From Stygiolobus caldivivus (GTDB taxonomy: Archaea; Thermoproteota; Thermoprotei_A; Sulfolobales; Sulfolobaceae): DNA of 64,000 bases. A model generated the notes under the pieces. The model was given only the letters and a program-made list of their open reading frames with translations. It did not search any database and was not told the origin of the DNA. The DNA is taken from NCBI RefSeq assembly GCF_019704315.1, contig NZ_AP024597.1, positions 682,001-746,000 on the forward strand. Direction: 5' to 3'. A program made the position numbers and the translations under genes. Positions within the stretch are counted from its first letter, which is position 1. The number at the start of each line of letters is the position of its first letter. Positions 1 to 64,000 of this stretch are shown here, in pieces.

Positions 1-1
1 G

Positions 2-364
2 GTCTCTCTTTTGACCCTCCTTTCAGCTGAAGTGCTCAGTAGGGCGTCCGCACTAACGTTACTCTCGGTCATGAAGCCAATAGAAGGGAGCTTTTTAGCT
101 AAGGTATTTTACAGTAGGTCAAAGAAGTGGTGGAAAATTACCTTTATCCAAATGGAAGTTCTAATCTTTTCTACGGTACCTTTGATTATAACGTATGTCC
201 TCCTCACCGCCTTCTTCTTTATACTAGGAGAAAGAACTCTCAAGGGGTCATCAGGGGACTACATAGGCTTCATTATAACTTTATCTTTCCCACTTTATTT
301 ACTAGTAGCTGATAAGTATTGTTACCAGTACTCTATCTTGCAATTGCTCTTGACCTTACATTAG
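2..364 (+). CDS. cobS: Adenosylcobinamide-GDP ribazoletransferase, C-terminal part (cut by window start)
   Basis: The frame is open to the window edge, so only the last 120 residues are seen. CobS joins alpha-ribazole phosphate to adenosylcobinamide-GDP in the membrane at the end of cobamide synthesis. The visible part carries an early 'LSRAS' stretch, a membrane span around the middle and, near the end, a 'GSSGDYIGF' motif followed by a hydrophobic run, which matches the conserved GDxxG region at the CobS C-terminus. The following cbiB starts inside its last 46 nt, supporting a cobamide operon. The assignment rests on this tail and the neighbour, so it is likely rather than certain. Confidence 0.7.
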   Translation, partial: VSLLTLLSAEVLSRASALTLLSVMKPIEGSFLAKVFYSRSKKWWKITFIQMEVLIFSTVPLIITYVLLTAFFFILGERTLKGSSGDYIGFIITLSFPLYLLVADKYCYQYSILQLLLTLH

Positions 365-1236
365 GCGAGCCACCAATATGGATTCACCCAGTAGTCTGGA
401 GCGGTAAAATATCCGAGAGGTTAATTATCCCCTATAAAGGTAGAGCGTACGGAGTTTTTCTCTGGTCTTTCTCTGTTCTCCCCATCTTATTCCTGTTGTC
501 TTTAATTTTCTTTATCCCATGTGTTGCAGTGGAGTTAATCTTAGCCGTGGTTTTCCTTAAGACAACTTTCTCTATAAAAATGCTTTATGAATTAGTGAAG
601 AGGTCTGCTCCAGTAACTGAAGAGTCTAGGAAATATACTCAACAATTGGTTAGGCGAAATGTTTATGAACTCGACGAAGGTCACGTAATTTCGGCAGCTA
701 TAGAGTCCCTATTCGAAAGCCTCGTAGATGGTATAACAGCTCCCTTATTTTGGTTTTTAATTTTCGGTTTCCCTGGAGCACTGTTACAGAGGTTAGCAAA
801 CACTATGGACTCGATGGTAGGGTATAAGACTCAAGAACTAAAGGACGAGGGGTGGTTTTCGGCTACCGTAGATACCGTGCTTAATTTTATCCCGGCAAGG
901 TTGACAGCTCTTTTTATGATACTCTCAGCATTTCTATTGGGGATTAGGGTTAATGGAGTCTTACGTGCTATAAAAGAGAGTAGAATAGAAAGCCCGAACG
1001 CTAGATATCCTATAACTACGGCCGCAGCACTTTTGGGGGTTAGGTTAGAAAAACCTGGGTACTACAGCGTAGGGGATGGAGAACTTCCTAAGGAGAGGGA
1101 CTTAATAAGGGCCCTTAGTTTGTTTAAGGTGACTTTACTCCTTTATTTATTTTTTATTTCAGTCGTATATTATTATCTTTATGGCTTGTCCCTCTTTAGC
1201 TATCCTTACGGCCTCATTGAACTGATCAAGCGGTAG
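319..1236 (+). CDS. cbiB: Adenosylcobinamide-phosphate synthase CbiB/CobD
   Basis: CbiB is an integral membrane enzyme that couples aminopropanol phosphate to adenosylcobyric acid. The protein (305 aa, normal for the family) starts at a TTG with the signature 'ALDLTLGEPP' followed by 'HPVVWSGK', and has several hydrophobic spans, the conserved 'YKTQELKDEGWFSA' segment and 'SPNARYPITTAAALLGV' segment. It overlaps cobS by 46 nt, consistent with coupled translation. Its last 78 nt overlap the end of the oppositely oriented dehydrogenase gene; the tail after the last membrane span ('YPYGLIELIKR') may be a read-out extension that arose by loss of an earlier stop. Confidence 0.93.
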   Translation: MLPVLYLAIALDLTLGEPPIWIHPVVWSGKISERLIIPYKGRAYGVFLWSFSVLPILFLLSLIFFIPCVAVELILAVVFLKTTFSIKMLYELVKRSAPVTEESRKYTQQLVRRNVYELDEGHVISAAIESLFESLVDGITAPLFWFLIFGFPGALLQRLANTMDSMVGYKTQELKDEGWFSATVDTVLNFIPARLTALFMILSAFLLGIRVNGVLRAIKESRIESPNARYPITTAAALLGVRLEKPGYYSVGDGELPKERDLIRALSLFKVTLLLYLFFISVVYYYLYGLSLFSYPYGLIELIKR

Positions 1237-2178
1237 TCTGTGGGTTATTAACTTAGTTACGTCTACTTTTTTCTGTGCTATAATTTCTAAGGCTTTTCTA
1301 GTATCTTCTTCTACTGCTGCATTACTCGATATAATTGATATCTCGTTATTAAGTAACTCGCTTATATCGTAGTTCAGTATAGTACCTTTATAGGGTACTC
1401 CGAAGAGTAGCACATATCCACCCTTTCTAACAGAATATAGTCCCGAAAGTATCGCTTGGGGTGCACCCGAAGCTATGATCGCGATATCAACTCCTCTTCC
1501 GTCTGTAAGTTTTTTAGCTTCTGAAGGTATGTCTACTTTCTTCGAGTTTAGTGAGTAGTCAGAACCTATTTTTGATGCGTATTCTACTCTATATTCACTA
1601 ATATCTGACGATATTACTGTCCCTGCCCCGTTAGCCTTTGCCATCATTATATGTAGTAGTCCCATAGGTCCGGCTCCTACTACTAACACGCTGTCCCCCT
1701 TTCCTATTTTGACCCTATTCTGTGCGCGAATCACTGTAGCTAGAGGTTCAATAAATGCACCTTCGTCAAAACTTACACTATCTGGGAGTACTAGTATTCC
1801 TCCTCTAGTTACGTTCCATGCGGGGACCCTGAAGTATTCCGCGAACCCGCCTGGGTCAAGGTTAGTCCTCCTATAATGTGGACACATAGTAGGGCTTCCG
1901 TGCTTACAGTAGTAGCATTCGTAACACGGTACGTGGTGGTGGGCGAAGACTCTCTGCCCTTTATGTAAGAAGTCTACTGAAGACTCTTCAATTATTCCCG
2001 CCGGTTCATGACCAAGGATGGGTTGTGAGGCAGTGTATTGCCCGCAGATCTTTTCCACATCTGTACCACATAGCCCGCAAGACTTCATCTTTACTATTAC
2101 ATCTCCTTTTTCCTTAATTTGAGGCTTTGGCAGATCCCTTACTAAAGCCCTTCCGTTTTCAAGGACAATAGCTTTCAT
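1159..2178 (-). CDS. Zinc-dependent medium-chain alcohol/polyol dehydrogenase
   Basis: NAD(P)-dependent oxidation of an alcohol, sugar alcohol or threonine-like substrate is expected from the MDR family. Residues near 34-58 give the catalytic zinc site (C in 'CGLCGTD', then 'GHEPAG'); the structural zinc lobe is intact with four Cys in 'CYECYYCKHGSPTMC'; the Rossmann motif is 'VVGAGPMGLLHI' near residue 165. Length (339 aa) is typical. The exact substrate cannot be read from the sequence; sorbitol/threonine dehydrogenase-like enzymes are closest in motif pattern. The 3' end overlaps cbiB by 78 nt on the opposite strand. Confidence 0.88.
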   Translation of the reverse strand: MKAIVLENGRALVRDLPKPQIKEKGDVIVKMKSCGLCGTDVEKICGQYTASQPILGHEPAGIIEESSVDFLHKGQRVFAHHHVPCYECYYCKHGSPTMCPHYRRTNLDPGGFAEYFRVPAWNVTRGGILVLPDSVSFDEGAFIEPLATVIRAQNRVKIGKGDSVLVVGAGPMGLLHIMMAKANGAGTVISSDISEYRVEYASKIGSDYSLNSKKVDIPSEAKKLTDGRGVDIAIIASGAPQAILSGLYSVRKGGYVLLFGVPYKGTILNYDISELLNNEISIISSNAAVEEDTRKALEIIAQKKVDVTKLITHRLPLDQFNEAVRIAKEGQAIKIIIYD

Positions 2179-2302
2179 TGAACTAGCAATTACTAGAGAG
2201 GTATTAAACCCATCGTTTAGATTTGATCAACTTTCTTTGGCTCTTTGAAATTTTCGTATATGTTAAAATATTAATAGTAATACTGGGGATCAAAGTTTAA
2301 AA

Positions 2303-2815
2303 ATGATTATTTTCGCTTTACTCTCACTGTTATTACTGTCTGAAAGGCTACCCTTAGTAGGAGCAAAGCCATTATTCAAGGTAGACGGTATAAAGGTATA
2401 TGAGAAAGATTCTCCACAAGTTAACGCTTTTGTTATAGGTAAGGACAAGTTAGTTATAACTTCAGCTGCGCTGTCTCTTGAGCCTAACGATATAAGGGCT
2501 ATATTGGCACATGAGTTAGCCCATCTTGAATTAAAACACTATATATTCTATAGATTATTCCTCATTATAACAGTTATAGCCGGCATTACATTGGGGTTAT
2601 TGAACGAGTTACCTATACTCGTATTCACGTACTTAATTATTTTCATATTACAGCGTTTTGTCCAAAGGAGGCTTGAGTTAGATGCGGATAGGATGGCCAG
2701 TAAGGTTGTGGGGGTAGACCAAATGAAGGCAGTACTGCTAAAATACGGTGATACTTCATCGAATATGTTTTCAAGTCACCCTTCCATTTTAACTAGACTT
2801 TCTAACTTATTCTAA
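2303..2815 (+). CDS. Small M48-family (HtpX-like) membrane metalloprotease
   Basis: A 170-residue zinc endopeptidase of the M48 type. The first 20 residues are hydrophobic and probably anchor it. 'AHELAHLELKHY' (residues 69-80) holds the HExxH zinc site, and 'ELDADR' near 124 supplies the third ligand. A hydrophobic pair of spans (about 83-115) lies between the two, as in HtpX. It is shorter than typical HtpX (about 290 aa), lacking the long N-terminal part, but all catalytic residues are present. A TATA-like element (gttaaaatatta) sits about 35 nt upstream of the ATG. The stop codon overlaps that of the converging helicase gene by 4 nt. Confidence 0.85.
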   Translation: MIIFALLSLLLLSERLPLVGAKPLFKVDGIKVYEKDSPQVNAFVIGKDKLVITSAALSLEPNDIRAILAHELAHLELKHYIFYRLFLIITVIAGITLGLLNELPILVFTYLIIFILQRFVQRRLELDADRMASKVVGVDQMKAVLLKYGDTSSNMFSSHPSILTRLSNLF

Positions 2816-5049
2816 GCTATAGGTCTACCGGATAAATTATCGCATTTCTCGTCTATCCTGTTTTCCGTTACAGTCTTTATAAGCCTGAAGGACTTTCTCC
2901 TCGATAAGACCTTATTATTATTACCGCAAAAAGGACTATAGATGCACTTAGGACACCCATCCTCACAGTCGCAATTTTCAGTAATATCCTTAGCTATCAT
3001 GTATGCGTCTTCCAATCTTTCAAATAGAAGTTTAGTTACACCACTTCCCCCCACTACTGAATCGTATATTACGACGTGACCGCTAGGATAGCTTATTCCT
3101 GAGAGGTCTGTTAACCCTGCTCCTGCTGTAACTCGTGCTGCGGATATTAGCACGTGTTCTGTAGCGTGGAATGCTTCCATTGCATCGATCTCGTTAAATT
3201 CAGGTAGGATCGGGTGTTTAATTAGGAGGCCCTTAGTCTCGTATGTAAATGTGATCGGTTCATCATAATAGACCTCCTTCTTAGGTCTGTCTTTTCTACC
3301 TACTAGTTCATATATTGCATACCCTTCTATTACTTCCATTATTGTTACCGCGCCGTATTTTACGGGAAGGCCGTATACTTTTCTCTCTTCGATCTCCTCT
3401 AATGACATTAGGTGTGAAGAATATATGGGTTTAGTATAGAAATCTATATCGTCATTCACCCTCTTTACAATAGCCTTAAGTTTATCTATATCCATTGATT
3501 GTACCACGTAATTATGCCTTGAGATCAAATATACTGCTTGCGGATAAATATCATATAGCCCGACTGGTAGTTCCCTTTCACCTACCACTTTTCCATCTTG
3601 GTCATAGATGGTTATTATAGGGCCAGTAGACCTGATGTGGGACCTTTTTACAAACCAGATTAACTTTTGCGTAGGTAAGATTGTTTCTCCATTAATTATT
3701 ACTATTTTTTCTCTTTCTAGTTCTCTGAAAGCCCTTAACCATAAAGAAGGGAGGGATTGTGTTCTAATCCTACCTTTTTCTAGCAGATATGCCGCAGCGT
3801 GGATCTTTACAACTTCTAAGTTACTCGTGTCGAAGGCTAACGGAGTTAGTTTCCGTTCAAAAAACTCTTTCGGTCTCCTCAGATAGTAAGAGTCTATAGG
3901 GTCACTTCCTAGTAGAGTAAATATGTATCCAGGCTTATTTCTCCTGCCAGCTCTTCCAGCCCTTTGTAGATATTTTGCGAAATTGGGAGGGTTTTGCGCC
4001 AATATTACTGCGTCAAGGTCTCCGATGTCAATTCCCAGTTCTAACGTAGAAGTTGCCGCAATTCCTTTTATTTTTCCTTCTCTAATTCCTTCTTCAACTG
4101 TTTTTCTTTCTTCTTTTCTGATCCCGGCCCTATGCACAAATACTTCGGCCCCAAATCTGGAAGAGATTTTCGCAATTAGCTCAGCCATTTGCTGTGAATC
4201 TGTAAACACTAGTACTTTTAGCCCCTCTTTTATAAGTATGGATGCTAGGTAGGCTGAGATAGTCCACCTACTTGCAGAGCCTATATCTAGAAGTGCATGT
4301 ATAGCAATTCCTCTTCTCCGTAAAGTCCCTTTTACAATTTCTCCTTCAACTCCGAATAGTTCCGGAAATAAATATGGGGAGGCATCCATTGTACCGCTAG
4401 ACCCGACTACTTGTATATCACCAAAGTCCCTTAACCTATCAACTATCATCCTCACATGTGCCCCTAACACACCCTCATAGGTGTGGACTTCATCGAATAC
4501 AAAAAGTTCGGCTCCCCTTACTAAACTTCTAAACCTGTAGCTCAAGGAAAGCCCTACATGGATCATATCTGGGTTCGTAATTAGTATGTCTGGTGGGTCT
4601 GAGTACATCTTCTCTCTTTCTTTTTCGCTGGTATCGCCGTCAAACACTCCAACTTTTACGTCTATTTCCTTTGAAAACTCTCCGATCCTCTTCAGCTGGT
4701 CTCTAGCTAAAGCTTTAGTAGGGTAGACCAATACGCTCCTTCTTCCCTCTAATGCAAACTGGAGTGCCGGTATTAAAAACGCTTCAGTTTTTCCCGTCCC
4801 GGTACCTGAAATTATAAGGAGGTTTTTCCCACCTAATATTTTGCGCACAGATTCCTCTTGGAATTTGTAGAGCTTGTTTATACCCTTGTTTCTTAAGGCT
4901 TCTATTATTTTAGGGTGAAGGAATGATAACTGTTCGATCTGGTTACCGTAATCGGGTTCTAAGGCAGTCTCGGTATGTACGTGTGCTACTTTTACGTTAA
5001 AGTAATTGAGACGTTCCTGAACCAGGCTCAAAAGGTCATTTTCAGGCAT
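2812..5049 (-). CDS. SF2 DNA helicase of the SftH/Hrq1 type with DUF1998 Zn-binding end
   Basis: ATP-dependent 3'-5' DNA helicase, probably in DNA repair. Motif I is 'ISGTGTGKT' (about residues 79-87), motif II 'DEVH', motif VI 'QRAGRAGRR'. The C-terminal region has the four-Cys cluster 'CDCEDGCPKCIYSPFC', the mark of the MrfA/Hrq1/SftH group (DUF1998). At 745 aa it is the usual archaeal length. It is divergent from the GAT-QueC gene with about 43 nt between starts. Established: SftH-type helicases unwind forked DNA; inference: the same here. Lhr is excluded by the DUF1998-type tail and the shorter length. Confidence 0.9.
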   Translation of the reverse strand: MPENDLLSLVQERLNYFNVKVAHVHTETALEPDYGNQIEQLSFLHPKIIEALRNKGINKLYKFQEESVRKILGGKNLLIISGTGTGKTEAFLIPALQFALEGRRSVLVYPTKALARDQLKRIGEFSKEIDVKVGVFDGDTSEKEREKMYSDPPDILITNPDMIHVGLSLSYRFRSLVRGAELFVFDEVHTYEGVLGAHVRMIVDRLRDFGDIQVVGSSGTMDASPYLFPELFGVEGEIVKGTLRRRGIAIHALLDIGSASRWTISAYLASILIKEGLKVLVFTDSQQMAELIAKISSRFGAEVFVHRAGIRKEERKTVEEGIREGKIKGIAATSTLELGIDIGDLDAVILAQNPPNFAKYLQRAGRAGRRNKPGYIFTLLGSDPIDSYYLRRPKEFFERKLTPLAFDTSNLEVVKIHAAAYLLEKGRIRTQSLPSLWLRAFRELEREKIVIINGETILPTQKLIWFVKRSHIRSTGPIITIYDQDGKVVGERELPVGLYDIYPQAVYLISRHNYVVQSMDIDKLKAIVKRVNDDIDFYTKPIYSSHLMSLEEIEERKVYGLPVKYGAVTIMEVIEGYAIYELVGRKDRPKKEVYYDEPITFTYETKGLLIKHPILPEFNEIDAMEAFHATEHVLISAARVTAGAGLTDLSGISYPSGHVVIYDSVVGGSGVTKLLFERLEDAYMIAKDITENCDCEDGCPKCIYSPFCGNNNKVLSRRKSFRLIKTVTENRIDEKCDNLSGRPIA

Positions 5050-5092
5050 TTTCTCACTAACTTTATAATTAAGTTGCGGTAAAGTGCCTTTA

Positions 5093-6487
5093 ATGTGTAG
5101 CGTATCTGGTGTATTAATCCTTAAACCTGAAAATTACCGTGAGATAGAGCGTAAGTTAGTTGAAATTTTAAAAAGAGCAGAAAATAGGGGGAGAGATAGT
5201 TTCGGTGTAGTTGTAATTCAAAAAGACGGTAGCACTAAAGCGGTAAAATCTACCGGAAGGCCTTCTTTAAATGAGGGTAAATTGACTGGGATTTTGGATA
5301 ACGAGAGTAGGGTAGTCATAGCTAATAATAGGGCTGAGCCTACAACGGAATACGTTAAGGATAAAAACTACAACGAAATACAGCCTTTTGAAGGAGAAAG
5401 ATATATAGTTACACACAATGGGATAATAGCAAATGATCTAGAACTAGAAAAGAAGTTTAACGTTAAGAAACAAAGTAAAATAGACAGTAGTGTAATCCCT
5501 CCTATTTTGGACAAGTCTTGGAACGGTGATATGAATGACTTGAAGAATATTCTTCAAAATGTGAAAGGGAGCTTTGCCTTCATAATTGGTGATAAATTAA
5601 ATCCTAATACAATTTTTGTTGCACAGAATTTCAAACCAGTGTACATGATGTATGACCAAAATTTAGGTGCAATTTTCTTTACTTCACTTGACGATTATTT
5701 TAATGTTAAACCCTTAGACAATGTCTTTGTAAGAAAACTTGACCCTTATTCTATATTTTCAGTGTCAACTGATCTAAAGGTTAATGAGATAGAACTGTTG
5801 GACCAGAGGCCTAAGAAAAGGGCCCTAGTTATAGCGAGCGGTGGTCTTGATTCTACTGTAGCAGCTACCTATCTTTTAAAGGAAGGTTATGAGGTTACGT
5901 TACTTCACTTTAACTACCACCACAAGGCAGAAGAGAAGGAAAAAGAGGCCATAAAGGAGATTGCGGAATTTCTTCAAGTCCCATATATGATGATCGATAC
6001 AGACCTCTTTAAGCTCGTAGGTCACTCAACTCTGCTAAAAGGAGGAGGTGAAATAGTAAAAGATAGGAAAGGAGAAGAAGGCGCTGAGTTCGCTCATGAG
6101 TGGGTTCCCGCTAGGAACTTAATATTCTTCTCAGTGGCATTAGCTATAGCAGAGGCTCACGGTTATGACGCAATAGCCTCCGGGATCAACCTTGAAGAGG
6201 CAGGTGCATATCCTGATAACGAAATGGAGTTCGTTAGGCTATTCGCTAAACTATCTCCTTATGCTACTGGACCAAATAAGAAGGTAGAAGTACTTATGCC
6301 AGTAGGTAACTTAGTTAAACATGAGATAGTTAAGTTAGGGGTGGAGATCGGAGCACCCTTGCACTTAACTTGGAGTTGCTATGAAGGAGGGTCAAAGCAC
6401 TGTGGAAGATGCGGACCTTGTTACATGAGGAAAAAAGCTTTCGAGGTAAACGGGTTAAAGGATCCGGTTGATTATGAAAACCTATAA
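5093..6487 (+). CDS. GAT-QueC fusion: class II amidotransferase + PP-loop 7-cyano-7-deazaguanine synthase-like protein (probable archaeosine synthesis)
   Basis: Two domains. Residues 2-220 are a class II glutamine amidotransferase: Cys2 follows the initiator Met ('MCSVSG'), with 'NNRAEPT' and 'THNGIIAND' farther on. The start is set at the ATG at 5093 because the nucleophile must become residue 1; the upstream in-frame GTG (5084) would bury it. Residues 240-464 are QueC-like: PP-loop 'SGGLDST' and four Zn-binding Cys in '[16 protein letters not shown]'. Established: crenarchaeal GAT-QueC was proposed as the amidotransferase turning preQ0 in tRNA into archaeosine where ArcS is missing. Inference: that role here, with the GAT domain feeding ammonia. 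Confidence 0.88.
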
Positions 6488-6500
6488 CTTATTTTTTATA

Positions 6501-6866
6501 CTATATTTTCTCCTTTTTATTTAATTTCTGTAGCGAAAAAAGAAGAATGTATAATAAGGGAAATGCATAGAACGATAGTATCATTAGGACATCTAAGGTA
6601 GACAAGTATAAAGTAGTCCCAAACTCAGACAATGCCCTGAGGTGAGTAGGATCCGTAGAATTCCCTAAGATCTGTAGTACACTGATAATTAGTCCGAATA
6701 AACTAGAGTATTTTATATTTTTATATATAAAATAACTTGATATAAGAAGCAATGTTATATCAAGGACACTACCAAGTGTTATTATAATTGGTACGCGGTT
6801 TAGAAGGAGTATTGTGCCTAAACCTATTGTAATAGCACTAAAAATTAATGGGTAATAAAGTTTCAC
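6501..6866 (-). CDS. Small four-span membrane protein, unknown
   Basis: A 121-residue protein that is nearly all hydrophobic, with four likely membrane spans, a short polar loop ('NSTDPTHLRALSEF') after the third and a Lys-rich tail ('QKLNKKEKI'). I do not recognise a family. It converges on the GAT-QueC gene with a 13-base gap rich in T/A, which probably contains the ends of both transcripts. Hydrophobic reading frames on the strand opposite a gene can be spurious, but here nothing else occupies the stretch. Confidence 0.6.
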   Translation of the reverse strand: MKLYYPLIFSAITIGLGTILLLNRVPIIITLGSVLDITLLLISSYFIYKNIKYSSLFGLIISVLQILGNSTDPTHLRALSEFGTTLYLSTLDVLMILSFYAFPLLYILLFSLQKLNKKEKI

Positions 6867-6933
6867 ATCAGATTGAGACGTATTCCTACTTTTTATGTGT
6901 ATTTTTTAATTAGCATTACTTTTTACCTTTAAC

Positions 6934-7116
6934 ATGAATTCGGTAAAAGACGAAGTAGAAAGGCTGGTAAAGGAAAGGAAATGGATAACGTTTAATGAAC
7001 TGTTAAAAGTGATAGATAGACCGGCTCCCGAAGTTAATGATGCTCTTATCCAATTAATGAAAGAAAATAAAATAATCAGGCGAGGTCGATACTTTAAATA
7101 CATTCAGAGCGAATAA
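6934..7116 (+). CDS. 60-residue winged-helix protein
   Basis: A very small protein that fits a single winged helix-turn-helix: helices at 3-14, 'FNELLKVIDRPAPEVNDALIQL' like helices 2-3, and a wing 'KIIRRGRYFKYIQ'. Probably DNA-binding, though small winged helices also serve as interaction modules. A TATA-like run (ttttttaatt) lies about 28 nt before the ATG. It stands alone, upstream of the molybdopterin hydroxylase gene, and could regulate it; that is inference from position only. Confidence 0.72.
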   Translation: MNSVKDEVERLVKERKWITFNELLKVIDRPAPEVNDALIQLMKENKIIRRGRYFKYIQSE

Positions 7117-7172
7117 AAAACCACTTGATTTCTCGTCCGCTTATTTCCCGTTGGATCCCGTCCAATGCTTGA

Positions 7173-7181
7173 GTTTTTAAC
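7173..7181 (+). promoter_or_regulatory. TATA box of the molybdopterin hydroxylase gene
   Basis: GTTTTTAAC lies 27 nt (centre) before the GTG at 7204, the normal spacing for a leaderless transcript in Sulfolobales. This is why the GTG, not the ATG at 7165 that overlaps the box region, is chosen as start. Just upstream, TTGGA/TCCAA (7152-7165) forms a short inverted repeat that could be an operator. Confidence 0.6.
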
Positions 7182-7203
7182 TCAATTTTGCATAAAAGTA
7201 GTT

Positions 7204-9324
7204 GTGTACGTTGGTAAACCAATAAAAAGAGTAGAGGACTTAAGACTAATTACTGGTAAAGGTGTGTATGTTGACGACATTGAATTACCTGGTATGTATT
7301 ATGTAGCTTTTTTGCGGAGTACGGTGTCACACGCAAAAATTAAAGTGAAAAAAACGGAAGGGGTGTACACTGGTAATGATATTAACCCCGGAAAGGACTT
7401 TCCCATACCCAGTGAAGAAGTTACCTATGCCGGGCAGCCTATAGCAGTAGTTATTGCTAAAGATAGATATGAAGCGTATGACTTGTTAGAAAGCATAGAA
7501 GTGGAATACGAACCCCTTGAGTATGTAATAGACCCTGAAAAGGCGTTAGATAACGGAGTAAAGGTCTATTCGAAGCTAAATTCTAATATAGCTTATAGGG
7601 ACACGTGGAGGGGCGGAGATGTAGAAAAGGCTTTTAGAGAAGCTGACAGAGTTATTTCAGGACGTTTATTTAACCAAAGAGTTATAGCAACTCCTCTAGA
7701 GACAAGAGGGGCAATAGCTTATTATGACGGTATAAAATTAACCTTTTACTCGTCTACACAATCAGCTCACTATTTAAGGCGTAATCTGGTCAATTTCTTA
7801 GGTTTTGATAATATACGTGTTATCCAGCCAGATGTAGGGGGCGCGTTCGGAAGTAAAATTATAGCTCACCCAGAGGAGTATGCTTTAGCTAAATTAGCTG
7901 TAATGACCAGAAAGCCTCTGAAGTGGATCCCGACTAGGACTGAAGAGATGTTATCTGCTGGGCATGGGAGAGATAAGTTCCTTGATTTCCAAGTTGCCGT
8001 AAAAAATGATGGGACAATCCTAGGGATTAAGGGGAGGTTAGTAGGAAATCTCGGTGCACCGTATTACGACGCTAATGGTGATGAATTAGGCAATGTCAAA
8101 AGCTCTGTTAGGATGCTCCCGGGAGTATACAAGTTGGTAGGAGCTGAAATAGAAGCTTATGCCGTCTATACTAACATACCACCTACGCAGTCCTATCGCG
8201 GTGCAGGGAGACCAGAGGGTACATATTTTATTGAGAGGATAGTAAATATAGTCGCCAATGAACTAGGTATAGACCAATATGAGATCAGGATGAAGAATGT
8301 TATAGATTCTTTACCATATAAGAATATATTCGGAGTGACCTATGATAGTGGGGATATAAAGAAACTTCTTGAGATAGGAAAGAAGTATTATGAACAGTTG
8401 AAAAGCGATAAAGGTGCATGCGTAGGCGTTTCAACTTATGTCGAGATTACTGCATTTGGTCCTTGGGAAGTGGCCAGAGTCTACATAAAGAGTGACGGTA
8501 AAGTAACACTAGTTACTGGAACCGGCCCTCATGGTCAGGGAGATCCTACTGCATTTGTTCAAATTGCTGCAGATGTATTACAGCTACCTATGGAAAAGAT
8601 AGAGATTAGATGGGGGGATACTGAGATAATAGAAGACGGGATTGGGACTTGGGGTAGCAGAACTGTAACTATTGGCGGTTCAGCCGTATTACTCGCTTCT
8701 GAGAGGTTAAAGAAAAAACTTACTGAATTAGGGGCAAAACTACTAAATGCAGACATAGAAGAAGTAGAATATAATGAGGGTAAAGTTAGGCATAAGAAGG
8801 ACGGTAGAGAAGTAAAATTTGATGAAATAGTGAAGAACGCTTACTTAATGGGCGAAAGCCTTGATTTTACCGCAGTATATAGGGTTAATACGCCTCCTAC
8901 CACTCCTTATGGAGTTCACTTAGCTAAGGTGAATATTGACGAAACGGGGAAGGTTCGGGTAACTCAGTATGTCGCAATTGATGATGTGGGTGTGGTTGTA
9001 AACCCGTTGCTTGCAGAAGGTCAGGCCGTTGGTGGGATAGTCCAAGGGGTATCGCAAGCAATTCTTGAAGGTACGGTCTTTAATGAAAGCGGAACTTTAG
9101 TAAACTCCAATCTTACGGACTATGCATTACCAACTGCAGTGGAAGCTCCTACGGTTGAATGGCACTATTTTACTTTTGGGAAGTCACCACACCCGACGGG
9201 TAGCAAGGGTATTGGCGAAGCGGGTGCAGTAGCGTCTACGCCAGCTGCTATAAATGCCATAGAACAGTGTATAAAAAAGACTATCTATAAGATGCCTGTC
9301 AAGCCAGAAGACTTGGTGAAATAG
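7204..9324 (+). CDS. Xanthine dehydrogenase/aldehyde oxidase family, molybdopterin-binding large subunit
   Basis: Large (Mo) subunit of a molybdenum hydroxylase, which in Sulfolobus oxidises aldehydes such as glyceraldehyde together with separate FAD and 2Fe-2S subunits. The N-terminus 'GKPIKRVEDLRLITGKG' is typical; Mo-cofactor-contact regions include 'GGAFGSK', 'YRGAGRPE', 'GPHGQGDPT' and the C-terminal 'GSKGIGEAG' with the base-catalyst Glu. With the GTG start it is 706 aa, slightly short of the usual 740-780. No medium or small subunit gene is near, so partners must lie elsewhere. The PUA gene follows after one base. Confidence 0.88.
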   Translation: MYVGKPIKRVEDLRLITGKGVYVDDIELPGMYYVAFLRSTVSHAKIKVKKTEGVYTGNDINPGKDFPIPSEEVTYAGQPIAVVIAKDRYEAYDLLESIEVEYEPLEYVIDPEKALDNGVKVYSKLNSNIAYRDTWRGGDVEKAFREADRVISGRLFNQRVIATPLETRGAIAYYDGIKLTFYSSTQSAHYLRRNLVNFLGFDNIRVIQPDVGGAFGSKIIAHPEEYALAKLAVMTRKPLKWIPTRTEEMLSAGHGRDKFLDFQVAVKNDGTILGIKGRLVGNLGAPYYDANGDELGNVKSSVRMLPGVYKLVGAEIEAYAVYTNIPPTQSYRGAGRPEGTYFIERIVNIVANELGIDQYEIRMKNVIDSLPYKNIFGVTYDSGDIKKLLEIGKKYYEQLKSDKGACVGVSTYVEITAFGPWEVARVYIKSDGKVTLVTGTGPHGQGDPTAFVQIAADVLQLPMEKIEIRWGDTEIIEDGIGTWGSRTVTIGGSAVLLASERLKKKLTELGAKLLNADIEEVEYNEGKVRHKKDGREVKFDEIVKNAYLMGESLDFTAVYRVNTPPTTPYGVHLAKVNIDETGKVRVTQYVAIDDVGVVVNPLLAEGQAVGGIVQGVSQAILEGTVFNESGTLVNSNLTDYALPTAVEAPTVEWHYFTFGKSPHPTGSKGIGEAGAVASTPAAINAIEQCIKKTIYKMPVKPEDLVK

Positions 9325-9325
9325 A

Positions 9326-9805
9326 TTGCAACGCCATCTCCTTTCAGAAAAAGATAAGAAAGAATTATTAAATAAAATTAAGGTCAAGTATGGATGGGAT
9401 ATAGATGGTAAGGTAGAATTAGGAAAAGAAAAAAAGGAGGTTTATTATTTCATAGACGGTCTTTTAGCATTTTTCAGTGAGGAGCTTATACCTACAATAT
9501 GCCTCATACAGAAGTTTAAACTAAATATGGCTTCAGTTACTGTAGATGAGGGCGCTGTAAAACATATTGTTAAAGGTGCGGATCTTTTCGCCCCGGGTAT
9601 TGTGAGTTATGACTGTGAATGCAAAGAGGGTGACATAGTTTTGGTCAAGACTAAAACTGGTCTTCCCATTTCTATAATTAAAGTGGTAATGCCAAAAGAA
9701 AAAGCCATGACTGAAAGGAAAGGTAAGTTTGGAATAAATTTACATTATATAAGTGACAGAATATGGGATATGTGCAATGTTCGGGGTAGTAGTTCCGACG
9801 TATAA
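9326..9805 (+). CDS. PUA-domain RNA-binding protein
   Basis: A 159-residue protein starting at TTG, one base after the hydroxylase stop. The C-terminal half has a PUA fold pattern: 'VTVDEGAVKHIVKGADLFAPGIV' followed by 'GDIVLVKTKTGLPISIIKVVM' and a final 'KGKFGINLHYISDRIWD'. The arrangement (about 75 residues, then PUA) resembles archaeal MCT-1/Tma20-like proteins and the PUA parts of tRNA-modifying enzymes. A role in tRNA or ribosome binding is inferred from the family. Its last 29 nt overlap the next gene. Confidence 0.82.
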   Translation: MQRHLLSEKDKKELLNKIKVKYGWDIDGKVELGKEKKEVYYFIDGLLAFFSEELIPTICLIQKFKLNMASVTVDEGAVKHIVKGADLFAPGIVSYDCECKEGDIVLVKTKTGLPISIIKVVMPKEKAMTERKGKFGINLHYISDRIWDMCNVRGSSSDV

Positions 9806-10460
9806 TGAGGCTGACAATATAAAGGTACTAATAAAGGAGATCAGGGAAAACGTAAAGGATGTTACAATAATCGTTATAGATGACAACAGTGAGGACGGGA
9901 CAGCTGAAATTGCTAAGGAAATGGGCGCAAAGGTTTTTGTGAGGACAAATGAAAAAGGCCTTGGTAGTGCGTTGAGGTTCGGTCTAAACAAAGCCGTGGA
10001 ATTAGGAATAACGAGGATCGCTACAATGGATGCCGATTTGAGTCATGACCCTTCATATCTCCCTTCAATGTTTAACGCAAGTCTAAATGCTGACCTTGTA
10101 GTTGGTTCTAGGTATATAGAGGGTGGGAGGATCGAGAATTGGCCTCTTAAAAGGAGAGTTATAAGTAAGGGGGCAAATTTTTTAACGAAACTCCTTTTGC
10201 ATTCTTCGATACAAGATAATACTTCAGGATATCGTGTATATAGTGCAAGGGCTGTCGAAGTAATATCATCATGCCGAAACGCTGGAGGTTATGAATTCCA
10301 AATTTGTGCAGTGTACAAGGTACTGCGTAACCATTTGAAGGTAGTCGAAGTCCCTATAATATTTAGGGACAGAGAGAAGGGAAGTAGTAAGTTAAGTAGT
10401 GGAAAAATGGCTAAATGGCTTTGGTATGTTATAAAGTTATCGTTAGGAATTACTTCTTAG
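9777..10460 (+). CDS. DPM1-like polyprenyl-phosphate mannosyl/glycosyltransferase (GT2)
   Basis: A soluble GT2 enzyme of 227 aa. 'VVVPTYNEADNIKVLI' opens the GT-A fold; 'DDNSEDGT' binds the nucleotide; 'MDADLSHDP' is the metal-binding DxD; 'VGSRYIEGG' and 'RDREKGSSK' are signatures of dolichyl-phosphate mannose synthase. It has no membrane spans, like the short eukaryal/archaeal DPM1. ATG 9777 is preferred over GTG 9753 because the fold begins two residues later. It would make lipid-linked sugars for protein glycosylation at the membrane. Confidence 0.87.
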   Translation: MFGVVVPTYNEADNIKVLIKEIRENVKDVTIIVIDDNSEDGTAEIAKEMGAKVFVRTNEKGLGSALRFGLNKAVELGITRIATMDADLSHDPSYLPSMFNASLNADLVVGSRYIEGGRIENWPLKRRVISKGANFLTKLLLHSSIQDNTSGYRVYSARAVEVISSCRNAGGYEFQICAVYKVLRNHLKVVEVPIIFRDREKGSSKLSSGKMAKWLWYVIKLSLGITS

Positions 10461-10764
10461 AAGTTCTTTTAAGCCTTGAAATTTCCTCTTTTAGCTCTTC
10501 TATTTCTTTCTTTAGTAGCGCTATTTCATTATCATGTAACTCTACAGTCTTCTTTAAGTTTTCTACGCTTTCAGGGTTTTCGTTCTTTAGCTTCAAGTTC
10601 TCGTTCTCATCTATCTCTACAAACCCAAGCCGGTACAATTCTCTTGCATACCCCTTTGCTGTTTTAGGTGAAATTTTTAGCTCTAAAGCTAAATCCCTTA
10701 AGTTTACAGTTCCTCTTTCTTTTAGGATAGAAATTATATCTTGCAATCTGGGAGTTAGTTCCAT
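10450..10764 (-). CDS. Winged-helix DNA-binding protein with C-terminal coiled coil
   Basis: Residues 1-60 are a winged helix-turn-helix ('RLQDIISILKERG...LRDLALELKISPKTAKGYARELYRLGFV'), and residues 65-104 a leucine-rich heptad pattern ('LKKTVELHDNEIALLKKEIEEL') that should dimerise. Such proteins are typical archaeal transcription regulators. The gene faces the OCD-family dehydrogenase gene across a 60-base gap containing a palindrome over the TATA box, so autoregulation and control of that neighbour are likely (inference). Its end overlaps the converging glycosyltransferase by 11 nt. Confidence 0.82.
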   Translation of the reverse strand: MELTPRLQDIISILKERGTVNLRDLALELKISPKTAKGYARELYRLGFVEIDENENLKLKNENPESVENLKKTVELHDNEIALLKKEIEELKEEISRLKRTSKK

Positions 10765-10783
10765 AATTGAAAAATTATATTCG

Positions 10784-10801
10784 TTTTGCTTTTAAGCAAA
10801 A
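10784..10801. promoter_or_regulatory. Palindromic operator candidate overlapping a TATA box
   Basis: TTTTGCTT-TT-AAGCAAAA: two perfect 8-base arms around two bases, midway between the divergent regulator (start 10764) and the OCD-family gene (start 10825). The inner TTTTAAG lies about 30 nt before the ATG of the latter and can act as its TATA box, so a protein bound here would block transcription factor entry. Confidence 0.62.
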
Positions 10802-10824
10802 AGGCATAAGATAATGGGGATTAA

Positions 10825-11778
10825 ATGGCTATATTATTACGGGAAGATGACGTTAAAAGGACGTTAGAGTACGGAGGTGTCTATGAAGCCATCGTTAATG
10901 CATTTAATCAACTTCACAATAATTTGGCATCAAATACCAAAAGGGTCAGGACTTCCTATCACGGTAGCGTGCTGACCTATCAAGCAGGAGGTCTTGACCA
11001 TTATCTTGGATTCAAGGTGTTTATAAAGGGCTCATTCATGTCAATGTTATTTGACGAGAACGGCGAGCTACTCCTATTTTCAGAGGCTGATCTTTTAACG
11101 AGGATCAGAACCGGAGTAATATCAGTTATAGCTGCTGATTACCTAGCAAAAAAGGGTTACTCAAGAGTGACAATAATAGGGCTAGGCAAGCAAGGGCAAT
11201 TTCAAGTAAGGGCTTTTTATGAGCTTAAAAAAGGTCTATCAATAAAGGTATTTAGCAAGGAAAAGATGGAATTAGAAATAAGACAGCTTCTTAAGGACGG
11301 CATAAATGTAATAAAAGCTAAGGACTATAAAGATGCATGTAAAGACGCTGACGTTATAGTTACAATGACAAACTCCAAAGACCCCTTCTTAAAGCTGGAG
11401 TTTTTGGAGAAAGGGGTACATATCAATGCAATGGGTTCTAACTTACCAGAAAGAGTAGAACTATTCCCAGAGGTGCTTAAAGCTTCTTCGGTCATAGCTG
11501 TCGAAGATATAAACCAAGCAAAGGAAGAAGCTGGAGATCTAATTTTGGCAGACAAGATGAAGATGCTGGATTGGGAAAAAGTGGTCCCGTTATCAGCGGT
11601 GATAGGAGGAATTAGGGGGAGAAAGAATGAGGAAGAGATCACAATCTTCAAATCTTTGGGCATTGGCCTAGAAGACGTCGCCGTAATGAAAGTGTTATAT
11701 GAGAAAGCAAAGAAACTTGGTCTCGGGACAGAAATAGAGGTGAAAGGGAAATGGTCTCAAGAATCGGAAGAGAAATAG
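10825..11778 (+). CDS. Ornithine cyclodeaminase/mu-crystallin (archaeal alanine dehydrogenase) family protein
   Basis: NAD-dependent enzyme of the OCD/mu-crystallin family (317 aa, full length). The N-terminal substrate domain has 'LGFKVFI' with the substrate-contacting Lys, 'LTRIRTGVISVIAADYLAKKG' is the family signature, and 'IIGLGKQGQFQVRA' is the Rossmann glycine motif. Family members act on ornithine, alanine, proline analogues or imines; the substrate here is not readable. The next gene, an aminotransferase, starts 28 nt before its stop, so the pair likely handles the same amino/oxo acid. Confidence 0.85.
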   Translation: MAILLREDDVKRTLEYGGVYEAIVNAFNQLHNNLASNTKRVRTSYHGSVLTYQAGGLDHYLGFKVFIKGSFMSMLFDENGELLLFSEADLLTRIRTGVISVIAADYLAKKGYSRVTIIGLGKQGQFQVRAFYELKKGLSIKVFSKEKMELEIRQLLKDGINVIKAKDYKDACKDADVIVTMTNSKDPFLKLEFLEKGVHINAMGSNLPERVELFPEVLKASSVIAVEDINQAKEEAGDLILADKMKMLDWEKVVPLSAVIGGIRGRKNEEEITIFKSLGIGLEDVAVMKVLYEKAKKLGLGTEIEVKGKWSQESEEK

Positions 11779-12890
11779 AGCTATCTCCAGTTGAGTTAGG
11801 TTCTCAGACGGCTAAAAGGGTTGAAATAAACTTAGCGAGCGGTACCCCTGATCCTCAGGTAATGCCTTTGAAAGAAATAAAAGAAGCATATGAAGAAGTA
11901 ATTAATGAGTACGGTTCGAAAGTCCTATTTTATCCTGGAGCGGGTGGCCAAGAGGAGTTAATAAGGGAAATTGAAAATAAAGTCCTACCTCTCCTAGGCC
12001 TCAACGCCCAAGACAACAAGGTAGTAGTTACTAGCGGTGCTCAACACGCTATGGAGCTATTAGCGAAATATTTTCTCGAAAACAATACCATCGCAGTAGA
12101 AAACCCTACCTTCATTGAGACCTTTACTCCCTTAAGGTTAAGGAGTAATGCAGTAATTCCTATATCCTTGGACTCTAACGGTATTAACGTTGACGAATTA
12201 GAAACGCTTCTCAAAGTGGTTAAAATAGAACTTTTGTATGTCATTCCAAATTGTCATAACCCTGCTGGGGTTAACTTATGTGAAGAGAGGAGGAAAAAGC
12301 TAGTTGAGTTGGCTAATAAGTACGACTTTTACATTCTCGAAGACGATCCCTATAAACCGATTGCAGGTACTACTCCAAGACCTATTAAGTCTTTTGATAG
12401 AGAAGGTAGAGTAATTTACATAAGTTCCTTTAGTAAGATTATTGCCCCAGGGTTAAGGATAGGTTTTGTACTAGCTAGAGAAGATATAGCAGAAAAATTA
12501 GCGTTATTAGAGCAGATGGATTTCTCAACTTCTACCATAAATCAGTACGTAGTAGCTAAGCTAATAAGAAAGGGGCTAATATCCAGCAGGATGGAGTCCT
12601 TATCTCACCACTATGGGAAAAAAATGAAAATTTTAATGGATTCACTAATAGACTACGGATTCAAGGACTTTAATACTCCAAAGTGTGGTTTCTTCTTACT
12701 CCTAGACCTAAAAAAAGACTCGTGGGACGTGTTCCGAGAGGCTGTAAAATTAGGTCTAAGTTTCGTCCCGGCTAAACCCTTCTTTTTGAGAGGAGGTGAG
12801 ACTATGGCAAGGTTAAGTATTTCCGTAGCAAATGAAGGACAAATAAAGGAAGGGGTAAAGAGGCTCAGGGATGCGTGGCAAAGAGTGTAG
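11751..12890 (+). CDS. PLP-dependent class I/II aminotransferase (2-aminoadipate aminotransferase-like)
   Basis: A fold-type I aminotransferase of 379 aa. 'VVVTSGAQHAMELLAKYF' binds cofactor phosphate, 'IPNCHNPAGVN' and 'ILEDDPYK' contact the ring, and the Schiff-base Lys is in 'SSFSKIIAPGLRIGFV'. The motif pattern fits the MocR/LysN-type group used for 2-aminoadipate, aromatic or branched substrates. A GAGGTG Shine-Dalgarno-like sequence (11738-11743) precedes the ATG inside the preceding coding region, supporting coupled translation with the OCD-family gene. Confidence 0.88.
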   Translation: MVSRIGREIELSPVELGSQTAKRVEINLASGTPDPQVMPLKEIKEAYEEVINEYGSKVLFYPGAGGQEELIREIENKVLPLLGLNAQDNKVVVTSGAQHAMELLAKYFLENNTIAVENPTFIETFTPLRLRSNAVIPISLDSNGINVDELETLLKVVKIELLYVIPNCHNPAGVNLCEERRKKLVELANKYDFYILEDDPYKPIAGTTPRPIKSFDREGRVIYISSFSKIIAPGLRIGFVLAREDIAEKLALLEQMDFSTSTINQYVVAKLIRKGLISSRMESLSHHYGKKMKILMDSLIDYGFKDFNTPKCGFFLLLDLKKDSWDVFREAVKLGLSFVPAKPFFLRGGETMARLSISVANEGQIKEGVKRLRDAWQRV

Positions 12891-12893
12891 GAC

Positions 12894-13961
12894 TTAGACC
12901 ACGAATATATCTTTTTCTAAACTATTCATCATAACAGGCTTACCACTTTTCACATATACCATGTCCTCTATCCTGATACCAAACTTCTCAGGCAAATATA
13001 TGCCTGGCTCTATTGTAAAAACCATCTGGTTCTGTATGGTCCTTTTATAATCTGGAGCAATGTAAGGTTCTTCATGTACGTCAATACCTATCCCGTGACC
13101 AGTCCTATGGATAAACTTATCTCCGTAACCGTAATATGCTATTATACCTCTAGCCACCTTATCCACCTCACATGCCCTAATACCCTCTATTGCCGATTCC
13201 TCCGCTTTTAACTGAGCCTCTTTTACGATTTCGAAAATTTTTTTGACGTCTTCTGAAGGAGGCCCAAGACTTACAACCCTAGTTGTATCAGTAGAGTAAC
13301 CTCTGTATTTCACTCCGAAATCAAAAATTATAATATCACCACGTTTTATCTTTTTAGACGTTGAACGGAGGTGTGGCATAGAAGTATTGCTCCCTGAAGT
13401 TACAATAGGTTCAAATGAAACTCCCTCTGCACCGTTCTCTATGAATCTGTGGCTTAGATAAGTCGAGATCTCCTTTTCAGTTATCCCTTCTTTTATAACT
13501 TCGAGCGTTTCCGTAAACGATTTCTCGGCTATCCTTAGCCCTTGGCTCATTATGTCAATTTCGTCTTCTTCTTTTATCATCCTTATTTCTTTCATTATTT
13601 CACTGGCCTTAACTAATCGTGAGGGTGCGAAAACCTCAAGGAGGTCTATCGTAAAGGCCGACCACAGAGTATCGTCTATAGCTATACTCCTTCCTTTTTC
13701 TATGTTTATTTTCTTATAAGGGTTCTCCCCATCTTCATATGTAATCACATTAAAGTTTAACTTTGTAAGCTGTTCCTCGTAGAGTTTGGGAGCTAAGAAA
13801 TAGGTATCCCAATAGCTAATGATCATCAGCAGGGGTCTCTCCATCTGTTCTTCAACAAACCCGCTTAGATAAAACATATTACTGGTAGGCCCCAAAATTA
13901 GGTAATCAACGTTTTTCTTTTTCATCAATTCTTTTACTTTTTCCACTCTCTTCATACACAT
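12894..13961 (-). CDS. Xaa-Pro dipeptidase/aminopeptidase (M24 family)
   Basis: Cytosolic metallopeptidase releasing residues before proline. The creatinase-like N-terminal half (1-130) is followed by the pita-bread domain with five ligands: Asp in 'IIFDFGVK', Asp in 'YSTDTTR', His in 'HRTGHGIGID', Glu in 'TIEPGIY' and Glu in 'IRIEDMV'. 355 aa is normal for archaeal PepQ-type enzymes. Divergent from the HDAC-family gene with 29 bases between; the neighbour's TATA box (atttaatttt) overlaps this gene's start region. Confidence 0.9.
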   Translation of the reverse strand: MCMKRVEKVKELMKKKNVDYLILGPTSNMFYLSGFVEEQMERPLLMIISYWDTYFLAPKLYEEQLTKLNFNVITYEDGENPYKKINIEKGRSIAIDDTLWSAFTIDLLEVFAPSRLVKASEIMKEIRMIKEEDEIDIMSQGLRIAEKSFTETLEVIKEGITEKEISTYLSHRFIENGAEGVSFEPIVTSGSNTSMPHLRSTSKKIKRGDIIIFDFGVKYRGYSTDTTRVVSLGPPSEDVKKIFEIVKEAQLKAEESAIEGIRACEVDKVARGIIAYYGYGDKFIHRTGHGIGIDVHEEPYIAPDYKRTIQNQMVFTIEPGIYLPEKFGIRIEDMVYVKSGKPVMMNSLEKDIFVV

Positions 13962-13990
13962 TTAATTTTGTTTAGTAGATAATAAAGTGT

Positions 13991-14974
13991 ATGAAGATAC
14001 CCATAATTTACTCAGACGAATACCTGCTTCATGCACCTCCTTTGCACCATGCTGAAAACCCAGAAAGGTTAAGGGTCGCACTCTCTAACTTAAAAAATAA
14101 CCCTATATTGTCCCCTGAAAATGTAGGAGAAGAAGAACCGAAGATTATTCACGAGCAGGATTATGTTAACCTAGTCAAATTATCTTCAAAGAGGGCGGAG
14201 TGGCTGGATGCGGACACTTATACTAACGAATATACTTGGAAGTCTGCTTTGTTAGCCTTAGGCGGTTCTCTAACCGCATATAAAAATCAGGGTTTTGCAC
14301 TGGTTAGACCACCAGGTCACCACGCGGGAAAGGCTGGAAGAGCTTTTGGTGCACCTACGCTTGGGTTTTGTATCTTTAATAATATTTCGTACCCCATACT
14401 GAAATTTAATCTTAAGAGGGTTGCAATAATTGATTTTGACGTTCATTACGGTAACGGTACGCAGGACATTTTCTGGGACAACCCTGAAGTAGTCCATATA
14501 GATGTCCATCAGGATCCTCATACTCTTTACCCAGGTACTGGGTTCCCAGATATGATAGGGGAAGGAGAAGCAAAGGGGACTAAAATAAATTTACTGTTAC
14601 CTCCTCTTTCAGGAGACGATTTATATGAAGAGTTATTTCCTCTCATCCAGTCGATTTTAGATGATTACAAACCTTCAGTTATAGCCTTTTCAGCTGGGTT
14701 TGATGGGTTTGAGGGTGACGGCTTAGCTAGCCTGAGGGCTACAGAAAGGACATATTATAACTTCGGATTGTTAGGTCTTAAAAGAAGATTCTACGCTATC
14801 CTTGAGGGAGGCTACAGTATTGGATTAGAGAGAGGTTTAAAAGCCTTCGTAGGAGGTCTAGAGGGAGAAAAGAAAGAATATATAGGGACTAAAAGTAGCG
14901 AGAAGACTAGGAGTAGATTTCAAGATTTTCTTTCAGCTGAGAGGAGGATACTAAGAGACTATTGGAAGGTCTAG
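13991..14974 (+). CDS. Histone-deacetylase-family amidohydrolase (first of two)
   Basis: Zinc deacetylase of the HDAC/AcuC/acetylpolyamine amidohydrolase superfamily, 327 aa. 'VRPPGHHAG' carries the His pair, 'IDFDVHYGNGTQ' the Asp and His zinc ligands, and 'SAGFDGFEGD' the third ligand. Sulfolobales have no histones, so the substrate may be acetylated chromatin proteins, metabolic proteins or polyamines (inference). Probably leaderless: a TATA-like atttaatttt lies about 26 nt upstream. Its stop overlaps that of the converging TnpB-like gene (shared CTAG). Confidence 0.87.
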   Translation: MKIPIIYSDEYLLHAPPLHHAENPERLRVALSNLKNNPILSPENVGEEEPKIIHEQDYVNLVKLSSKRAEWLDADTYTNEYTWKSALLALGGSLTAYKNQGFALVRPPGHHAGKAGRAFGAPTLGFCIFNNISYPILKFNLKRVAIIDFDVHYGNGTQDIFWDNPEVVHIDVHQDPHTLYPGTGFPDMIGEGEAKGTKINLLLPPLSGDDLYEELFPLIQSILDDYKPSVIAFSAGFDGFEGDGLASLRATERTYYNFGLLGLKRRFYAILEGGYSIGLERGLKAFVGGLEGEKKEYIGTKSSEKTRSRFQDFLSAERRILRDYWKV

Positions 14975-15795
14975 CACTGGTAATAACACTGTAAAGCTAT
15001 GTTATACGCAGCATTATAATCCCTTTCTGACTTAAATCCACAAGCTGGGCATACAAACAATGGCCCCATGATCTCTCCTTTCCTATAACCGCAATTAGAA
15101 CATATTTTACTTGTGTTAAATGGAGATAACCTTCTAAATTTAATCCCGGCTATATATAATTTGTCCTCTAGCATCTCTTCTACAACCCTGAGTGCTTGTC
15201 CCGCTTTTCCCTCAAACATCTTTAAATCTTCTATTGCAACAATCTTGGGTTCTAATTCATCTATAAACTTTACCACATTGTCCACTATTCCTTTTATTTT
15301 AATTTTCATGTTTCTGAGCTCTGTTAGACCTTGGGGATCCCCCAGTATCTTTATCATTTCGTCCATAATTAGCTCGTTCCCCCAATATCTTACTTTCCAC
15401 GGCTTAGTCCCTCTAATTGCTACTATAGTAAAGAGGTGCCGTACACCTATATCGACTCCGACTATAGTTTTTGGCCTCTCATATGCAAGATAAACCCTTA
15501 TGCCATTTGTAAAGTCGACTATAGCATAAAGTGGTATCCCTTCTCTTTCAGACTTTACAACAGCGTTTACTTCAGAGACCTTCAGCAGGTTACCTACACT
15601 GACCACTTTTAACGGACCATATTTCACTTCTGTCGAGTGTACTGCTTGGTAATAAAGCTCCTTAGGTATGTCTCTCGGTGGGGGCCCATCTTTAACTACC
15701 TTGGCATATTCTCTTGCGAAAAGAATAGAACTGTAGATACTTTTTAGCTTTCCATAATCTAAAATTTTTGCTTCAACCATCTCTTCTTTTGGCAT
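14971..15795 (-). CDS. Compact stand-alone TnpB-like RuvC nuclease with zinc ribbon
   Basis: A 274-residue relative of IS200/IS605 TnpB. The RuvC triad appears intact: Asp115 ('VGVDIGVRH'), Glu189 ('IVAIEDLKMFEG') and Asp259 ('RDYNAAYNIA'), with zinc-ribbon cysteines at 232, 235, 249 and 252. The segment before the first Asp is only about 114 residues, against roughly 190 in active TnpB, so most of the recognition lobe is reduced. There is no TnpA, no left end and no right end: its stop overlaps the HDAC stop, leaving no room for a guide RNA beyond the gene. It has its own TATA box. A domesticated, vertically kept nuclease is the likeliest reading. Confidence 0.82.
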   Translation of the reverse strand: MPKEEMVEAKILDYGKLKSIYSSILFAREYAKVVKDGPPPRDIPKELYYQAVHSTEVKYGPLKVVSVGNLLKVSEVNAVVKSEREGIPLYAIVDFTNGIRVYLAYERPKTIVGVDIGVRHLFTIVAIRGTKPWKVRYWGNELIMDEMIKILGDPQGLTELRNMKIKIKGIVDNVVKFIDELEPKIVAIEDLKMFEGKAGQALRVVEEMLEDKLYIAGIKFRRLSPFNTSKICSNCGYRKGEIMGPLFVCPACGFKSERDYNAAYNIALQCYYQC

Positions 15796-15817
15796 AAAAT
15801 AAATTTCTCACTATGTT

Positions 15818-15827
15818 TATTTAAATT
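15818..15827 (-). promoter_or_regulatory. TATA box of the TnpB-like gene
   Basis: AATTTAAATA on the minus strand, centred 27 nt before the ATG at 15795, falls in the 34-base gap after the amidotransferase stop. It indicates a separate leaderless transcript for the TnpB-like gene rather than mere read-through from the upstream operon. Confidence 0.55.
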
Positions 15828-15829
15828 CT

Positions 15830-16555
15830 TTAATCATTCGAAAGGCGAATAACGCTTCCTAGTTCAACACTTTCTACTTTCTTCCCTAAATAGTAGGCTA
15901 TTGTAGATGAAAAAACATAATCACCATACCGGTACACTCTGTAATATTCCTCGATTTCCTTAATTCTTTCTTTATTGTAGTAATGTGCAAAATAAACCTC
16001 AGGTCCTTCTACCTCATTAAATGTAAGTAGAGCAGAGTTTAAACTAGACGAGTATCTGCCTAGTTCAAGGATTAATTTACTATACGCTTTTTCGATACTA
16101 ATAGGGGAATTCTCTACGTTTTTTACTAACTCTAGAAAGAAGAGATAGCTGTCAGTTGAAGGATAATCAGGGTGCTCGAAAGCTTTTCTATTTATAGAAC
16201 CGTTATGGGCGAAGTAAAGGTCGTGAGAACGTATCTTTAGGTGATACGGGTGATTATGCCTTAGCCCGATCAAGAACTCCTTACCAGCTTTTCTTGCATG
16301 GACTATGCCTATAATTCTATTTCCCTTAAGGCTCTCTACTATATTATAAAACATATCGTCTTCATATATTGGTTCTACTGATTTATAGTAAATTATCCTC
16401 TGCTTTCCTTCCTTTTCTACTATCGCAGCTATCCCCCAACCGTGAGAGTGCGAAACATATCTAAAGTAAACGTCATTTCTCGCTGCATCAACAAACGCCC
16501 TGATTACATCTGTATCAACTCTCTCTTTTGTATTAAATGCTAGTAACCTACACAT
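15830..16555 (-). CDS. Class II glutamine amidotransferase (YafJ/EgtC-like)
   Basis: N-terminal-nucleophile hydrolase: Cys2 directly after Met ('MCRLLAF'), 'SHSHGWGIA', 'VHARKAG' and 'RHNHPYH...YFAHNGSI' form the glutamine pocket. 241 aa covers just the amidotransferase domain without a synthetase partner, as in the YafJ and EgtC groups, so the acceptor or hydrolysed gamma-glutamyl substrate is unknown. The start overlaps the end of the MBL hydrolase gene by 8 nt, placing it in the thiD-rbsK-MBL operon. Confidence 0.85.
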   Translation of the reverse strand: MCRLLAFNTKERVDTDVIRAFVDAARNDVYFRYVSHSHGWGIAAIVEKEGKQRIIYYKSVEPIYEDDMFYNIVESLKGNRIIGIVHARKAGKEFLIGLRHNHPYHLKIRSHDLYFAHNGSINRKAFEHPDYPSTDSYLFFLELVKNVENSPISIEKAYSKLILELGRYSSSLNSALLTFNEVEGPEVYFAHYYNKERIKEIEEYYRVYRYGDYVFSSTIAYYLGKKVESVELGSVIRLSND

Positions 16556-17243
16556 CCACTATTAAACCATCATAAGCAATATTATATCCTTTAGCCAATC
16601 TTTTCACTTCATCTTCTATCTGGGCTGGTATATGAGTAAGTATTAACTTTTCTTTCGGAAACAGCTCTAAAAGCTGTTTTAAAGAAGTATGTCCCCATTT
16701 AGAACAGTCGTCTAAACAGCTACTTTCATGGACAACTATGTCTACCTTTTCTGCTTCGGAAAGGATACTTTCACAAGGCTCGGCAGTATCACCGGTATAT
16801 AAGACCTTCTTTTTACCATCTGAGACTACGTAAGCCACATCATATATACTGTGGCATCCTTTAACCGAGTATACTTGGAATTCGCCTATCTCTGCGGTCG
16901 GTAAGTCGGACTCAGTTATTTCCGCTAGTATGTTATTTCCGTACTTGACATAACGGTCAAAAATCTCCGAAAGGCCATGTGGAGAGTAAACCTTAAGCTG
17001 TGGCAACCCCCTTAACTTTCTCTGGACTAAGTGGTCAAATAACCCATTAAAGTGGTCTATGTGGAGGTGTGTAATAAATAGCGTTGAAAAGGCAAGCAAG
17101 CCTAAGTCCTCTAATTTAAAATTACTACCAGTACCCATATCTAGGACTAAAGACGTGTTTGTTCCTTTTACATATATAGAAGCTTTCATTCTTTTGCTTC
17201 CGAATGTAGCCCCTGCGCCTGTCCCTAAGAACACTAGTTTCAT
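16548..17243 (-). CDS. Metallo-beta-lactamase-fold hydrolase (RNase Z-like)
   Basis: A 231-residue MBL-fold enzyme. 'THLHIDHFNGL' is the HxHxDH zinc motif; later ligands are His in 'SVKGCHSIYD', Asp in 'LYTGDTAEP' and His in 'LTHIPAQ'. The fold is near RNase Z and the PqsE/phosphodiesterase types, but it lacks an obvious RNase Z exosite arm, so a small-molecule or cyclic-phosphodiester substrate is possible. Its ATG overlaps the TGA of the tiny ORF before it (ATGA). Confidence 0.83.
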   Translation of the reverse strand: MKLVFLGTGAGATFGSKRMKASIYVKGTNTSLVLDMGTGSNFKLEDLGLLAFSTLFITHLHIDHFNGLFDHLVQRKLRGLPQLKVYSPHGLSEIFDRYVKYGNNILAEITESDLPTAEIGEFQVYSVKGCHSIYDVAYVVSDGKKKVLYTGDTAEPCESILSEAEKVDIVVHESSCLDDCSKWGHTSLKQLLELFPKEKLILTHIPAQIEDEVKRLAKGYNIAYDGLIVDV

Positions 17244-17356
17244 CTCACATCGTCCCTCTCTTCTATACTTACTAAGTCATCACAGCATAAGCCTAGACAT
17301 CTGTGCTCTTCTTCTTCAATTACCTCTTTTTTCTTTATCCTAAACTTCTTCTTCAA
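17240..17356 (-). CDS. Candidate 38-residue Cys-containing small protein
   Basis: A small frame that begins at a TTG inside the last codons of the ribokinase-like gene and ends in a TGA overlapping the ATG of the MBL gene (ATGA). It reads a Lys/Arg-rich start, a Glu run, then 'HRCLGLCCDD' and an acidic tail. The fit of both ends to neighbouring genes and the filling of an otherwise empty 97-base space in a tight operon argue for translation. Three Cys and one His could bind a metal. No family recognised; it could still be chance. Confidence 0.42.
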   Translation of the reverse strand: MKKKFRIKKKEVIEEEEHRCLGLCCDDLVSIEERDDVR

Positions 17357-18209
17357 TTAGACCTTCCACCTCTTTTAATCTAGGGCCTAGAGCCCCTAAT
17401 TGTGTTGTTGAATAAGAAGCTATAATATTAGCTATCCTGACAGCCCTTTCTAAGTCGTATCCCTTCTCTAGGTACACTGCTAGTGCGGCATTAAATACAT
17501 CTCCGGCCCCTGTAGTATCAATAGGGTTAACCTTTATTGTGTCTACCCTTACTCTCTTATTCTTCATACCTATTAAAGCCCCGTTTTCTCCTAATGTTAT
17601 TATTACAGCCTTTTTTACTTTTTTTAATAATATGTCTATTCCGTAATTTATATCATCGGCTCCACTTATCTCCTTAAATTCAATTTCATTAGGTGTAAGT
17701 ATATCCACATGCTCTAGAATACTATAATCTGCTAATGATGCAGGAGCAGGGTTCAATATCCTGAGCCCATTAAATTCGCTTAGCGCCCTTTTTACAGTAT
17801 CTTCTCGAATTTCAAGTTGGGTTAACAATATATCTCCTTTTAGACTATCGTCTAAATCTTCAGGCATTAAGAGTATGTTAGCTCCTCTGTTTACTACGAT
17901 CATGTTTTGCCCGTGTCCGTTAACTAAGATATATGCAGAACCCGTCGGTGCATTCTTTATTTTCACGTATCCTACATCTATTCTTTCATCCTCCCAAAAA
18001 TCTATAGCTCTTCTACCATATTCATCATTACCTACTGACGCGATTAGACGTACTTTAGCCTCTAGTCTAGATGCAGATACTGCTTGGTTTGACCCTTTTC
18101 CACCATGATTTATATATACCTCTTTGGCTATTACTGTCTCGCCTTCCTCCGGGAATTTATCAACTTTTAGTATAAAATCAACGTTATAGCTACCAACTAC
18201 TGTGATCAC
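17340..18209 (-). CDS. PfkB-family sugar kinase (ribokinase-like)
   Basis: ATP-dependent kinase of the ribokinase family, 289 aa. 'VGSYNVDF', the first PfkB signature 'GGKGSNQAVSASRL' near residue 37, and the second signature 'DTTGAGDVFNAALAVYL' near 229 with the catalytic Asp are all present. The GGKGSNQA pattern is that of ribokinases more than of fructokinases or nucleoside kinases, though archaeal members can phosphorylate nucleosides. Start overlaps the thiD stop (ATGA), so the two kinases are coupled. Confidence 0.85.
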   Translation of the reverse strand: MITVVGSYNVDFILKVDKFPEEGETVIAKEVYINHGGKGSNQAVSASRLEAKVRLIASVGNDEYGRRAIDFWEDERIDVGYVKIKNAPTGSAYILVNGHGQNMIVVNRGANILLMPEDLDDSLKGDILLTQLEIREDTVKRALSEFNGLRILNPAPASLADYSILEHVDILTPNEIEFKEISGADDINYGIDILLKKVKKAVIITLGENGALIGMKNKRVRVDTIKVNPIDTTGAGDVFNAALAVYLEKGYDLERAVRIANIIASYSTTQLGALGPRLKEVEGLIEEEV

Positions 18210-19420
18210 TTTAACATCTCCCTTAGTTTGTTTATTAATTCTTCACAGCTATTTCCGGTCAAATAAGCCCTACCGTTTTCAAGTATGAGGTCTCCAGTCC
18301 TACCGCTAGTGGTTAACATTATTTTACCCTCTTCTCCTTTTTTCAACAAGCGATCGGACACCGTTAAAGACAGGACGATTTTCTTACCGTGCTTTTTGGC
18401 TATTTGTGACACCTTATTATCGATATTCACGAGTATGGGCCCATCTAGCTTAATTTTGTCCAAATACCTTATTATACCTCCTGCAAGGCTTGCGACATCA
18501 CCATAATCGGTCAGTACGGCAATGTTTGACTTGTCCTCCTCATCTAAAAAAGTAGTTAACAATTCTGGCTGGTTTTCCAACTCCCATAGACACTTCTCAG
18601 CAGTAAGTCTGGCGTTCTCTTTCTCTACTGTCCGTTCTATGGGGGCAAAAGGGTCAACGGGTCCGTGGCCTTTTCCTATTGAGAGCGAGAATTTAATACT
18701 TTCATTAACATAGTTCTTTGCGAGTCTTACGGCTGTTTCAAGGTTCTCTCCCTTCGCTAGGTAAGCCGTTATCGCAGCAGAAAAGACATCCCCACTACCG
18801 TGCGTATTTTCCGTCTTTATTTCTTCACCCTTTAGCTCGACCTCTTTTCCGTTAATTATCGCAATGTCTAGTCCACCTAGACTAGATCCCCCTTTAACTA
18901 CAACGTCTATCCCGTATTCCTCATAAATTTTCTTCGCTACTTTGGCTAAATCTTCTACGTTATTTATTTTCAACTGAGTAAGTTTCTCAGCTTCATACTT
19001 GTTAGGAGTGGTTAATATAGAGTGCTTCATTAAATCCTTTAATGCGTTTACTGTGTCCTCGGTTACTAGTTGGTCACCGCTCTTAGCTACCATTACCGGG
19101 TCAAGGACTAACTTTATAGAGTATTCCTTAACTTTCCTCTCTACTAACTTTACTATTGAGGAGTTTGAAAGCATCCCGGTTTTGGCATATTTAGGGTGTA
19201 GATCTCTCATTACAGTATCAAACTGAGCTTCAATGAAATCTAGAGGCACTTCTAATACCTTAGATACTCCTTGGGTGTTTTGGGCCGTCAAGCCGGTTAC
19301 AATTGTAGTGCCAAAAACACCTAATGAAGTAAATGTCTTTAGATCTGCCTGAAGGCCTGCTCCTCCTCCCGAATCGCTTCCAGCAATCGTCATTACGACC
19401 GTTCTTTCTCTACGTTCCAT
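18206..19420 (-). CDS. thiD: Hydroxymethylpyrimidine (phosphate) kinase ThiD with C-terminal extra domain
   Basis: Residues 1-265 are ThiD, which phosphorylates HMP and HMP-P for thiamine synthesis: 'TIAGSDSGGGAGLQADLKTF' near the start, 'DPVMVAKSG', 'TPNKYEAEKL' and 'THGSGDVFSAAITA' with the catalytic residues. Residues 270-404 form a second domain ('KSNIAVLTDYGDVASLAGGI', 'GKIMLTTSGRTGDLILENG'). In many archaea ThiD is fused to ThiN, a thiamine-phosphate synthase; this tail is shorter than the usual ThiN (about 180 residues) and I cannot confirm it is one. It heads a minus-strand operon. Confidence 0.88.
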   Translation of the reverse strand: MERRERTVVMTIAGSDSGGGAGLQADLKTFTSLGVFGTTIVTGLTAQNTQGVSKVLEVPLDFIEAQFDTVMRDLHPKYAKTGMLSNSSIVKLVERKVKEYSIKLVLDPVMVAKSGDQLVTEDTVNALKDLMKHSILTTPNKYEAEKLTQLKINNVEDLAKVAKKIYEEYGIDVVVKGGSSLGGLDIAIINGKEVELKGEEIKTENTHGSGDVFSAAITAYLAKGENLETAVRLAKNYVNESIKFSLSIGKGHGPVDPFAPIERTVEKENARLTAEKCLWELENQPELLTTFLDEEDKSNIAVLTDYGDVASLAGGIIRYLDKIKLDGPILVNIDNKVSQIAKKHGKKIVLSLTVSDRLLKKGEEGKIMLTTSGRTGDLILENGRAYLTGNSCEELINKLREMLK

Positions 19421-19466
19421 ATGATCTAAAGTTAAGCTTAATTTATAAAAATATGAGAAGTTTAAC

Positions 19467-20123
19467 TTATTTGCCCCTTTTAGAAGGGCACATTACATTA
19501 AAAATGCAGTAGCTACATTCCCAGCTATACCGGGGGGTCTTAACAGCCTTTATAGTTTCCTCAACTAGCCTGATAACTTCTATATCGTCTACCCTATCTG
19601 CAACTAGGTACTCAGTAACTCTATCAGGGGTTACATAGACTAGTATTCCCTCTAACGCGTCAAACAACCACAAATAGATCCTGAGTTGTTGCTTATGGTG
19701 TTCTAACGGGATCCCTTTATCCGCTCTAGCCGTCTTTATCTCTATCACAATCCTTTTATCTTTCTCTATTATAGCGTCTGCCCTCCCTTTTACCTTATAT
19801 GCTATTTGCCCCACTGTGACCTCCTTCTGCCCCTCTACTTCTATTTTAGCGCTAAACTTATCACTGAGAAATTTCTCTAACCCAGCGTGAACTAAGTCAC
19901 CTAGGACGGTTGCCGGTTTTACTTGCTCAGCCACTTGTAAATCTTTATATTTTTCTTCGAATTTCAACTTTAGTGGACACCTTACTAAGTCAGTAACGTA
20001 AAACGTATTTTCTTCTCTAACGTGTGTAGATGCCTCAGTCAGTTTGGAGCTAAAAAGCTCTTCCACTATCATTTCTATTACACCTCCGAGGTAATTTTCC
20101 CACTCCTCTCGGTTTTTATCCAT
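19467..20123 (-). CDS. Free-standing Cas4-type Fe-S nuclease
   Basis: A 218-residue PD-(D/E)XK exonuclease of the Cas4/Dna2 kind. His79 ('GDLVHAG'), Asp116 ('GRADA'), Glu128-x-Lys130 ('VIEIKT') and the QxxxY-like 'QQLRIY' (145-150) form the nuclease site; Cys49, 203, 206 and 212 ('WECSYCIFNVMC') fit the 4Fe-4S cluster. Established: the Sulfolobus Cas4 protein SSO0001 has this architecture. There is no cas gene or CRISPR array near, so a role in DNA repair or a distant CRISPR locus is inferred. Its start overlaps the glycosyltransferase by 46 nt. Confidence 0.87.
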   Translation of the reverse strand: MDKNREEWENYLGGVIEMIVEELFSSKLTEASTHVREENTFYVTDLVRCPLKLKFEEKYKDLQVAEQVKPATVLGDLVHAGLEKFLSDKFSAKIEVEGQKEVTVGQIAYKVKGRADAIIEKDKRIVIEIKTARADKGIPLEHHKQQLRIYLWLFDALEGILVYVTPDRVTEYLVADRVDDIEVIRLVEETIKAVKTPRYSWECSYCIFNVMCPSKRGK

Positions 20124-21262
20124 ACTCTTGGAGTCCTCATAACTTCTAGTATGATAGCGGTTAGATTCAGAATTACGACGAAGTTCATGTATATAAGTGA
20201 TAGTATAGAATAGTAGGATTCAATCAGGTGTTTCCTAGATATAGATATAGTTGATATAAAGGATATAAAAGAAGCAGTTGAAACAAAGGCTGCAGCTAAG
20301 ACAAATAAAGATGACGAATATATGAGCACTAGAGAGTAGTTGACGAGGTTCAAGACCATAAATAAAGGAGTACCGATAAGCAGGAACCCATCAATTAACC
20401 TCGGGTCTATCCTTTTTCCGTGGGGTATTTTTATACTGACTTCAAAGTGCCCTCGGTACCACCTAAGCCTCTGTTTTATCAACCACCTTAAACTCGATGG
20501 GACTTCACGCCATGCAATTATGGTCGGGTCGTATTTGATCTGGTAACCTTGAGATATTAAGGAGATACTTAAGTCAAGGTCCTCCGTTAGTGTAAATTCG
20601 TTCCACCCTCCTATCTTTTCTAGAGTTTCTTTCCTTATAAATGTGCAAGTACCTTCTAGCGGGACGAACAAGCCTAATCTAGCCCTACCTGCTATAGAAT
20701 ACTCATGAAAAAGTTCCTCTATACTGGCGAACCGCGTAATTATATTTTCCTTTATGTTTATCGGGATCAGTTTTCCTTGAACTGCAACTACTTCCTCTTT
20801 ATCAAACCAAATAGACGCTTGGTTAAGTACGTCCAACCGGGGGACTGTATCGGCATCAAAAATACCTATTATCTCGTTCTTAGCAAGTCTTAAGGCGGAA
20901 TTTAGTGCCCTACTTTTTCCATTAGGGACATTGGCACGGTCTAGTCTGATACACTTTATAAAGGACTGTGTATATATTTCTTCGTATTGTTTGCAAACTT
21001 CATATGTCTTATCTGTGGAACCGTCTTCTATTACTAGAATTTCATATTTTGATTTGTCATATTCTTGGTTAACTAGCCTGTCCAATAGCCTGGGGAGTAC
21101 TTTTTCCTCATTTTTAGCTGGGACAAGTAGAGAGAAGGACTTACCTGAATAATCTTTCTGTTTCACCGGGGTCCAAGTGAAACCATATATTGCTAAAAAT
21201 GAGTTATAGACGCTCCAACCTGAAACTAAGATACTGAATATGGCAATAATGTCATCTAGCAT
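20078..21262 (-). CDS. Membrane GT2 glycosyltransferase
   Basis: A processive-type GT2 enzyme of 394 aa. One N-terminal span (1-27), a GT-A domain with 'LLVPAKNEEKVLPRLL', 'VIEDGSTDKT', 'GIFDADTVP' (DxD), 'LTEDLDLSISL' and the acceptor motif 'KQRLRWYRGHFE' (Q/RxxRW), then about three C-terminal membrane spans. This layout fits enzymes that transfer sugars to lipids or build surface polysaccharides. The Cas4-type gene follows with a 46-nt overlap, an odd pairing without obvious functional sense. Confidence 0.88.
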   Translation of the reverse strand: MLDDIIAIFSILVSGWSVYNSFLAIYGFTWTPVKQKDYSGKSFSLLVPAKNEEKVLPRLLDRLVNQEYDKSKYEILVIEDGSTDKTYEVCKQYEEIYTQSFIKCIRLDRANVPNGKSRALNSALRLAKNEIIGIFDADTVPRLDVLNQASIWFDKEEVVAVQGKLIPINIKENIITRFASIEELFHEYSIAGRARLGLFVPLEGTCTFIRKETLEKIGGWNEFTLTEDLDLSISLISQGYQIKYDPTIIAWREVPSSLRWLIKQRLRWYRGHFEVSIKIPHGKRIDPRLIDGFLLIGTPLFMVLNLVNYSLVLIYSSSLFVLAAAFVSTASFISFISTISISRKHLIESYYSILSLIYMNFVVILNLTAIILEVMRTPRVWIKTERSGKITSEV

Positions 21263-21362
21263 TAATTAAACACTGTCATATCTCTTTTAAAATTCTTTTG
21301 TAAGGTAATACACAAGGTGAATAGCATATTAAAATACCGTAATGAGTACTCTTTTGTCTTAA

Positions 21363-21647
21363 GTGTTAAGTATTAATAATATAACTGATATGAAACAGAT
21401 GGTAAAAGATATATTAGGAGATTATGAAGTTAAGGGCGGATCGGTACAAGCTATTGGTAAGTTTATCGCGTTCGGATTAGATGACCCTTTTCACATAACG
21501 ACTGTATCAGGATTTACAATATACGGGATAGGGAAACTGATGGAGAGGAGGACTAATTATGGACTTAGGATGGCTCATAGGGACATTCAGGAGATAAAGA
21601 GATCACTAAGGGAAGCCCTCCTAGATATTACCACAATGAGATTTTAG
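21363..21647 (+). CDS. Small conserved-looking protein, unknown
   Basis: About 94 aa from GTG 21363, or 85 aa from the ATG at 21390. The content is amphipathic: 'DYEVKGGSVQAIGKFIAFGLDDPFHITTVSGFTIYGIGKLMERR' followed by a basic helix 'HRDIQEIKRSLREAL'. No family recognised. A TATA-like cATATTAAAATAcc centred near 21330 favours transcription starting close to the GTG. It is 22 bases before the UPF0282-type gene and probably shares its transcript. Confidence 0.68.
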   Translation: MLSINNITDMKQMVKDILGDYEVKGGSVQAIGKFIAFGLDDPFHITTVSGFTIYGIGKLMERRTNYGLRMAHRDIQEIKRSLREALLDITTMRF

Positions 21648-21669
21648 GTTCAAAAGATTAGGTTAAATT

Positions 21670-22596
21670 ATGGAGATTATACCACTAGCATTTGAAAGCC
21701 TGGGAGTACGGTCCCAGGCTACTCTTGTTGAGACTAAAGACATTAGAATTCTTATTGACCCAGCGGTCTCTTTAGCCCCGAGAAGATACGGGTTACCCCC
21801 ACACCAACTGGAAGTAGACCGCTTAACTGAACTGGCTACTAAGATTTATAACACAGCTAAAGACGTTGACGTTATAGTAGTCACACATTACCACTACGAT
21901 CACCATGACCCAGGTTATGTAATTCCCATAGATATTTACGAGAAAAAAGTAGTGTTTATAAAGGACCCGCAAAATAACATAAACCCTAGCCAGAAGTTCA
22001 GGCGAGCACCCCGGTTTTTGAAATCGTTAAAAGACAAGCCCAAGTCTATTCAAAACGCAGATGGGAAAGAAGTAAAGTTTGGCTCTACGTCGATTATTTT
22101 CTCTACTGCTGTTCCTCACGGTGCTGATGAGAGGCTCGGTTATGTAGTACAAGTTGCAATTAACGATAAAGATGGGACTGTGCTTTTTACCTCAGATATT
22201 GAAGGTGCGCCGAAGGAAGCCCATGTTAATTTTATAAATAAGGTTAAACCTAATTACCTAATTATAGATGGTCCTTTAAGTTATTTACTAGGTAGGGCGT
22301 TATCAAAAGAAGAACTTGAGGTAGAAATAAAGAACCTAGAAAGTATAGTCAAAAACGGCCTACAGTATGCAATTATTGACCACCACGTGTTACGGGACTT
22401 AAATTACGCAAACGTACTTAAACCGGTGAAAGAGGTAGCCAGTTCCGTAGGATGTAAGGTAATTACAGCTTCAGAGTACTTGTCCATAGAACCGATGATC
22501 TTGGAAGCCAGAAGAAGGGAACTGTTCCAAAAAGATAATAGACCTGCAAAAATACCTCGAAATTTAGCTAAACTCCTTACAGCGGGAGACTCGTAA
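21670..22596 (+). CDS. UPF0282-type metallo-beta-lactamase-fold protein
   Basis: A 308-residue MBL-fold hydrolase. '[20 protein letters not shown]' is characteristic of the archaeal UPF0282 group; '[14 protein letters not shown]' is the zinc motif, with 'AVPHGADER', 'FTSDIEG' and '[11 protein letters not shown]' giving later ligands. The biochemical role of the group is not known to me. It ends by overlapping the converging transporter gene by 20 nt. Confidence 0.88.
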
Positions 22597-23308
22597 GGGG
22601 GAAGAAATGGGCCAGTATTAAACCGCCTGTATAACTCCCAGCCATAGCTAACAGCCCAGTTGCTATTTGTTCCAAAGCACCCCTAGATCTGCTTAACCCA
22701 GTATATTTAGACGCTAAGGAACCGAAAAATCCTAATGTGACAGTTATTAGTATTACAGAAGTTATAACCGAATAGCTAAACGGTATTTTTATAAATAGTG
22801 ACAACATGAACGGAAAGAGGGGTATTACAGAGCCTATAATAAGGTAAATAGACATTAGTAGGCCTAGTTTTACCGGATCTTCAAACTCATCAGGAAAGAG
22901 CTTTAACTCATGGATTAACATTTCGTGTAGCACTATGTTTTTATTTTTCATTAGTCTGTTTGATATTTCCTCAGCTTCTTCCTCAGGTAGTCCTTTCTCA
23001 AGGTAAAATTGTTTCAGTTCTTCCCTCTCTTTTTCTGGATAGTGTTCTATTTCATAGTTTTCTTTTTTTATTTCATTCTGTATAATTTGCATTCTGACTC
23101 TAGTAGATATATACTCTCCGATTCCCATAGAAAAAGCTTGTCCTATAGAAGCTATCAGACCGGTCACTAGTACGAGTAAGGGGTCTTGGGAATAACCCGC
23201 AGCACCTAACGCTATAGAACCCACTCCTATGAGTCCGTCCTGAATTCCGAAAACTCTGGTCCTAAACGTATCAGCCTCGTTCGTATAATGTATTACAGGT
23301 TCTTCCAT
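22577..23308 (-). CDS. VIT1/CCC1-family Fe/Mn transporter-like membrane protein
   Basis: A 243-residue membrane protein of the vacuolar iron transporter family. The first span begins with '[23 protein letters not shown]', the family signature; '[20 protein letters not shown]' starts the cytosolic metal-binding helical region rich in Glu (about 65-120), and three more spans follow. Such proteins export Fe2+ or Mn2+ from the cytosol or, in rubrerythrin-linked forms, handle iron and peroxide. Here no rubrerythrin domain is fused. Metal and direction are inferred. Confidence 0.85.
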
Positions 23309-23371
23309 GAGTGGTTTATGGTATGAAAAAAATTTAAATGATTCTTGGATTACGAAAAGTCGTAACGAAAT

Positions 23372-23857
23372 TTATGTTGTTTTGACGATGTAACGCTCTC
23401 CTTCTTTAGAGAGGAAACCGGAATATATACCCCACTCAGCTAATATTATTTCTAAGTCATTATAGCCTGTAGGACTACTGTATGTAGTAATACCTTTTTC
23501 CTCTAGTTTTTCAAGGAGTTCCTCTACAGTAAATGCCTTAAGTTCTTTAGCTGTAGCAAATGGTTCTAGTCTATCAATAGACTCTCTTAATAGTTCCTTC
23601 CTTTTCTTTATATTTGCCTTTATAAAATCAAGGCCTTTATCTGTAATAATAATATCACCTTCTGCTAGATTAATAAACCCCATAGTATTTGCAGCATAGA
23701 GTATAGGCATTAATTCATCCATATCGACTTCCAATTCCTTCTCTAGGATGTAAATATCCACCTTACCGTCGAAGGTATTGTGTAAAGTGGTCAACAAACC
23801 CAATAGATCGGCCACTCTAGCGTCTGGGTGAATAACCTTATATGTACTTGTAACCAT
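23372..23857 (-). CDS. AAA-associated (ABC NitT/TauT C-terminal-like) domain protein
   Basis: A 161-residue helical, winged-helix-like protein. 'PDARVADLLGLLTTLHNTFDGKVDIYILEKELEVDMDELMPILYAANTMGFI' matches the AAA-associated domain often fused behind ATP-binding proteins of nitrate/sulfonate/taurine ABC systems, here encoded alone with no ABC gene near. The second half (85-161) may be another small helical module. A regulatory role is likely; the ligand is unknown. Confidence 0.75.
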   Translation of the reverse strand: MVTSTYKVIHPDARVADLLGLLTTLHNTFDGKVDIYILEKELEVDMDELMPILYAANTMGFINLAEGDIIITDKGLDFIKANIKKRKELLRESIDRLEPFATAKELKAFTVEELLEKLEEKGITTYSSPTGYNDLEIILAEWGIYSGFLSKEGERYIVKTT

Positions 23858-24027
23858 ACGTGATCATACCCAATACTTAATAAAAATTTATTCTCTAAGG
23901 AATTTTATAGATTAAAATGCTTATTTTTATATTACATCAATAATTCATTAAGATTTTTTCAGCCTTAAATAAGGTTTATGCCACCTTTACCGTTTGTCCC
24001 TACACTTTCATTTCAATCATTTTACCT

Positions 24028-24188
24028 CCAATCATGATTGAGTGTAGGGGGCTTAGCCCTCAACCACCCACTCGGCTTAACACTAGGTGGGTCATGGGAC
24101 CCCTTCGAGCCCAACGACACGGGGGCTCACATATCCGCAATCACCTTTTTGAGCATAGCCCACATCGGTACGAGGGGTTATTTTCGCT
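24028..24188 (-). mobile_element. Probable relic of an IS200/IS605 tnpB 3' end plus right-end hairpins
   Basis: A GC-rich island in AT-rich surroundings. Read on the minus strand, two frames together give fragments like the tail of crenarchaeal TnpB ('MWAMLKKVIADM', then after a stop 'APVSLGSKGSHDPPSVKPSGW'), broken by stops and frame shifts. Beyond it come two hairpins (ACCCAC/GTGGGT at 24066-24092 and GGGCT/AGCCC near 24050-24059) and an end 'CACTCAA' near 24034, resembling the right end of this IS class. No tnpA and no tnpB body remain. The assignment is from memory of the family's tail and is tentative. Confidence 0.4.
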
Positions 24189-24372
24189 ATAGAAATCTAA
24201 CATAAACAAATATAAAAAGGATTCAGTTCAGTGCTCTAAAGAGGTACGCCTAATATATTATTACCGACTAATTTAGACAAAAATAGCTTTACCAGTATGA
24301 TGAGCTAATTTTTTATCTTGTACTCAGATTGTGGGATATAGATCTATTTTAACTTATACAATTTAGAAGAAA

Positions 24373-24383
24373 AAATTTAATAT
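24373..24383 (+). promoter_or_regulatory. TATA box of the Fe-S protein gene
   Basis: AAATTTAATAT centred about 27 nt before the ATG at 24405, the spacing of a leaderless transcript. Confidence 0.55.
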
Positions 24384-24404
24384 GACCATATCTTATATAC
24401 CTCA

Positions 24405-26285
24405 ATGAACGAAGAGTTATTACTATCACAATTATCTCTTACAAGAAGAAGTTCTTCTTTACCTAAGCTAATTAAAGTAAATTCAACCACTGATTTATCT
24501 AAATTAAGAGGTATGGCAAGGTATGAATTTTCTAGGGGGATTGACGGAAACGAGATATTGGATTTAACAAGCCTAAGAGGAGTTGAAGACTTAGGCGATA
24601 AAATAAAAGTCTTGTCGGGGACACCGTGGAGAGATGTAATTAAATACAATCCTGAGACTTACGGTAATTTAGACTTTTCAGTGGGGGGTAGTGTATTTTT
24701 CGGTGATGCAGGGTTTGGGTTCAATGAGTTCGGGCTGATTAAAGACAGAGTAGAGGTTGAGGGATACCTTAACGGAATTAAATACACCGGAAAATATAAT
24801 GGAGGGATAATATACGCTGTATATATCAAAAAGGAGTCAAAACAATTGGCATATAAGGGTTATACATCAGACGACATAGATGCCGTATTATATAAACTAA
24901 AGAACTGGTTTACTTTGGGTTTTCCAGCGTTTAGAGATATTACAATTAATATTCAAGGGGGATTAGCTAAGCTGATAGTTTCTTATCCATCGATTAGGGA
25001 ACAGCTGTTATTAATGTATGTGTCTGACCTCCAGAAGGTAGACCCGATATATGAGGACTTGACACCTAGGCACAAGTATCAGTACTTTGGGACTACAGAC
25101 TTGAACGGGCTATTTCAGATAAAAGAGAACATAAAGAGAAGTGAGAGGACAATATTACGTTTCAGGGGGACTAGAGTATACTTCACGATCTATTCTAATA
25201 CACCTTTAAAATTTGCCGAAAATACGCCCTTAACTGCGTATTCAGATTCAGACGGACAGAATGACTTAAACGGCTGCGTTCTTTGCGGTCGGTGTGTTGA
25301 CGTATGTCCTTATGGTGAAATGATGGGTTCACCCGTATATACTCCCTTAGGACTATATGTCCTACAGCCCTTAGGATTTGCAGAGGGACTTGTGAATTGC
25401 CATATGTGTGGTAAATGCGTTGAGGTATGTCCCTCTAAACTTGATATACTTACTGACTTACGTAAGTATGCTAGATATGATAAGATAGACTTTGCACTCC
25501 CTGAAATAAGAGAGTTACCAGCTAGTTCAGTAATCGTTTTAACTCCTATAAGTAAAGGTCTTGAAGACAGGGCAATAAGGGCACTCCTTTATCTCCACTC
25601 AAAAGGTAAGAAAGTGGGTATAATTAGGCTGGACATTAATGTGATTGATTTACTGTTGGACAGAGCTGATTGGACGGCAGTTGCCAAGAAGTTAGAAAAC
25701 GTAAACGAAATTATTACAATTACCCCTGAGGAATACCACTACCTGCAAGCGTTGAAAAGGCTCAAAATACTTGATATAAATTTTGTAGAGGAATTAGTGC
25801 TTCCAGATACAGAAATAGAAGGCAAAGAGCTTCACATACCTTGTATGATTGGTATTAGAACTGAAAATGACGAGTTAAATAAGTGTAGCCTAGCTTTCTT
25901 ACAGTCTATCTCCAATAAAAGTGTAGAGAGTAAGGTATCTGCAAAATATACATTATGTCCTATTACCGCGAAGAAGTTAAATATTAAAACGCCTTTAGAT
26001 ACAATCTTTCCTACACTAAACCTTCAAGCACTTGAAAATACTATATCAAAGTTACATCAAGGAGAGGAAGACACTGAGCTAGTAGTTGATGATGCAAAAT
26101 GGTATGAAGGGATAGCGGAAGAGCTTTTTATAAAGGTTAATGAGAGGACTCTCTCTGCTCAACTAAACCGCTTTACTAAAGAAGAAATGTTATTACTATA
26201 CTTTTATATGGATAAATTTGAGAGCCTAAGTGATAAAGATAAAGAAATAATTACAAAGGAAATAACTAAACTTTTTAGCTCCTAA
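24405..26285 (+). CDS. Two-cluster Fe-S protein with a degenerate FAD-oxidase-like N-terminal half
   Basis: 626 aa. Residues 1-280 resemble an FAD-linked oxidase domain in layout ('[13 protein letters not shown]', '[22 protein letters not shown]'), but the usual glycine-rich FAD contacts are weak. Residues 291-301 and 332-342 are two ferredoxin motifs ('[11 protein letters not shown]' and '[11 protein letters not shown]'), and the rest looks like a GlcF-type C-terminal half in which the CCG motifs have been lost ('IPCMIG' and 'LCPITAKK' remain). It may be a derived GlcD-GlcF fusion, passing electrons without its own flavin. Function unknown; leaderless promoter. Confidence 0.75.
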
Positions 26286-26808
26286 CTAAGTATATTAAAT
26301 GTCCTACTTCTGGTAATATAAGTTCTTTCATTGCTAGTTTAACTGCGTCTGGTGATCCAGGTAATAAGTATATTATTTTCTTTTCTATTATACCTGCACT
26401 GGCTTTTGTAAGATAAGCCGCTGCACGTACTTTCTGGTCATCATAGCTTACATTTCTAAACACGTCAGAAAAACCTTCAATTTCTCTGTCAAATAGGGGC
26501 CTTATAGTTTCTACAGTCTGGTCTGAGGGGGTATATCCAGTCCCACCTGTGGACACTATTACATCTACCTTGGGGTCGTCTAGTGCCTCAGCAAAAGCCC
26601 TGAGTATCTTTATTTTATTATCTGGTACTAGCGAGTAACCTACCACAGAATATCCGCCCTCAATAATTAATTGCTTAATGGTATCTCCAGATTCATCTAT
26701 TACGGGTTCCCTTCTCGAGTACTTTTCATACCTCGAAGTGCTGACCGTTATCACGTAAAAGTTAATCTGCCTCGGTGCGTGTTCTCTGTGCTTCTCATGT
26801 GAGTGCAC
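26275..26808 (-). CDS. moaB: Molybdenum cofactor biosynthesis protein MoaB/MogA family
   Basis: A 177-residue molybdopterin-adenylyltransferase-like protein. The family motif '[19 protein letters not shown]' and the later '[19 protein letters not shown]' are present. In archaea MoaB adenylates molybdopterin before metal insertion, here for molybdenum or tungsten enzymes such as the two hydroxylases in this window. The N-terminus carries an extra '[13 protein letters not shown]' stretch rich in His. It starts directly after the nucleotidyltransferase stop, so the two are co-transcribed. Confidence 0.9.
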
Positions 26809-27603
26809 TTACATCACCTTTACTTCATTAGCTATGTCTAAGTCTAAGTCGAGGAATTTATTCCTTTCGAGTAATATTCCGTCTACGTAGAGTGTAGCCC
26901 CTTCTTTTAGTTCTGTGAACCTTATTCTAAATGAGGTAAGAGTTATACCTTGCTCGGTCTCATAAATTACCGGAAGCGAGAAAGGCTTAACTGCGTTCAC
27001 TATTTTAAGCGTGCCTCTGAAATTTTTCTTCCCGATCACCGTTCCAAAATCTATACACTCCACCACCTTAAAAGTATAAGGAAAACCTTGGAAAACTCCC
27101 TCTAAAACCCTGTCTTTTTTAAACCTTATAAAGTCCTCCTTATCTAGGACTTCAACTTCATTTTCATTCCAAGACGTTAGGGGGAGGGTGACCCCCTTTT
27201 CTCTCAGTTCTAACAACGTCTTGTAATGGTATGGGTCAAAGGAGAGGAAGTCCATATCATTAAAGCTATCGGAGTAAAGGAGGCTCCCCGTAATCCCAAC
27301 ACTATCTCTAAAATAACTTAAGAACACCTTTACCGGTGTAGGTAAACCTCGCTTCACTTCGAAGGGGTCAAGGACTTCACTCTCTTCTAATGGGACTAAA
27401 GGTACTTCGAAACCAATTTGGTCTAAATACTTCATTAAGTTGGGGAATTTTTCTTTCACCAGCCTGATTGCTTCGTTAAGCTTCTTTATTTTTCTACCTT
27501 CATACAATCTCGGGATAGCTACTACGTATCCTTCAGGGTGGTAACACCCTTTGACAGCCCACACTATACCCTTATACTTTACAAAGTACCCCTCTGTAAT
27601 CAT
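26809..27603 (-). CDS. Predicted DNA polymerase beta-superfamily nucleotidyltransferase (COG1665 type)
   Basis: A 264-residue archaeal protein. 'VGITGSLLYSDSFNDMDFLSFD' in the middle fits the GS...D-x-D core of pol-beta nucleotidyltransferases, preceded by an N-terminal domain ('AVKGCYHPEGYVVAIPRLY'). The C-terminal part ('RIRFTELKEGATLYVDGILLER') is beta-rich. The target nucleotide or RNA is unknown. Its leaderless promoter lies back to back with that of the FAD oxidoreductase gene. Confidence 0.78.
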   Translation of the reverse strand: MITEGYFVKYKGIVWAVKGCYHPEGYVVAIPRLYEGRKIKKLNEAIRLVKEKFPNLMKYLDQIGFEVPLVPLEESEVLDPFEVKRGLPTPVKVFLSYFRDSVGITGSLLYSDSFNDMDFLSFDPYHYKTLLELREKGVTLPLTSWNENEVEVLDKEDFIRFKKDRVLEGVFQGFPYTFKVVECIDFGTVIGKKNFRGTLKIVNAVKPFSLPVIYETEQGITLTSFRIRFTELKEGATLYVDGILLERNKFLDLDLDIANEVKVM

Positions 27604-27605
27604 CA

Positions 27606-27635
27606 GTTTTAAAGGATTTCGTGTAGTTTTTAAAT
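27606..27635. promoter_or_regulatory. Back-to-back TATA boxes of a divergent gene pair
   Basis: In a 36-base gap, GTTTTAAA (27606-27613) lies about 30 nt before the GTG at 27640 and serves the plus strand, while ATTTAAAAACTA on the minus strand (27624-27635) lies about 26 nt before the ATG at 27603. Each box is closer to the other gene's start than to its own, so the two initiation complexes should exclude each other. Confidence 0.5.
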
Positions 27636-27639
27636 CCTT

Positions 27640-28626
27640 GTGAAAGTACTTATAGTTGGTAGAGGAATAGCAGGCAGTTCTCTTTATTACTTATTTAAAG
27701 AGAACGGGTCTAAAGTCCATGTAGTTGAATCAGGTTTTAGGAGATTCTATCCTACCTTGATACATTCACTCTTACTTAAGGGGAGGGACATAGACCTAGC
27801 ACTGGAATCCCTGAGTTTCTACGCTTCCCATAAAATCCCATTATTTTTATATCCGTCCTATACTATAGGTAAAATTCCTCCTGAGGTAATAGACAAATGG
27901 ATAAGTATGGGGTTTAACATAGAAGAAAAATACGTCCCTTGGCTAGGTCAAGATGCGATAATAGGACATAACACGGACAGGCTCGTAGGAGTTAAGAAAT
28001 TAATAGACTCAGTCCCGTACATAAAAGGGCAAATAAGCATAGATAGCCAATATAGGGTACTCCTCGACGGAGAGGAAATAAGTAACAAATACGACCTCAT
28101 AATTGTAGCTAGCGGAGCATGGAATTCATTCACGGTAAAAAGTACGTTGCCTTTAAGGAGTTATTATTGTTGGGCGTGGGCTGTCCTAACACCTAAACGA
28201 GTCCTTGACAAAGTTTTCATTTATGACTATGAATTAGGTTTCTACTCAAGGCCACTCTTCGGGATAGGGTCGTTTTTCAGCATAGTGGGGGACGGAGATA
28301 CTATTGAGTGCTCGCCTTTTTCTCCCCAGTTAGGGGATAAGCGGGCAGTGAAAGAAGCGTCGAAAAGGCTAGGTCCGTTAATACCTATTTATAAGGGAGA
28401 TGGTTACTGTGAAGGTACTCCCGATATGAAGCCCGTATACGGTCAAATAAGTGAAAAAATATACTACATAGGCGGGTTAAATGGTTATGGTGCTGAAGTA
28501 GGACCAGGGTTAGCTAAACTCCTTTTTAACTTTATAGTTAAGGGAGAGGAAGATAAGGAGTATTCGGCTTCCAGATTTCACGGGGTAAGTGATTTTAGGA
28601 TAGGTAAAGAGCCCCATGAGTTCTAG
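27640..28626 (+). CDS. FAD-dependent oxidoreductase (DAO-like), divergent
   Basis: A 328-residue flavoprotein. 'VLIVGRGIAGSSLYYLF' is the dinucleotide-binding motif; 'LIIVASGAWNS' is the second FAD region; 'IYYIGGLNGYGAEVGPGLAKLLF' is the C-terminal FAD-closing motif of DAO-type oxidases. It resembles glycine/sarcosine/D-amino-acid oxidase-like proteins but is shorter than most and its substrate is not clear. GTG start, leaderless. Confidence 0.8.
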   Translation: MKVLIVGRGIAGSSLYYLFKENGSKVHVVESGFRRFYPTLIHSLLLKGRDIDLALESLSFYASHKIPLFLYPSYTIGKIPPEVIDKWISMGFNIEEKYVPWLGQDAIIGHNTDRLVGVKKLIDSVPYIKGQISIDSQYRVLLDGEEISNKYDLIIVASGAWNSFTVKSTLPLRSYYCWAWAVLTPKRVLDKVFIYDYELGFYSRPLFGIGSFFSIVGDGDTIECSPFSPQLGDKRAVKEASKRLGPLIPIYKGDGYCEGTPDMKPVYGQISEKIYYIGGLNGYGAEVGPGLAKLLFNFIVKGEEDKEYSASRFHGVSDFRIGKEPHEF

Positions 28627-29063
28627 CTCTTTGAGATCTCTAAGTGTTTCCTGATCAGCTCGTCATCAGGTAGTTCTTCCTCATTCACTTCTAGGTGCAA
28701 CCTCTGTTTTTCTTCACAACTCTCGCAATCATAGACCACCCATGCATTCAGGAACTGGTCTCCATAATAGAACTCTAGTGCCCTCCACCCGTAGTTCTTT
28801 ATCAGCCCTTTTACTACGCTTAATCTGGTCGTGGGGAACGCTACAAATTTCTTCATCTTTATATAATAAGGCTTTAATGTAAGTAGGTAGTACCCATTAA
28901 CTAGGACCGAAGTCGGGATGTGGAAATCATCTAGGTCACTTACCTTTATCAATTCTATGTTACCTTTGCTATCTAGGTAAACTGCTACGTTTCTATAATC
29001 TTCAAACATATCCTTTAGGTAATGCCAAGGAGGTGCAGGAGAGCCTAATATCCAGCTCAACAT
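28623..29063 (-). CDS. Unknown 146-residue protein with CxxC
   Basis: No family recognised. A mixed alpha/beta protein with aromatic-rich middle ('YYLLTLKPYYIKMKKF', 'NYGWRALEFYYGDQF') and a 'YDCESCEEKQRL' CxxC pair close to an acidic C-terminus. It converges on the FAD oxidoreductase with a 4-base overlap. The CxxC could be redox-active or bind metal. Confidence 0.68.
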   Translation of the reverse strand: MLSWILGSPAPPWHYLKDMFEDYRNVAVYLDSKGNIELIKVSDLDDFHIPTSVLVNGYYLLTLKPYYIKMKKFVAFPTTRLSVVKGLIKNYGWRALEFYYGDQFLNAWVVYDCESCEEKQRLHLEVNEEELPDDELIRKHLEISKS

Positions 29064-29070
29064 AATAACT

Positions 29071-29079
29071 ATTTATATA
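29071..29079 (+). promoter_or_regulatory. TATA box of the C/D box sRNA
   Basis: ATTTATATA centred about 27 nt before the predicted 5' end of the sRNA (near 29102). It is too close (about 10 bases) to serve the minus-strand gene starting at 29063. Confidence 0.55.
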
Positions 29080-29103
29080 CCCAGTATGATAAATTTGATT
29101 CTA

Positions 29104-29161
29104 AATAATGATGATGTGACGGTTTTCAGAACTGATGAAGAACGCTTCCCTGTCTGAGAGG
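29104..29161 (+). ncRNA. Box C/D guide sRNA (2'-O-methylation guide)
   Basis: Box C ATGATGA (29108-29114) and box D CTGA (29154-29157) bracket an internal CTGATGA (29132-29138) that supplies C', with D' either CTGA (overlapping C') or CAGA (29127-29130, leaving the canonical 12-nt guide). The whole is about 55 nt, the normal archaeal size, with its own TATA box 27 nt upstream. The D guide, AGAACGCTTCCCTGT, is nearly complementary to a conserved 23S rRNA stretch (bacterial GGGGAGCGUUCU, recalled from memory). The target of the other guide was not recognised. Confidence 0.68.
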
Positions 29162-29169
29162 GTTTAGAT

Positions 29170-29793
29170 ATGAAAATAGACTATATCAGAGATATTAATT
29201 CGGTTCAAAAGAAAATTGTAGAAAAGTTCGGGAATTTGTGTGGACTAGAAGATATAGTGCACAGGATCGTTGGGCTACATAAGACTGGAGTAGTAAATAT
29301 AAACCACTCAGTCCTAGAGCTAATTCTCTCAGCTTACTTGTTGAGCCAAGGATTTAAGGTATATGCCGAAGTAGAAGTAGCTGGAGGAATTGTAGATATT
29401 TACGCAATAAAGGGCATAGATATGTCGGTAGAAGTGGAGACCGGGTATGTACCTCCTACTAGTGCTACCTCAGCGGAGGAATTTTTAATGGGGAGACTTG
29501 CCCTTAAAACAGCTAGGTACAGTAACGTTGGGCACGAATTTTACATAGCGGTACCTTCGTTTTATATCCCCCCTATACCAGAACCATTACTTATTCCACC
29601 CGAAGAGAGGAAGGAGGAGGACATTAGAAAAGTAATGTTTCTAATTAGAAGATACAGTAAATCACCAGACGTAACATTAGATGACGTAAAGACGAGTAAA
29701 ATTAACGGCATAATAACTATTAATACGAAGTCGCTTGATGTCAAGATAATTGATGTTAAGAACTTTTCTATGTTAAAACACTTTTATAGCTAG
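29170..29793 (+). CDS. Unknown protein with restriction-endonuclease-like core
   Basis: A 207-residue protein. 'LELILSAYLLSQGFKVYAEVEVAGGIVDIYAIKGIDMSVEVETG' has the order E-x-VDIYA-x-VEVET seen in PD-(D/E)XK folds, with Thr where Lys is usual, so catalysis is uncertain. The C-terminal third has a Pro-rich loop ('IPPIPEPLLIPPEE') and a beta-rich end. It begins 9 bases after the sRNA and may share its transcript. No family name recognised. Confidence 0.68.
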   Translation: MKIDYIRDINSVQKKIVEKFGNLCGLEDIVHRIVGLHKTGVVNINHSVLELILSAYLLSQGFKVYAEVEVAGGIVDIYAIKGIDMSVEVETGYVPPTSATSAEEFLMGRLALKTARYSNVGHEFYIAVPSFYIPPIPEPLLIPPEERKEEDIRKVMFLIRRYSKSPDVTLDDVKTSKINGIITINTKSLDVKIIDVKNFSMLKHFYS

Positions 29794-30420
29794 GTATAAA
29801 AACGTAAACGAGAAGAACGGTACTGCAATATTATCATCTATAAAGGGTAATACTTCACTTAAAGTCGCTACAACTCCCGATATTGCCCCCGGTATACCGA
29901 AAAAGTAAAAACCTAAGGGGATGCTGATCGCCGCCATCCCTACGCTCCCCCAAAAACCTTTGACCCTCCTCTTATACACATAGTTACGTATTATTCCGGT
30001 CACTCCGTCCCCGAAAGACATGTAATATATGGGCAATAGCGGTATAAAGATATTCCTCGTCTCCCAGTAGTTACCGTCTAGTATATCCATTATGAGGAGG
30101 AGCGTCCCGAACGAGAACGCGTAATAGACTTCCCCACGGTTATTTTCGTCCTGAAACCAATTTAAGTAATTTTTCTTGGCTCTATGCAAAATGAGGTACA
30201 TCATTAAGACATACGAGGCTACTATGGGGACTAGAGGCGATGTAAAGACATATGGGGCTAAAATAGCTACTACTCCTCCTCCTAACATGTGAATTACTTT
30301 TCTGGCAACATAAGGTGTGGTCATTTTACTTATGACCTTAGAAATGTAAAGTGTCACTATTGCTACCCAAATGGTAAGTACGACCCCCCATACGATATCT
30401 CCGATTGTTATTAACATCAC
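29773..30420 (-). CDS. Polyprenol/dolichol kinase-like (phytol kinase superfamily) membrane protein
   Basis: A 215-residue protein with six to seven membrane spans. 'YVARKVIHMLGGG' and 'MSFGDGVTGIIRN' followed by 'VKGFWGSVGMAAISI' are the conserved blocks of CTP-dependent dolichol, phytol and geranylgeraniol kinases. In Sulfolobales such enzymes would make polyprenyl phosphates for ether lipids or sugar-carrier lipids. The exact substrate is not readable. It converges on and overlaps the previous gene by 21 nt. Confidence 0.82.
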   Translation of the reverse strand: MMLITIGDIVWGVVLTIWVAIVTLYISKVISKMTTPYVARKVIHMLGGGVVAILAPYVFTSPLVPIVASYVLMMYLILHRAKKNYLNWFQDENNRGEVYYAFSFGTLLLIMDILDGNYWETRNIFIPLLPIYYMSFGDGVTGIIRNYVYKRRVKGFWGSVGMAAISIPLGFYFFGIPGAISGVVATLSEVLPFIDDNIAVPFFSFTFLYLAIKVF

Positions 30421-30467
30421 TGATCAAAGCTGAAGAATTAAATTAAAAGTTCGACTATTTTTAACGT

Positions 30468-31070
30468 ATGGAAATCTTTTTGTATAAAAGACAAGGTGAC
30501 TACTTAGTCCCGTCGAAAGAGGGAGACGTATTTGTTACAGTAGGCAACTTTATCGTAAAAGCATATAGAAAACACGACGGTAGTGAAGTAAGTAACTTAA
30601 GATTTAAGTTGTTCGGTAAAGAGCTCCCACTCCTCAACAAACTAAATGAGTTGAAAAGAGCATCTAACATTGAAGTTGACGAGAATTACGCCTTAGCGTA
30701 CCCCGATGTAAAGACGAGGATACTAAAACTTAACCAATTAATAGGGTATGTCTTTGAAGAGTATGTTTATAGAACGCTTTCTAGTTATTTCAAAGTAAAG
30801 AGGTACGAACAGAAAGCAGTATCGTTACCAAAGATGGGTATTCCACTTCATAATAGTCCAGATATGGTAGTTGAAGATAAGGTAGCGGTTGAAGCTAAAG
30901 TAGGGACGTATAAGAAGGACCAGATAACCGACTACGAAAAATATTACCCCACTGGGATCGTTGTTTTCCCTTGGTCCGGGGAATGTAAGGTCGAGAAATG
31001 GGTGTGTTTTTACTATTTTATTAAGGATCACCAAAGGGTAGTAAGGTATATAACTGATTTACTTAGATAA
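30468..31070 (+). CDS. PD-(D/E)XK nuclease-fold protein, unknown role
   Basis: A 200-residue protein with an intact nuclease motif: 'NSPDMVVEDKVAVEAKVGTYKKDQITDYEKYY' gives PD, ExK and a following helix as in restriction-endonuclease-like enzymes. The N-terminal 110 residues (beta strands, then an 'LIGYVFEEYVYRTLSSYFKVKRYEQ' helix) probably position DNA. TATA ttaaattaaaag lies about 29 nt before the ATG. No neighbour suggests a system; it could be a repair or Holliday-type nuclease. Confidence 0.72.
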   Translation: MEIFLYKRQGDYLVPSKEGDVFVTVGNFIVKAYRKHDGSEVSNLRFKLFGKELPLLNKLNELKRASNIEVDENYALAYPDVKTRILKLNQLIGYVFEEYVYRTLSSYFKVKRYEQKAVSLPKMGIPLHNSPDMVVEDKVAVEAKVGTYKKDQITDYEKYYPTGIVVFPWSGECKVEKWVCFYYFIKDHQRVVRYITDLLR

Positions 31071-31127
31071 GTAAATAATTCCGTAACTAATAGTAGAATT
31101 TTTAAATTCAGTAAGTAAATAGTGGCT

Positions 31128-32324
31128 ATGGAAATAGGAACACCTCTTCTTGAAGGCGCTAAAAAAATACTCTGGCTAGGTGGTGGAGAGTTAGGTAAAG
31201 AGATGGTTATTGAAGCTCAAAGGATGGGTCTTGAAACGGTTGTGGTTGACAGATACGATATGGCGCCTGCAATGCACGTGTCACACAGGAAGTATGTAGT
31301 AAACATGTTGGATGGGGAAGCCATTAAAAGTATAATAAGGAAAGAGCACCCAGACGCTATAATCACGGAAATAGAGGCTATAAACACCGATGCATTACTG
31401 GAGTTAGAACAGGAAGGCTATAGGGTAATGCCCAATGCTAGGGCTGTGAAAATATGTATGAACAGACTAGAGCTGAGGAGGCTAGCTGCTGAGAAGGTTA
31501 AGGTACCTACGACAGCTTATGCATTTGCAGAAACCCCAGAAGAGGTCAAAAAGGCATGTAAAGATATCGGATATCCTTGCCTTATAAAGCCCGAGATGAG
31601 CTCTAGTGGCCACGGCCATGAGATAGTTAATAATGAGATCGAGATAGACGAAAAATTCAAAGAGGCATTATCCCATGCTAGAGGTAAGAGTTCAAAGGTA
31701 ATAGTAGAAGAGTTTGTCAATGTAGATAAGGAACTCACGGTGCTAACGTATAGGTACCCGCTCGCAAACGGCGGGGCACAGACAAAGACGATCCCACCAA
31801 TTGAGCACCAGAGGCCTAAGGACGTCTATTACTACGTAGAATCCTGGCACCCTTATACTGTTGACGAAGACGTAGCATCTAGGGCGAGGGAATACGCTAC
31901 TAGAGTAGTAGATGAATTAGGCGGATTTGGAATTTTTGGGGTCGAAATACTGATTAGCGGTAATAGAGTTCTATTTAGTGAAGTTTCGCCTAGGCCACAC
32001 GACACAGGGTTAGTAACTTTGGCTAGCCTTGATATAAACGAATTCCAGATCCATATAAGGAGTGCTATTGGTCTTCCTACTCCCGAGGTGAAGATAGCAT
32101 CACCCGCTGCTGCTCACGTGATTCTTTCTAATAACGAGAAGTGGGCCCCTAAGTTCATTAACGTAGAGAAAGCGTTAGAGATACCGGGTGTACAAGTGAG
32201 GTTATTCGGAAAACCTTCAACCTATTATAAGAGAAGGATGGGTGTTGTGTTGGCTACCGGTAAGGACATAGACGAAGCTAAAGAGAAAGCTAGAAAAGCG
32301 TCCTCATTAATATTAGTTTCATAA
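31128..32324 (+). CDS. purT: Formate-dependent phosphoribosylglycinamide formyltransferase PurT
   Basis: Uses ATP and formate to make formyl-GAR in purine synthesis. The ATP-grasp enzyme (398 aa) shows '[21 protein letters not shown]', '[15 protein letters not shown]', '[17 protein letters not shown]' and '[24 protein letters not shown]', all PurT landmarks. A TATA box (31096-31108) centred 26 nt before the ATG at 31128 favours that start over the GTG six bases upstream. It converges on the second HDAC-family gene with a 6-base overlap. Confidence 0.94.
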
Positions 32325-33362
32325 TCCGTGAATTTTCTTTAGTTTTTCCACTATTTCTATTACTTTTTTCTTTACGAATTCTGAGGAGGCGATGTAACAG
32401 CAATCTTCTAGATCTAAGAACTCAGAAAAATCTAATTTAGCCAGTTCCGCTATTGACAGAGTCCATATCTTCGCGGTAGACTCATAATTATAACCTCCCC
32501 CACCGGTCATCACTATTTTTGCGTTATACTTATGGGAAATGTCGTGGATTTTCTTTATAATATCTAGATACCCCTTATTTGACAATTTTAACTCTACTAA
32601 CGGGTCTGTAAAGTGAGAGTCACCTCCATTGAGTATAAACACTAGGTCTGGTTTAAAGGATTCGAGTTTGGGAACCGCTATTTCGTTGAAAGCGTACAAG
32701 TACATATCGTCACCTGTTCCAGGTGGTAACGGAATGTTGACAGTAAGCCCCTTCGCCTCTCCCTCACCTATCTCTTCAGCATCCCCTGATCCGGGGAAGA
32801 ACCCTTTATGGAACATATGTAATGAAATTTTAAGTACGTTTGTATCGTTTGCGAGAAGTAATTGTGTCCCGTCTCCGTGATGTCCGTCTATGTCTACCAA
32901 GGCTATTTTCTTAAATTTTTCCTCAGCTATTTTAATCCCTAAGGCTACGTCATTAAATACGCAGAAACCCGACGCAGACGAATATTTAGCGTGGTGGAAC
33001 CCTCCGCCTATATTTACTGAGTGATCGTATTTGTCAAGGATCTTTATTGCGGTTACTGTGCCGCTAGTCCTTATCAAAGCGGATTCGTATATCCCCTTAA
33101 AAGCTGGAGTATCACCTTCATCTAGGTACCCACTTCCATCTGCGCTCTTTTTCTTTACAAATTCTACATACTCTCTGGCGTGGACTTTGTATAGTAAATC
33201 TTCATTGATCATGACTGGTTTTACGAGATCTATTTGGTGAAAAGCTCCTCTTTCTTCTAAGAATTTCTTGGCCATAGACTCACGGAGGGATTTAAAGGGG
33301 TGATCGCCGGGGAATGAATACTCCAAATACTGATCATCCCAAACAAACGCCGTCTTGTGCAT
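32319..33362 (-). CDS. Histone-deacetylase-family amidohydrolase (second, AcuC-like)
   Basis: 347 aa. '[20 protein letters not shown]' holds the His pair, '[15 protein letters not shown]' the Asp and His zinc ligands, '[12 protein letters not shown]' the third. It is clearly different from the first HDAC-family protein of this window (13991-14974) and closer to AcuC, which deacetylates acetyl-CoA synthetase in bacteria. A protein-deacetylase role is inferred. It shares a TATA box with the divergent CBS-domain gene. Confidence 0.88.
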
Positions 33363-33384
33363 TATAATTATCTACGTCGAAAAA

Positions 33385-33393
33385 CTATATAAG
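33385..33393. promoter_or_regulatory. Two-way TATA box between hdac-family and CBS genes
   Basis: CTATATAAG reads CTTATATAG on the other strand. Its centre is 25 nt from the ATG at 33414 (plus) and 27 nt from the ATG at 33362 (minus), so a single near-symmetric box could serve both leaderless genes. Confidence 0.52.
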
Positions 33394-33413
33394 TGTAGAA
33401 CTGGATTTTTTCC

Positions 33414-34544
33414 ATGATGAGTATAAAAGAATTGATTGAGGAACCGAAAGTAGTAGTCACTTATAGTGATAGGATCAGGGAAATAGTAACTAAGATGAGA
33501 GATAATAACCAGTGGGTAGTGCCAGTAGTAAAGGATAAAGAAGTAATAGGAATTTTGAGCTATAACGACTTACTCAGGAAAAGGATAAGCCCAGAGTCTA
33601 AGGTAATAAACTTAATGAGCCCTTTACTGTCTGTAAATGAAGATGATGACATACAAAGAGTAGTAGCTAAGTTTTACACCACAAAGGCTAGAGCAATACC
33701 GGTGATTAACAATAAGAGGAGATTGGTAGGAATGATCACGAGGGAGAAGCTCCTAGCTTATTTCTTAAATAGCGGTGATTTTGCAAAAACTAAAGTACGT
33801 GAATATATGAACTCACCCGTAATAACAGTGAATGCCGAAGACTCCGTAGCCCGTGCTAGGTGGTTAATGAGTAATAATAACATAACGAAGTTACCTGTAA
33901 TGGAAGAGAAGAAAGTGTCTGGTATAGTATCAGCAAGAGATATAGTAGACAGACTCTACAGTAGTGGTGGAAAGAAAAAATCGTCTATACTTACTGAGGA
34001 AGAGAGACTAATGGCTTTGCCCGTAAAAGAGATAATGAATTATCCGGTAGTAACTACCAAGGGGGATGAGAGTGTCGAAAAAGCTGTAGACATTATGCTT
34101 TCAAAAAAGATTTCAGGTATGCCCGTATTAGAAGGTGAATATTTAGTAGGGATGTTTAGCGGGATAGACGCAATATCTATAATTGCTAAGAAGTATCAAA
34201 TGGAAATACCGATCGAAGCCAAACTTATCGGCGAGCTCAAGCAAGGAGATATGAAGGCTCTGATCGACGGTATTTTGGAAAGATATCTTTCTAGGTTAGA
34301 AAAGTTAACTGACATAATAAACTTCAAAGTTACTTTTAAAGAAGAATCTAAGAGCGAAGGAAAGAAGCTCTATCAGGTCACCGCACGTGCTGTTACTAAA
34401 ATGGGTGACTTTGTGACTAAAGATAGTGATTGGGACCCCGTAACGGCAGTAAGGAAGGCTGTGGAGAAATTAGAGGAAAGAGTACAGAAGGAATTAAGAA
34501 AAATGGAGACCAGCAGAAGGAAACCAAAGGCAGAGGAGAGTTGA
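33414..34544 (+). CDS. Four-CBS-domain protein with C-terminal extra domain
   Basis: Two Bateman modules (residues about 1-120 and 125-265) made of repeated units such as 'WVVPVVKDKEVIGILSYNDLL', 'RAIPVINNKRRLVGMITREKL', 'TKLPVMEEKKVSGIVSARDIV' and 'SGMPVLEGEYLVGMFSGIDAI'. They should bind adenine nucleotides. Residues 270-376 form an additional domain ('FKVTFKEESKSEGKKLYQVTARAVTKMGDFVTKDSDWDP') resembling a dodecin/ribosome hibernation-like beta-alpha fold, ending in a basic tail. The nitrilase-family gene overlaps its stop (TTGA). Confidence 0.85.
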   Translation: MMSIKELIEEPKVVVTYSDRIREIVTKMRDNNQWVVPVVKDKEVIGILSYNDLLRKRISPESKVINLMSPLLSVNEDDDIQRVVAKFYTTKARAIPVINNKRRLVGMITREKLLAYFLNSGDFAKTKVREYMNSPVITVNAEDSVARARWLMSNNNITKLPVMEEKKVSGIVSARDIVDRLYSSGGKKKSSILTEEERLMALPVKEIMNYPVVTTKGDESVEKAVDIMLSKKISGMPVLEGEYLVGMFSGIDAISIIAKKYQMEIPIEAKLIGELKQGDMKALIDGILERYLSRLEKLTDIINFKVTFKEESKSEGKKLYQVTARAVTKMGDFVTKDSDWDPVTAVRKAVEKLEERVQKELRKMETSRRKPKAEES

Positions 34545-35257
34545 AATTTGCGATAGTTCAACCAACTAATACTTTCACAGCGATTCAGCTTACCGACGAG
34601 GCATTAAAAGCAGGTGCAGAGGTAATCTTACTGCCTGAAAAGTGGGTAAGACACTTAGATGAAGTACCACTTACAGATTTTCAGAGGCTTGCAAAAAAGT
34701 ATACTTCGTATGTGATTCCGGGAGCTGTAGAAGACGGTGTATCAGTTATATCACCGGTAATAGACCCTAACGGAGAAGTAAAGGGGATAGCGAAGAAGAT
34801 TCACCTATTTGAGGAAGAGAAAAATAGGCTTTTTCCAGGGTCCTCGACTGTAATATTTACGTACAGAGGGATAAAGATAGGGATAGCTATTTGTTATGAC
34901 GTAGATTTCCCAGAAGTAATAAGGCAAATGTTTGCAAAAGGGGTAGAGGTCGTCCTAGTCCCTTCAAAGATACCCCAAGATGGTATTGAACTATGGAGAG
35001 AATATCTGAGGGTAAGGGTACTAGAAAATAGGATAGCCATAGTAAATGCTAACACGTTACAACTACCCGAGTACCCGGGCATGAGTGTAGTCTACATACC
35101 TATGAAGAAAGGTAGGTACGTTTACGCTGAAAAAGTAGCAGAGATGAGTTCAAGCGAAAACTATTTAATAATTGACATAAACCCGCTCCATTATATGGAC
35201 TTAAGAGTAAGCAGGTTGAAAGAATATTCAAATTTCGAAATAAATGAAATATCATAA
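34541..35257 (+). CDS. Nitrilase-superfamily carbon-nitrogen hydrolase
   Basis: 238 aa with the Glu-Lys-Cys triad: Glu in 'EVILLPEKW', Lys in 'IAKKIHLF', Cys in 'GIAICYDVDFPE'. These enzymes hydrolyse amides such as omega-amidase or carbamoyl substrates. The TTG at 34541 is chosen because the fold begins there ('KFAIVQPT') and it overlaps the CBS stop by one frame-shifted codon; the longer upstream frame only mirrors the CBS gene. Co-translation with the CBS protein suggests nucleotide-sensing control (inference). Confidence 0.86.
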   Translation: MKFAIVQPTNTFTAIQLTDEALKAGAEVILLPEKWVRHLDEVPLTDFQRLAKKYTSYVIPGAVEDGVSVISPVIDPNGEVKGIAKKIHLFEEEKNRLFPGSSTVIFTYRGIKIGIAICYDVDFPEVIRQMFAKGVEVVLVPSKIPQDGIELWREYLRVRVLENRIAIVNANTLQLPEYPGMSVVYIPMKKGRYVYAEKVAEMSSSENYLIIDINPLHYMDLRVSRLKEYSNFEINEIS

Positions 35258-35322
35258 TTTTTACTCTTAATAAAAAATAAAAAGAAGAGGAAGAGAAGAA
35301 AAGAAAAAGATTGGATTCAGAT

Positions 35323-35853
35323 TTAGGTGCTTTCAGCTGAACTATCGTCAGAATGGCTATGGGTGTGGCCTTTATGATCTCCGTGAGGATGTAAAATTAG
35401 TAAAGGTTCATTGTTGACGCTTAGGTCTCCGTGTGGATGTGTACTAACTGTATAGTGAATTACTATCAAAACTAAATATTTACCAGAGGTCAAGTTTAAA
35501 TCTTGGTCGTGGTGATATAGATTAAAAGTTACAGTCGTGTTTCCTATAGTTATAGTTACATTAAATGATGAGAATACTTTCGATAGTTTTTCCACATGTA
35601 GCAATTTGATTTCATAAGTACCGTTACTACTAATTATCACGGTCGCATTTGACGACACAGTCCCGGTCTGTCCAGGAGTTATGTTACCTAAATTTAGATA
35701 TGCAGGTATTATTTCAGTACTATTATCATTACTAGTATTTATAACATTATATGAAATATATGCTAGCGGTCCGTAGCCGTGCATCCCTGCTACCATAACT
35801 CCTGTTGCTCCAATACTTAGCCCGATTAGTAGTAGTAGGACTAGGTTTTTCAT
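35323..35853 (-). CDS. Secreted protein with a His-rich C-terminus
   Basis: 176 aa. Residues 1-23 are a signal peptide or anchor ('NLVLLLLIGLSIGATGVMVAG'). The middle is beta-rich with several N-glycosylation sites (NST, NGT, NVT, NTT). The end carries 'THPHGDLS' and 'HPHGDHKGHTHSHSDDSS', about ten His with Asp/Ser, well suited to bind zinc, copper or nickel outside the cell. No family recognised. The gene stands alone. Confidence 0.68.
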   Translation of the reverse strand: MKNLVLLLLIGLSIGATGVMVAGMHGYGPLAYISYNVINTSNDNSTEIIPAYLNLGNITPGQTGTVSSNATVIISSNGTYEIKLLHVEKLSKVFSSFNVTITIGNTTVTFNLYHHDQDLNLTSGKYLVLIVIHYTVSTHPHGDLSVNNEPLLILHPHGDHKGHTHSHSDDSSAEST

Positions 35854-35967
35854 TTCTTCTCACAAAGGGACTCTCGTTCCGCACTTATTAGGATAACAGG
35901 GATTATAAGATGTTTCATGCTGTTTCAGATACAGAAATAATATATTTTTCCGCATAATTAGTTTGGT

Positions 35968-36807
35968 GTGCAATCATTAAATATTTTAAGTTCAAAAAAT
36001 GAGATTAAAAATTTAGTTGAAAAAACAATTGAATTATCAAATAAATTGGATTTGCAACCTATAATTACATTTTATCTTGAAGATAAATTATTGCAAAATT
36101 TATTAAAGAAAATGGAGAGCCAATTAGGAAAAATATTTCAACAGAATAAATATAATAGAGATAAATTTATTTCTGAGGCTATAAATATTATAATTGACAA
36201 TACGCCTAAATTAAAAGAAGTTAGGGAAAAAATTACAAGTAAAAAATATATTCATTATATTTATTACGCTATCCCAATAGATACTGTAGAGGTCTCCTTT
36301 GTCAGAAACAACTGGGTCCCACCTAAAGCGATAATATTGAAAGGAAAAGTCAGGTTTACCTTTATGCCTCATGAGAGCTTTAGTGAGCTCGAGAATTCGA
36401 TAAAGGTACAGAATGAGGACGATATAATAGTAGAATTTGAAGATGGACTAGTAAAGAATTTTAACAGGAAAAGAAACATATTCACTGATTTCAGGAATAC
36501 CTCAGAGGTACTTCAGTCAGGTAACCCGGTTATAGTTAACTTAGCCCCGACCCTCAACACTTTTCTCCTATCTTCTGTAATTGCAAACAATGTATACCCT
36601 TGGATTAATAGGGTGAGGATTTCACGTAAAGATGAGACGTTAGAGTATGAAATACTAACCGGAAAAGCTGAAAAAGATGAGGTCGTAAACGGTATTACCA
36701 TAGACCCGCAGAGTAAAGCGGAAATGTACTACGACTACAAGACGGGTAAAAAACTTGATAAAAACGAAGTTATTAACGCTATAGTCTACAAATTACCCGG
36801 AGTATAA
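35968..36807 (+). CDS. Unknown 279-residue protein with an AT-rich 5' third
   Basis: GTG start; a TATA-like aatatatttt is about 25 nt upstream. Residues 1-100 are helical and Lys/Asn/Ile-rich ('IKNLVEKTIELSNKLDLQPIITFYLEDKLLQNLLKKM'); from about 105 the composition and codon use change to the local norm and the protein becomes beta-rich ('DTVEVSFVRNNWVPPKAIILKGKVRFTFMPHE'). No family recognised. It could be a fusion of an acquired N-terminal region with an older domain. It converges on the second molybdopterin hydroxylase with a 15-base overlap. Confidence 0.68.
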   Translation: MQSLNILSSKNEIKNLVEKTIELSNKLDLQPIITFYLEDKLLQNLLKKMESQLGKIFQQNKYNRDKFISEAINIIIDNTPKLKEVREKITSKKYIHYIYYAIPIDTVEVSFVRNNWVPPKAIILKGKVRFTFMPHESFSELENSIKVQNEDDIIVEFEDGLVKNFNRKRNIFTDFRNTSEVLQSGNPVIVNLAPTLNTFLLSSVIANNVYPWINRVRISRKDETLEYEILTGKAEKDEVVNGITIDPQSKAEMYYDYKTGKKLDKNEVINAIVYKLPGV

Positions 36808-38886
36808 TATCTCCTTGTCGATAGGTACGGAATTTATCTTCTTACCGGTTAAGTCCTCTACAGCACTTGTGATAGCTGCAGCCGCTACCCCTACTGGTAT
36901 CTCCCCTATACCCTTTGCACCTAAAGGGGTGAAAGGAGATGGTGATGGCACTATCTGGACTTCAAATTCTGGAAGATCTAATGCAGTTGGAATACCGTAA
37001 TCCATAAGGGAAGTGGTTAAAAGCTCTCCTTGGGTTCCGTATCTATAAGCTTCGTATAAGGCTAAAGACACACCTATTGCTGAGCCACCTATAACTTGTT
37101 CCTTCACTAACTCTTCATCAAGGGGCGTCCCGGGGTCTATAAAGATTATGAGTTTTACCGGTTTAATTAACCCCGTTTCTTTATCTACTTTTACTACTGC
37201 GAGGTCACAAGCAAAAGGATATGCATTAAACCTAGATTTCCCCTGATGACTGTAAGTGTAGGAAACCTCTACGTTATCTACTTGGCTTATGTGGATCCTT
37301 TTACCTGAGCTTGTTATGAAGTACCCTTTTGAGAACGTGGTCTCTTCTCCCATTTCTCTTTTTATCCTTTGAGAAATTGTCTTGATCAGCTCTTCTCCAG
37401 CTCCTTTTATAGCACCTGCCATGAAAACAGCCATTCTACTTCCACCTGGACCAAAAGACGGTAGTGCAGAGTCACTATCTAACATTTCAACTTCTATGTT
37501 ACTTTCGGGAACCCCGAGTATCTGTGAAACTAAGACTATTGCAGTGTGTTCATTACCTTGTCCTTCTGGGCTATAACCTATTTTAACAACTACCTTTCCT
37601 CCCTTTAATTGGATTTTCACTCCTTCAGTGCCAGAAGGGGTGCTCGGATCTGTGGAACACGCAAGACCTACTCCATACCCTTTCTCTCTCAAACTCCATA
37701 TGTCATTTCTTTCCATAGCCATCCTGAGGAGAGTATGAGGATCACCAGAGTCGTAAAACGTATAAGGGGCTTCATAAGGGAATATATCGATCAAATTTCT
37801 TTTCCTTATTTCAGCTTTATCAACTCCCAGTTCATCGCTCAGCTTGTCCATTATTCTTTCTAAGGCCCAAGTGTGAGGAGGCGTTCCTGCGCCTCTAAAA
37901 GCTCCAGGCGGGTTTTTATTAGTAGCTACAAGTTTAACCTCATATCTTATGTTTTTAATTTTGTAAGGCCCTGCTAATATACCGGACGGCTTGAACGCTT
38001 GTCCGTTATACAAGCTAGCACCTATATCTTCAAATATTTTGAAATCTAAGCCCGTTATTATTCCGTTTTCCTTATAGTAAACGTTTATTTTAAATTTCCT
38101 TTCGGGGCCGGAGCTATTAGAACCTTTTAGGTGTTCAGTTCTTGTTTCTATCCACTTTATAGGGACTTTAAATTTATCTGAAGCTTGGGCTAAGACTGAT
38201 AGGTAAGGTGCTAATGAAAATTTAGAGCCGAAACTCCCCCCGGCTCTTACCGGCACCAACTTTACCTTTTTACCGCTAATTTTACTCACTTCCTCAGCTA
38301 GATATTTAGGAGCTTGAGCGTTAGAAAGGACGGTACCGTCAGGATATACTATAGCTCCGAAAGTTTCTATGGGGTTACCTGAAGACCTTGACCAATATAG
38401 CTCTAAATCTAACCTTTTATCATTGGTAGGTATGGAGCCGAACTCTAGAGTCTTCTCATAGACTACATTACTCTTCACTTCTTCAAATACTAATACTTCA
38501 TTTCTCATGGCTTCGTCTACATTTGTTACAGGTTCTAAGGGCTCATACTCAATGTCGATTAACTCGGCTAAGTCTTGTGCCTTATAAAGATCATCGGCTA
38601 TAACTAACGCTATTGGTTCGCCCTCATACCTGACCTTCTTGTAAGCTAAAGGAAGAGTCAAGAGTGAAGAGCCTTCATTCTCCTGCTTCTCCCCTCTTTG
38701 GAAAATTAGGTCGTTTGCGGTAAATACAAGTCCACCTTTCTCTTCAACTTCTTTAGTCCCGATTTTTAGGATCCTAGCATGTGGATAAGGGCTCCTTACA
38801 AAAACTCCATAATACCCTTTAAATGGTAAGTCGTCTACGTAGCTTCCCTTACCTATGAGTAATTCATATAAATCGTTTCTCCTCAT
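36793..38886 (-). CDS. Second xanthine dehydrogenase/aldehyde oxidase family molybdopterin-binding subunit
   Basis: 697 aa. 'LIGKGSYVDDLPFKGYYGVFVRSPYPHA' starts the fold; Mo-cofactor regions include 'RAGGSFGSKF', 'FRGAGTPPHTWALE', 'YSPEGQGNEHTAIV' and 'LGAKGIGEIPVGVAAAA' with the catalytic Glu. It differs clearly from the other hydroxylase at 7204-9324. Again no FAD or 2Fe-2S subunit gene is adjacent. Promoter: TTTAAATAC about 28 nt upstream on the minus strand. Substrate probably an aldehyde or heterocycle. Confidence 0.88.
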   Translation of the reverse strand: MRRNDLYELLIGKGSYVDDLPFKGYYGVFVRSPYPHARILKIGTKEVEEKGGLVFTANDLIFQRGEKQENEGSSLLTLPLAYKKVRYEGEPIALVIADDLYKAQDLAELIDIEYEPLEPVTNVDEAMRNEVLVFEEVKSNVVYEKTLEFGSIPTNDKRLDLELYWSRSSGNPIETFGAIVYPDGTVLSNAQAPKYLAEEVSKISGKKVKLVPVRAGGSFGSKFSLAPYLSVLAQASDKFKVPIKWIETRTEHLKGSNSSGPERKFKINVYYKENGIITGLDFKIFEDIGASLYNGQAFKPSGILAGPYKIKNIRYEVKLVATNKNPPGAFRGAGTPPHTWALERIMDKLSDELGVDKAEIRKRNLIDIFPYEAPYTFYDSGDPHTLLRMAMERNDIWSLREKGYGVGLACSTDPSTPSGTEGVKIQLKGGKVVVKIGYSPEGQGNEHTAIVLVSQILGVPESNIEVEMLDSDSALPSFGPGGSRMAVFMAGAIKGAGEELIKTISQRIKREMGEETTFSKGYFITSSGKRIHISQVDNVEVSYTYSHQGKSRFNAYPFACDLAVVKVDKETGLIKPVKLIIFIDPGTPLDEELVKEQVIGGSAIGVSLALYEAYRYGTQGELLTTSLMDYGIPTALDLPEFEVQIVPSPSPFTPLGAKGIGEIPVGVAAAAITSAVEDLTGKKINSVPIDKEILYSG

Positions 38887-39047
38887 GTTAAGTTACTTGA
38901 TCGGTGCCGTATTTAAAGCGTTCTTAGTTAGTTTAGATTTTACACTCGAACGATATTAGTTGTTTAAAAAACTCTTACATTTCAGTGAATGTTTAGTTTA
39001 ATTTACAAGATTATTTATATTCTCGAATAACAAGATTAATAATTGAT

Positions 39048-42315
<3,268 letters not shown>

Positions 42316-42326
<11 letters not shown>

Positions 42327-43296
42327 AAGCTATACCCGAACATAAAACGTGATTGGGATCTAATGAATTTTTCAGTATTTGAAGCGACGTATACGAATAG
42401 CCCAGACAGTCCTCATTTTCTCTACACCCCCTCTCGATTATAACGGTATAACCTTTATCTCGTAATGAAAGAGCCCTTTCATCGCAAGTCCTAATATACC
42501 CACTACCGTAAAACGCAACTCCTGAGGAAAGTTTTTCTAAGACTTGTACTTCAGCTCCCCTCGATACTACTATCCCAAAAACTCTCTCACATTCTAGTTC
42601 GGTATGAATAACCCCCTCGACACTCTCTCTATTTTTAGATATTCTTTCGATATAAGTTGAGAACCCAGCAAATATCGCATAATGGGTAACGCCTGAAGAA
42701 CCTAGAGTAGAGACTATTCCCCAAGGGTTTTCATATAATACTTCTTCTGGTCTGTCAACTTTTAAAGATACTATCTTTTCTGGCTTAGGTAGTACCTTGA
42801 GGTTTAACTCTACATAAACGCCTAGCGTGCCCAAGGTACCTGCCAGAGTTTTCCATATCTTATAGCCGCTTGAAAATTTTGTAGTCTTACTCCCGCTCTT
42901 TATCAGTTTCCCGTCTCCCGTAATTATCTTAGCACCTAGAATGAGGTCTTTAGGATATGGAAACCAGATTGAAAACGGAGAAGGAAAATTAGTAGAGAGC
43001 AGCCCTCCTATTGTACCATCATAACTGGAAGGGAAAAACAAGTTTTTTTCAGACAGATAAGCCTGAAGTTCTTTTGTTGTGACCCCACTTTGGACTGTTA
43101 CATAAAGGTCTGAGATAGAACTTTCCAAAATCGAGTTAAGTAGTTCAGTAGACACGCAAATATCAAACTCAGATTCTCTGACGTGATGCTTTCCAAGTCC
43201 TAATACGTGTATTTTTTTGTTCTCTTTATTGCTTTCTTTTATTATCTCAATTAAATCGTCATAGGAGGTCGGCTTTACGAGCTCGTTACATTTCAT
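42316..43296 (-). CDS. FAD-binding oxidase-like subunit (GlcE-like)
   Basis: 326 aa from the ATG at 43296 (longer frames would run over the divergent neighbour's promoter). The PCMH-type FAD domain shows 'IHVLGLGKHHV', 'VTVQSGVTTKELQAYL', 'SSYDGTIGGLLSTN' and 'TLAGTLGTLGV'. It is shorter than GlcD and lacks the C-terminal 'HAGDGN' block, as in glycolate oxidase subunit GlcE. It faces glcD-like and glcF-like genes across 43 bases, so a three-part glycolate/lactate oxidase is likely. Confidence 0.82.
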
Positions 43297-43339
43297 GGCA
43301 ATGTATAAGCATTTTAAACTATAATACCAATTTAAGCTT

Positions 43340-44716
43340 GTGCTATTACGGGAGGAGTTAAGCAAAATTGTTGGAAATGAATGGGTGATCTCTTCGGACG
43401 AGAAAAAACTTTATGGTTTTGACGGTCTCACTGCGGTAAAGGGAGAACCCGAACTGGTAGTCTTACCGGGTAGTGAAGAAGAAGTTATTAAGGTAATAAG
43501 ACTGTTAGTGTCTAGGAAGAGAAAAGTTATAATCAGAGGTTCAGGTACTAGTCTTAGTGGGGCTACGGTTCCCCTTAATGGGGACGAGGTAGTAGTAGGT
43601 CTAAGTAGAATAAATAAAGTCTATAGGTTGGAGGGGCTGGAAATTGAGGTAGGTCCAGGGATTATAAATGCGATGGTGACTAAAAACGCCCCTCCTAATT
43701 TATTTTATGCGCCTGACCCTGCCAGTTATCAAGTCTCATCTATTGGAGGAAACATTTCCCATGATTCAGGCGGTATCCATGTGGTAAAGTATGGACCTAC
43801 GTTTAATAGTATTATAAAAATTAAAGTTATTTTACCTAATGGTGCAGTAGAAGATTTCAGGCCCTCTCCTCTCTTTAACCCTACGAGTATATTTATCGGT
43901 GCCGAAGGTACTCTAGGAGCGGTTCTCAGGGCGAGGCTCAGACTCTTTATAAGGCCTAAAGAGAAAAAGAGCGTAATAGCTACGTTTAATTCACTAAGAG
44001 ACGCTGCAAATGCAATAGTTGATATATTCAGACACGGGATAGTCCCTTCGGCATTAGAAATGATGGACAGGTACTCTATTATCGCTATTGAAAAAAGCCG
44101 GTATAAGGCCGGTATACCTGAGGTAGAAGCATTACTTTTAATTGAACTCGACGGGTCTCAAGTTTTTGAGGAGGAGAGTAAAGTTAAGAGCCTTATTGCG
44201 AGCAACGGAGGAGAAATAATTAATGTTAAGGATGATTCAAAGTATTGGAACGCGAGAAAGGGTGCATTTCCGGCTATGGGGTCAATTTCTCCGGCTTATA
44301 TAACCTTAGACTGTAATGTCCTGAGGAGTAACCTAGCAGATACGTTAGAAAAAATTAGAGAGATCGCTAGGAAATACAATGTCTATATCGCTAATGTATT
44401 TCATGCGGGAGACGGGAATTTACATCCTTTGATTTCATACCACCCAGACGACTTCTATAGTTTCTATAGGGCAGTTAGAGCAAGTGATGAAATCGAGAAG
44501 ATGGTTATTGAAAACGGTGGTGTACCGTCTGGTGAGCACGGTATTGGGATAGAGAAGGTAAAGTATATTGAAAAATATTATGACGCTGACAGTATTGAAG
44601 TAATGAGAAGGTTAAAACATAACTTCGACCCGGAAGGCCTTTTTAACCCTTGCAAGATATTTGGTGGGTGCAACATAAATTCTAAGGAACTAAAGGTGCT
44701 TTGGGAATGGGATTAA
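43340..44716 (+). CDS. glcD: FAD-linked 2-hydroxyacid oxidase/dehydrogenase (GlcD-like)
   Basis: 458 aa, full length. FAD contacts 'RGSGTSLSGATVP', 'GGNISHDSGGIHVVKYG' and 'GAEGTLGAVLRARL', and the active-site region 'NVFHAGDGNLHPLISYH' followed by 'SGEHGIGIEK' are all present, as in glycolate oxidase GlcD and D-lactate dehydrogenases. GTG start with a TATA box (attttaaact, 43311-43320) 25 nt upstream. The Fe-S subunit gene follows with overlap. Substrate: glycolate, D-lactate or another 2-hydroxyacid. Confidence 0.9.
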   Translation: MLLREELSKIVGNEWVISSDEKKLYGFDGLTAVKGEPELVVLPGSEEEVIKVIRLLVSRKRKVIIRGSGTSLSGATVPLNGDEVVVGLSRINKVYRLEGLEIEVGPGIINAMVTKNAPPNLFYAPDPASYQVSSIGGNISHDSGGIHVVKYGPTFNSIIKIKVILPNGAVEDFRPSPLFNPTSIFIGAEGTLGAVLRARLRLFIRPKEKKSVIATFNSLRDAANAIVDIFRHGIVPSALEMMDRYSIIAIEKSRYKAGIPEVEALLLIELDGSQVFEEESKVKSLIASNGGEIINVKDDSKYWNARKGAFPAMGSISPAYITLDCNVLRSNLADTLEKIREIARKYNVYIANVFHAGDGNLHPLISYHPDDFYSFYRAVRASDEIEKMVIENGGVPSGEHGIGIEKVKYIEKYYDADSIEVMRRLKHNFDPEGLFNPCKIFGGCNINSKELKVLWEWD

Positions 44717-45675
44717 ATGAAGAACTATCTAAGTGTGTCCATTGCGGTTTCTGTCTAGAGGCTTGCCCTACATATGTCATCACTAGGTCAGAGACTCACT
44801 CTCCGAGGGGCAGGATTGCGGCTGTAAAACTAGGGATAAATAGTGAGGGTTTAGCTACGTGTATGTTTTGTAGAAGATGCGAACTTGCTTGCCCCAGCGG
44901 GGTTAAGTATTCCGATATAATAACTGCAATCAGAAAACCTAATCTATTAGAAAAAATAATACTGAAAATGTTAGAAAATCCTAAGAGTCTAGTATCATTT
45001 GTAAAACCCGTCCTTAGGTTAGAGGGCTTTTCGCCCCTAGAATACGAGGACGAGGACTACGATATAGTATTATTCCCAGGTTGTATAACCTCTGTTGTAT
45101 TCAGGAAGACAGTAGAGAACGCTTTAAGGTACCTCAAGAGTCAAGGGTATAGAGTGAAGATATTCAACGGCTGTTGCGGGTTAGCTCACGCTCACGTAGG
45201 AGAGATGGAAAGGGCTAAACAACTGGTAGGCAAATTAAAAGAGGTTCAAAATAAGCCTATTATCTCCCTTTCGTCTAACTGTTCGGCTTTTATGAAGGAG
45301 AACGGGTTAGACGTGTACGATTTTTCAGAGTTTATAGTCAAGTTAAATAAAGACTTACCTAAAAAGGATATTGAGGTTACTGTTCATGAACCTTGCCATG
45401 CCCACTTACTTGGATTAGATAAGTATACTAGAGAAGTTTTGCTCAGGATGGGAGTTAACATTAAAGAATCCGAGGAGCCATCTTTCGAATGCGGTGCGGG
45501 TGGAGATTATTTCCTTTTTCACAGAGAGCTTTCTGAACAAGTTATGAGCGTAAAGAGAGAGAAGACTCTAAAGAGTGGAGTCAGTACTGTCGTGTCTACT
45601 AATCCATCATGTTCAATTGCCTTCCTGAAGATGGGCTTGACCCCAGTTCATGTTGCTGATTTGATTTTTAAGTAA
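44707..45675 (+). CDS. glcF: Fe-S subunit with CCG motifs (GlcF-like)
   Basis: 322 aa. Two 4Fe-4S motifs: 'CVHCGFCLEACP' (Cys10, 13, 16, 20) and 'CMFCRRCELACP' (about 56-66). Two CCG-type domains follow, with 'NGCCGLAHAH' and 'HEPCHAHL...ECGAGGDYF'. It should take electrons from GlcD to the quinone pool. It overlaps glcD by 10 nt. The ATG at 44707 is preferred over the TTG at 44701. Upstream homologues such as heterodisulfide reductase HdrD share this layout, but the GlcD neighbour settles the role. Confidence 0.88.
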   Translation: MGLNEELSKCVHCGFCLEACPTYVITRSETHSPRGRIAAVKLGINSEGLATCMFCRRCELACPSGVKYSDIITAIRKPNLLEKIILKMLENPKSLVSFVKPVLRLEGFSPLEYEDEDYDIVLFPGCITSVVFRKTVENALRYLKSQGYRVKIFNGCCGLAHAHVGEMERAKQLVGKLKEVQNKPIISLSSNCSAFMKENGLDVYDFSEFIVKLNKDLPKKDIEVTVHEPCHAHLLGLDKYTREVLLRMGVNIKESEEPSFECGAGGDYFLFHRELSEQVMSVKREKTLKSGVSTVVSTNPSCSIAFLKMGLTPVHVADLIFK

Positions 45676-45770
45676 AGAGTCTGTTCTACACCGTCTCCTA
45701 TTGTCATAGTAGAGTAGCGAGTATTATGAGAAGAATCGGAATTAAAGACTACAAAGACAAGACTCTAGAC

Positions 45771-46433
45771 ATGATAATTACGGTAATTAACCAAAAAGGT
45801 GGGGTCGGTAAAACAACTACTTCGGTTAACCTAGCCTATACTTTAGCTAAGGTAAAAAATACAGCTCTAATTGACCTCGACCCAGAAGGAGGTGCAACTG
45901 TGTCTTTCGGGATGAGAAGAGAAAAGAAAGATTATCCTTTAGGTGGAAAAAGCGTTAACATATTTAACGTCGAAATGTTCCCCGCACATATTGGACTACT
46001 TAAAGTCGAGCTGAACGGCGATATAGAATCAACAGTATCTATGTTGCATAAGATATCTGAATCGTTTGACTATTTAGTGATCGATACACCCCCTAATTTA
46101 GGTACCTTATCAGTATCAGCTATGATGGCTGCTGATAAGATAGTCACTCCGATTACGCCTCAACCGCTAGTCTTAGAAGCTGCTAGAAACCTAGATTCTA
46201 GGCTCTCTAGCCTCAATAAAACGGCACTGGCTTTTACCAACATGAGCAAGAAAGCGGTTAGTGTAGAATACTCTGCGGTGAAGAGTATCGATATAGCGAT
46301 CCCTCAATCTAAACTCTTCTCTGAAGCCACTAGACTAGGGGTTCCTGCAATAAGATATGAAGAGTTTAGAGTGAAGAAGCCGAAGTTTGGAAGCCTTTAC
46401 GAAAAACTAGCTAAGGTAGTGACGGAGTCATGA
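45771..46433 (+). CDS. segA: ParA-type chromosome segregation ATPase SegA
   Basis: 220 aa from the ATG at 45771, where the fold begins ('IITVINQKGGVGKTTTSVNLAYTL'); an upstream ATG at 45726 would add 15 residues. The deviant Walker A has the ParA signature Lys, and 'LIDLDPEGGATVSFG' and 'VIDTPPNLGTLSV' are the A' and B motifs. SegA polymerises on ATP and DNA and, with SegB, moves sister chromosomes in Sulfolobus. segB overlaps its stop (ATGA). No clear TATA box within 40 bases of the start. Confidence 0.9.
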   Translation: MIITVINQKGGVGKTTTSVNLAYTLAKVKNTALIDLDPEGGATVSFGMRREKKDYPLGGKSVNIFNVEMFPAHIGLLKVELNGDIESTVSMLHKISESFDYLVIDTPPNLGTLSVSAMMAADKIVTPITPQPLVLEAARNLDSRLSSLNKTALAFTNMSKKAVSVEYSAVKSIDIAIPQSKLFSEATRLGVPAIRYEEFRVKKPKFGSLYEKLAKVVTES

Positions 46434-46864
46434 GTGAGCTCGACCTAATCCTTAAACGGAAAAGAAACGATTCTGAGCATATAGATGAGAAAAAGGAGAG
46501 CTCATCTGAACAGGAAAAAGAAACGAAACAGGATATAACCCAAGAAAATAAAATAGAATTGTCATTACAAGTTTCAGAGACAAAACCTACTCCTGAAGTA
46601 AAAATAAGTGGAGAGGAAGTAAAACATGAGAGTGGGCAAGAGTTACAAGTAAAGCAGAAAATGAGAGAATTTATTGAAAAAGACCCTAAAATTGGAGTGT
46701 GGAGTTATCCGGCTTTTCTTGTGCTCCAATATCTATATCATACTGTCCCAAGTTTCAAAATGAGTAGAGTTGCTAAAGAAGCATTAGAAAAAGGATTAAG
46801 TGAAATGTATCCAGACCTCTTCAAGATAGCAACGGAATTAGCTAAAGAAGAAAAGAAAATTTGA
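46430..46864 (+). CDS. segB: SegB centromere-binding protein
   Basis: 144 aa. Residues 10-80 are charged, low-complexity and probably disordered ('DEKKESSSEQEKETKQ'); residues 95-144 ('WSYPAFLVLQYLYHTVPSFKMSRVAKEALEKGL') fit the DNA-binding ribbon-helix-helix C-terminus of SegB. The characterised Sulfolobus SegB is about 109 aa, so the N-terminal linker is longer here. Such basic or disordered N-termini stimulate the partner ATPase. Identity rests on the coupling with segA and the C-terminal pattern. Confidence 0.86.
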   Translation: MSELDLILKRKRNDSEHIDEKKESSSEQEKETKQDITQENKIELSLQVSETKPTPEVKISGEEVKHESGQELQVKQKMREFIEKDPKIGVWSYPAFLVLQYLYHTVPSFKMSRVAKEALEKGLSEMYPDLFKIATELAKEEKKI

Positions 46865-46910
46865 TGGTATTTCTTTCCTAGCCCCTTTAGCAAGTGAATT
46901 TTTCACCCGA

Positions 46911-47312
46911 TTAATCTCTCTTCACTATTTTTGTGTATGTAAAACCTAAGAGAGAAATAATGAGTAATAGTAGACCGCTCCCTAATAATAGAAAATCAAA
47001 CTTAAAAAGATCAGAATAGTGAATGAGTAAGATGGTAAATGAGGTAGTACGTGTATTGGTTATAGTAGCCTGGGAAACAGTATAAACATTTTCCACCTGG
47101 TTATTTGTTTGTACTTTTCCTATTTCTTGTGCACCAGCTGGAGCAAGTGCAGGGGGTCCTTGAACTATGACTTCAGCACTAGATACGACTACAGAAGAAT
47201 TAGGGGACACAGTGACTTTCTGCTCATAATGATAAATCAAATAATCCCCAAATGCCACCCCAGTAACCAATAGTAGAATTGATAGTAATAATAATATTTT
47301 CCAGTTTATCAC
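46911..47312 (-). CDS. Membrane protein with two spans and an external domain
   Basis: 133 aa. An N-terminal signal-anchor (5-24), an external beta-rich middle of about 75 residues ('KVTVSPNSSVVVSSAEVIVQGPPALAPAG') and a C-terminal span (105-127) followed by 'KIVKRD'. It overlaps the end of the glycosyltransferase gene by 4 nt, so the two probably work together in the membrane. No family recognised. Confidence 0.68.
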   Translation of the reverse strand: MINWKILLLLSILLLVTGVAFGDYLIYHYEQKVTVSPNSSVVVSSAEVIVQGPPALAPAGAQEIGKVQTNNQVENVYTVSQATITNTRTTSFTILLIHYSDLFKFDFLLLGSGLLLLIISLLGFTYTKIVKRD

Positions 47313-48343
47313 ACTTTGTAAACTTTACCTCGCCAAAATATATACTTTTCCTTATATGAAATTATGGCTACAAAAAGTGTGAAAAAGATTGCTGGTACAG
47401 ACATTATAGAAGGGATTATGGAGTATTTAATGCCCGAATTAAGTCCCCGAATTATATTCTTAGAAATCCACATAAAAAACGGAGATATGAAAACTAAGTT
47501 GTGTAAGATTAATAATAGGGCTAAAAATAGTGCGAAAAACACTGACACGATCAAAAACCCTTTGTAACCCTTATTCGAATAAATCCTAACCGTTAAAATT
47601 TGCCTCTTAGACCACCTAATTAAATCGTTTTCGTCGAAAACGTTAAGGGGCATAGCCTTGAATACAAAACCTATTTTACCTCTCTGCTTAGCTATTCTCG
47701 ACAAGGTACAATCATCACACCACTGCTTCTTCAAATCTTCAATTACGTCAACGGAAAAGAAATCTCTCCTAAACGCCATTGACCCACCCCATAAAAAAGT
47801 CCCCCCTACAGCTTGTGACTCAAAACCAAATGTCCAAAACCCAGCCCTAATTAAATTCTTTAACGAGAACTTATAGGGTTTAGGCCACGAAAATACGGTC
47901 GTGGCGACATAATCGGATAAGGGAGATACCAGCTCTTTAAGCCAATGCCTCGGATAGTAAGTGTCAGAGTCTCCAAATACTATTATATCACCTTTAGCGT
48001 ACTTCAAACCGGTTAGCTGTGCCTTGATTTTTCCGCTACATTCTTCACAAACACTCTCAGCTACCACTACTTTTATGTTATACTTTTTCAAAACGTCCAC
48101 TATAGGGTCTTTTATATCGTCTACTACATAGATTACTTCATAGTCCTTATAATCTTGGTTAAGAAGTGATCTTATATTACATTCAGCGTTTACGTCTATC
48201 CCTCTTACGGGTATTATAACAGAGGTAAATCCTTTATAGTTTCCTTTCACCGAAGACCTGAGTTTGACTTCCTGAACTACCTGATAAACTATTAATAAAT
48301 CTGCTAGAACTGGTAAAAGTAATAATATTTCCGAGATTAACAT
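47309..48343 (-). CDS. Membrane GT2 glycosyltransferase (ceramide-glucosyltransferase-like)
   Basis: 344 aa. N-terminal span, then 'TSVIIPVRGIDVNAECNIRSLLNQDY', 'DVVD'-like 'YVVDDIKDP', the DxD in 'IVFGDSDTYYP', 'WCDDCTLSRIAKQRG' and an acceptor motif 'IRWSKRQILTVR', and three C-terminal spans. This is the pattern of lipid glycosyltransferases such as ceramide glucosyltransferase; in Sulfolobales the acceptor is likely an ether lipid. Its first 110 nt overlap the end of nucS in another frame. Confidence 0.84.
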   Translation of the reverse strand: MLISEILLLLPVLADLLIVYQVVQEVKLRSSVKGNYKGFTSVIIPVRGIDVNAECNIRSLLNQDYKDYEVIYVVDDIKDPIVDVLKKYNIKVVVAESVCEECSGKIKAQLTGLKYAKGDIIVFGDSDTYYPRHWLKELVSPLSDYVATTVFSWPKPYKFSLKNLIRAGFWTFGFESQAVGGTFLWGGSMAFRRDFFSVDVIEDLKKQWCDDCTLSRIAKQRGKIGFVFKAMPLNVFDENDLIRWSKRQILTVRIYSNKGYKGFLIVSVFFALFLALLLILHNLVFISPFFMWISKNIIRGLNSGIKYSIIPSIMSVPAIFFTLFVAIISYKEKYIFWRGKVYKV

Positions 48344-49019
48344 ACTCTAATCCCAAACGTTTTAGCAAGTTTAAAGCGTTTTCACTTATACCCGGTGCTA
48401 CCAGGATACCCCTTACTTTCTCACCCCTTTCTTTGAAATACATTACGTATCTGTAGAGCTGAGAAACGGCTTGAAGGGTAGCTTTAGACCTCTTAAACTC
48501 CAACACTAAGAAGTTTCCTTGTGAATCTTTCCCCAGTAGGTCAACCTTTCCGTAAGGTGTAGTATATTCACGCTGTATAGGGATAAATCCGTCCTCTATT
48601 AATTCAGGCTTGGAGATCACCATATCTACCTCATCTTTTTCACTCCCCATCAGTACAAAGTTTCCCTCATTCACGTAAGCTGATGTTATATAGAATACTC
48701 TAGACATCAAAATCTCCAGTATTTCCTTTGGTCTCTTCCTTTCAGCTTTCACTCTCAAGACTCTATCCTCTACACTTAACTCTATTTTACTTCCAGGTGG
48801 TTGCCAGTTTATAGGCTCTCTCTTAGTCCCTTCATGGATGATAACACTCCCGTCAGGTTTGATTAAAGTAAGCCTAACTGATAAAGAGGCGTGAGAAAAT
48901 GCCCTCCCTCTGTATAATATCTCGCACTCTGCAAGGATTGTTAAAAGTGTTTTACCTACGTACTTTTCTAAAAATGATTTAGCGTCACCTACTGTGGGGT
49001 CTAGTAATACTTCATACAC
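48234..49019 (-). CDS. nucS: Mismatch/ssDNA endonuclease NucS (EndoMS)
   Basis: 261 aa. The N-terminal DNA-binding domain ('LTILAECEILYRGRAFSHASLSVRL', 'PINWQPPGSKIE') is followed by the nuclease core with Asp160 ('GKVDLLG') and Glu174-x-Lys176 ('LVLEFKR'), then 'QLYRYVMYF'. NucS/EndoMS cuts mismatched or flapped DNA and replaces MutS/MutL in organisms that lack them. A Ser/Gly-rich tail (about 240-261) overlaps the glycosyltransferase gene. TATA ATTTAAATAT centred 27 nt before the ATG. Confidence 0.93.
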   Translation of the reverse strand: MYEVLLDPTVGDAKSFLEKYVGKTLLTILAECEILYRGRAFSHASLSVRLTLIKPDGSVIIHEGTKREPINWQPPGSKIELSVEDRVLRVKAERKRPKEILEILMSRVFYITSAYVNEGNFVLMGSEKDEVDMVISKPELIEDGFIPIQREYTTPYGKVDLLGKDSQGNFLVLEFKRSKATLQAVSQLYRYVMYFKERGEKVRGILVAPGISENALNLLKRLGLEYVNLGNIITFTSSSRFINSLSGSSGSQTQVFGERKL

Positions 49020-49095
49020 AGTATTACCTAAAGATAAGCAATATTTAAATGATCAAAAGTTTCAGTCTACTGTTTTACTCTCTTGACTATTGCGT

Positions 49096-49752
49096 CTAGA
49101 CTCTGCATACCCTTTTCAGGTAATCGAGGAGTTCCTTTACTTCAATAATCGTGGGGTGCAGAGAGGAGACTATAGACAGTACCTTCAAAGAGTCTTCGCT
49201 CCATAGTTCACAGTCTTCAGAGTATTCTAGAGTAGTCTTTGAACCCTCTTTTATCTGCAGTCTAGTACACCCTTTTTTGCTCTTTATAAATAACTTAAGT
49301 ATTCTCTGGGGTATGACGTCCCCAGCCATGTTTAAGTTCCTATCGAAAAATACTTTGTTGATTTCTAATAGTATCTCTGAGATCTCGAAATCTAAATAAC
49401 TAGTAGGTTTAAGGTTTAAAGGCCTTTCACTGAGGTCGTCTACATAACGTTTAATTAAGGACACCGGTAAATCAAATTCTATTGATGCTTTGTTCAGCCC
49501 ATCTATTATAATATCCTTCACATTTTTCAGTTGGTCCTTTATAGACTCTTCTGCCTCCGCACCTTTTTTGACAATTAAGTTATGCGGGTCGAAGAATCTA
49601 CCGTTTTCAAAGCTGACTCTAGAGTTATTAGTATGGAGTTTTATTATCTTACTCCCATTTATGAAGGCTGACTCTAGGTTTACTAGGTTATAATTATACA
49701 GAAACTGAAGAGAATCTTCAGAGCAATGGAACGTAAAACTGACCTCTGTCAT
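49096..49752 (-). CDS. Unknown 218-residue protein
   Basis: No family recognised. Starts with beta-rich sequence ('EVSFTFHCSEDSLQFLYNY'), then a helical middle ('EESIKDQLKNVKDIIIDGLNKA') and a Cys-containing C-terminus. The ATG at 49752 overlaps the stop of the SDR gene (ATGA), which is why it is preferred over a start 51 nt upstream. It is probably co-translated with the SDR. Confidence 0.66.
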   Translation of the reverse strand: MTEVSFTFHCSEDSLQFLYNYNLVNLESAFINGSKIIKLHTNNSRVSFENGRFFDPHNLIVKKGAEAEESIKDQLKNVKDIIIDGLNKASIEFDLPVSLIKRYVDDLSERPLNLKPTSYLDFEISEILLEINKVFFDRNLNMAGDVIPQRILKLFIKSKKGCTRLQIKEGSKTTLEYSEDCELWSEDSLKVLSIVSSLHPTIIEVKELLDYLKRVCRV

Positions 49753-50450
49753 GTTTTCAGCCTCGCTCCTCCATCCACGGGTATAACTACTCCGTTCACC
49801 CAAGAGGACTCTTCACTTAATAACCACACTACCACTCTGGCAAAGTCTTCAGGGGGAGCTTTATAGTCCCCTAGTCTCCTCATCTTCTTCCAGTCCCTGT
49901 TGGGCATAAACTCGCCGTCAATTACGCTCGGAGCTATACCTACCACTCTAATCTCTTTTTCAAGGAGTTCTGAGGCAAGGACTTCTACCGCTTTAGCTAT
50001 TCCGGCTTTAGCGATGCTATAGGATAACTGAAAAGGTAAAGCTGTATATATGCCTCTTATAGCTGAGACTAAGACAACAGTCGACCCCCTATTAAGTCTA
50101 GACAGAGAACTCTTCACTACATAGAGAGGAGTCTTTAAATGGTTGGTAATCATTTCGTCAAGCCCTTTTATGTCATTTATCGTGTCTTCAACATAACCCC
50201 CTACTGTTACTACTAGGTCAGTAAAATCTCCGGCTTTATTTACTACTTCTTCAGCTTTCTCAGGGGACGAGACGTCTCCTACTACATATTTACAATTCTT
50301 CACGTTCTCGCAAATTTCTCTGAGTTTCTTCTCATTTCTAGAGTTTACAATTACTTCAGCACCTTCTATGGACGAAAAATACGCAATAGCATAACCTAGT
50401 CCTTTACTTGTCCCTACGATAAAAATTTTCTTACCTTCTAATCTCCCCAT
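49749..50450 (-). CDS. Short-chain dehydrogenase/reductase
   Basis: 233 aa from the ATG at 50450; the longer frame upstream only mirrors the DUF255 gene. 'IFIVGTSKGLGYAIAYF' is the TGxxxGxG-type cofactor site (with Gly-Thr-Ser), 'VTVGGYVED' stands for NNAG, catalytic Ser in 'VLVSAIRG', and 'YSIAKAGIAKAVEVLA' the YxxxK pair. The final 'SSWVNGVVIPVDGGARL' is typical. Thirteen bases after the DUF255 gene, so probably one transcript. Substrate unknown. Confidence 0.87.
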   Translation of the reverse strand: MGRLEGKKIFIVGTSKGLGYAIAYFSSIEGAEVIVNSRNEKKLREICENVKNCKYVVGDVSSPEKAEEVVNKAGDFTDLVVTVGGYVEDTINDIKGLDEMITNHLKTPLYVVKSSLSRLNRGSTVVLVSAIRGIYTALPFQLSYSIAKAGIAKAVEVLASELLEKEIRVVGIAPSVIDGEFMPNRDWKKMRRLGDYKAPPEDFARVVVWLLSEESSWVNGVVIPVDGGARLKT

Positions 50451-50463
50451 TATAAAAAATAGA

Positions 50464-52362
50464 TCAACGGTTTGATTTAAGTAATAGTTTAATATTTTCT
50501 GTTGACGTAACGGGCATACTGCACGTATTGCCCTTACATACATAAGCCCTACTACTGCCTTGATTAAACTTAACCATCGACCTGATAAAAGACGGTAGGA
50601 AGTCGACGTCATCTGGCGTTACGACCTCTACCACCTTCATTGGGTGATAAGACAGCAAAGACGCTTTATGAAGGCTATCAGCCTTACCGTCTTTCTCGTT
50701 AACTATAACCACATGAGCCGTACCTTTAACTAGAGATGATACAATTTGGGTAACTCCAGCAGTGAAGAGGGGACTAGGAGCGAAAGGGACTTCTAGATCT
50801 ATTGTCTCTCCTTTAATTATCTTTGTCTTTAAAATTCCTTTGAGGGCTAATGACGCGACCGATTCATTAGGTGAATCAACAGGGTAGTTATAGTCTAGAC
50901 TCTTTACTCTTTCCGATAGCTCTATGGATAGTTCTCTGTACTTTTTGTCCCCTGTCACTTCATAGGCTGTAATTATTGCGAGGAGGGCAGAAGCGTAATC
51001 TTCAGGTAACCCTTCTTTTCCACCGTCTAGCCTCCTTGATACATTCGGCGAGATCTTTTCTATTACTTTTAATGCCTCTCTCATCCCCTTGCCCGTTATT
51101 ATACTGGATTCTAGCAAGGCTTGGGCTACTCTAGCATTGGGATACGTGTATGTATTGTCGTCCTTAAAAGGAGGCTTTCTGTGTGTTTCTCTATATTCCA
51201 GAAGTTTAGCCCTTACCTCCTTTAATTTACCTAACGGGTCATTAAAGTGTTTCGAAAGGTCCTTGAGGTCCGCAGTCCTCTTTAGGACTTTTCTCCCTTC
51301 AACTTCTTCTCCTCTATCTACGTTGAATACCCTTACCCATAGTCTATAGTCTTCATTCTGCAGTGCGTCTCTAAACTCGTCTTCAGTCCACGTGTAATAA
51401 TAGCCTTCTTTGCCCTCCGAGTCCGCGTCTAAACTGTTAGCAAAACCTTCTCCTAGAAACATCTCTCTCAGTATAAAATCTGAAGTTAACGTTAATGCGT
51501 CTAAGATTTCTGTGTCTGTGCTGTAGTGATAAGCGTGAACGTAGTCTAAAAGTAACTCTGCGTTATCTATCAAAAGTTTCTCGAAATGAGGGACATACCA
51601 CTCATCATCTACCGTATACCTATGGAATCCTCCCCCGACTTGGTCAAATATACCACCGTAATACATCTTCTTTAGCGTATACATAGATAACCTAGCTTCC
51701 GTATCGCTGTTAGTATAGTATGAATAAGCTAAGAGCAACTCATCAATAGTAGGATGCGGGAACTTCATTGTACCTTGTAGTCCGCCGTGGTCAAAGTCAT
51801 AGTTGGAAACTATAGCTGATACGACTTCTTCTACTTTGTCCCACTCGGCTTTTTCCTTAGAGTAGGTTATACTCTCGAGAGAAGAGTGAAGAGTTTCAGC
51901 TACTTGGGTAATTTTATCTCTTTCTTCTTTCCAAACCCTGGATAATTCTAAGAGAAGTTTTTTGAAGCCGATTCTCCCGTAAGCGTCATCAGGCGGAAAA
52001 TAAGTACCGCCGTAAAAAACTTGACCTTCAGGTGTCATAAAAACCGTCAAAGGCCAACCCGATTCACCGGTTAGAGAGCTAACGGCCAGTTGAAGTTTTT
52101 TATCTAAATCGGGCATTTCATCCCTATCTACTTTAATAGCGATAAAATTCTCGTTTATTATCCTAATTACTTCTTTATCTTTATACGTTGTCTCGTCCAT
52201 AACGTGACACCAATGGCACCACGCTGCCCCCACATCTACAAGGATCGGCTTATCCTCTTCCTTAGCCTTTCTAAATGCTTCCTCTCCCCATTCATACCAA
52301 TTTATCTCACTGTCAGCTGATAACCTTAAGAACGCGCTCTTAGAGTCTTTTAATTTATTCAT
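50464..52362 (-). CDS. Thioredoxin-domain DUF255 (YyaL/SPATA20-like) protein
   Basis: 632 aa. An N-terminal thioredoxin-like domain ('ILVDVGAAWCHWCHVMDETTY', CxxC as CHWC) is followed by an (alpha/alpha)6 barrel resembling glycoside hydrolases/epimerases ('GGFHRYTVDDEWYVPHFEKLL', 'LDADSEGKEGYYYTW'). The C-terminal Cys pair 'YVCKGNTCSMPV' is also conserved in the family. Function is unknown even in bacteria and animals. TATA near 52387-52400, about 30 nt before the ATG. Confidence 0.9.
   Translation of the reverse strand: MNKLKDSKSAFLRLSADSEINWYEWGEEAFRKAKEEDKPILVDVGAAWCHWCHVMDETTYKDKEVIRIINENFIAIKVDRDEMPDLDKKLQLAVSSLTGESGWPLTVFMTPEGQVFYGGTYFPPDDAYGRIGFKKLLLELSRVWKEERDKITQVAETLHSSLESITYSKEKAEWDKVEEVVSAIVSNYDFDHGGLQGTMKFPHPTIDELLLAYSYYTNSDTEARLSMYTLKKMYYGGIFDQVGGGFHRYTVDDEWYVPHFEKLLIDNAELLLDYVHAYHYSTDTEILDALTLTSDFILREMFLGEGFANSLDADSEGKEGYYYTWTEDEFRDALQNEDYRLWVRVFNVDRGEEVEGRKVLKRTADLKDLSKHFNDPLGKLKEVRAKLLEYRETHRKPPFKDDNTYTYPNARVAQALLESSIITGKGMREALKVIEKISPNVSRRLDGGKEGLPEDYASALLAIITAYEVTGDKKYRELSIELSERVKSLDYNYPVDSPNESVASLALKGILKTKIIKGETIDLEVPFAPSPLFTAGVTQIVSSLVKGTAHVVIVNEKDGKADSLHKASLLSYHPMKVVEVVTPDDVDFLPSFIRSMVKFNQGSSRAYVCKGNTCSMPVTSTENIKLLLKSNR
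50892..50901. promoter_or_regulatory. SegB-site-like palindrome AGTCTAGACT
   Basis: The only perfect AGTCTAGACT noticed in the window, inside the DUF255 gene 4 kb from segAB and extended to AGTCTAGACTCT. Recalled consensus for Sulfolobus SegB is TAGAGTCTAGACT (memory, unverified); near matches lie at 44982-44994, 49094-49104 and 50095-50104. Confidence 0.35.
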
Positions 52363-52397
52363 GAATAATAGTCAGTAGATGGGCTAATAACTATTAA

Positions 52398-53048
52398 TTA
52401 GGGGGTACTCTTCTTCCTTGTGAATAAGTAAATCGATATGGCTATCAGGCCCAATGCTATACCGACAAAGTTAAACGTTGGACTATCGCTTTTATTACTC
52501 TTGCTGAGGTCTGTAAATGTTACGTTTAAAGAGGTCGATTGATTAACAAGAATTACATAAAAGTTGCTCTGTATATTATTATTAAAAATTATGTTCTGAT
52601 TAAAGGGTGCACTTACATAAATAAAAGAGAAGTTTTGTACTCTGATGGTAGTATTTCTGGATATTGTTATAGACGTACCATTACTTAATTGCAAATTAAC
52701 ACTTCCTCGTCCTATAATATTGATCTTCAGATTAACGAATGTAGGTACGGCAGTCACGTTAACGGTCATGGGCGAATAAACGTTTAAAGTCAAATTACTA
52801 GTTTTTTCCCCGTTTATAAATATAGAATAACCGAGTGAAGTAGCTTGTGCGTCAATAGTTATTTTACCGTATAACGGCATGGACGTATTAGTGTTAATAA
52901 GTGTAGTCGTATTGTCGTAAATTAACGTGACTACTACTGGTCCATAAATTCTAAATTTCACTTGATATGGGGGTGTCGAATTACTTGCTGACCCAAGCGT
53001 GGACGAAAATACGATGAAAAGTACTAGTAGCGATATGAGTTTTCTCAT
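52398..53048 (-). CDS. Cell-surface protein: signal peptide, glycosylated beta domain, C-terminal anchor
   Basis: 216 aa. Signal peptide 1-22 ('LISLLVLFIVFSSTLGSAS'), a beta-rich external part with many N-x-S/T sites ('NTTTLINTNTSM', 'NLTLNV', 'NGTSITISRNTT'), then a membrane span (195-209) and 'TRKKSTP'. Typical of an archaeal surface or adhesion protein. No family recognised. Only weakly linked to its neighbours. Confidence 0.7.
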   Translation of the reverse strand: MRKLISLLVLFIVFSSTLGSASNSTPPYQVKFRIYGPVVVTLIYDNTTTLINTNTSMPLYGKITIDAQATSLGYSIFINGEKTSNLTLNVYSPMTVNVTAVPTFVNLKINIIGRGSVNLQLSNGTSITISRNTTIRVQNFSFIYVSAPFNQNIIFNNNIQSNFYVILVNQSTSLNVTFTDLSKSNKSDSPTFNFVGIALGLIAISIYLFTRKKSTP

Positions 53049-53093
53049 TACACTAAATTAAGCGTAAAATAGGGATAGGGGCTTACCTGAAAG

Positions 53094-54185
53094 TTATAAT
53101 ATTATTTTACCTCTTTCATGGATGGACTCTGTGACCTCTTTGTAAGGGAGTATTATAGTGTCTTTATTTATCATTATATTGTTATATGTGGTAACCTCGT
53201 CTCCCAGAATAGAACTTTCTACTCTGTTCCACTTACCTACAGTTGAGTTTTCGCCAATTATACTATCGACTATGCTACTAAAGTCTCCGATTTGTACGTT
53301 TTCCATGAAAATGCTCTCCTCAATATAGCTTCCTTTACCTATTTTACTCCTCCTCCCCACAATAGAGCTTCTAATAAATGAGTCACCGCCTACAGTAACC
53401 CCGTTACTTATGTAAAAAGGTGGTCTTAGCTCCGCCTTTTCGCTTACATTAGCGTTTTCACCTATGAACCCCTTAGGGTATTTGAGAGTTAAGAGCTCTA
53501 AGTTAATCCTCATGTAATCAGATGGTATTCCGATATCCATCCATAACCCCTTATACGGGTATACCGAGATGCACGTGCCCGATGAAATTAGCTTAGGTAA
53601 GAAGTCCCTGCTTATTGAGACTGCGTTTCCGTTAGCTAACCCGTCTATTTTTTCGAATAACTTCCTCTTGAAGATATAAACTCCTGCGTTGATGAGGTTG
53701 CCTACGGGTACTTTAGGCTTTTCTATTATTTGGATCAGCTTATGGTCATCTACCACAAGGACACCATATCTTTTTGGGTCTTCAACTTGGGTCCCAACGA
53801 CGGTAGCGTCACACCCTTCGCTTTGATGGAATTCTATTAATCTCTTATAGTCTACTTCATTATAGATATCTCCATATACTACTATTACATCGTCGGAAAG
53901 GTTGTATTGGTTATTTATTATCCTGAGAGGTCCCGCGTCTCCTAACCTCTCTGACTCTACTACCGGAATAACATTTCTGTTTGTATTTTTAATATGTTCT
54001 AGGATCTTGTCCGCCATTACTCTAAGTGAGAGGTAGATGTTATCTACTTGTGAATACTCTAGAGCGTCGAGTATGTAATCTATAAGTGGTTTATCTAATA
54101 TGGGTAAAAGTGCTTTAGGTTTTGTAAGGCTAAGGGGTCTTAAACGTGTGGCATATCCTCCAGCTAATACTATGGCTGAAACCAT
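53094..54185 (-). CDS. Sugar-1-phosphate nucleotidylyltransferase with left-handed beta-helix
   Basis: 363 aa. 'AIVLAGGYATRLRPLSLTKPKALLPI' is the nucleotide-binding signature, 'VVYGDIYNEVD' the metal site, 'IIEKPKVPVGNLINAGVYIF' and 'KGLWMDIGIPSDYM' the sugar pocket. Residues 240-340 are hexapeptide repeats ('IGENANVSEKAEL', 'VGRRSKIGKGSYIEESI'). The arrangement fits GDP-mannose or UDP-/dTDP-glucose pyrophosphorylases; the base and sugar are not readable. It would feed sugar nucleotides to the glycosyltransferases of this window. Confidence 0.88.
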   Translation of the reverse strand: MVSAIVLAGGYATRLRPLSLTKPKALLPILDKPLIDYILDALEYSQVDNIYLSLRVMADKILEHIKNTNRNVIPVVESERLGDAGPLRIINNQYNLSDDVIVVYGDIYNEVDYKRLIEFHQSEGCDATVVGTQVEDPKRYGVLVVDDHKLIQIIEKPKVPVGNLINAGVYIFKRKLFEKIDGLANGNAVSISRDFLPKLISSGTCISVYPYKGLWMDIGIPSDYMRINLELLTLKYPKGFIGENANVSEKAELRPPFYISNGVTVGGDSFIRSSIVGRRSKIGKGSYIEESIFMENVQIGDFSSIVDSIIGENSTVGKWNRVESSILGDEVTTYNNIMINKDTIILPYKEVTESIHERGKIIL

Positions 54186-54215
54186 ACGTAAAATTAGAAA
54201 ACGAGGTAAAAAATT

Positions 54216-54851
54216 TTACTTATTTAAATACTTCTGTAATTTTTTATCGGCTTCGTCCCAGTTTACTACATTCCACCATGCATTTACATAGTCGGCCCTC
54301 TTGTTCTTGTACTGTAGATAGTATGCATGTTCAAACTCATCAAGAATAAGTATTATCGGCAGTTCTGCAATGTGGTTTTGGAAGTGGTTTTCGAAAGTCA
54401 TTATTTCTAGGTTTCCTGACTCGGTATCATAATATAGCACCGTCCAACCTGTTCCGGGCAAGCTGTTTGCGGCCTCAGTGAATATTTGCTTGAATTTTTC
54501 AAAGCTCCCGTACTGCCTGTCTATTAAATCAGCTAAAGCTCCACCGGGTTTTCCTCCACCTTTTCCAGAAGGCGCCATGTTCTGCCAATATAGTGCATGT
54601 AACTTATGTCCGTTTATGTTGAAGACCAGCCCTCTCATTAAGCCTTGTATATCATATTGACCAGCAGTTATTTGTCCATTCAGTATTTTTTCCATCCTTT
54701 CTAGAAAAGTATTCGCTCCGTTTACATATCCTTTATGGTGTCCGTTATAGTGTACATCTATTATATCTTTACTTATGTATGGTTCTAATGCATCTACTTT
54801 GTATGGTAGTGGTGGTAACTCGTATTTTTTGAATTGAACTGTTTGAGTCAT
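54216..54851 (-). CDS. sod: Iron superoxide dismutase
   Basis: 211 aa, the normal Sulfolobus length. Metal ligands are His in '[13 protein letters not shown]' and '[12 protein letters not shown]', and Asp and His in '[26 protein letters not shown]'. Fe is expected because characterised Sulfolobus enzymes use iron, though Mn cannot be ruled out. Its presence points to an aerobic life style. TATA GGTTAAATATTT (minus strand, 54873-54884) centred 28 nt before the ATG. Confidence 0.95.
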
Positions 54852-55386
54852 ATAAAGAGAGTGTAACGCATAGGTTAAATATTTTGTTTAAAATGAGTAT
54901 GCAATAAAAGACATTTTAAGAAAACGCTTAATAGTGTCTGATTTATTAGGCAATAAAAAAATAATCAGGGCTCACATAATATAGAGGGGGCGACACTGGT
55001 TTCCTTTTTAGATTGTAATATTCTTTACTCGAATTTAGTATAATTATGTACGTAACTAACCAGTATACGAAACGTCCCCGTATTTCACGGCTCTTTTGTG
55101 ATTTCTATTTATCTAAATAGAGTGGGATTACTCCAGTATTAATTTAACAGAGAATATTACAATTCGCAAAGGACACGCGAAAGACCCGTAGGTTCATCTC
55201 ATAAATTTTTTCCATGATTGTTAGGGTATGATCTATTTTAAGGACTTTATAAGTACGTTTTCTGTTTCTTTTATGAAATTACATTAACTTTAAATGGATT
55301 CTAATATAGTATGTCTAAAAATTAAAGAATATAAAACATATAAAATACAATATGTTTTTATAAGTTTTTAAATATAATAATATTTA
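54852..55386. other. Intergenic stretch of 535 bases
   Basis: Holds the sod promoter at its left end, an imperfect inverted-repeat element (55002-55173) and, at the right end, a very AT-rich run with several TATA-like motifs before the membrane coiled-coil gene. No open frame with coding character was seen. 'GGGCTCACATA' (54968-54978) also occurs in the insertion-sequence relic at 24123. Confidence 0.7.
55002..55173. repeat. 172-base imperfect inverted-repeat element
   Basis: Left arm TCCTTT-nnnn-ATTGTAATATTCT (55002-55024) pairs with right arm AGAATATTACAAT-nnnn-AAAGGA (55151-55173): 19 of 23 positions complement. Inside, TCTATTTA-TC-TAAATAGA (55104-55121) is a second perfect palindrome. 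No transposase and no clear target-site duplication. It may be a MITE-like insertion or a structured RNA. Confidence 0.55.
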
Positions 55387-57243
55387 ATGTTGGATAGTAT
55401 TCGAAGCCTTGGAGACGTTAATATATTGATCAGAAAAGCTCTATTGATGGTGATTAATGGAATACTATCATATCAACTTTCTTACTCCTTAATCAAAAAC
55501 GTTGGTTCAGCAGAAATAATAGCAGCACTAGTATTTGCTTTATCTTTTTTAGTAGGTGATATACTTATCGTGTTCACGGCTATAGGGGGTATAATAGACC
55601 TATTTCAGAGTTATATTTTCTCTTTATTATCCTCAGGTAAGATTTTATTCAATAGTCCAGATTTTATTCAATTTATTATTTCGATAGTCTTTTTATTTAT
55701 AGTGCCTTTGATAGCGTTAGGTGTGACTAGAAGTTCTAGGTCATTTATTACCAGTGGTGCACTAATTTTGACTCAAATAAATCCTATATGGTCTCTGTTA
55801 CTTTTTAGCGGTATTTCGCAGTCAGATAACTACGCTGTAAATGTTCTTTCTTCTGCTCCGTTAGCCATACTGTTTATCTATCTAAATCATAGTTTGCTAT
55901 CAATAGTAATAATTGCACTACTCGTGATTGCTGCTTTTTCCTATTCTCTAAAGTCATATTATGGGCTAATAGGTAGTGTATTTGTAGCTTTAGGATATGC
56001 ATTTCTCGTAAAAGCAGGTTACTCTATCTCAATTCTATCGGTGATTGTAAGTATTGCAATATATGGAGTAAGTCTTTCAGTATCAACCTTAAGTTCATTA
56101 CATGAAAACAAGAAAGCATACGAAACATTAAAGAATGATCTAACAGAAGAACTGAAGAGTATAAACTCTATACTATATACTCTAAAAGAAGAAGTTAAAC
56201 AAGAGAAATCCGAATTTAGTAACACTATTAATGGGTATATAAATGAAGTCACTAAATTGCAAGATAAGGTATCTCAATGTAGGAGTATAGAATGCGAAGA
56301 AGAAGTCAAAAATGAACTAGGTAATACCAGAAGAATGATTACAATAGAACTTAATAACCTTATTTTTGATAAGATTAAATTATATAATGATTTCTCTGAG
56401 AAGTTAAAGTTCTTAGGTATCAACTTACCGGAACTGGAATACCCAAAAGAAGAGATAAAGATAGAAGAGTTTTTAGATTTCTATAATAATTTGAGAAGTG
56501 TTATCGAAAAAAACATATTAACGGCTGCAAATATAATAAATAGTCTAATAGAGAATTTAGGTAAGACGTTAGGTTTATATTTACAGAAAGTTAAGGTTAT
56601 AAATGAAGATAATATACTTGAAAAAGCTAAATCAATAGATGTAAAAGATATTGACACAAAGTTAAATATCTGTTTAGGAAAAGCTACAGAAATTGGCCAA
56701 TTATTACTGACAACTCCTGATACGTTTGAGTTAAAGAAAGAATTAGCTACTCTCCCCTTGCAACCATTTACTATAAACAAGTTAAATCAAGCCTCAAAGA
56801 TTCTAGAGAAATTCACTAACATAACCTTATCTGAATTATCTATGTCATATAGTACTTTTAGAGATATATCTATGAAATTCTCAACTATTGAGATGAAAAA
56901 TCTAGAAGAAATTATCAACACATTGATTATAGCCATGCAATCCGCCGATACGCCTCATTGCGAAAAAGTCAGTAGGTTATACGATTCTATAACCAATATA
57001 GAGCAGATGATGAACTATGTAAGAGAGAAGGACGTAATACTTCAATTAGACGAGATAGTCGACGCAATTTTACCTCAGCTGAAAGAAAGAGAAACAATAG
57101 AATTGGGAGATTTGGGTATAAACGAGAAATATGCTGAGTTTTTACTTAGAGCATTAAATAATAGAGGCATTACAGCTAAATTAGAAGGTAATAGAGTAAT
57201 ACTTAGAAATAATAACAAGAATAATAAAGATATATATTACTAA
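55387..57243 (+). CDS. Large unknown membrane protein with cytosolic coiled coil and winged-helix-like end
   Basis: 618 aa. Residues 12-245 contain about seven membrane spans; residues 245-310 are a strong coiled coil ('LKNDLTEELKSINSILYTLKEEVKQEKSEF'), followed by further helices to about 555; the last 60 residues ('QLDEIVDAILPQLKERETIELGDLG...YAEFLLRALNNRGITAKLEGNRVILR') look like a winged helix. Only three Cys. Codon use is more AT-rich than the neighbours, suggesting transfer or relaxed constraint. No family recognised. It could tether DNA or another partner to the membrane (inference). Confidence 0.78.
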   Translation: MLDSIRSLGDVNILIRKALLMVINGILSYQLSYSLIKNVGSAEIIAALVFALSFLVGDILIVFTAIGGIIDLFQSYIFSLLSSGKILFNSPDFIQFIISIVFLFIVPLIALGVTRSSRSFITSGALILTQINPIWSLLLFSGISQSDNYAVNVLSSAPLAILFIYLNHSLLSIVIIALLVIAAFSYSLKSYYGLIGSVFVALGYAFLVKAGYSISILSVIVSIAIYGVSLSVSTLSSLHENKKAYETLKNDLTEELKSINSILYTLKEEVKQEKSEFSNTINGYINEVTKLQDKVSQCRSIECEEEVKNELGNTRRMITIELNNLIFDKIKLYNDFSEKLKFLGINLPELEYPKEEIKIEEFLDFYNNLRSVIEKNILTAANIINSLIENLGKTLGLYLQKVKVINEDNILEKAKSIDVKDIDTKLNICLGKATEIGQLLLTTPDTFELKKELATLPLQPFTINKLNQASKILEKFTNITLSELSMSYSTFRDISMKFSTIEMKNLEEIINTLIIAMQSADTPHCEKVSRLYDSITNIEQMMNYVREKDVILQLDEIVDAILPQLKERETIELGDLGINEKYAEFLLRALNNRGITAKLEGNRVILRNNNKNNKDIYY

Positions 57244-57265
57244 TCTTTACACTAGTTTACACTTT

Positions 57266-57493
57266 TTATCTTAACCTTCTAATGGTTATTTCAGCGTGGT
57301 CTCCTACTACGTCTCCTTTATAAAGGTAATTTCTAGCGTTTCTTAAAAGCTGGTGAGTGCACAACACTCTGTCCTGATCAGCTACAATATTTAATATATC
57401 TCCAGGTTTCATTGCTACTAGAATTTTAGATATCTCAAGTATAAATTCTTCGCATGATTTTCCTCTTAAATCCAATTTTATTTCTTGTGACAT
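57266..57493 (-). CDS. TusA/SirA-family sulfur-carrier-like protein
   Basis: 75 aa from the ATG at 57493 (a TATA box AGTTTAAAA is centred 25 nt upstream; an ATG nine bases earlier is too close to it). '[34 protein letters not shown]' is the TusA fold; the usual CPxP motif is reduced to C-E-E-F, keeping Cys14 but not the prolines. A second Cys in '[10 protein letters not shown]' follows. Such proteins pass sulfane sulfur; here the atypical motif leaves transfer activity open. It follows the thioredoxin-like gene. Confidence 0.78.
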
Positions 57494-57516
57494 AAATAAC
57501 ATTTAATAACCATAGT

Positions 57517-58314
57517 TTAAAAATTTATGAATCTAACTTCTTCTCTGCTAGATTTAGCTAATTGTTCTTCCTCGTTTACTATTTTAGTCCAAAACTTCTC
57601 AGCATTTATTAACATATAAGTGTATACTTCACCAATCCTTTTCATAGTATCCTCTTCGCTTAAGGGGTGTATCCTTAGACCTACCCTTCCTACTGTCCCT
57701 CCTCTGACCATTAACCAATGTGCGAATACCTCAACAGGATATTTAGTAGTAATTTCTTCATTTGTTAATTTCTTTCTGTATAGGTAGAATAATTCACGAA
57801 TAAAATTTGCGGAAATAACCCTGAAGAATTGCTCTTTCCATTTCTCTAGGTAATCTTCTCCTTCCTTTATCATAATATTTCTCAAGTAATTATACATGTC
57901 TGAGGCTGTTTTATCATCAGTTAGTGATAAACCTGTAACAGCATAAACGAAGTCTTTCTGCGCCATAAAGGCGTCGAAATCTCTATTTACAAAGAGCCAT
58001 GCAGTAGCTGCAAAGGAATTTACAATTCCGTTCATCAGTTTATCTACTAGTTTCTCTTTATCGACATTTTCTGAGACCATTTTACCCTCTCTTATAATGT
58101 TAGCCAGTTCTTCGAAGTCAACGACACCAGCATATATTAGTTTCCCGTCGATAAACACGGAAGGAGTAGATATTACACCTCTTTCTAGTGCTATAAACGG
58201 ATATAGTTGGGTATCAATAATTATTACCTTACTTAGTAGCCCTTCCTTTTCTAAGAATTCAATAAGGAGGTTACATTCTGTACAAGTCTTGTGGGTAAAG
58301 ATCTCTACTCTCAT
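57517..58314 (-). CDS. Thioredoxin/glutaredoxin-like protein with a helical C-terminal domain
   Basis: 265 aa. Residues 1-75 are a small thioredoxin fold with 'CTEC' at 11-14 and the cis-Pro in 'ISTPSVFIDGKLI'. Residues 85-265 are helical and of unknown fold ('AATAWLFVNRDFDAFMAQKDFVYAVTG', 'FAHWLMVRGGTVGRVGLRIHPL'). It starts 4 nt into the XPD stop region (ATGA-like overlap) and precedes the TusA-like gene, suggesting a small thiol or sulfur-transfer set. Confidence 0.75.
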   Translation of the reverse strand: MRVEIFTHKTCTECNLLIEFLEKEGLLSKVIIIDTQLYPFIALERGVISTPSVFIDGKLIYAGVVDFEELANIIREGKMVSENVDKEKLVDKLMNGIVNSFAATAWLFVNRDFDAFMAQKDFVYAVTGLSLTDDKTASDMYNYLRNIMIKEGEDYLEKWKEQFFRVISANFIRELFYLYRKKLTNEEITTKYPVEVFAHWLMVRGGTVGRVGLRIHPLSEEDTMKRIGEVYTYMLINAEKFWTKIVNEEEQLAKSSREEVRFINF

Positions 58315-59981
58315 AGCTTAGTCTTTTTCGGATTAAAGCAATTTAGGTTTTTCTTCCACCATAAGTTATCAAACCGCTTATCTAAAAGCCAGACTTGTAC
58401 GCGGTCATCAGGTCCCCTTATTCCCCTCCCGACGGATTGCCTGATGGTCATTAAAGCGGGTATTTTATAGAGGTACTCTTCTACTTTCTTACCAAGCCTT
58501 TCCGAGGCCTTCTGGGCCCTTAACTTAGTGTAATCATCTGGCGGTGGATAAGGTATTCCGACGATTACTACGTCGCTAATTAAGCTCTTTCCGTCTCTAA
58601 CGAGTTCTACACCTTCACTCAATTTTCCCTTCCCTACTGCACCTATAATTACCTTGTCAAACTTATCTATTAGAGAGTAAAGTTCTTCTATGGAAGTATC
58701 CTCATCTTCTAAATACTTAGGGACCTCTACGTAACCCATGACTTTCCTCATTATTTCGTATGAGGGGAAAACCGAAAATACGTGAGATTTAGCTTGATAA
58801 TAGACTTTTAGCAGGTAATCCGCATACCTTTTCCACATCGTGTCCCCTCTATTATCAAATTTAGTGGTAACGTCTATGGCTAAAATACATTCGTAAGTCC
58901 CGGAGACCTTACCTTTTACCTCTTTTTCCACTTCGATGTATTCAAATTTTCTTGTTATATTCCATACGTGTCTTATGTAATCTTCTGGTGGTAACGTACC
59001 TGACATGAGGATAAAAGACAGGTCTTTATTATTTAATATGTCTAGGTACTTTGAAATATCAGGGCTCTTTAATATTACCTTGTTTTTATGTATAAAAGGT
59101 ACTAAGTCCCTATCCCTGTTCAGACTTTCATAGAACCTTATTATCGGGCCTAAATATATCCTCTTTATCGCTTTTTCTCTTATCATTTTGTCTCTAAGTT
59201 CATCGTATTCTTCCTCAAGTACTTTTAGTTCGTCATTAGAGACTAGCGGTACTTCTTTAGCTTTCACATAGCCTTCTACGTCACTTGTGATCCTAGTTAG
59301 CTCTTCTTTTACTCTCTGGAGTATAAATTTTACAAAATCGTCTCCGACTTGTTTTAACGCCATGTCGATAGTAAAAACAGATAACACTTTCTCTTCTAAC
59401 TCTCCTACGTTTTCTATGTTGTGAGCCTCATCGACAACTATAAGATAATCCTCATAATTAATCCCTAAAGCCTCCCTAAAACGTTCTATGAAAAAATAGG
59501 GATAAGTCAGGGCTATTACGTCAGCTTTATTTAGGTCGTTGAATAGGGAGAAATAAGGGCAAAAACCTTCTGCAATTCCTTTTTCTTTAAGTTTTTTCAA
59601 GTAGTTACTTGGATAATCGTCTACATTTAAGTCTATTATAGAGTTCCTAAACTCGCATTGATTAGAATTTATATCGTCAGTGTTTGCATCTTCATTCGAA
59701 AATAAACACGCGTTAGGTTTTCCTACCAAGAACGAAAACTTAAGGTCGCCTTCACTTATCTTGATAAAATCCCTAAAGACCGGTGCATATTCATTGTGGG
59801 TCCTGACTAAAAATATTACTTTACCTTTAGTTTCTAACCCAACTAAAAGAGAAAATATTGTCTTTCCACTACCGGTTGGTGCATTTAAAAATACTAATTC
59901 ATTACTACTTATAAGTTCCTCTACTTTTTTCTTTAACTTTTTTTGCCACTCCCTAAGTTTCAGGTCAGAAAAACTCTTCAA
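58311..59981 (-). CDS. xpd: XPD/Rad3-type DNA helicase with an altered Fe-S site
   Basis: 556 aa, the length of Sulfolobus XPD, a 5'-3' helicase. Walker A 'APTGSGKT' (34-41), DEAH (184-187), 'LMSGTLPP', and 'QSVGRGIRG' near the end. The Fe-S domain keeps Cys92, Cys109 and Cys141 with the exact spacing of Sulfolobus XPD (13, 2 and 31 residues between), but position 106 is Ser (codon TCT at 59664-59666) where the second Cys should be. Its start lies inside the preceding small gene (17-base overlap). Confidence 0.93.
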   Translation of the reverse strand: MKSFSDLKLREWQKKLKKKVEELISSNELVFLNAPTGSGKTIFSLLVGLETKGKVIFLVRTHNEYAPVFRDFIKISEGDLKFSFLVGKPNACLFSNEDANTDDINSNQCEFRNSIIDLNVDDYPSNYLKKLKEKGIAEGFCPYFSLFNDLNKADVIALTYPYFFIERFREALGINYEDYLIVVDEAHNIENVGELEEKVLSVFTIDMALKQVGDDFVKFILQRVKEELTRITSDVEGYVKAKEVPLVSNDELKVLEEEYDELRDKMIREKAIKRIYLGPIIRFYESLNRDRDLVPFIHKNKVILKSPDISKYLDILNNKDLSFILMSGTLPPEDYIRHVWNITRKFEYIEVEKEVKGKVSGTYECILAIDVTTKFDNRGDTMWKRYADYLLKVYYQAKSHVFSVFPSYEIMRKVMGYVEVPKYLEDEDTSIEELYSLIDKFDKVIIGAVGKGKLSEGVELVRDGKSLISDVVIVGIPYPPPDDYTKLRAQKASERLGKKVEEYLYKIPALMTIRQSVGRGIRGPDDRVQVWLLDKRFDNLWWKKNLNCFNPKKTKL

Positions 59982-60258
59982 TTTTAGCTAATATTTCCTC
60001 TAACATTATATATTTAACGTAATCTTTTTCAGCTAGTGATAATATGTCCTTTACTTTCCCTTTTACTTTTATAGTAGATAAGAACGGAAATACTGCTACA
60101 ACGTGACCTACTTTTTTCACATCTTCAACTACATCTGAAGAAGGCTGCTTAGAGGTAATTATTATTGCTTGGACTTCTGCAGATGAGGAAATATTGTTTA
60201 TTTCTATTAACCTGTAGTCGATCTTATTGGCAAGCTTCTCCTCTATTGTTGTATTCAT
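59965..60258 (-). CDS. Small protein coupled to XPD, unknown
   Basis: 97 aa. 'EVQAIIITSKQPSSDVVEDVKKVGHVVAVFPFLSTIKVKGKVKDILSLAEKDYVKYIMLEE' has a beta-alpha-beta-beta-alpha-beta order like ferredoxin-type small domains (for instance peptidase-inhibitor I9/propeptide folds). A GAGGTG Shine-Dalgarno-like site is six bases before the ATG and a TATA (gctatataac) lies at about 60283. It overlaps xpd by 17 nt, so it may help XPD; that is inference. Confidence 0.7.
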   Translation of the reverse strand: MNTTIEEKLANKIDYRLIEINNISSSAEVQAIIITSKQPSSDVVEDVKKVGHVVAVFPFLSTIKVKGKVKDILSLAEKDYVKYIMLEEILAKIEEFF

Positions 60259-60417
60259 TATTTACACCTCTTCACTAATAGTTATATAGCGTTTTAACAT
60301 TATAAACTAATCGCATATAAAACATGACAAACCCTATAAAAATATCATCTATTATGGAGGGGATAATAAGAGCTTACGTATGATTAGCATTAAATCTTAT
60401 AAATTCAATTGTGCAAT

Positions 60418-60726
60418 ATGCCACGCCTTACAAAAAGCGATTTTAAGCCCGGAGAAAGGAGGAAAATAAAAGTTGACGATAAGGAAATTTTAGTAGTTTA
60501 TTTAGGTGCAGACCGATTTTATGCTTTTGAGAATAAGTGTCCACATTTAGGGTGTGATTTAAGTAAGGTGGCAGTCGTAATTAGGGAAGAGTTAGTATGT
60601 CAATGTCATTTCACTCACTTTTCTCTCAAGGACGGAAAGGCCATAAAGGGAGCTACTAAAAAACCTCTAAAAGTCTATAGCGTAAAAGTAGAAGGAGAAG
60701 AAGTGGTCATTGACGAGAGCCAATGA
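60418..60726 (+). CDS. Rieske-type [2Fe-2S] ferredoxin
   Basis: 102 aa from the ATG (a TTG nine bases earlier is possible). 'KCPHLGCDL' gives Cys-x-His and 'CQCHFTHFS' the second Cys-x-x-His, the two Rieske ligand pairs. No membrane anchor, so a soluble electron carrier or oxygenase-type ferredoxin. TATA near 60388-60399 gives a leaderless start. It overlaps aroD by 20 nt on the opposite strand. Confidence 0.9.
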   Translation: MPRLTKSDFKPGERRKIKVDDKEILVVYLGADRFYAFENKCPHLGCDLSKVAVVIREELVCQCHFTHFSLKDGKAIKGATKKPLKVYSVKVEGEEVVIDESQ

Positions 60727-61369
60727 CCTTTTCGCAATTAATATCAAAATACGATAATATATTTTTAGCGTCTTTATAGTACATTTGTCCTTGAGCCGTT
60801 TCTTCCCCTGAATGGGCATAGAGTAATTTAGACCCTAATATGCTGAAGGCTATCCTCTCAATAGGGTTTACCTTCATAGGCATAACAGCCGAATTAGGAA
60901 AGTCCTCAAGGACTCTGGTCAACAGTTGTTTATATTTTCCAGTACCTACTACGGCCAACTTGACTAAAGACTTACTACTAAAAGGTGTGAAAGCCTCTCT
61001 TACCTCATCATAAGTAGGTAATGAATTAAAGTAGTGGAGTGAGACTATCATGTCCTCATATGGGACTCTGAACTTTTTTAAAAACCTCACTTCGACGTCA
61101 TATATTAAACCATAATCGTAGAGGATCTTGTAAAAATTAGCCTTTTCTTCTTCTTTAATATAGTTTACACCCCCCTCGTTTATATCTCTGATAGTAACTA
61201 TTGTCTTTCGTTTAAACTCCTTAATACTCTCCGCAAGTTCTTCTACCTGCGGTAGGCTATTCATGTAATCTAGCCTTAGTTCTACATAGTCCGCATCAAC
61301 TAAACTCTTAATCCTCATTTGTACCCCTGAAATAGTCCTAACCGGTAATGCGACTACCACGCAGGTCAT
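60707..61369 (-). CDS. aroD: 3-dehydroquinate dehydratase type I
   Basis: 220 aa. Converts 3-dehydroquinate to 3-dehydroshikimate. 'DADYVELRLDYM' near 30, 'KTIVTIRDINEGG', the catalytic His in 'IVSLHYFNS' and the Schiff-base Lys in 'LVKLAVVG' are present, then 'GQMYYKDAKNILSYF'. It starts within the aroA stop (ATGA) and is the last gene of the aro operon. Confidence 0.93.
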   Translation of the reverse strand: MTCVVVALPVRTISGVQMRIKSLVDADYVELRLDYMNSLPQVEELAESIKEFKRKTIVTIRDINEGGVNYIKEEEKANFYKILYDYGLIYDVEVRFLKKFRVPYEDMIVSLHYFNSLPTYDEVREAFTPFSSKSLVKLAVVGTGKYKQLLTRVLEDFPNSAVMPMKVNPIERIAFSILGSKLLYAHSGEETAQGQMYYKDAKNILSYFDINCEKVIGSRQ

Positions 61370-62601
61370 TTTATTAGATTTATGTTACCTCCTAAGGAAA
61401 TTAAGTCTTTCCAAAAGTAAGGGTTGCTCTTGTTAACACACTCCGCTCTGTCTATTATTCCATTACTTACAAGTGATAAGACACCTGCCAGCATAGCGAT
61501 CCTGTGGTCACTGGGGCATTCGATATGCCCTTCTTTTATCGCCGAAGGGTAGATAATAATCTGCTCTTCGTTAGCGTCTACTTTTACTGAGAAACTCTTT
61601 AGGGTAGAAGTAATAGTGTAAACCCTGTCACTCTCTTTAGTCCTCAACCTCTTCGTCCCCTCAATTACCGTTTCACTGTCGGCAAAAGGGGCTATAGAAG
61701 CTATCGATGGTGCCAAATCAGGGAAACTGTCAACGTTAACGGTAACCCCTTTAAGGTTTTCAGATCCAAATACCTTCCATCTGTTTTCCGTTATTTCCGT
61801 CTTTACCCCCATTTTAGACAGTATTTCAACGATACTGTGGTCCCCTTCATACTCCGGGATAGGGTATAAATTCTCTATGCTAACCTCTCCACCAGTTATA
61901 ACTGAAGCAATAGCATAAAATGACGAAAGTGCGTAATCACCCGGTATCTCTCCTATGTAGTCTCTAAAGCTACTCCCTTCTACTTCTATTTTATTTCCTT
62001 TTATCTTTACTTTCCCGCCCAGTGAGTTAATGAGTTGGACAGTCATGTAAATGTAGCTTTTTGAAGAAATGGGTGGCGTTATTTCTATTTCTCCTCCGCC
62101 CACTAAGGAAAGAGCATAGATAAACCCCGAAATATACTGACTACTCTCGCTCCCACTAATTGTGATGTGGTCTGTCTTAAGCCTTCCTTCCATTATTGTA
62201 GGTAAGGTAGTCGAGGAAAAAGACACTTGAGGCTTTAATGCGTCTATTATCGCGTTTAGTGGTCTCCTCCTTAAACTGCTATCACCATCTAGCATTACCC
62301 TACCTCCTAAAACAGCAAGAATGGGTATACCCATTCTAAGTGTTGTCGCGGAACCTCCAAAATAAAGTGAGGATGGCGACCTCAGTCTCTCTACCTTATT
62401 GAAAGCAAAAGGTTTTTCCTCAATTACCCCCAACTCCTTGACGAAATTCCTCGCCACCTGGATGTCATCCGAGGGGTCAGAAACATTAAGTAACCTCACG
62501 TTAGCAAGTAGCGAATAAAGTATTAACCTTATTCCGAAACTTTTTGAGGTGGGTGCTCTTACTTTTCCCCTTATTATTGATCTTTTAACCTCTGCTCGCA
62601 T
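61366..62601 (-). CDS. aroA: 3-phosphoshikimate 1-carboxyvinyltransferase (EPSP synthase)
   Basis: 411 aa. 'VRAPTSKSFGIRLI' at the start, 'GGSATTLRMGIPILAVLGG', 'SESSQYISGFIYALSLVG', 'IPGDYALSSFYAIASVITGG' and 'RLRTKESDRV' mark the enzyme, and 'PSDHRIAMLAG' closes it. Joins phosphoenolpyruvate to shikimate-3-phosphate. Overlaps aroK by 28 nt and aroD by 4 nt. Confidence 0.95.
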   Translation of the reverse strand: MRAEVKRSIIRGKVRAPTSKSFGIRLILYSLLANVRLLNVSDPSDDIQVARNFVKELGVIEEKPFAFNKVERLRSPSSLYFGGSATTLRMGIPILAVLGGRVMLDGDSSLRRRPLNAIIDALKPQVSFSSTTLPTIMEGRLKTDHITISGSESSQYISGFIYALSLVGGGEIEITPPISSKSYIYMTVQLINSLGGKVKIKGNKIEVEGSSFRDYIGEIPGDYALSSFYAIASVITGGEVSIENLYPIPEYEGDHSIVEILSKMGVKTEITENRWKVFGSENLKGVTVNVDSFPDLAPSIASIAPFADSETVIEGTKRLRTKESDRVYTITSTLKSFSVKVDANEEQIIIYPSAIKEGHIECPSDHRIAMLAGVLSLVSNGIIDRAECVNKSNPYFWKDLISLGGNINLIK

Positions 62602-63383
62602 AATTTCACCGGCTCTAACAGTAAAGGTTTTTCACCATTTTTTTCTAAAAAGTCTAGTATTGGTCCTTCATCTCCTTTTTTCGTGACTGAAAAAATTGAA
62701 GGGCCATTTCCCGAAATACCGGAAGCCAGAGCTCCTCTTTTTAACATTTCGTTAATTAACGTTAGGTCGTACCCCAATATTGTACCTATTGTTATCCCGT
62801 TAAGCTTCATAGCTGTGATCATATCCCTTCTAGCTAGCGCAAATATCTCCTTAAAAAGTAATTCAAATTTTCTCATATAGTTCATATTAATTTTTACACC
62901 CCTATCCCCTTTAGCTATTAGTAGGACTGAAATGTCGAAGGGAGGTTCCCTTATCTCTATTATCTTAAATTCTTTATTATACGTGAAAGAGACCCCGCCA
63001 AAGAAAGACGATGTAGCATCGTCCAATGCTCCAGTATAGGATACCCCTGCCTTCAGGGATAGAATAGCGGATAACTTTGGTACCTCACTTAGCCTGATGG
63101 GTAACTTGAAATTCTTAATAATTTCAGCTATTAATGCAGTAGATACAGCACTACTACTCTTGAGACCACTCTTTTGGGGTATGTTCGAGCTTATGTCCAC
63201 ATCTATGCAAGGGATTGAATAGTTGTCCCTAAAGTATGAAATTATCTGGTCGATAAGGGGTGAGTACCCCTGACACACACTACTTTGCTTTATGTTTACA
63301 TCCAAAGTCAGATTAATTGCCATTGACGAGCCATACCAACTGGGCAGTGCGTTTACTATTGAGACCCCTGCATAGGCCTGCAA
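62574..63383 (-). CDS. aroK: Archaeal shikimate kinase (GHMP family)
   Basis: 269 aa. The GHMP signature '[19 protein letters not shown]' and '[14 protein letters not shown]' are present; this archaeal type is unrelated to bacterial AroK. Phosphorylates shikimate before EPSP synthase. The gene starts 28 nt before the chorismate synthase stop and ends 28 nt into aroA, a tight operon. Confidence 0.93.
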
Positions 63384-64000
63384 GACTCAACATACCTCTT
63401 CCATCTTTCTTCAATTAATCTTGATTGGTCTTCACTTAGTTTTACTGTGGGGATGTAATTAGCTCTCATGGCGTGGTCAGCTAAAACTATAGCTACCATT
63501 GCTTCCGCTACGGCAACCCCTCTAATCGCCACAGCCGGGTCATGCCTACCTATAACCGAAATCGTAGTCTCTTCGTATGTCCTTAAGTCTACTGTTTTTT
63601 GGGGTTTTCTTATAGAACTTGTAGGCTTAAACGCACAGCGAAGGACTATATCCTCGCCATTAGATAACCCACCTAAAATACCTCCTGAATAATTATTCTT
63701 CCACCTAAGTTTACCGTCCTTGACAATAATCTCGTCGTTAGCTTCACTCCCTTTCATTTTACCGGCTCTAAACCCTAGACCGTATTCAAATCCCATGACA
63801 GCGGGTATAGAAAGGATAGCTTTAGCTAAGTCCGCCTTAAGCTTGTCAAATACGGGTTCGCCAAGTCCTATAGGAGTGTTTTTAACGACTATTTCAGCTA
63901 TTCCTCCCCAACTATCCCCTTCTACAGTAGCTTGCTTAATCAGCTCCTCAAACTTCTCTTCTAAAGACTTTTTACTAGCCCTAACCGGGCTATATTTCGA
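63356..64000 (-). CDS. aroC: Chorismate synthase, C-terminal part (cut by window end)
   Basis: The frame is open through 64000, so the gene continues upstream outside the window. Visible features: 'SPVRASKKS', '[35 protein letters not shown]', '[14 protein letters not shown]', '[28 protein letters not shown]' and '[28 protein letters not shown]', all conserved FMN and substrate regions. It makes chorismate, the end of the pathway, and lies first in this part of the operon. Confidence 0.95.

Follow-up and report, generated by a model that had tools for sequence, protein, structure and literature searches.

The Fe-S cluster of XPD/Rad3 helicases is held by four cysteines. A 64,000-nucleotide stretch of the Stygiolobus caldivivus genome (contig NZ_AP024597.1, positions 682,001 to 746,000; hereafter the window) encodes a member of this family in which one of the four is a serine. 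This raises the questions of whether the protein is still an XPD, whether the unusual codon is real, and what cluster and activity such a protein would have.

The gene occupies positions 58311..59981 on the minus strand and forms a single, intact open frame of 556 residues, whose TTG start overlaps the 3' end of the upstream gene. The product matches the Pfam families DEAD_2 (59 bits) and Helicase_C_2 (80 bits), both above the cut-offs, and contains a Walker A motif (GSGKT), a DEAH box and a C-terminal helicase domain, with the motifs invariant in the family alignment. The closest solved structure is that of Sulfolobus acidocaldarius XPD (SaXPD; PDB 3crv; 670 bits), an ortholog in domain architecture with 53% identity. 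An AlphaFold model, computed for the window protein together with five relatives and representing the polypeptide without its cluster, has a mean pLDDT of 88.5 and superimposes on 3crv with a TM score of 0.94. As modelled, the protein has the XPD fold, with the Fe-S and Arch insertions in helicase domain 1. These matches bear out the preliminary description, which had named the protein as XPD from the sequence. The window protein remains XPD by descent and fold; lacking one ligand, it is a variant within the family rather than an outsider. Moreover, neither a protein search nor a PF06733 search found a second DEAD_2-family gene in the same genome, and we therefore reject the possibility that a second XPD has taken over the function.

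Three of the four ligands are cysteines: Cys92 (first ligand, 59706..59708), Cys109 (third ligand, codon TGC, 59655..59657) and Cys141 (fourth ligand, 59559..59561), all on the minus strand. The second is Ser106, encoded by TCT at 59664..59666 on the minus strand (AGA on the plus strand), and the spacing reads C-x13-S-x2-C-x31-C, which apart from the serine is that of SaXPD. Residues, spacing and codon, read directly from the sequence, are as first described. The HMMER alignment to 3crv places IN-S-NQ-C of the window protein against IP-C102-KY-C105 of SaXPD; because this alignment is gap-free, Ser106 stands at the position of the second ligand, Cys102, as had been proposed, and an alignment slip is rejected as its source. 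A nearby substitute ligand is not evident, the other cysteines of the protein being distant in sequence, in helicase domain 2 and at the C-terminus.

The serine is very rare. The second ligand is cysteine in all 29 other full-length Sulfolobaceae XPDs and serine in the window protein only (30 loci); with the split XPD of the Sulfolobaceae genome G119, which also has the cysteine, the alignment check suggested in the preliminary description yields cysteine in 30/30 other Sulfolobaceae XPDs. At one locus (L030), the motif INCKFC was masked by a gap in the pairwise comparison, which the multiple alignment resolved. Across 133 XPD-family segments, a partly redundant set that is mostly from Thermoproteota but also takes in paralogs of the plasmid type and a small number of sequences from bacteria and other archaea, and leaving out nine loci in which the motifs were not found, the four ligand columns are cysteine in 133, 132, 133 and 133 segments, respectively; the sole exception is the window protein. 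Its nearest counterpart, the XPD of Stygiolobus azoricus DSM 6296, shares 72% identity and the same gene neighbours, but has cysteine at this position, encoded by TGT, which is one G-to-C transversion away from TCT. This congener comparison rests on one species, the genus being represented by two genomes. A search of genome contigs found no near relative or second strain of S. caldivivus, and viral contigs searched with the window XPD returned distant helicases only. The preliminary description had weighed a lineage-specific altered cluster against a one-base error or mutation. That remains the right frame, but "lineage-specific" reaches one genome only, because the sole congener compared has the cysteine.

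Laboratory mutants that carry the same Cys-to-Ser change at the same ligand bear on what its loss would mean. According to the passages of PMC2435149 that deal with these mutants (citing Rudolf 2006 and Pugh 2008), helicase activity is unaffected in SaXPD C102S and in Ferroplasma acidarmanus Cys105Ser, whereas a Cys-to-Ser change at any of the other three ligands abolishes it. The preliminary description held that archaeal XPDs mutated at a cysteine lose their helicase activity; for this residue, that is wrong. In the same passages, SaXPD Cys102 and F. acidarmanus Cys105 correspond to Cys113 of Thermoplasma acidophilum XPD, which lies within a helix, and Pugh et al. are said to have suggested that the protein, once purified aerobically, carries a degraded yet functional 3Fe-4S cluster, 4Fe-4S being the form presumed in vivo. 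A table in PMC5869190 lists C102S among the mutants that Fan et al. made in 2008 as well. Those proteins were engineered, whereas the window XPD carries the serine naturally, in an otherwise wild-type background, and so reproduces in nature the published C102S change.

We consider it probable that the substitution is genuine and tolerated and gives a three-Cys-ligated cluster, and this is the most likely reading of the locus. An ordinary Sulfolobaceae XPD would have exchanged its second ligand for serine through a single G-to-C change, and the ligand affected would be the only one of the four that tolerates replacement. In this reading Cys92, Cys109 and Cys141 would hold the cluster, and the second-ligand site may be vacant, giving [3Fe-4S], or weakly filled by Ser106 or solvent, giving [4Fe-4S]. 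Folding and the unwinding of DNA in the 5' to 3' direction are most likely retained; we infer this activity by analogy with SaXPD C102S, as reported in the passages of PMC2435149 cited above, and the cluster type and the function in S. caldivivus are inferred likewise. Counting against a tolerated variant, the second-ligand cysteine is otherwise invariant (132/133), and serine at this position is known from one genome only; the mutant data, moreover, come from a paper that cites the original work. Since the cysteine is nearly invariant, selection must normally keep the second ligand, despite the activity of the mutant in vitro. This near-perfect conservation implies some cost of its loss in vivo, a cost that may be small in these archaea. 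A stronger form of the same reading, in which the protein is a naturally fixed XPD that works in vivo with a permanent three-cysteine cluster ([3Fe-4S] or Ser/solvent-ligated [4Fe-4S]) and the fourth ligand is dispensable for its cellular role, is one that we put forward tentatively, as a possibility somewhat short of even.

The state of the rest of the gene bears on whether the change is an isolated event. The other 29 family XPDs share 81 invariant columns; the window protein agrees with them at 80 and departs only at the second-ligand cysteine. With SaXPD as outgroup, Tajima-type counts give 38 unique changes in the window protein and 38 in S. azoricus XPD; with two Sulfurisphaera outgroups, the window branch is slightly longer, but not significantly (chi-square 2.4 and 3.4). 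The dN is 0.186, with synonymous sites saturated. Judged from these substitution patterns, the window gene is under purifying selection. A pseudogene or decaying gene is rejected, given the open frame, the single broken column among 81 and a relative rate equal to that of the congener.

A milder form of decay deserves more weight. The base may be real, but XPD may add so little to fitness in these archaea that a slightly deleterious loss of the ligand was carried in by drift, perhaps as the beginning of gene loss. Relaxed selection of this kind is the main biological rival, because xpd deletion had no observed phenotype in Saccharolobus islandicus and caused only marginal sensitivity in Thermococcus kodakarensis (PMC4471258); the xpd gene of genome G119, split into two frames, points in the same direction. 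However, the intact invariant columns, the unaccelerated branch and a dN far below dS all speak against it, and the sole lesion falls on the ligand that is known to tolerate serine. We regard relaxed selection as unlikely.

Where the change fell is informative as well. A random missense change at the 81 invariant columns would be Cys-to-Ser at the second ligand in 2/537 cases, and one that strikes a ligand cysteine would be so in 2/28. That the lone broken site is a tolerated ligand with a tolerated replacement mildly favours a real, tolerated variant over error or decay, although the argument is made after the fact, the site having been chosen for its oddity.

Another explanation is that the deposited genome contains a one-base consensus error and the organism has TGT, that is, cysteine. 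Picking oddities enriches for errors, and here one codon of one genome deviates at an otherwise invariant site where the congener has TGT. On the other hand, a random hit on the ligands would seldom be exactly this exchange, and the genome is one contig with a completeness of 99.99%. A 15-kb block in common with S. azoricus (window ~49.1-64.0 kb) is free of frame breaks, although this informs on indels more than on substitutions. Isolated G-to-C substitutions are an uncommon type of error in polished assemblies. A sequence error is, in our judgement, distinctly improbable.

Finally, Ser106 could have been selected for an altered redox potential or labile iron that tunes DNA-mediated redox signalling or oxygen sensing in this lineage. 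Nothing beyond the substitution itself favours such adaptive remodelling; redox roles have been proposed for XPD/DinG clusters (PMC9826845, PMC4824113). The change is confined to a single genome, and the Fe-S domain has no excess of changes over the congener: with SaXPD as outgroup, residues 85-150 hold 5 unique changes in the window protein and 6 in S. azoricus. We consider this explanation very improbable.

Although the XPD cluster has been described as essential for helicase activity, the loss of one of its four ligands is tolerated in vitro; in natural sequences, that ligand is hardly ever missing. If the base is confirmed, this natural exception would make the discrepancy accessible in a native protein: one could ask whether [4Fe-4S] is required rather than [3Fe-4S], and what purpose the fourth cysteine serves. 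If the protein also works in vivo with a permanent three-cysteine cluster, its redox centre, altered by nature, could serve to test models of DNA charge transport. If the base is a sequence error, the case matters only as a correction. The locus is therefore a modest natural experiment on the need for a fourth ligand and not a new system.

The genes around xpd are largely shared with S. azoricus. The upstream gene that overlaps the xpd start (59965..60258, minus strand) encodes 97 residues that match neither Pfam nor NCBIfam; it adjoins xpd in S. azoricus too, with 88% identity. The downstream gene (57517..58314, minus strand) overlaps the xpd stop and has a thioredoxin/glutaredoxin-like N-terminal domain, while its remaining ~180 residues match no Pfam or NCBIfam family; its S. 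azoricus counterpart (84% identity) also lies beside xpd. Divergent from this cluster is a Rieske-type ferredoxin-like gene (60409-60726, plus strand), kept in S. azoricus with 75% identity.

Several other XPD and XPB loci were encountered. The chromosomal XPD of G119 (L135 nt 362-2007, G119:C1) consists of two overlapping frames of 325 and 251 residues, broken just after motif III, and keeps its Fe-S cysteines; the split reflects either an indel introduced during assembly or a frameshift present in the organism. In S. azoricus, an XPB-like match (L279, G108:C1:979729-980139) has one TAG and two TAA codons in the matched frame, whereas the corresponding frame of the window genome is open; the S. 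azoricus match is possibly a decayed second XPB or only reads past the gene end. The structure PDB 2vl7 ("Xpd4") corresponds to the second XPD paralog encoded in the Sulfurisphaera tokodaii genome (L106, G078:C1:1313743-1315302) and not the SaXPD ortholog. Xpd4 and its plasmid-borne relatives have the XPD fold and four cysteines, but form a separate paralog type with about 30% identity; contig L113 also carries one. The best plasmid matches to the window XPD are on the Sulfolobus plasmids NOB8H2 and S. shibatae (NC_006493.1, NZ_CP077716.1), and the occurrence of relatives on Sulfolobus plasmids suggests a mobile origin of the Xpd4-type paralog.
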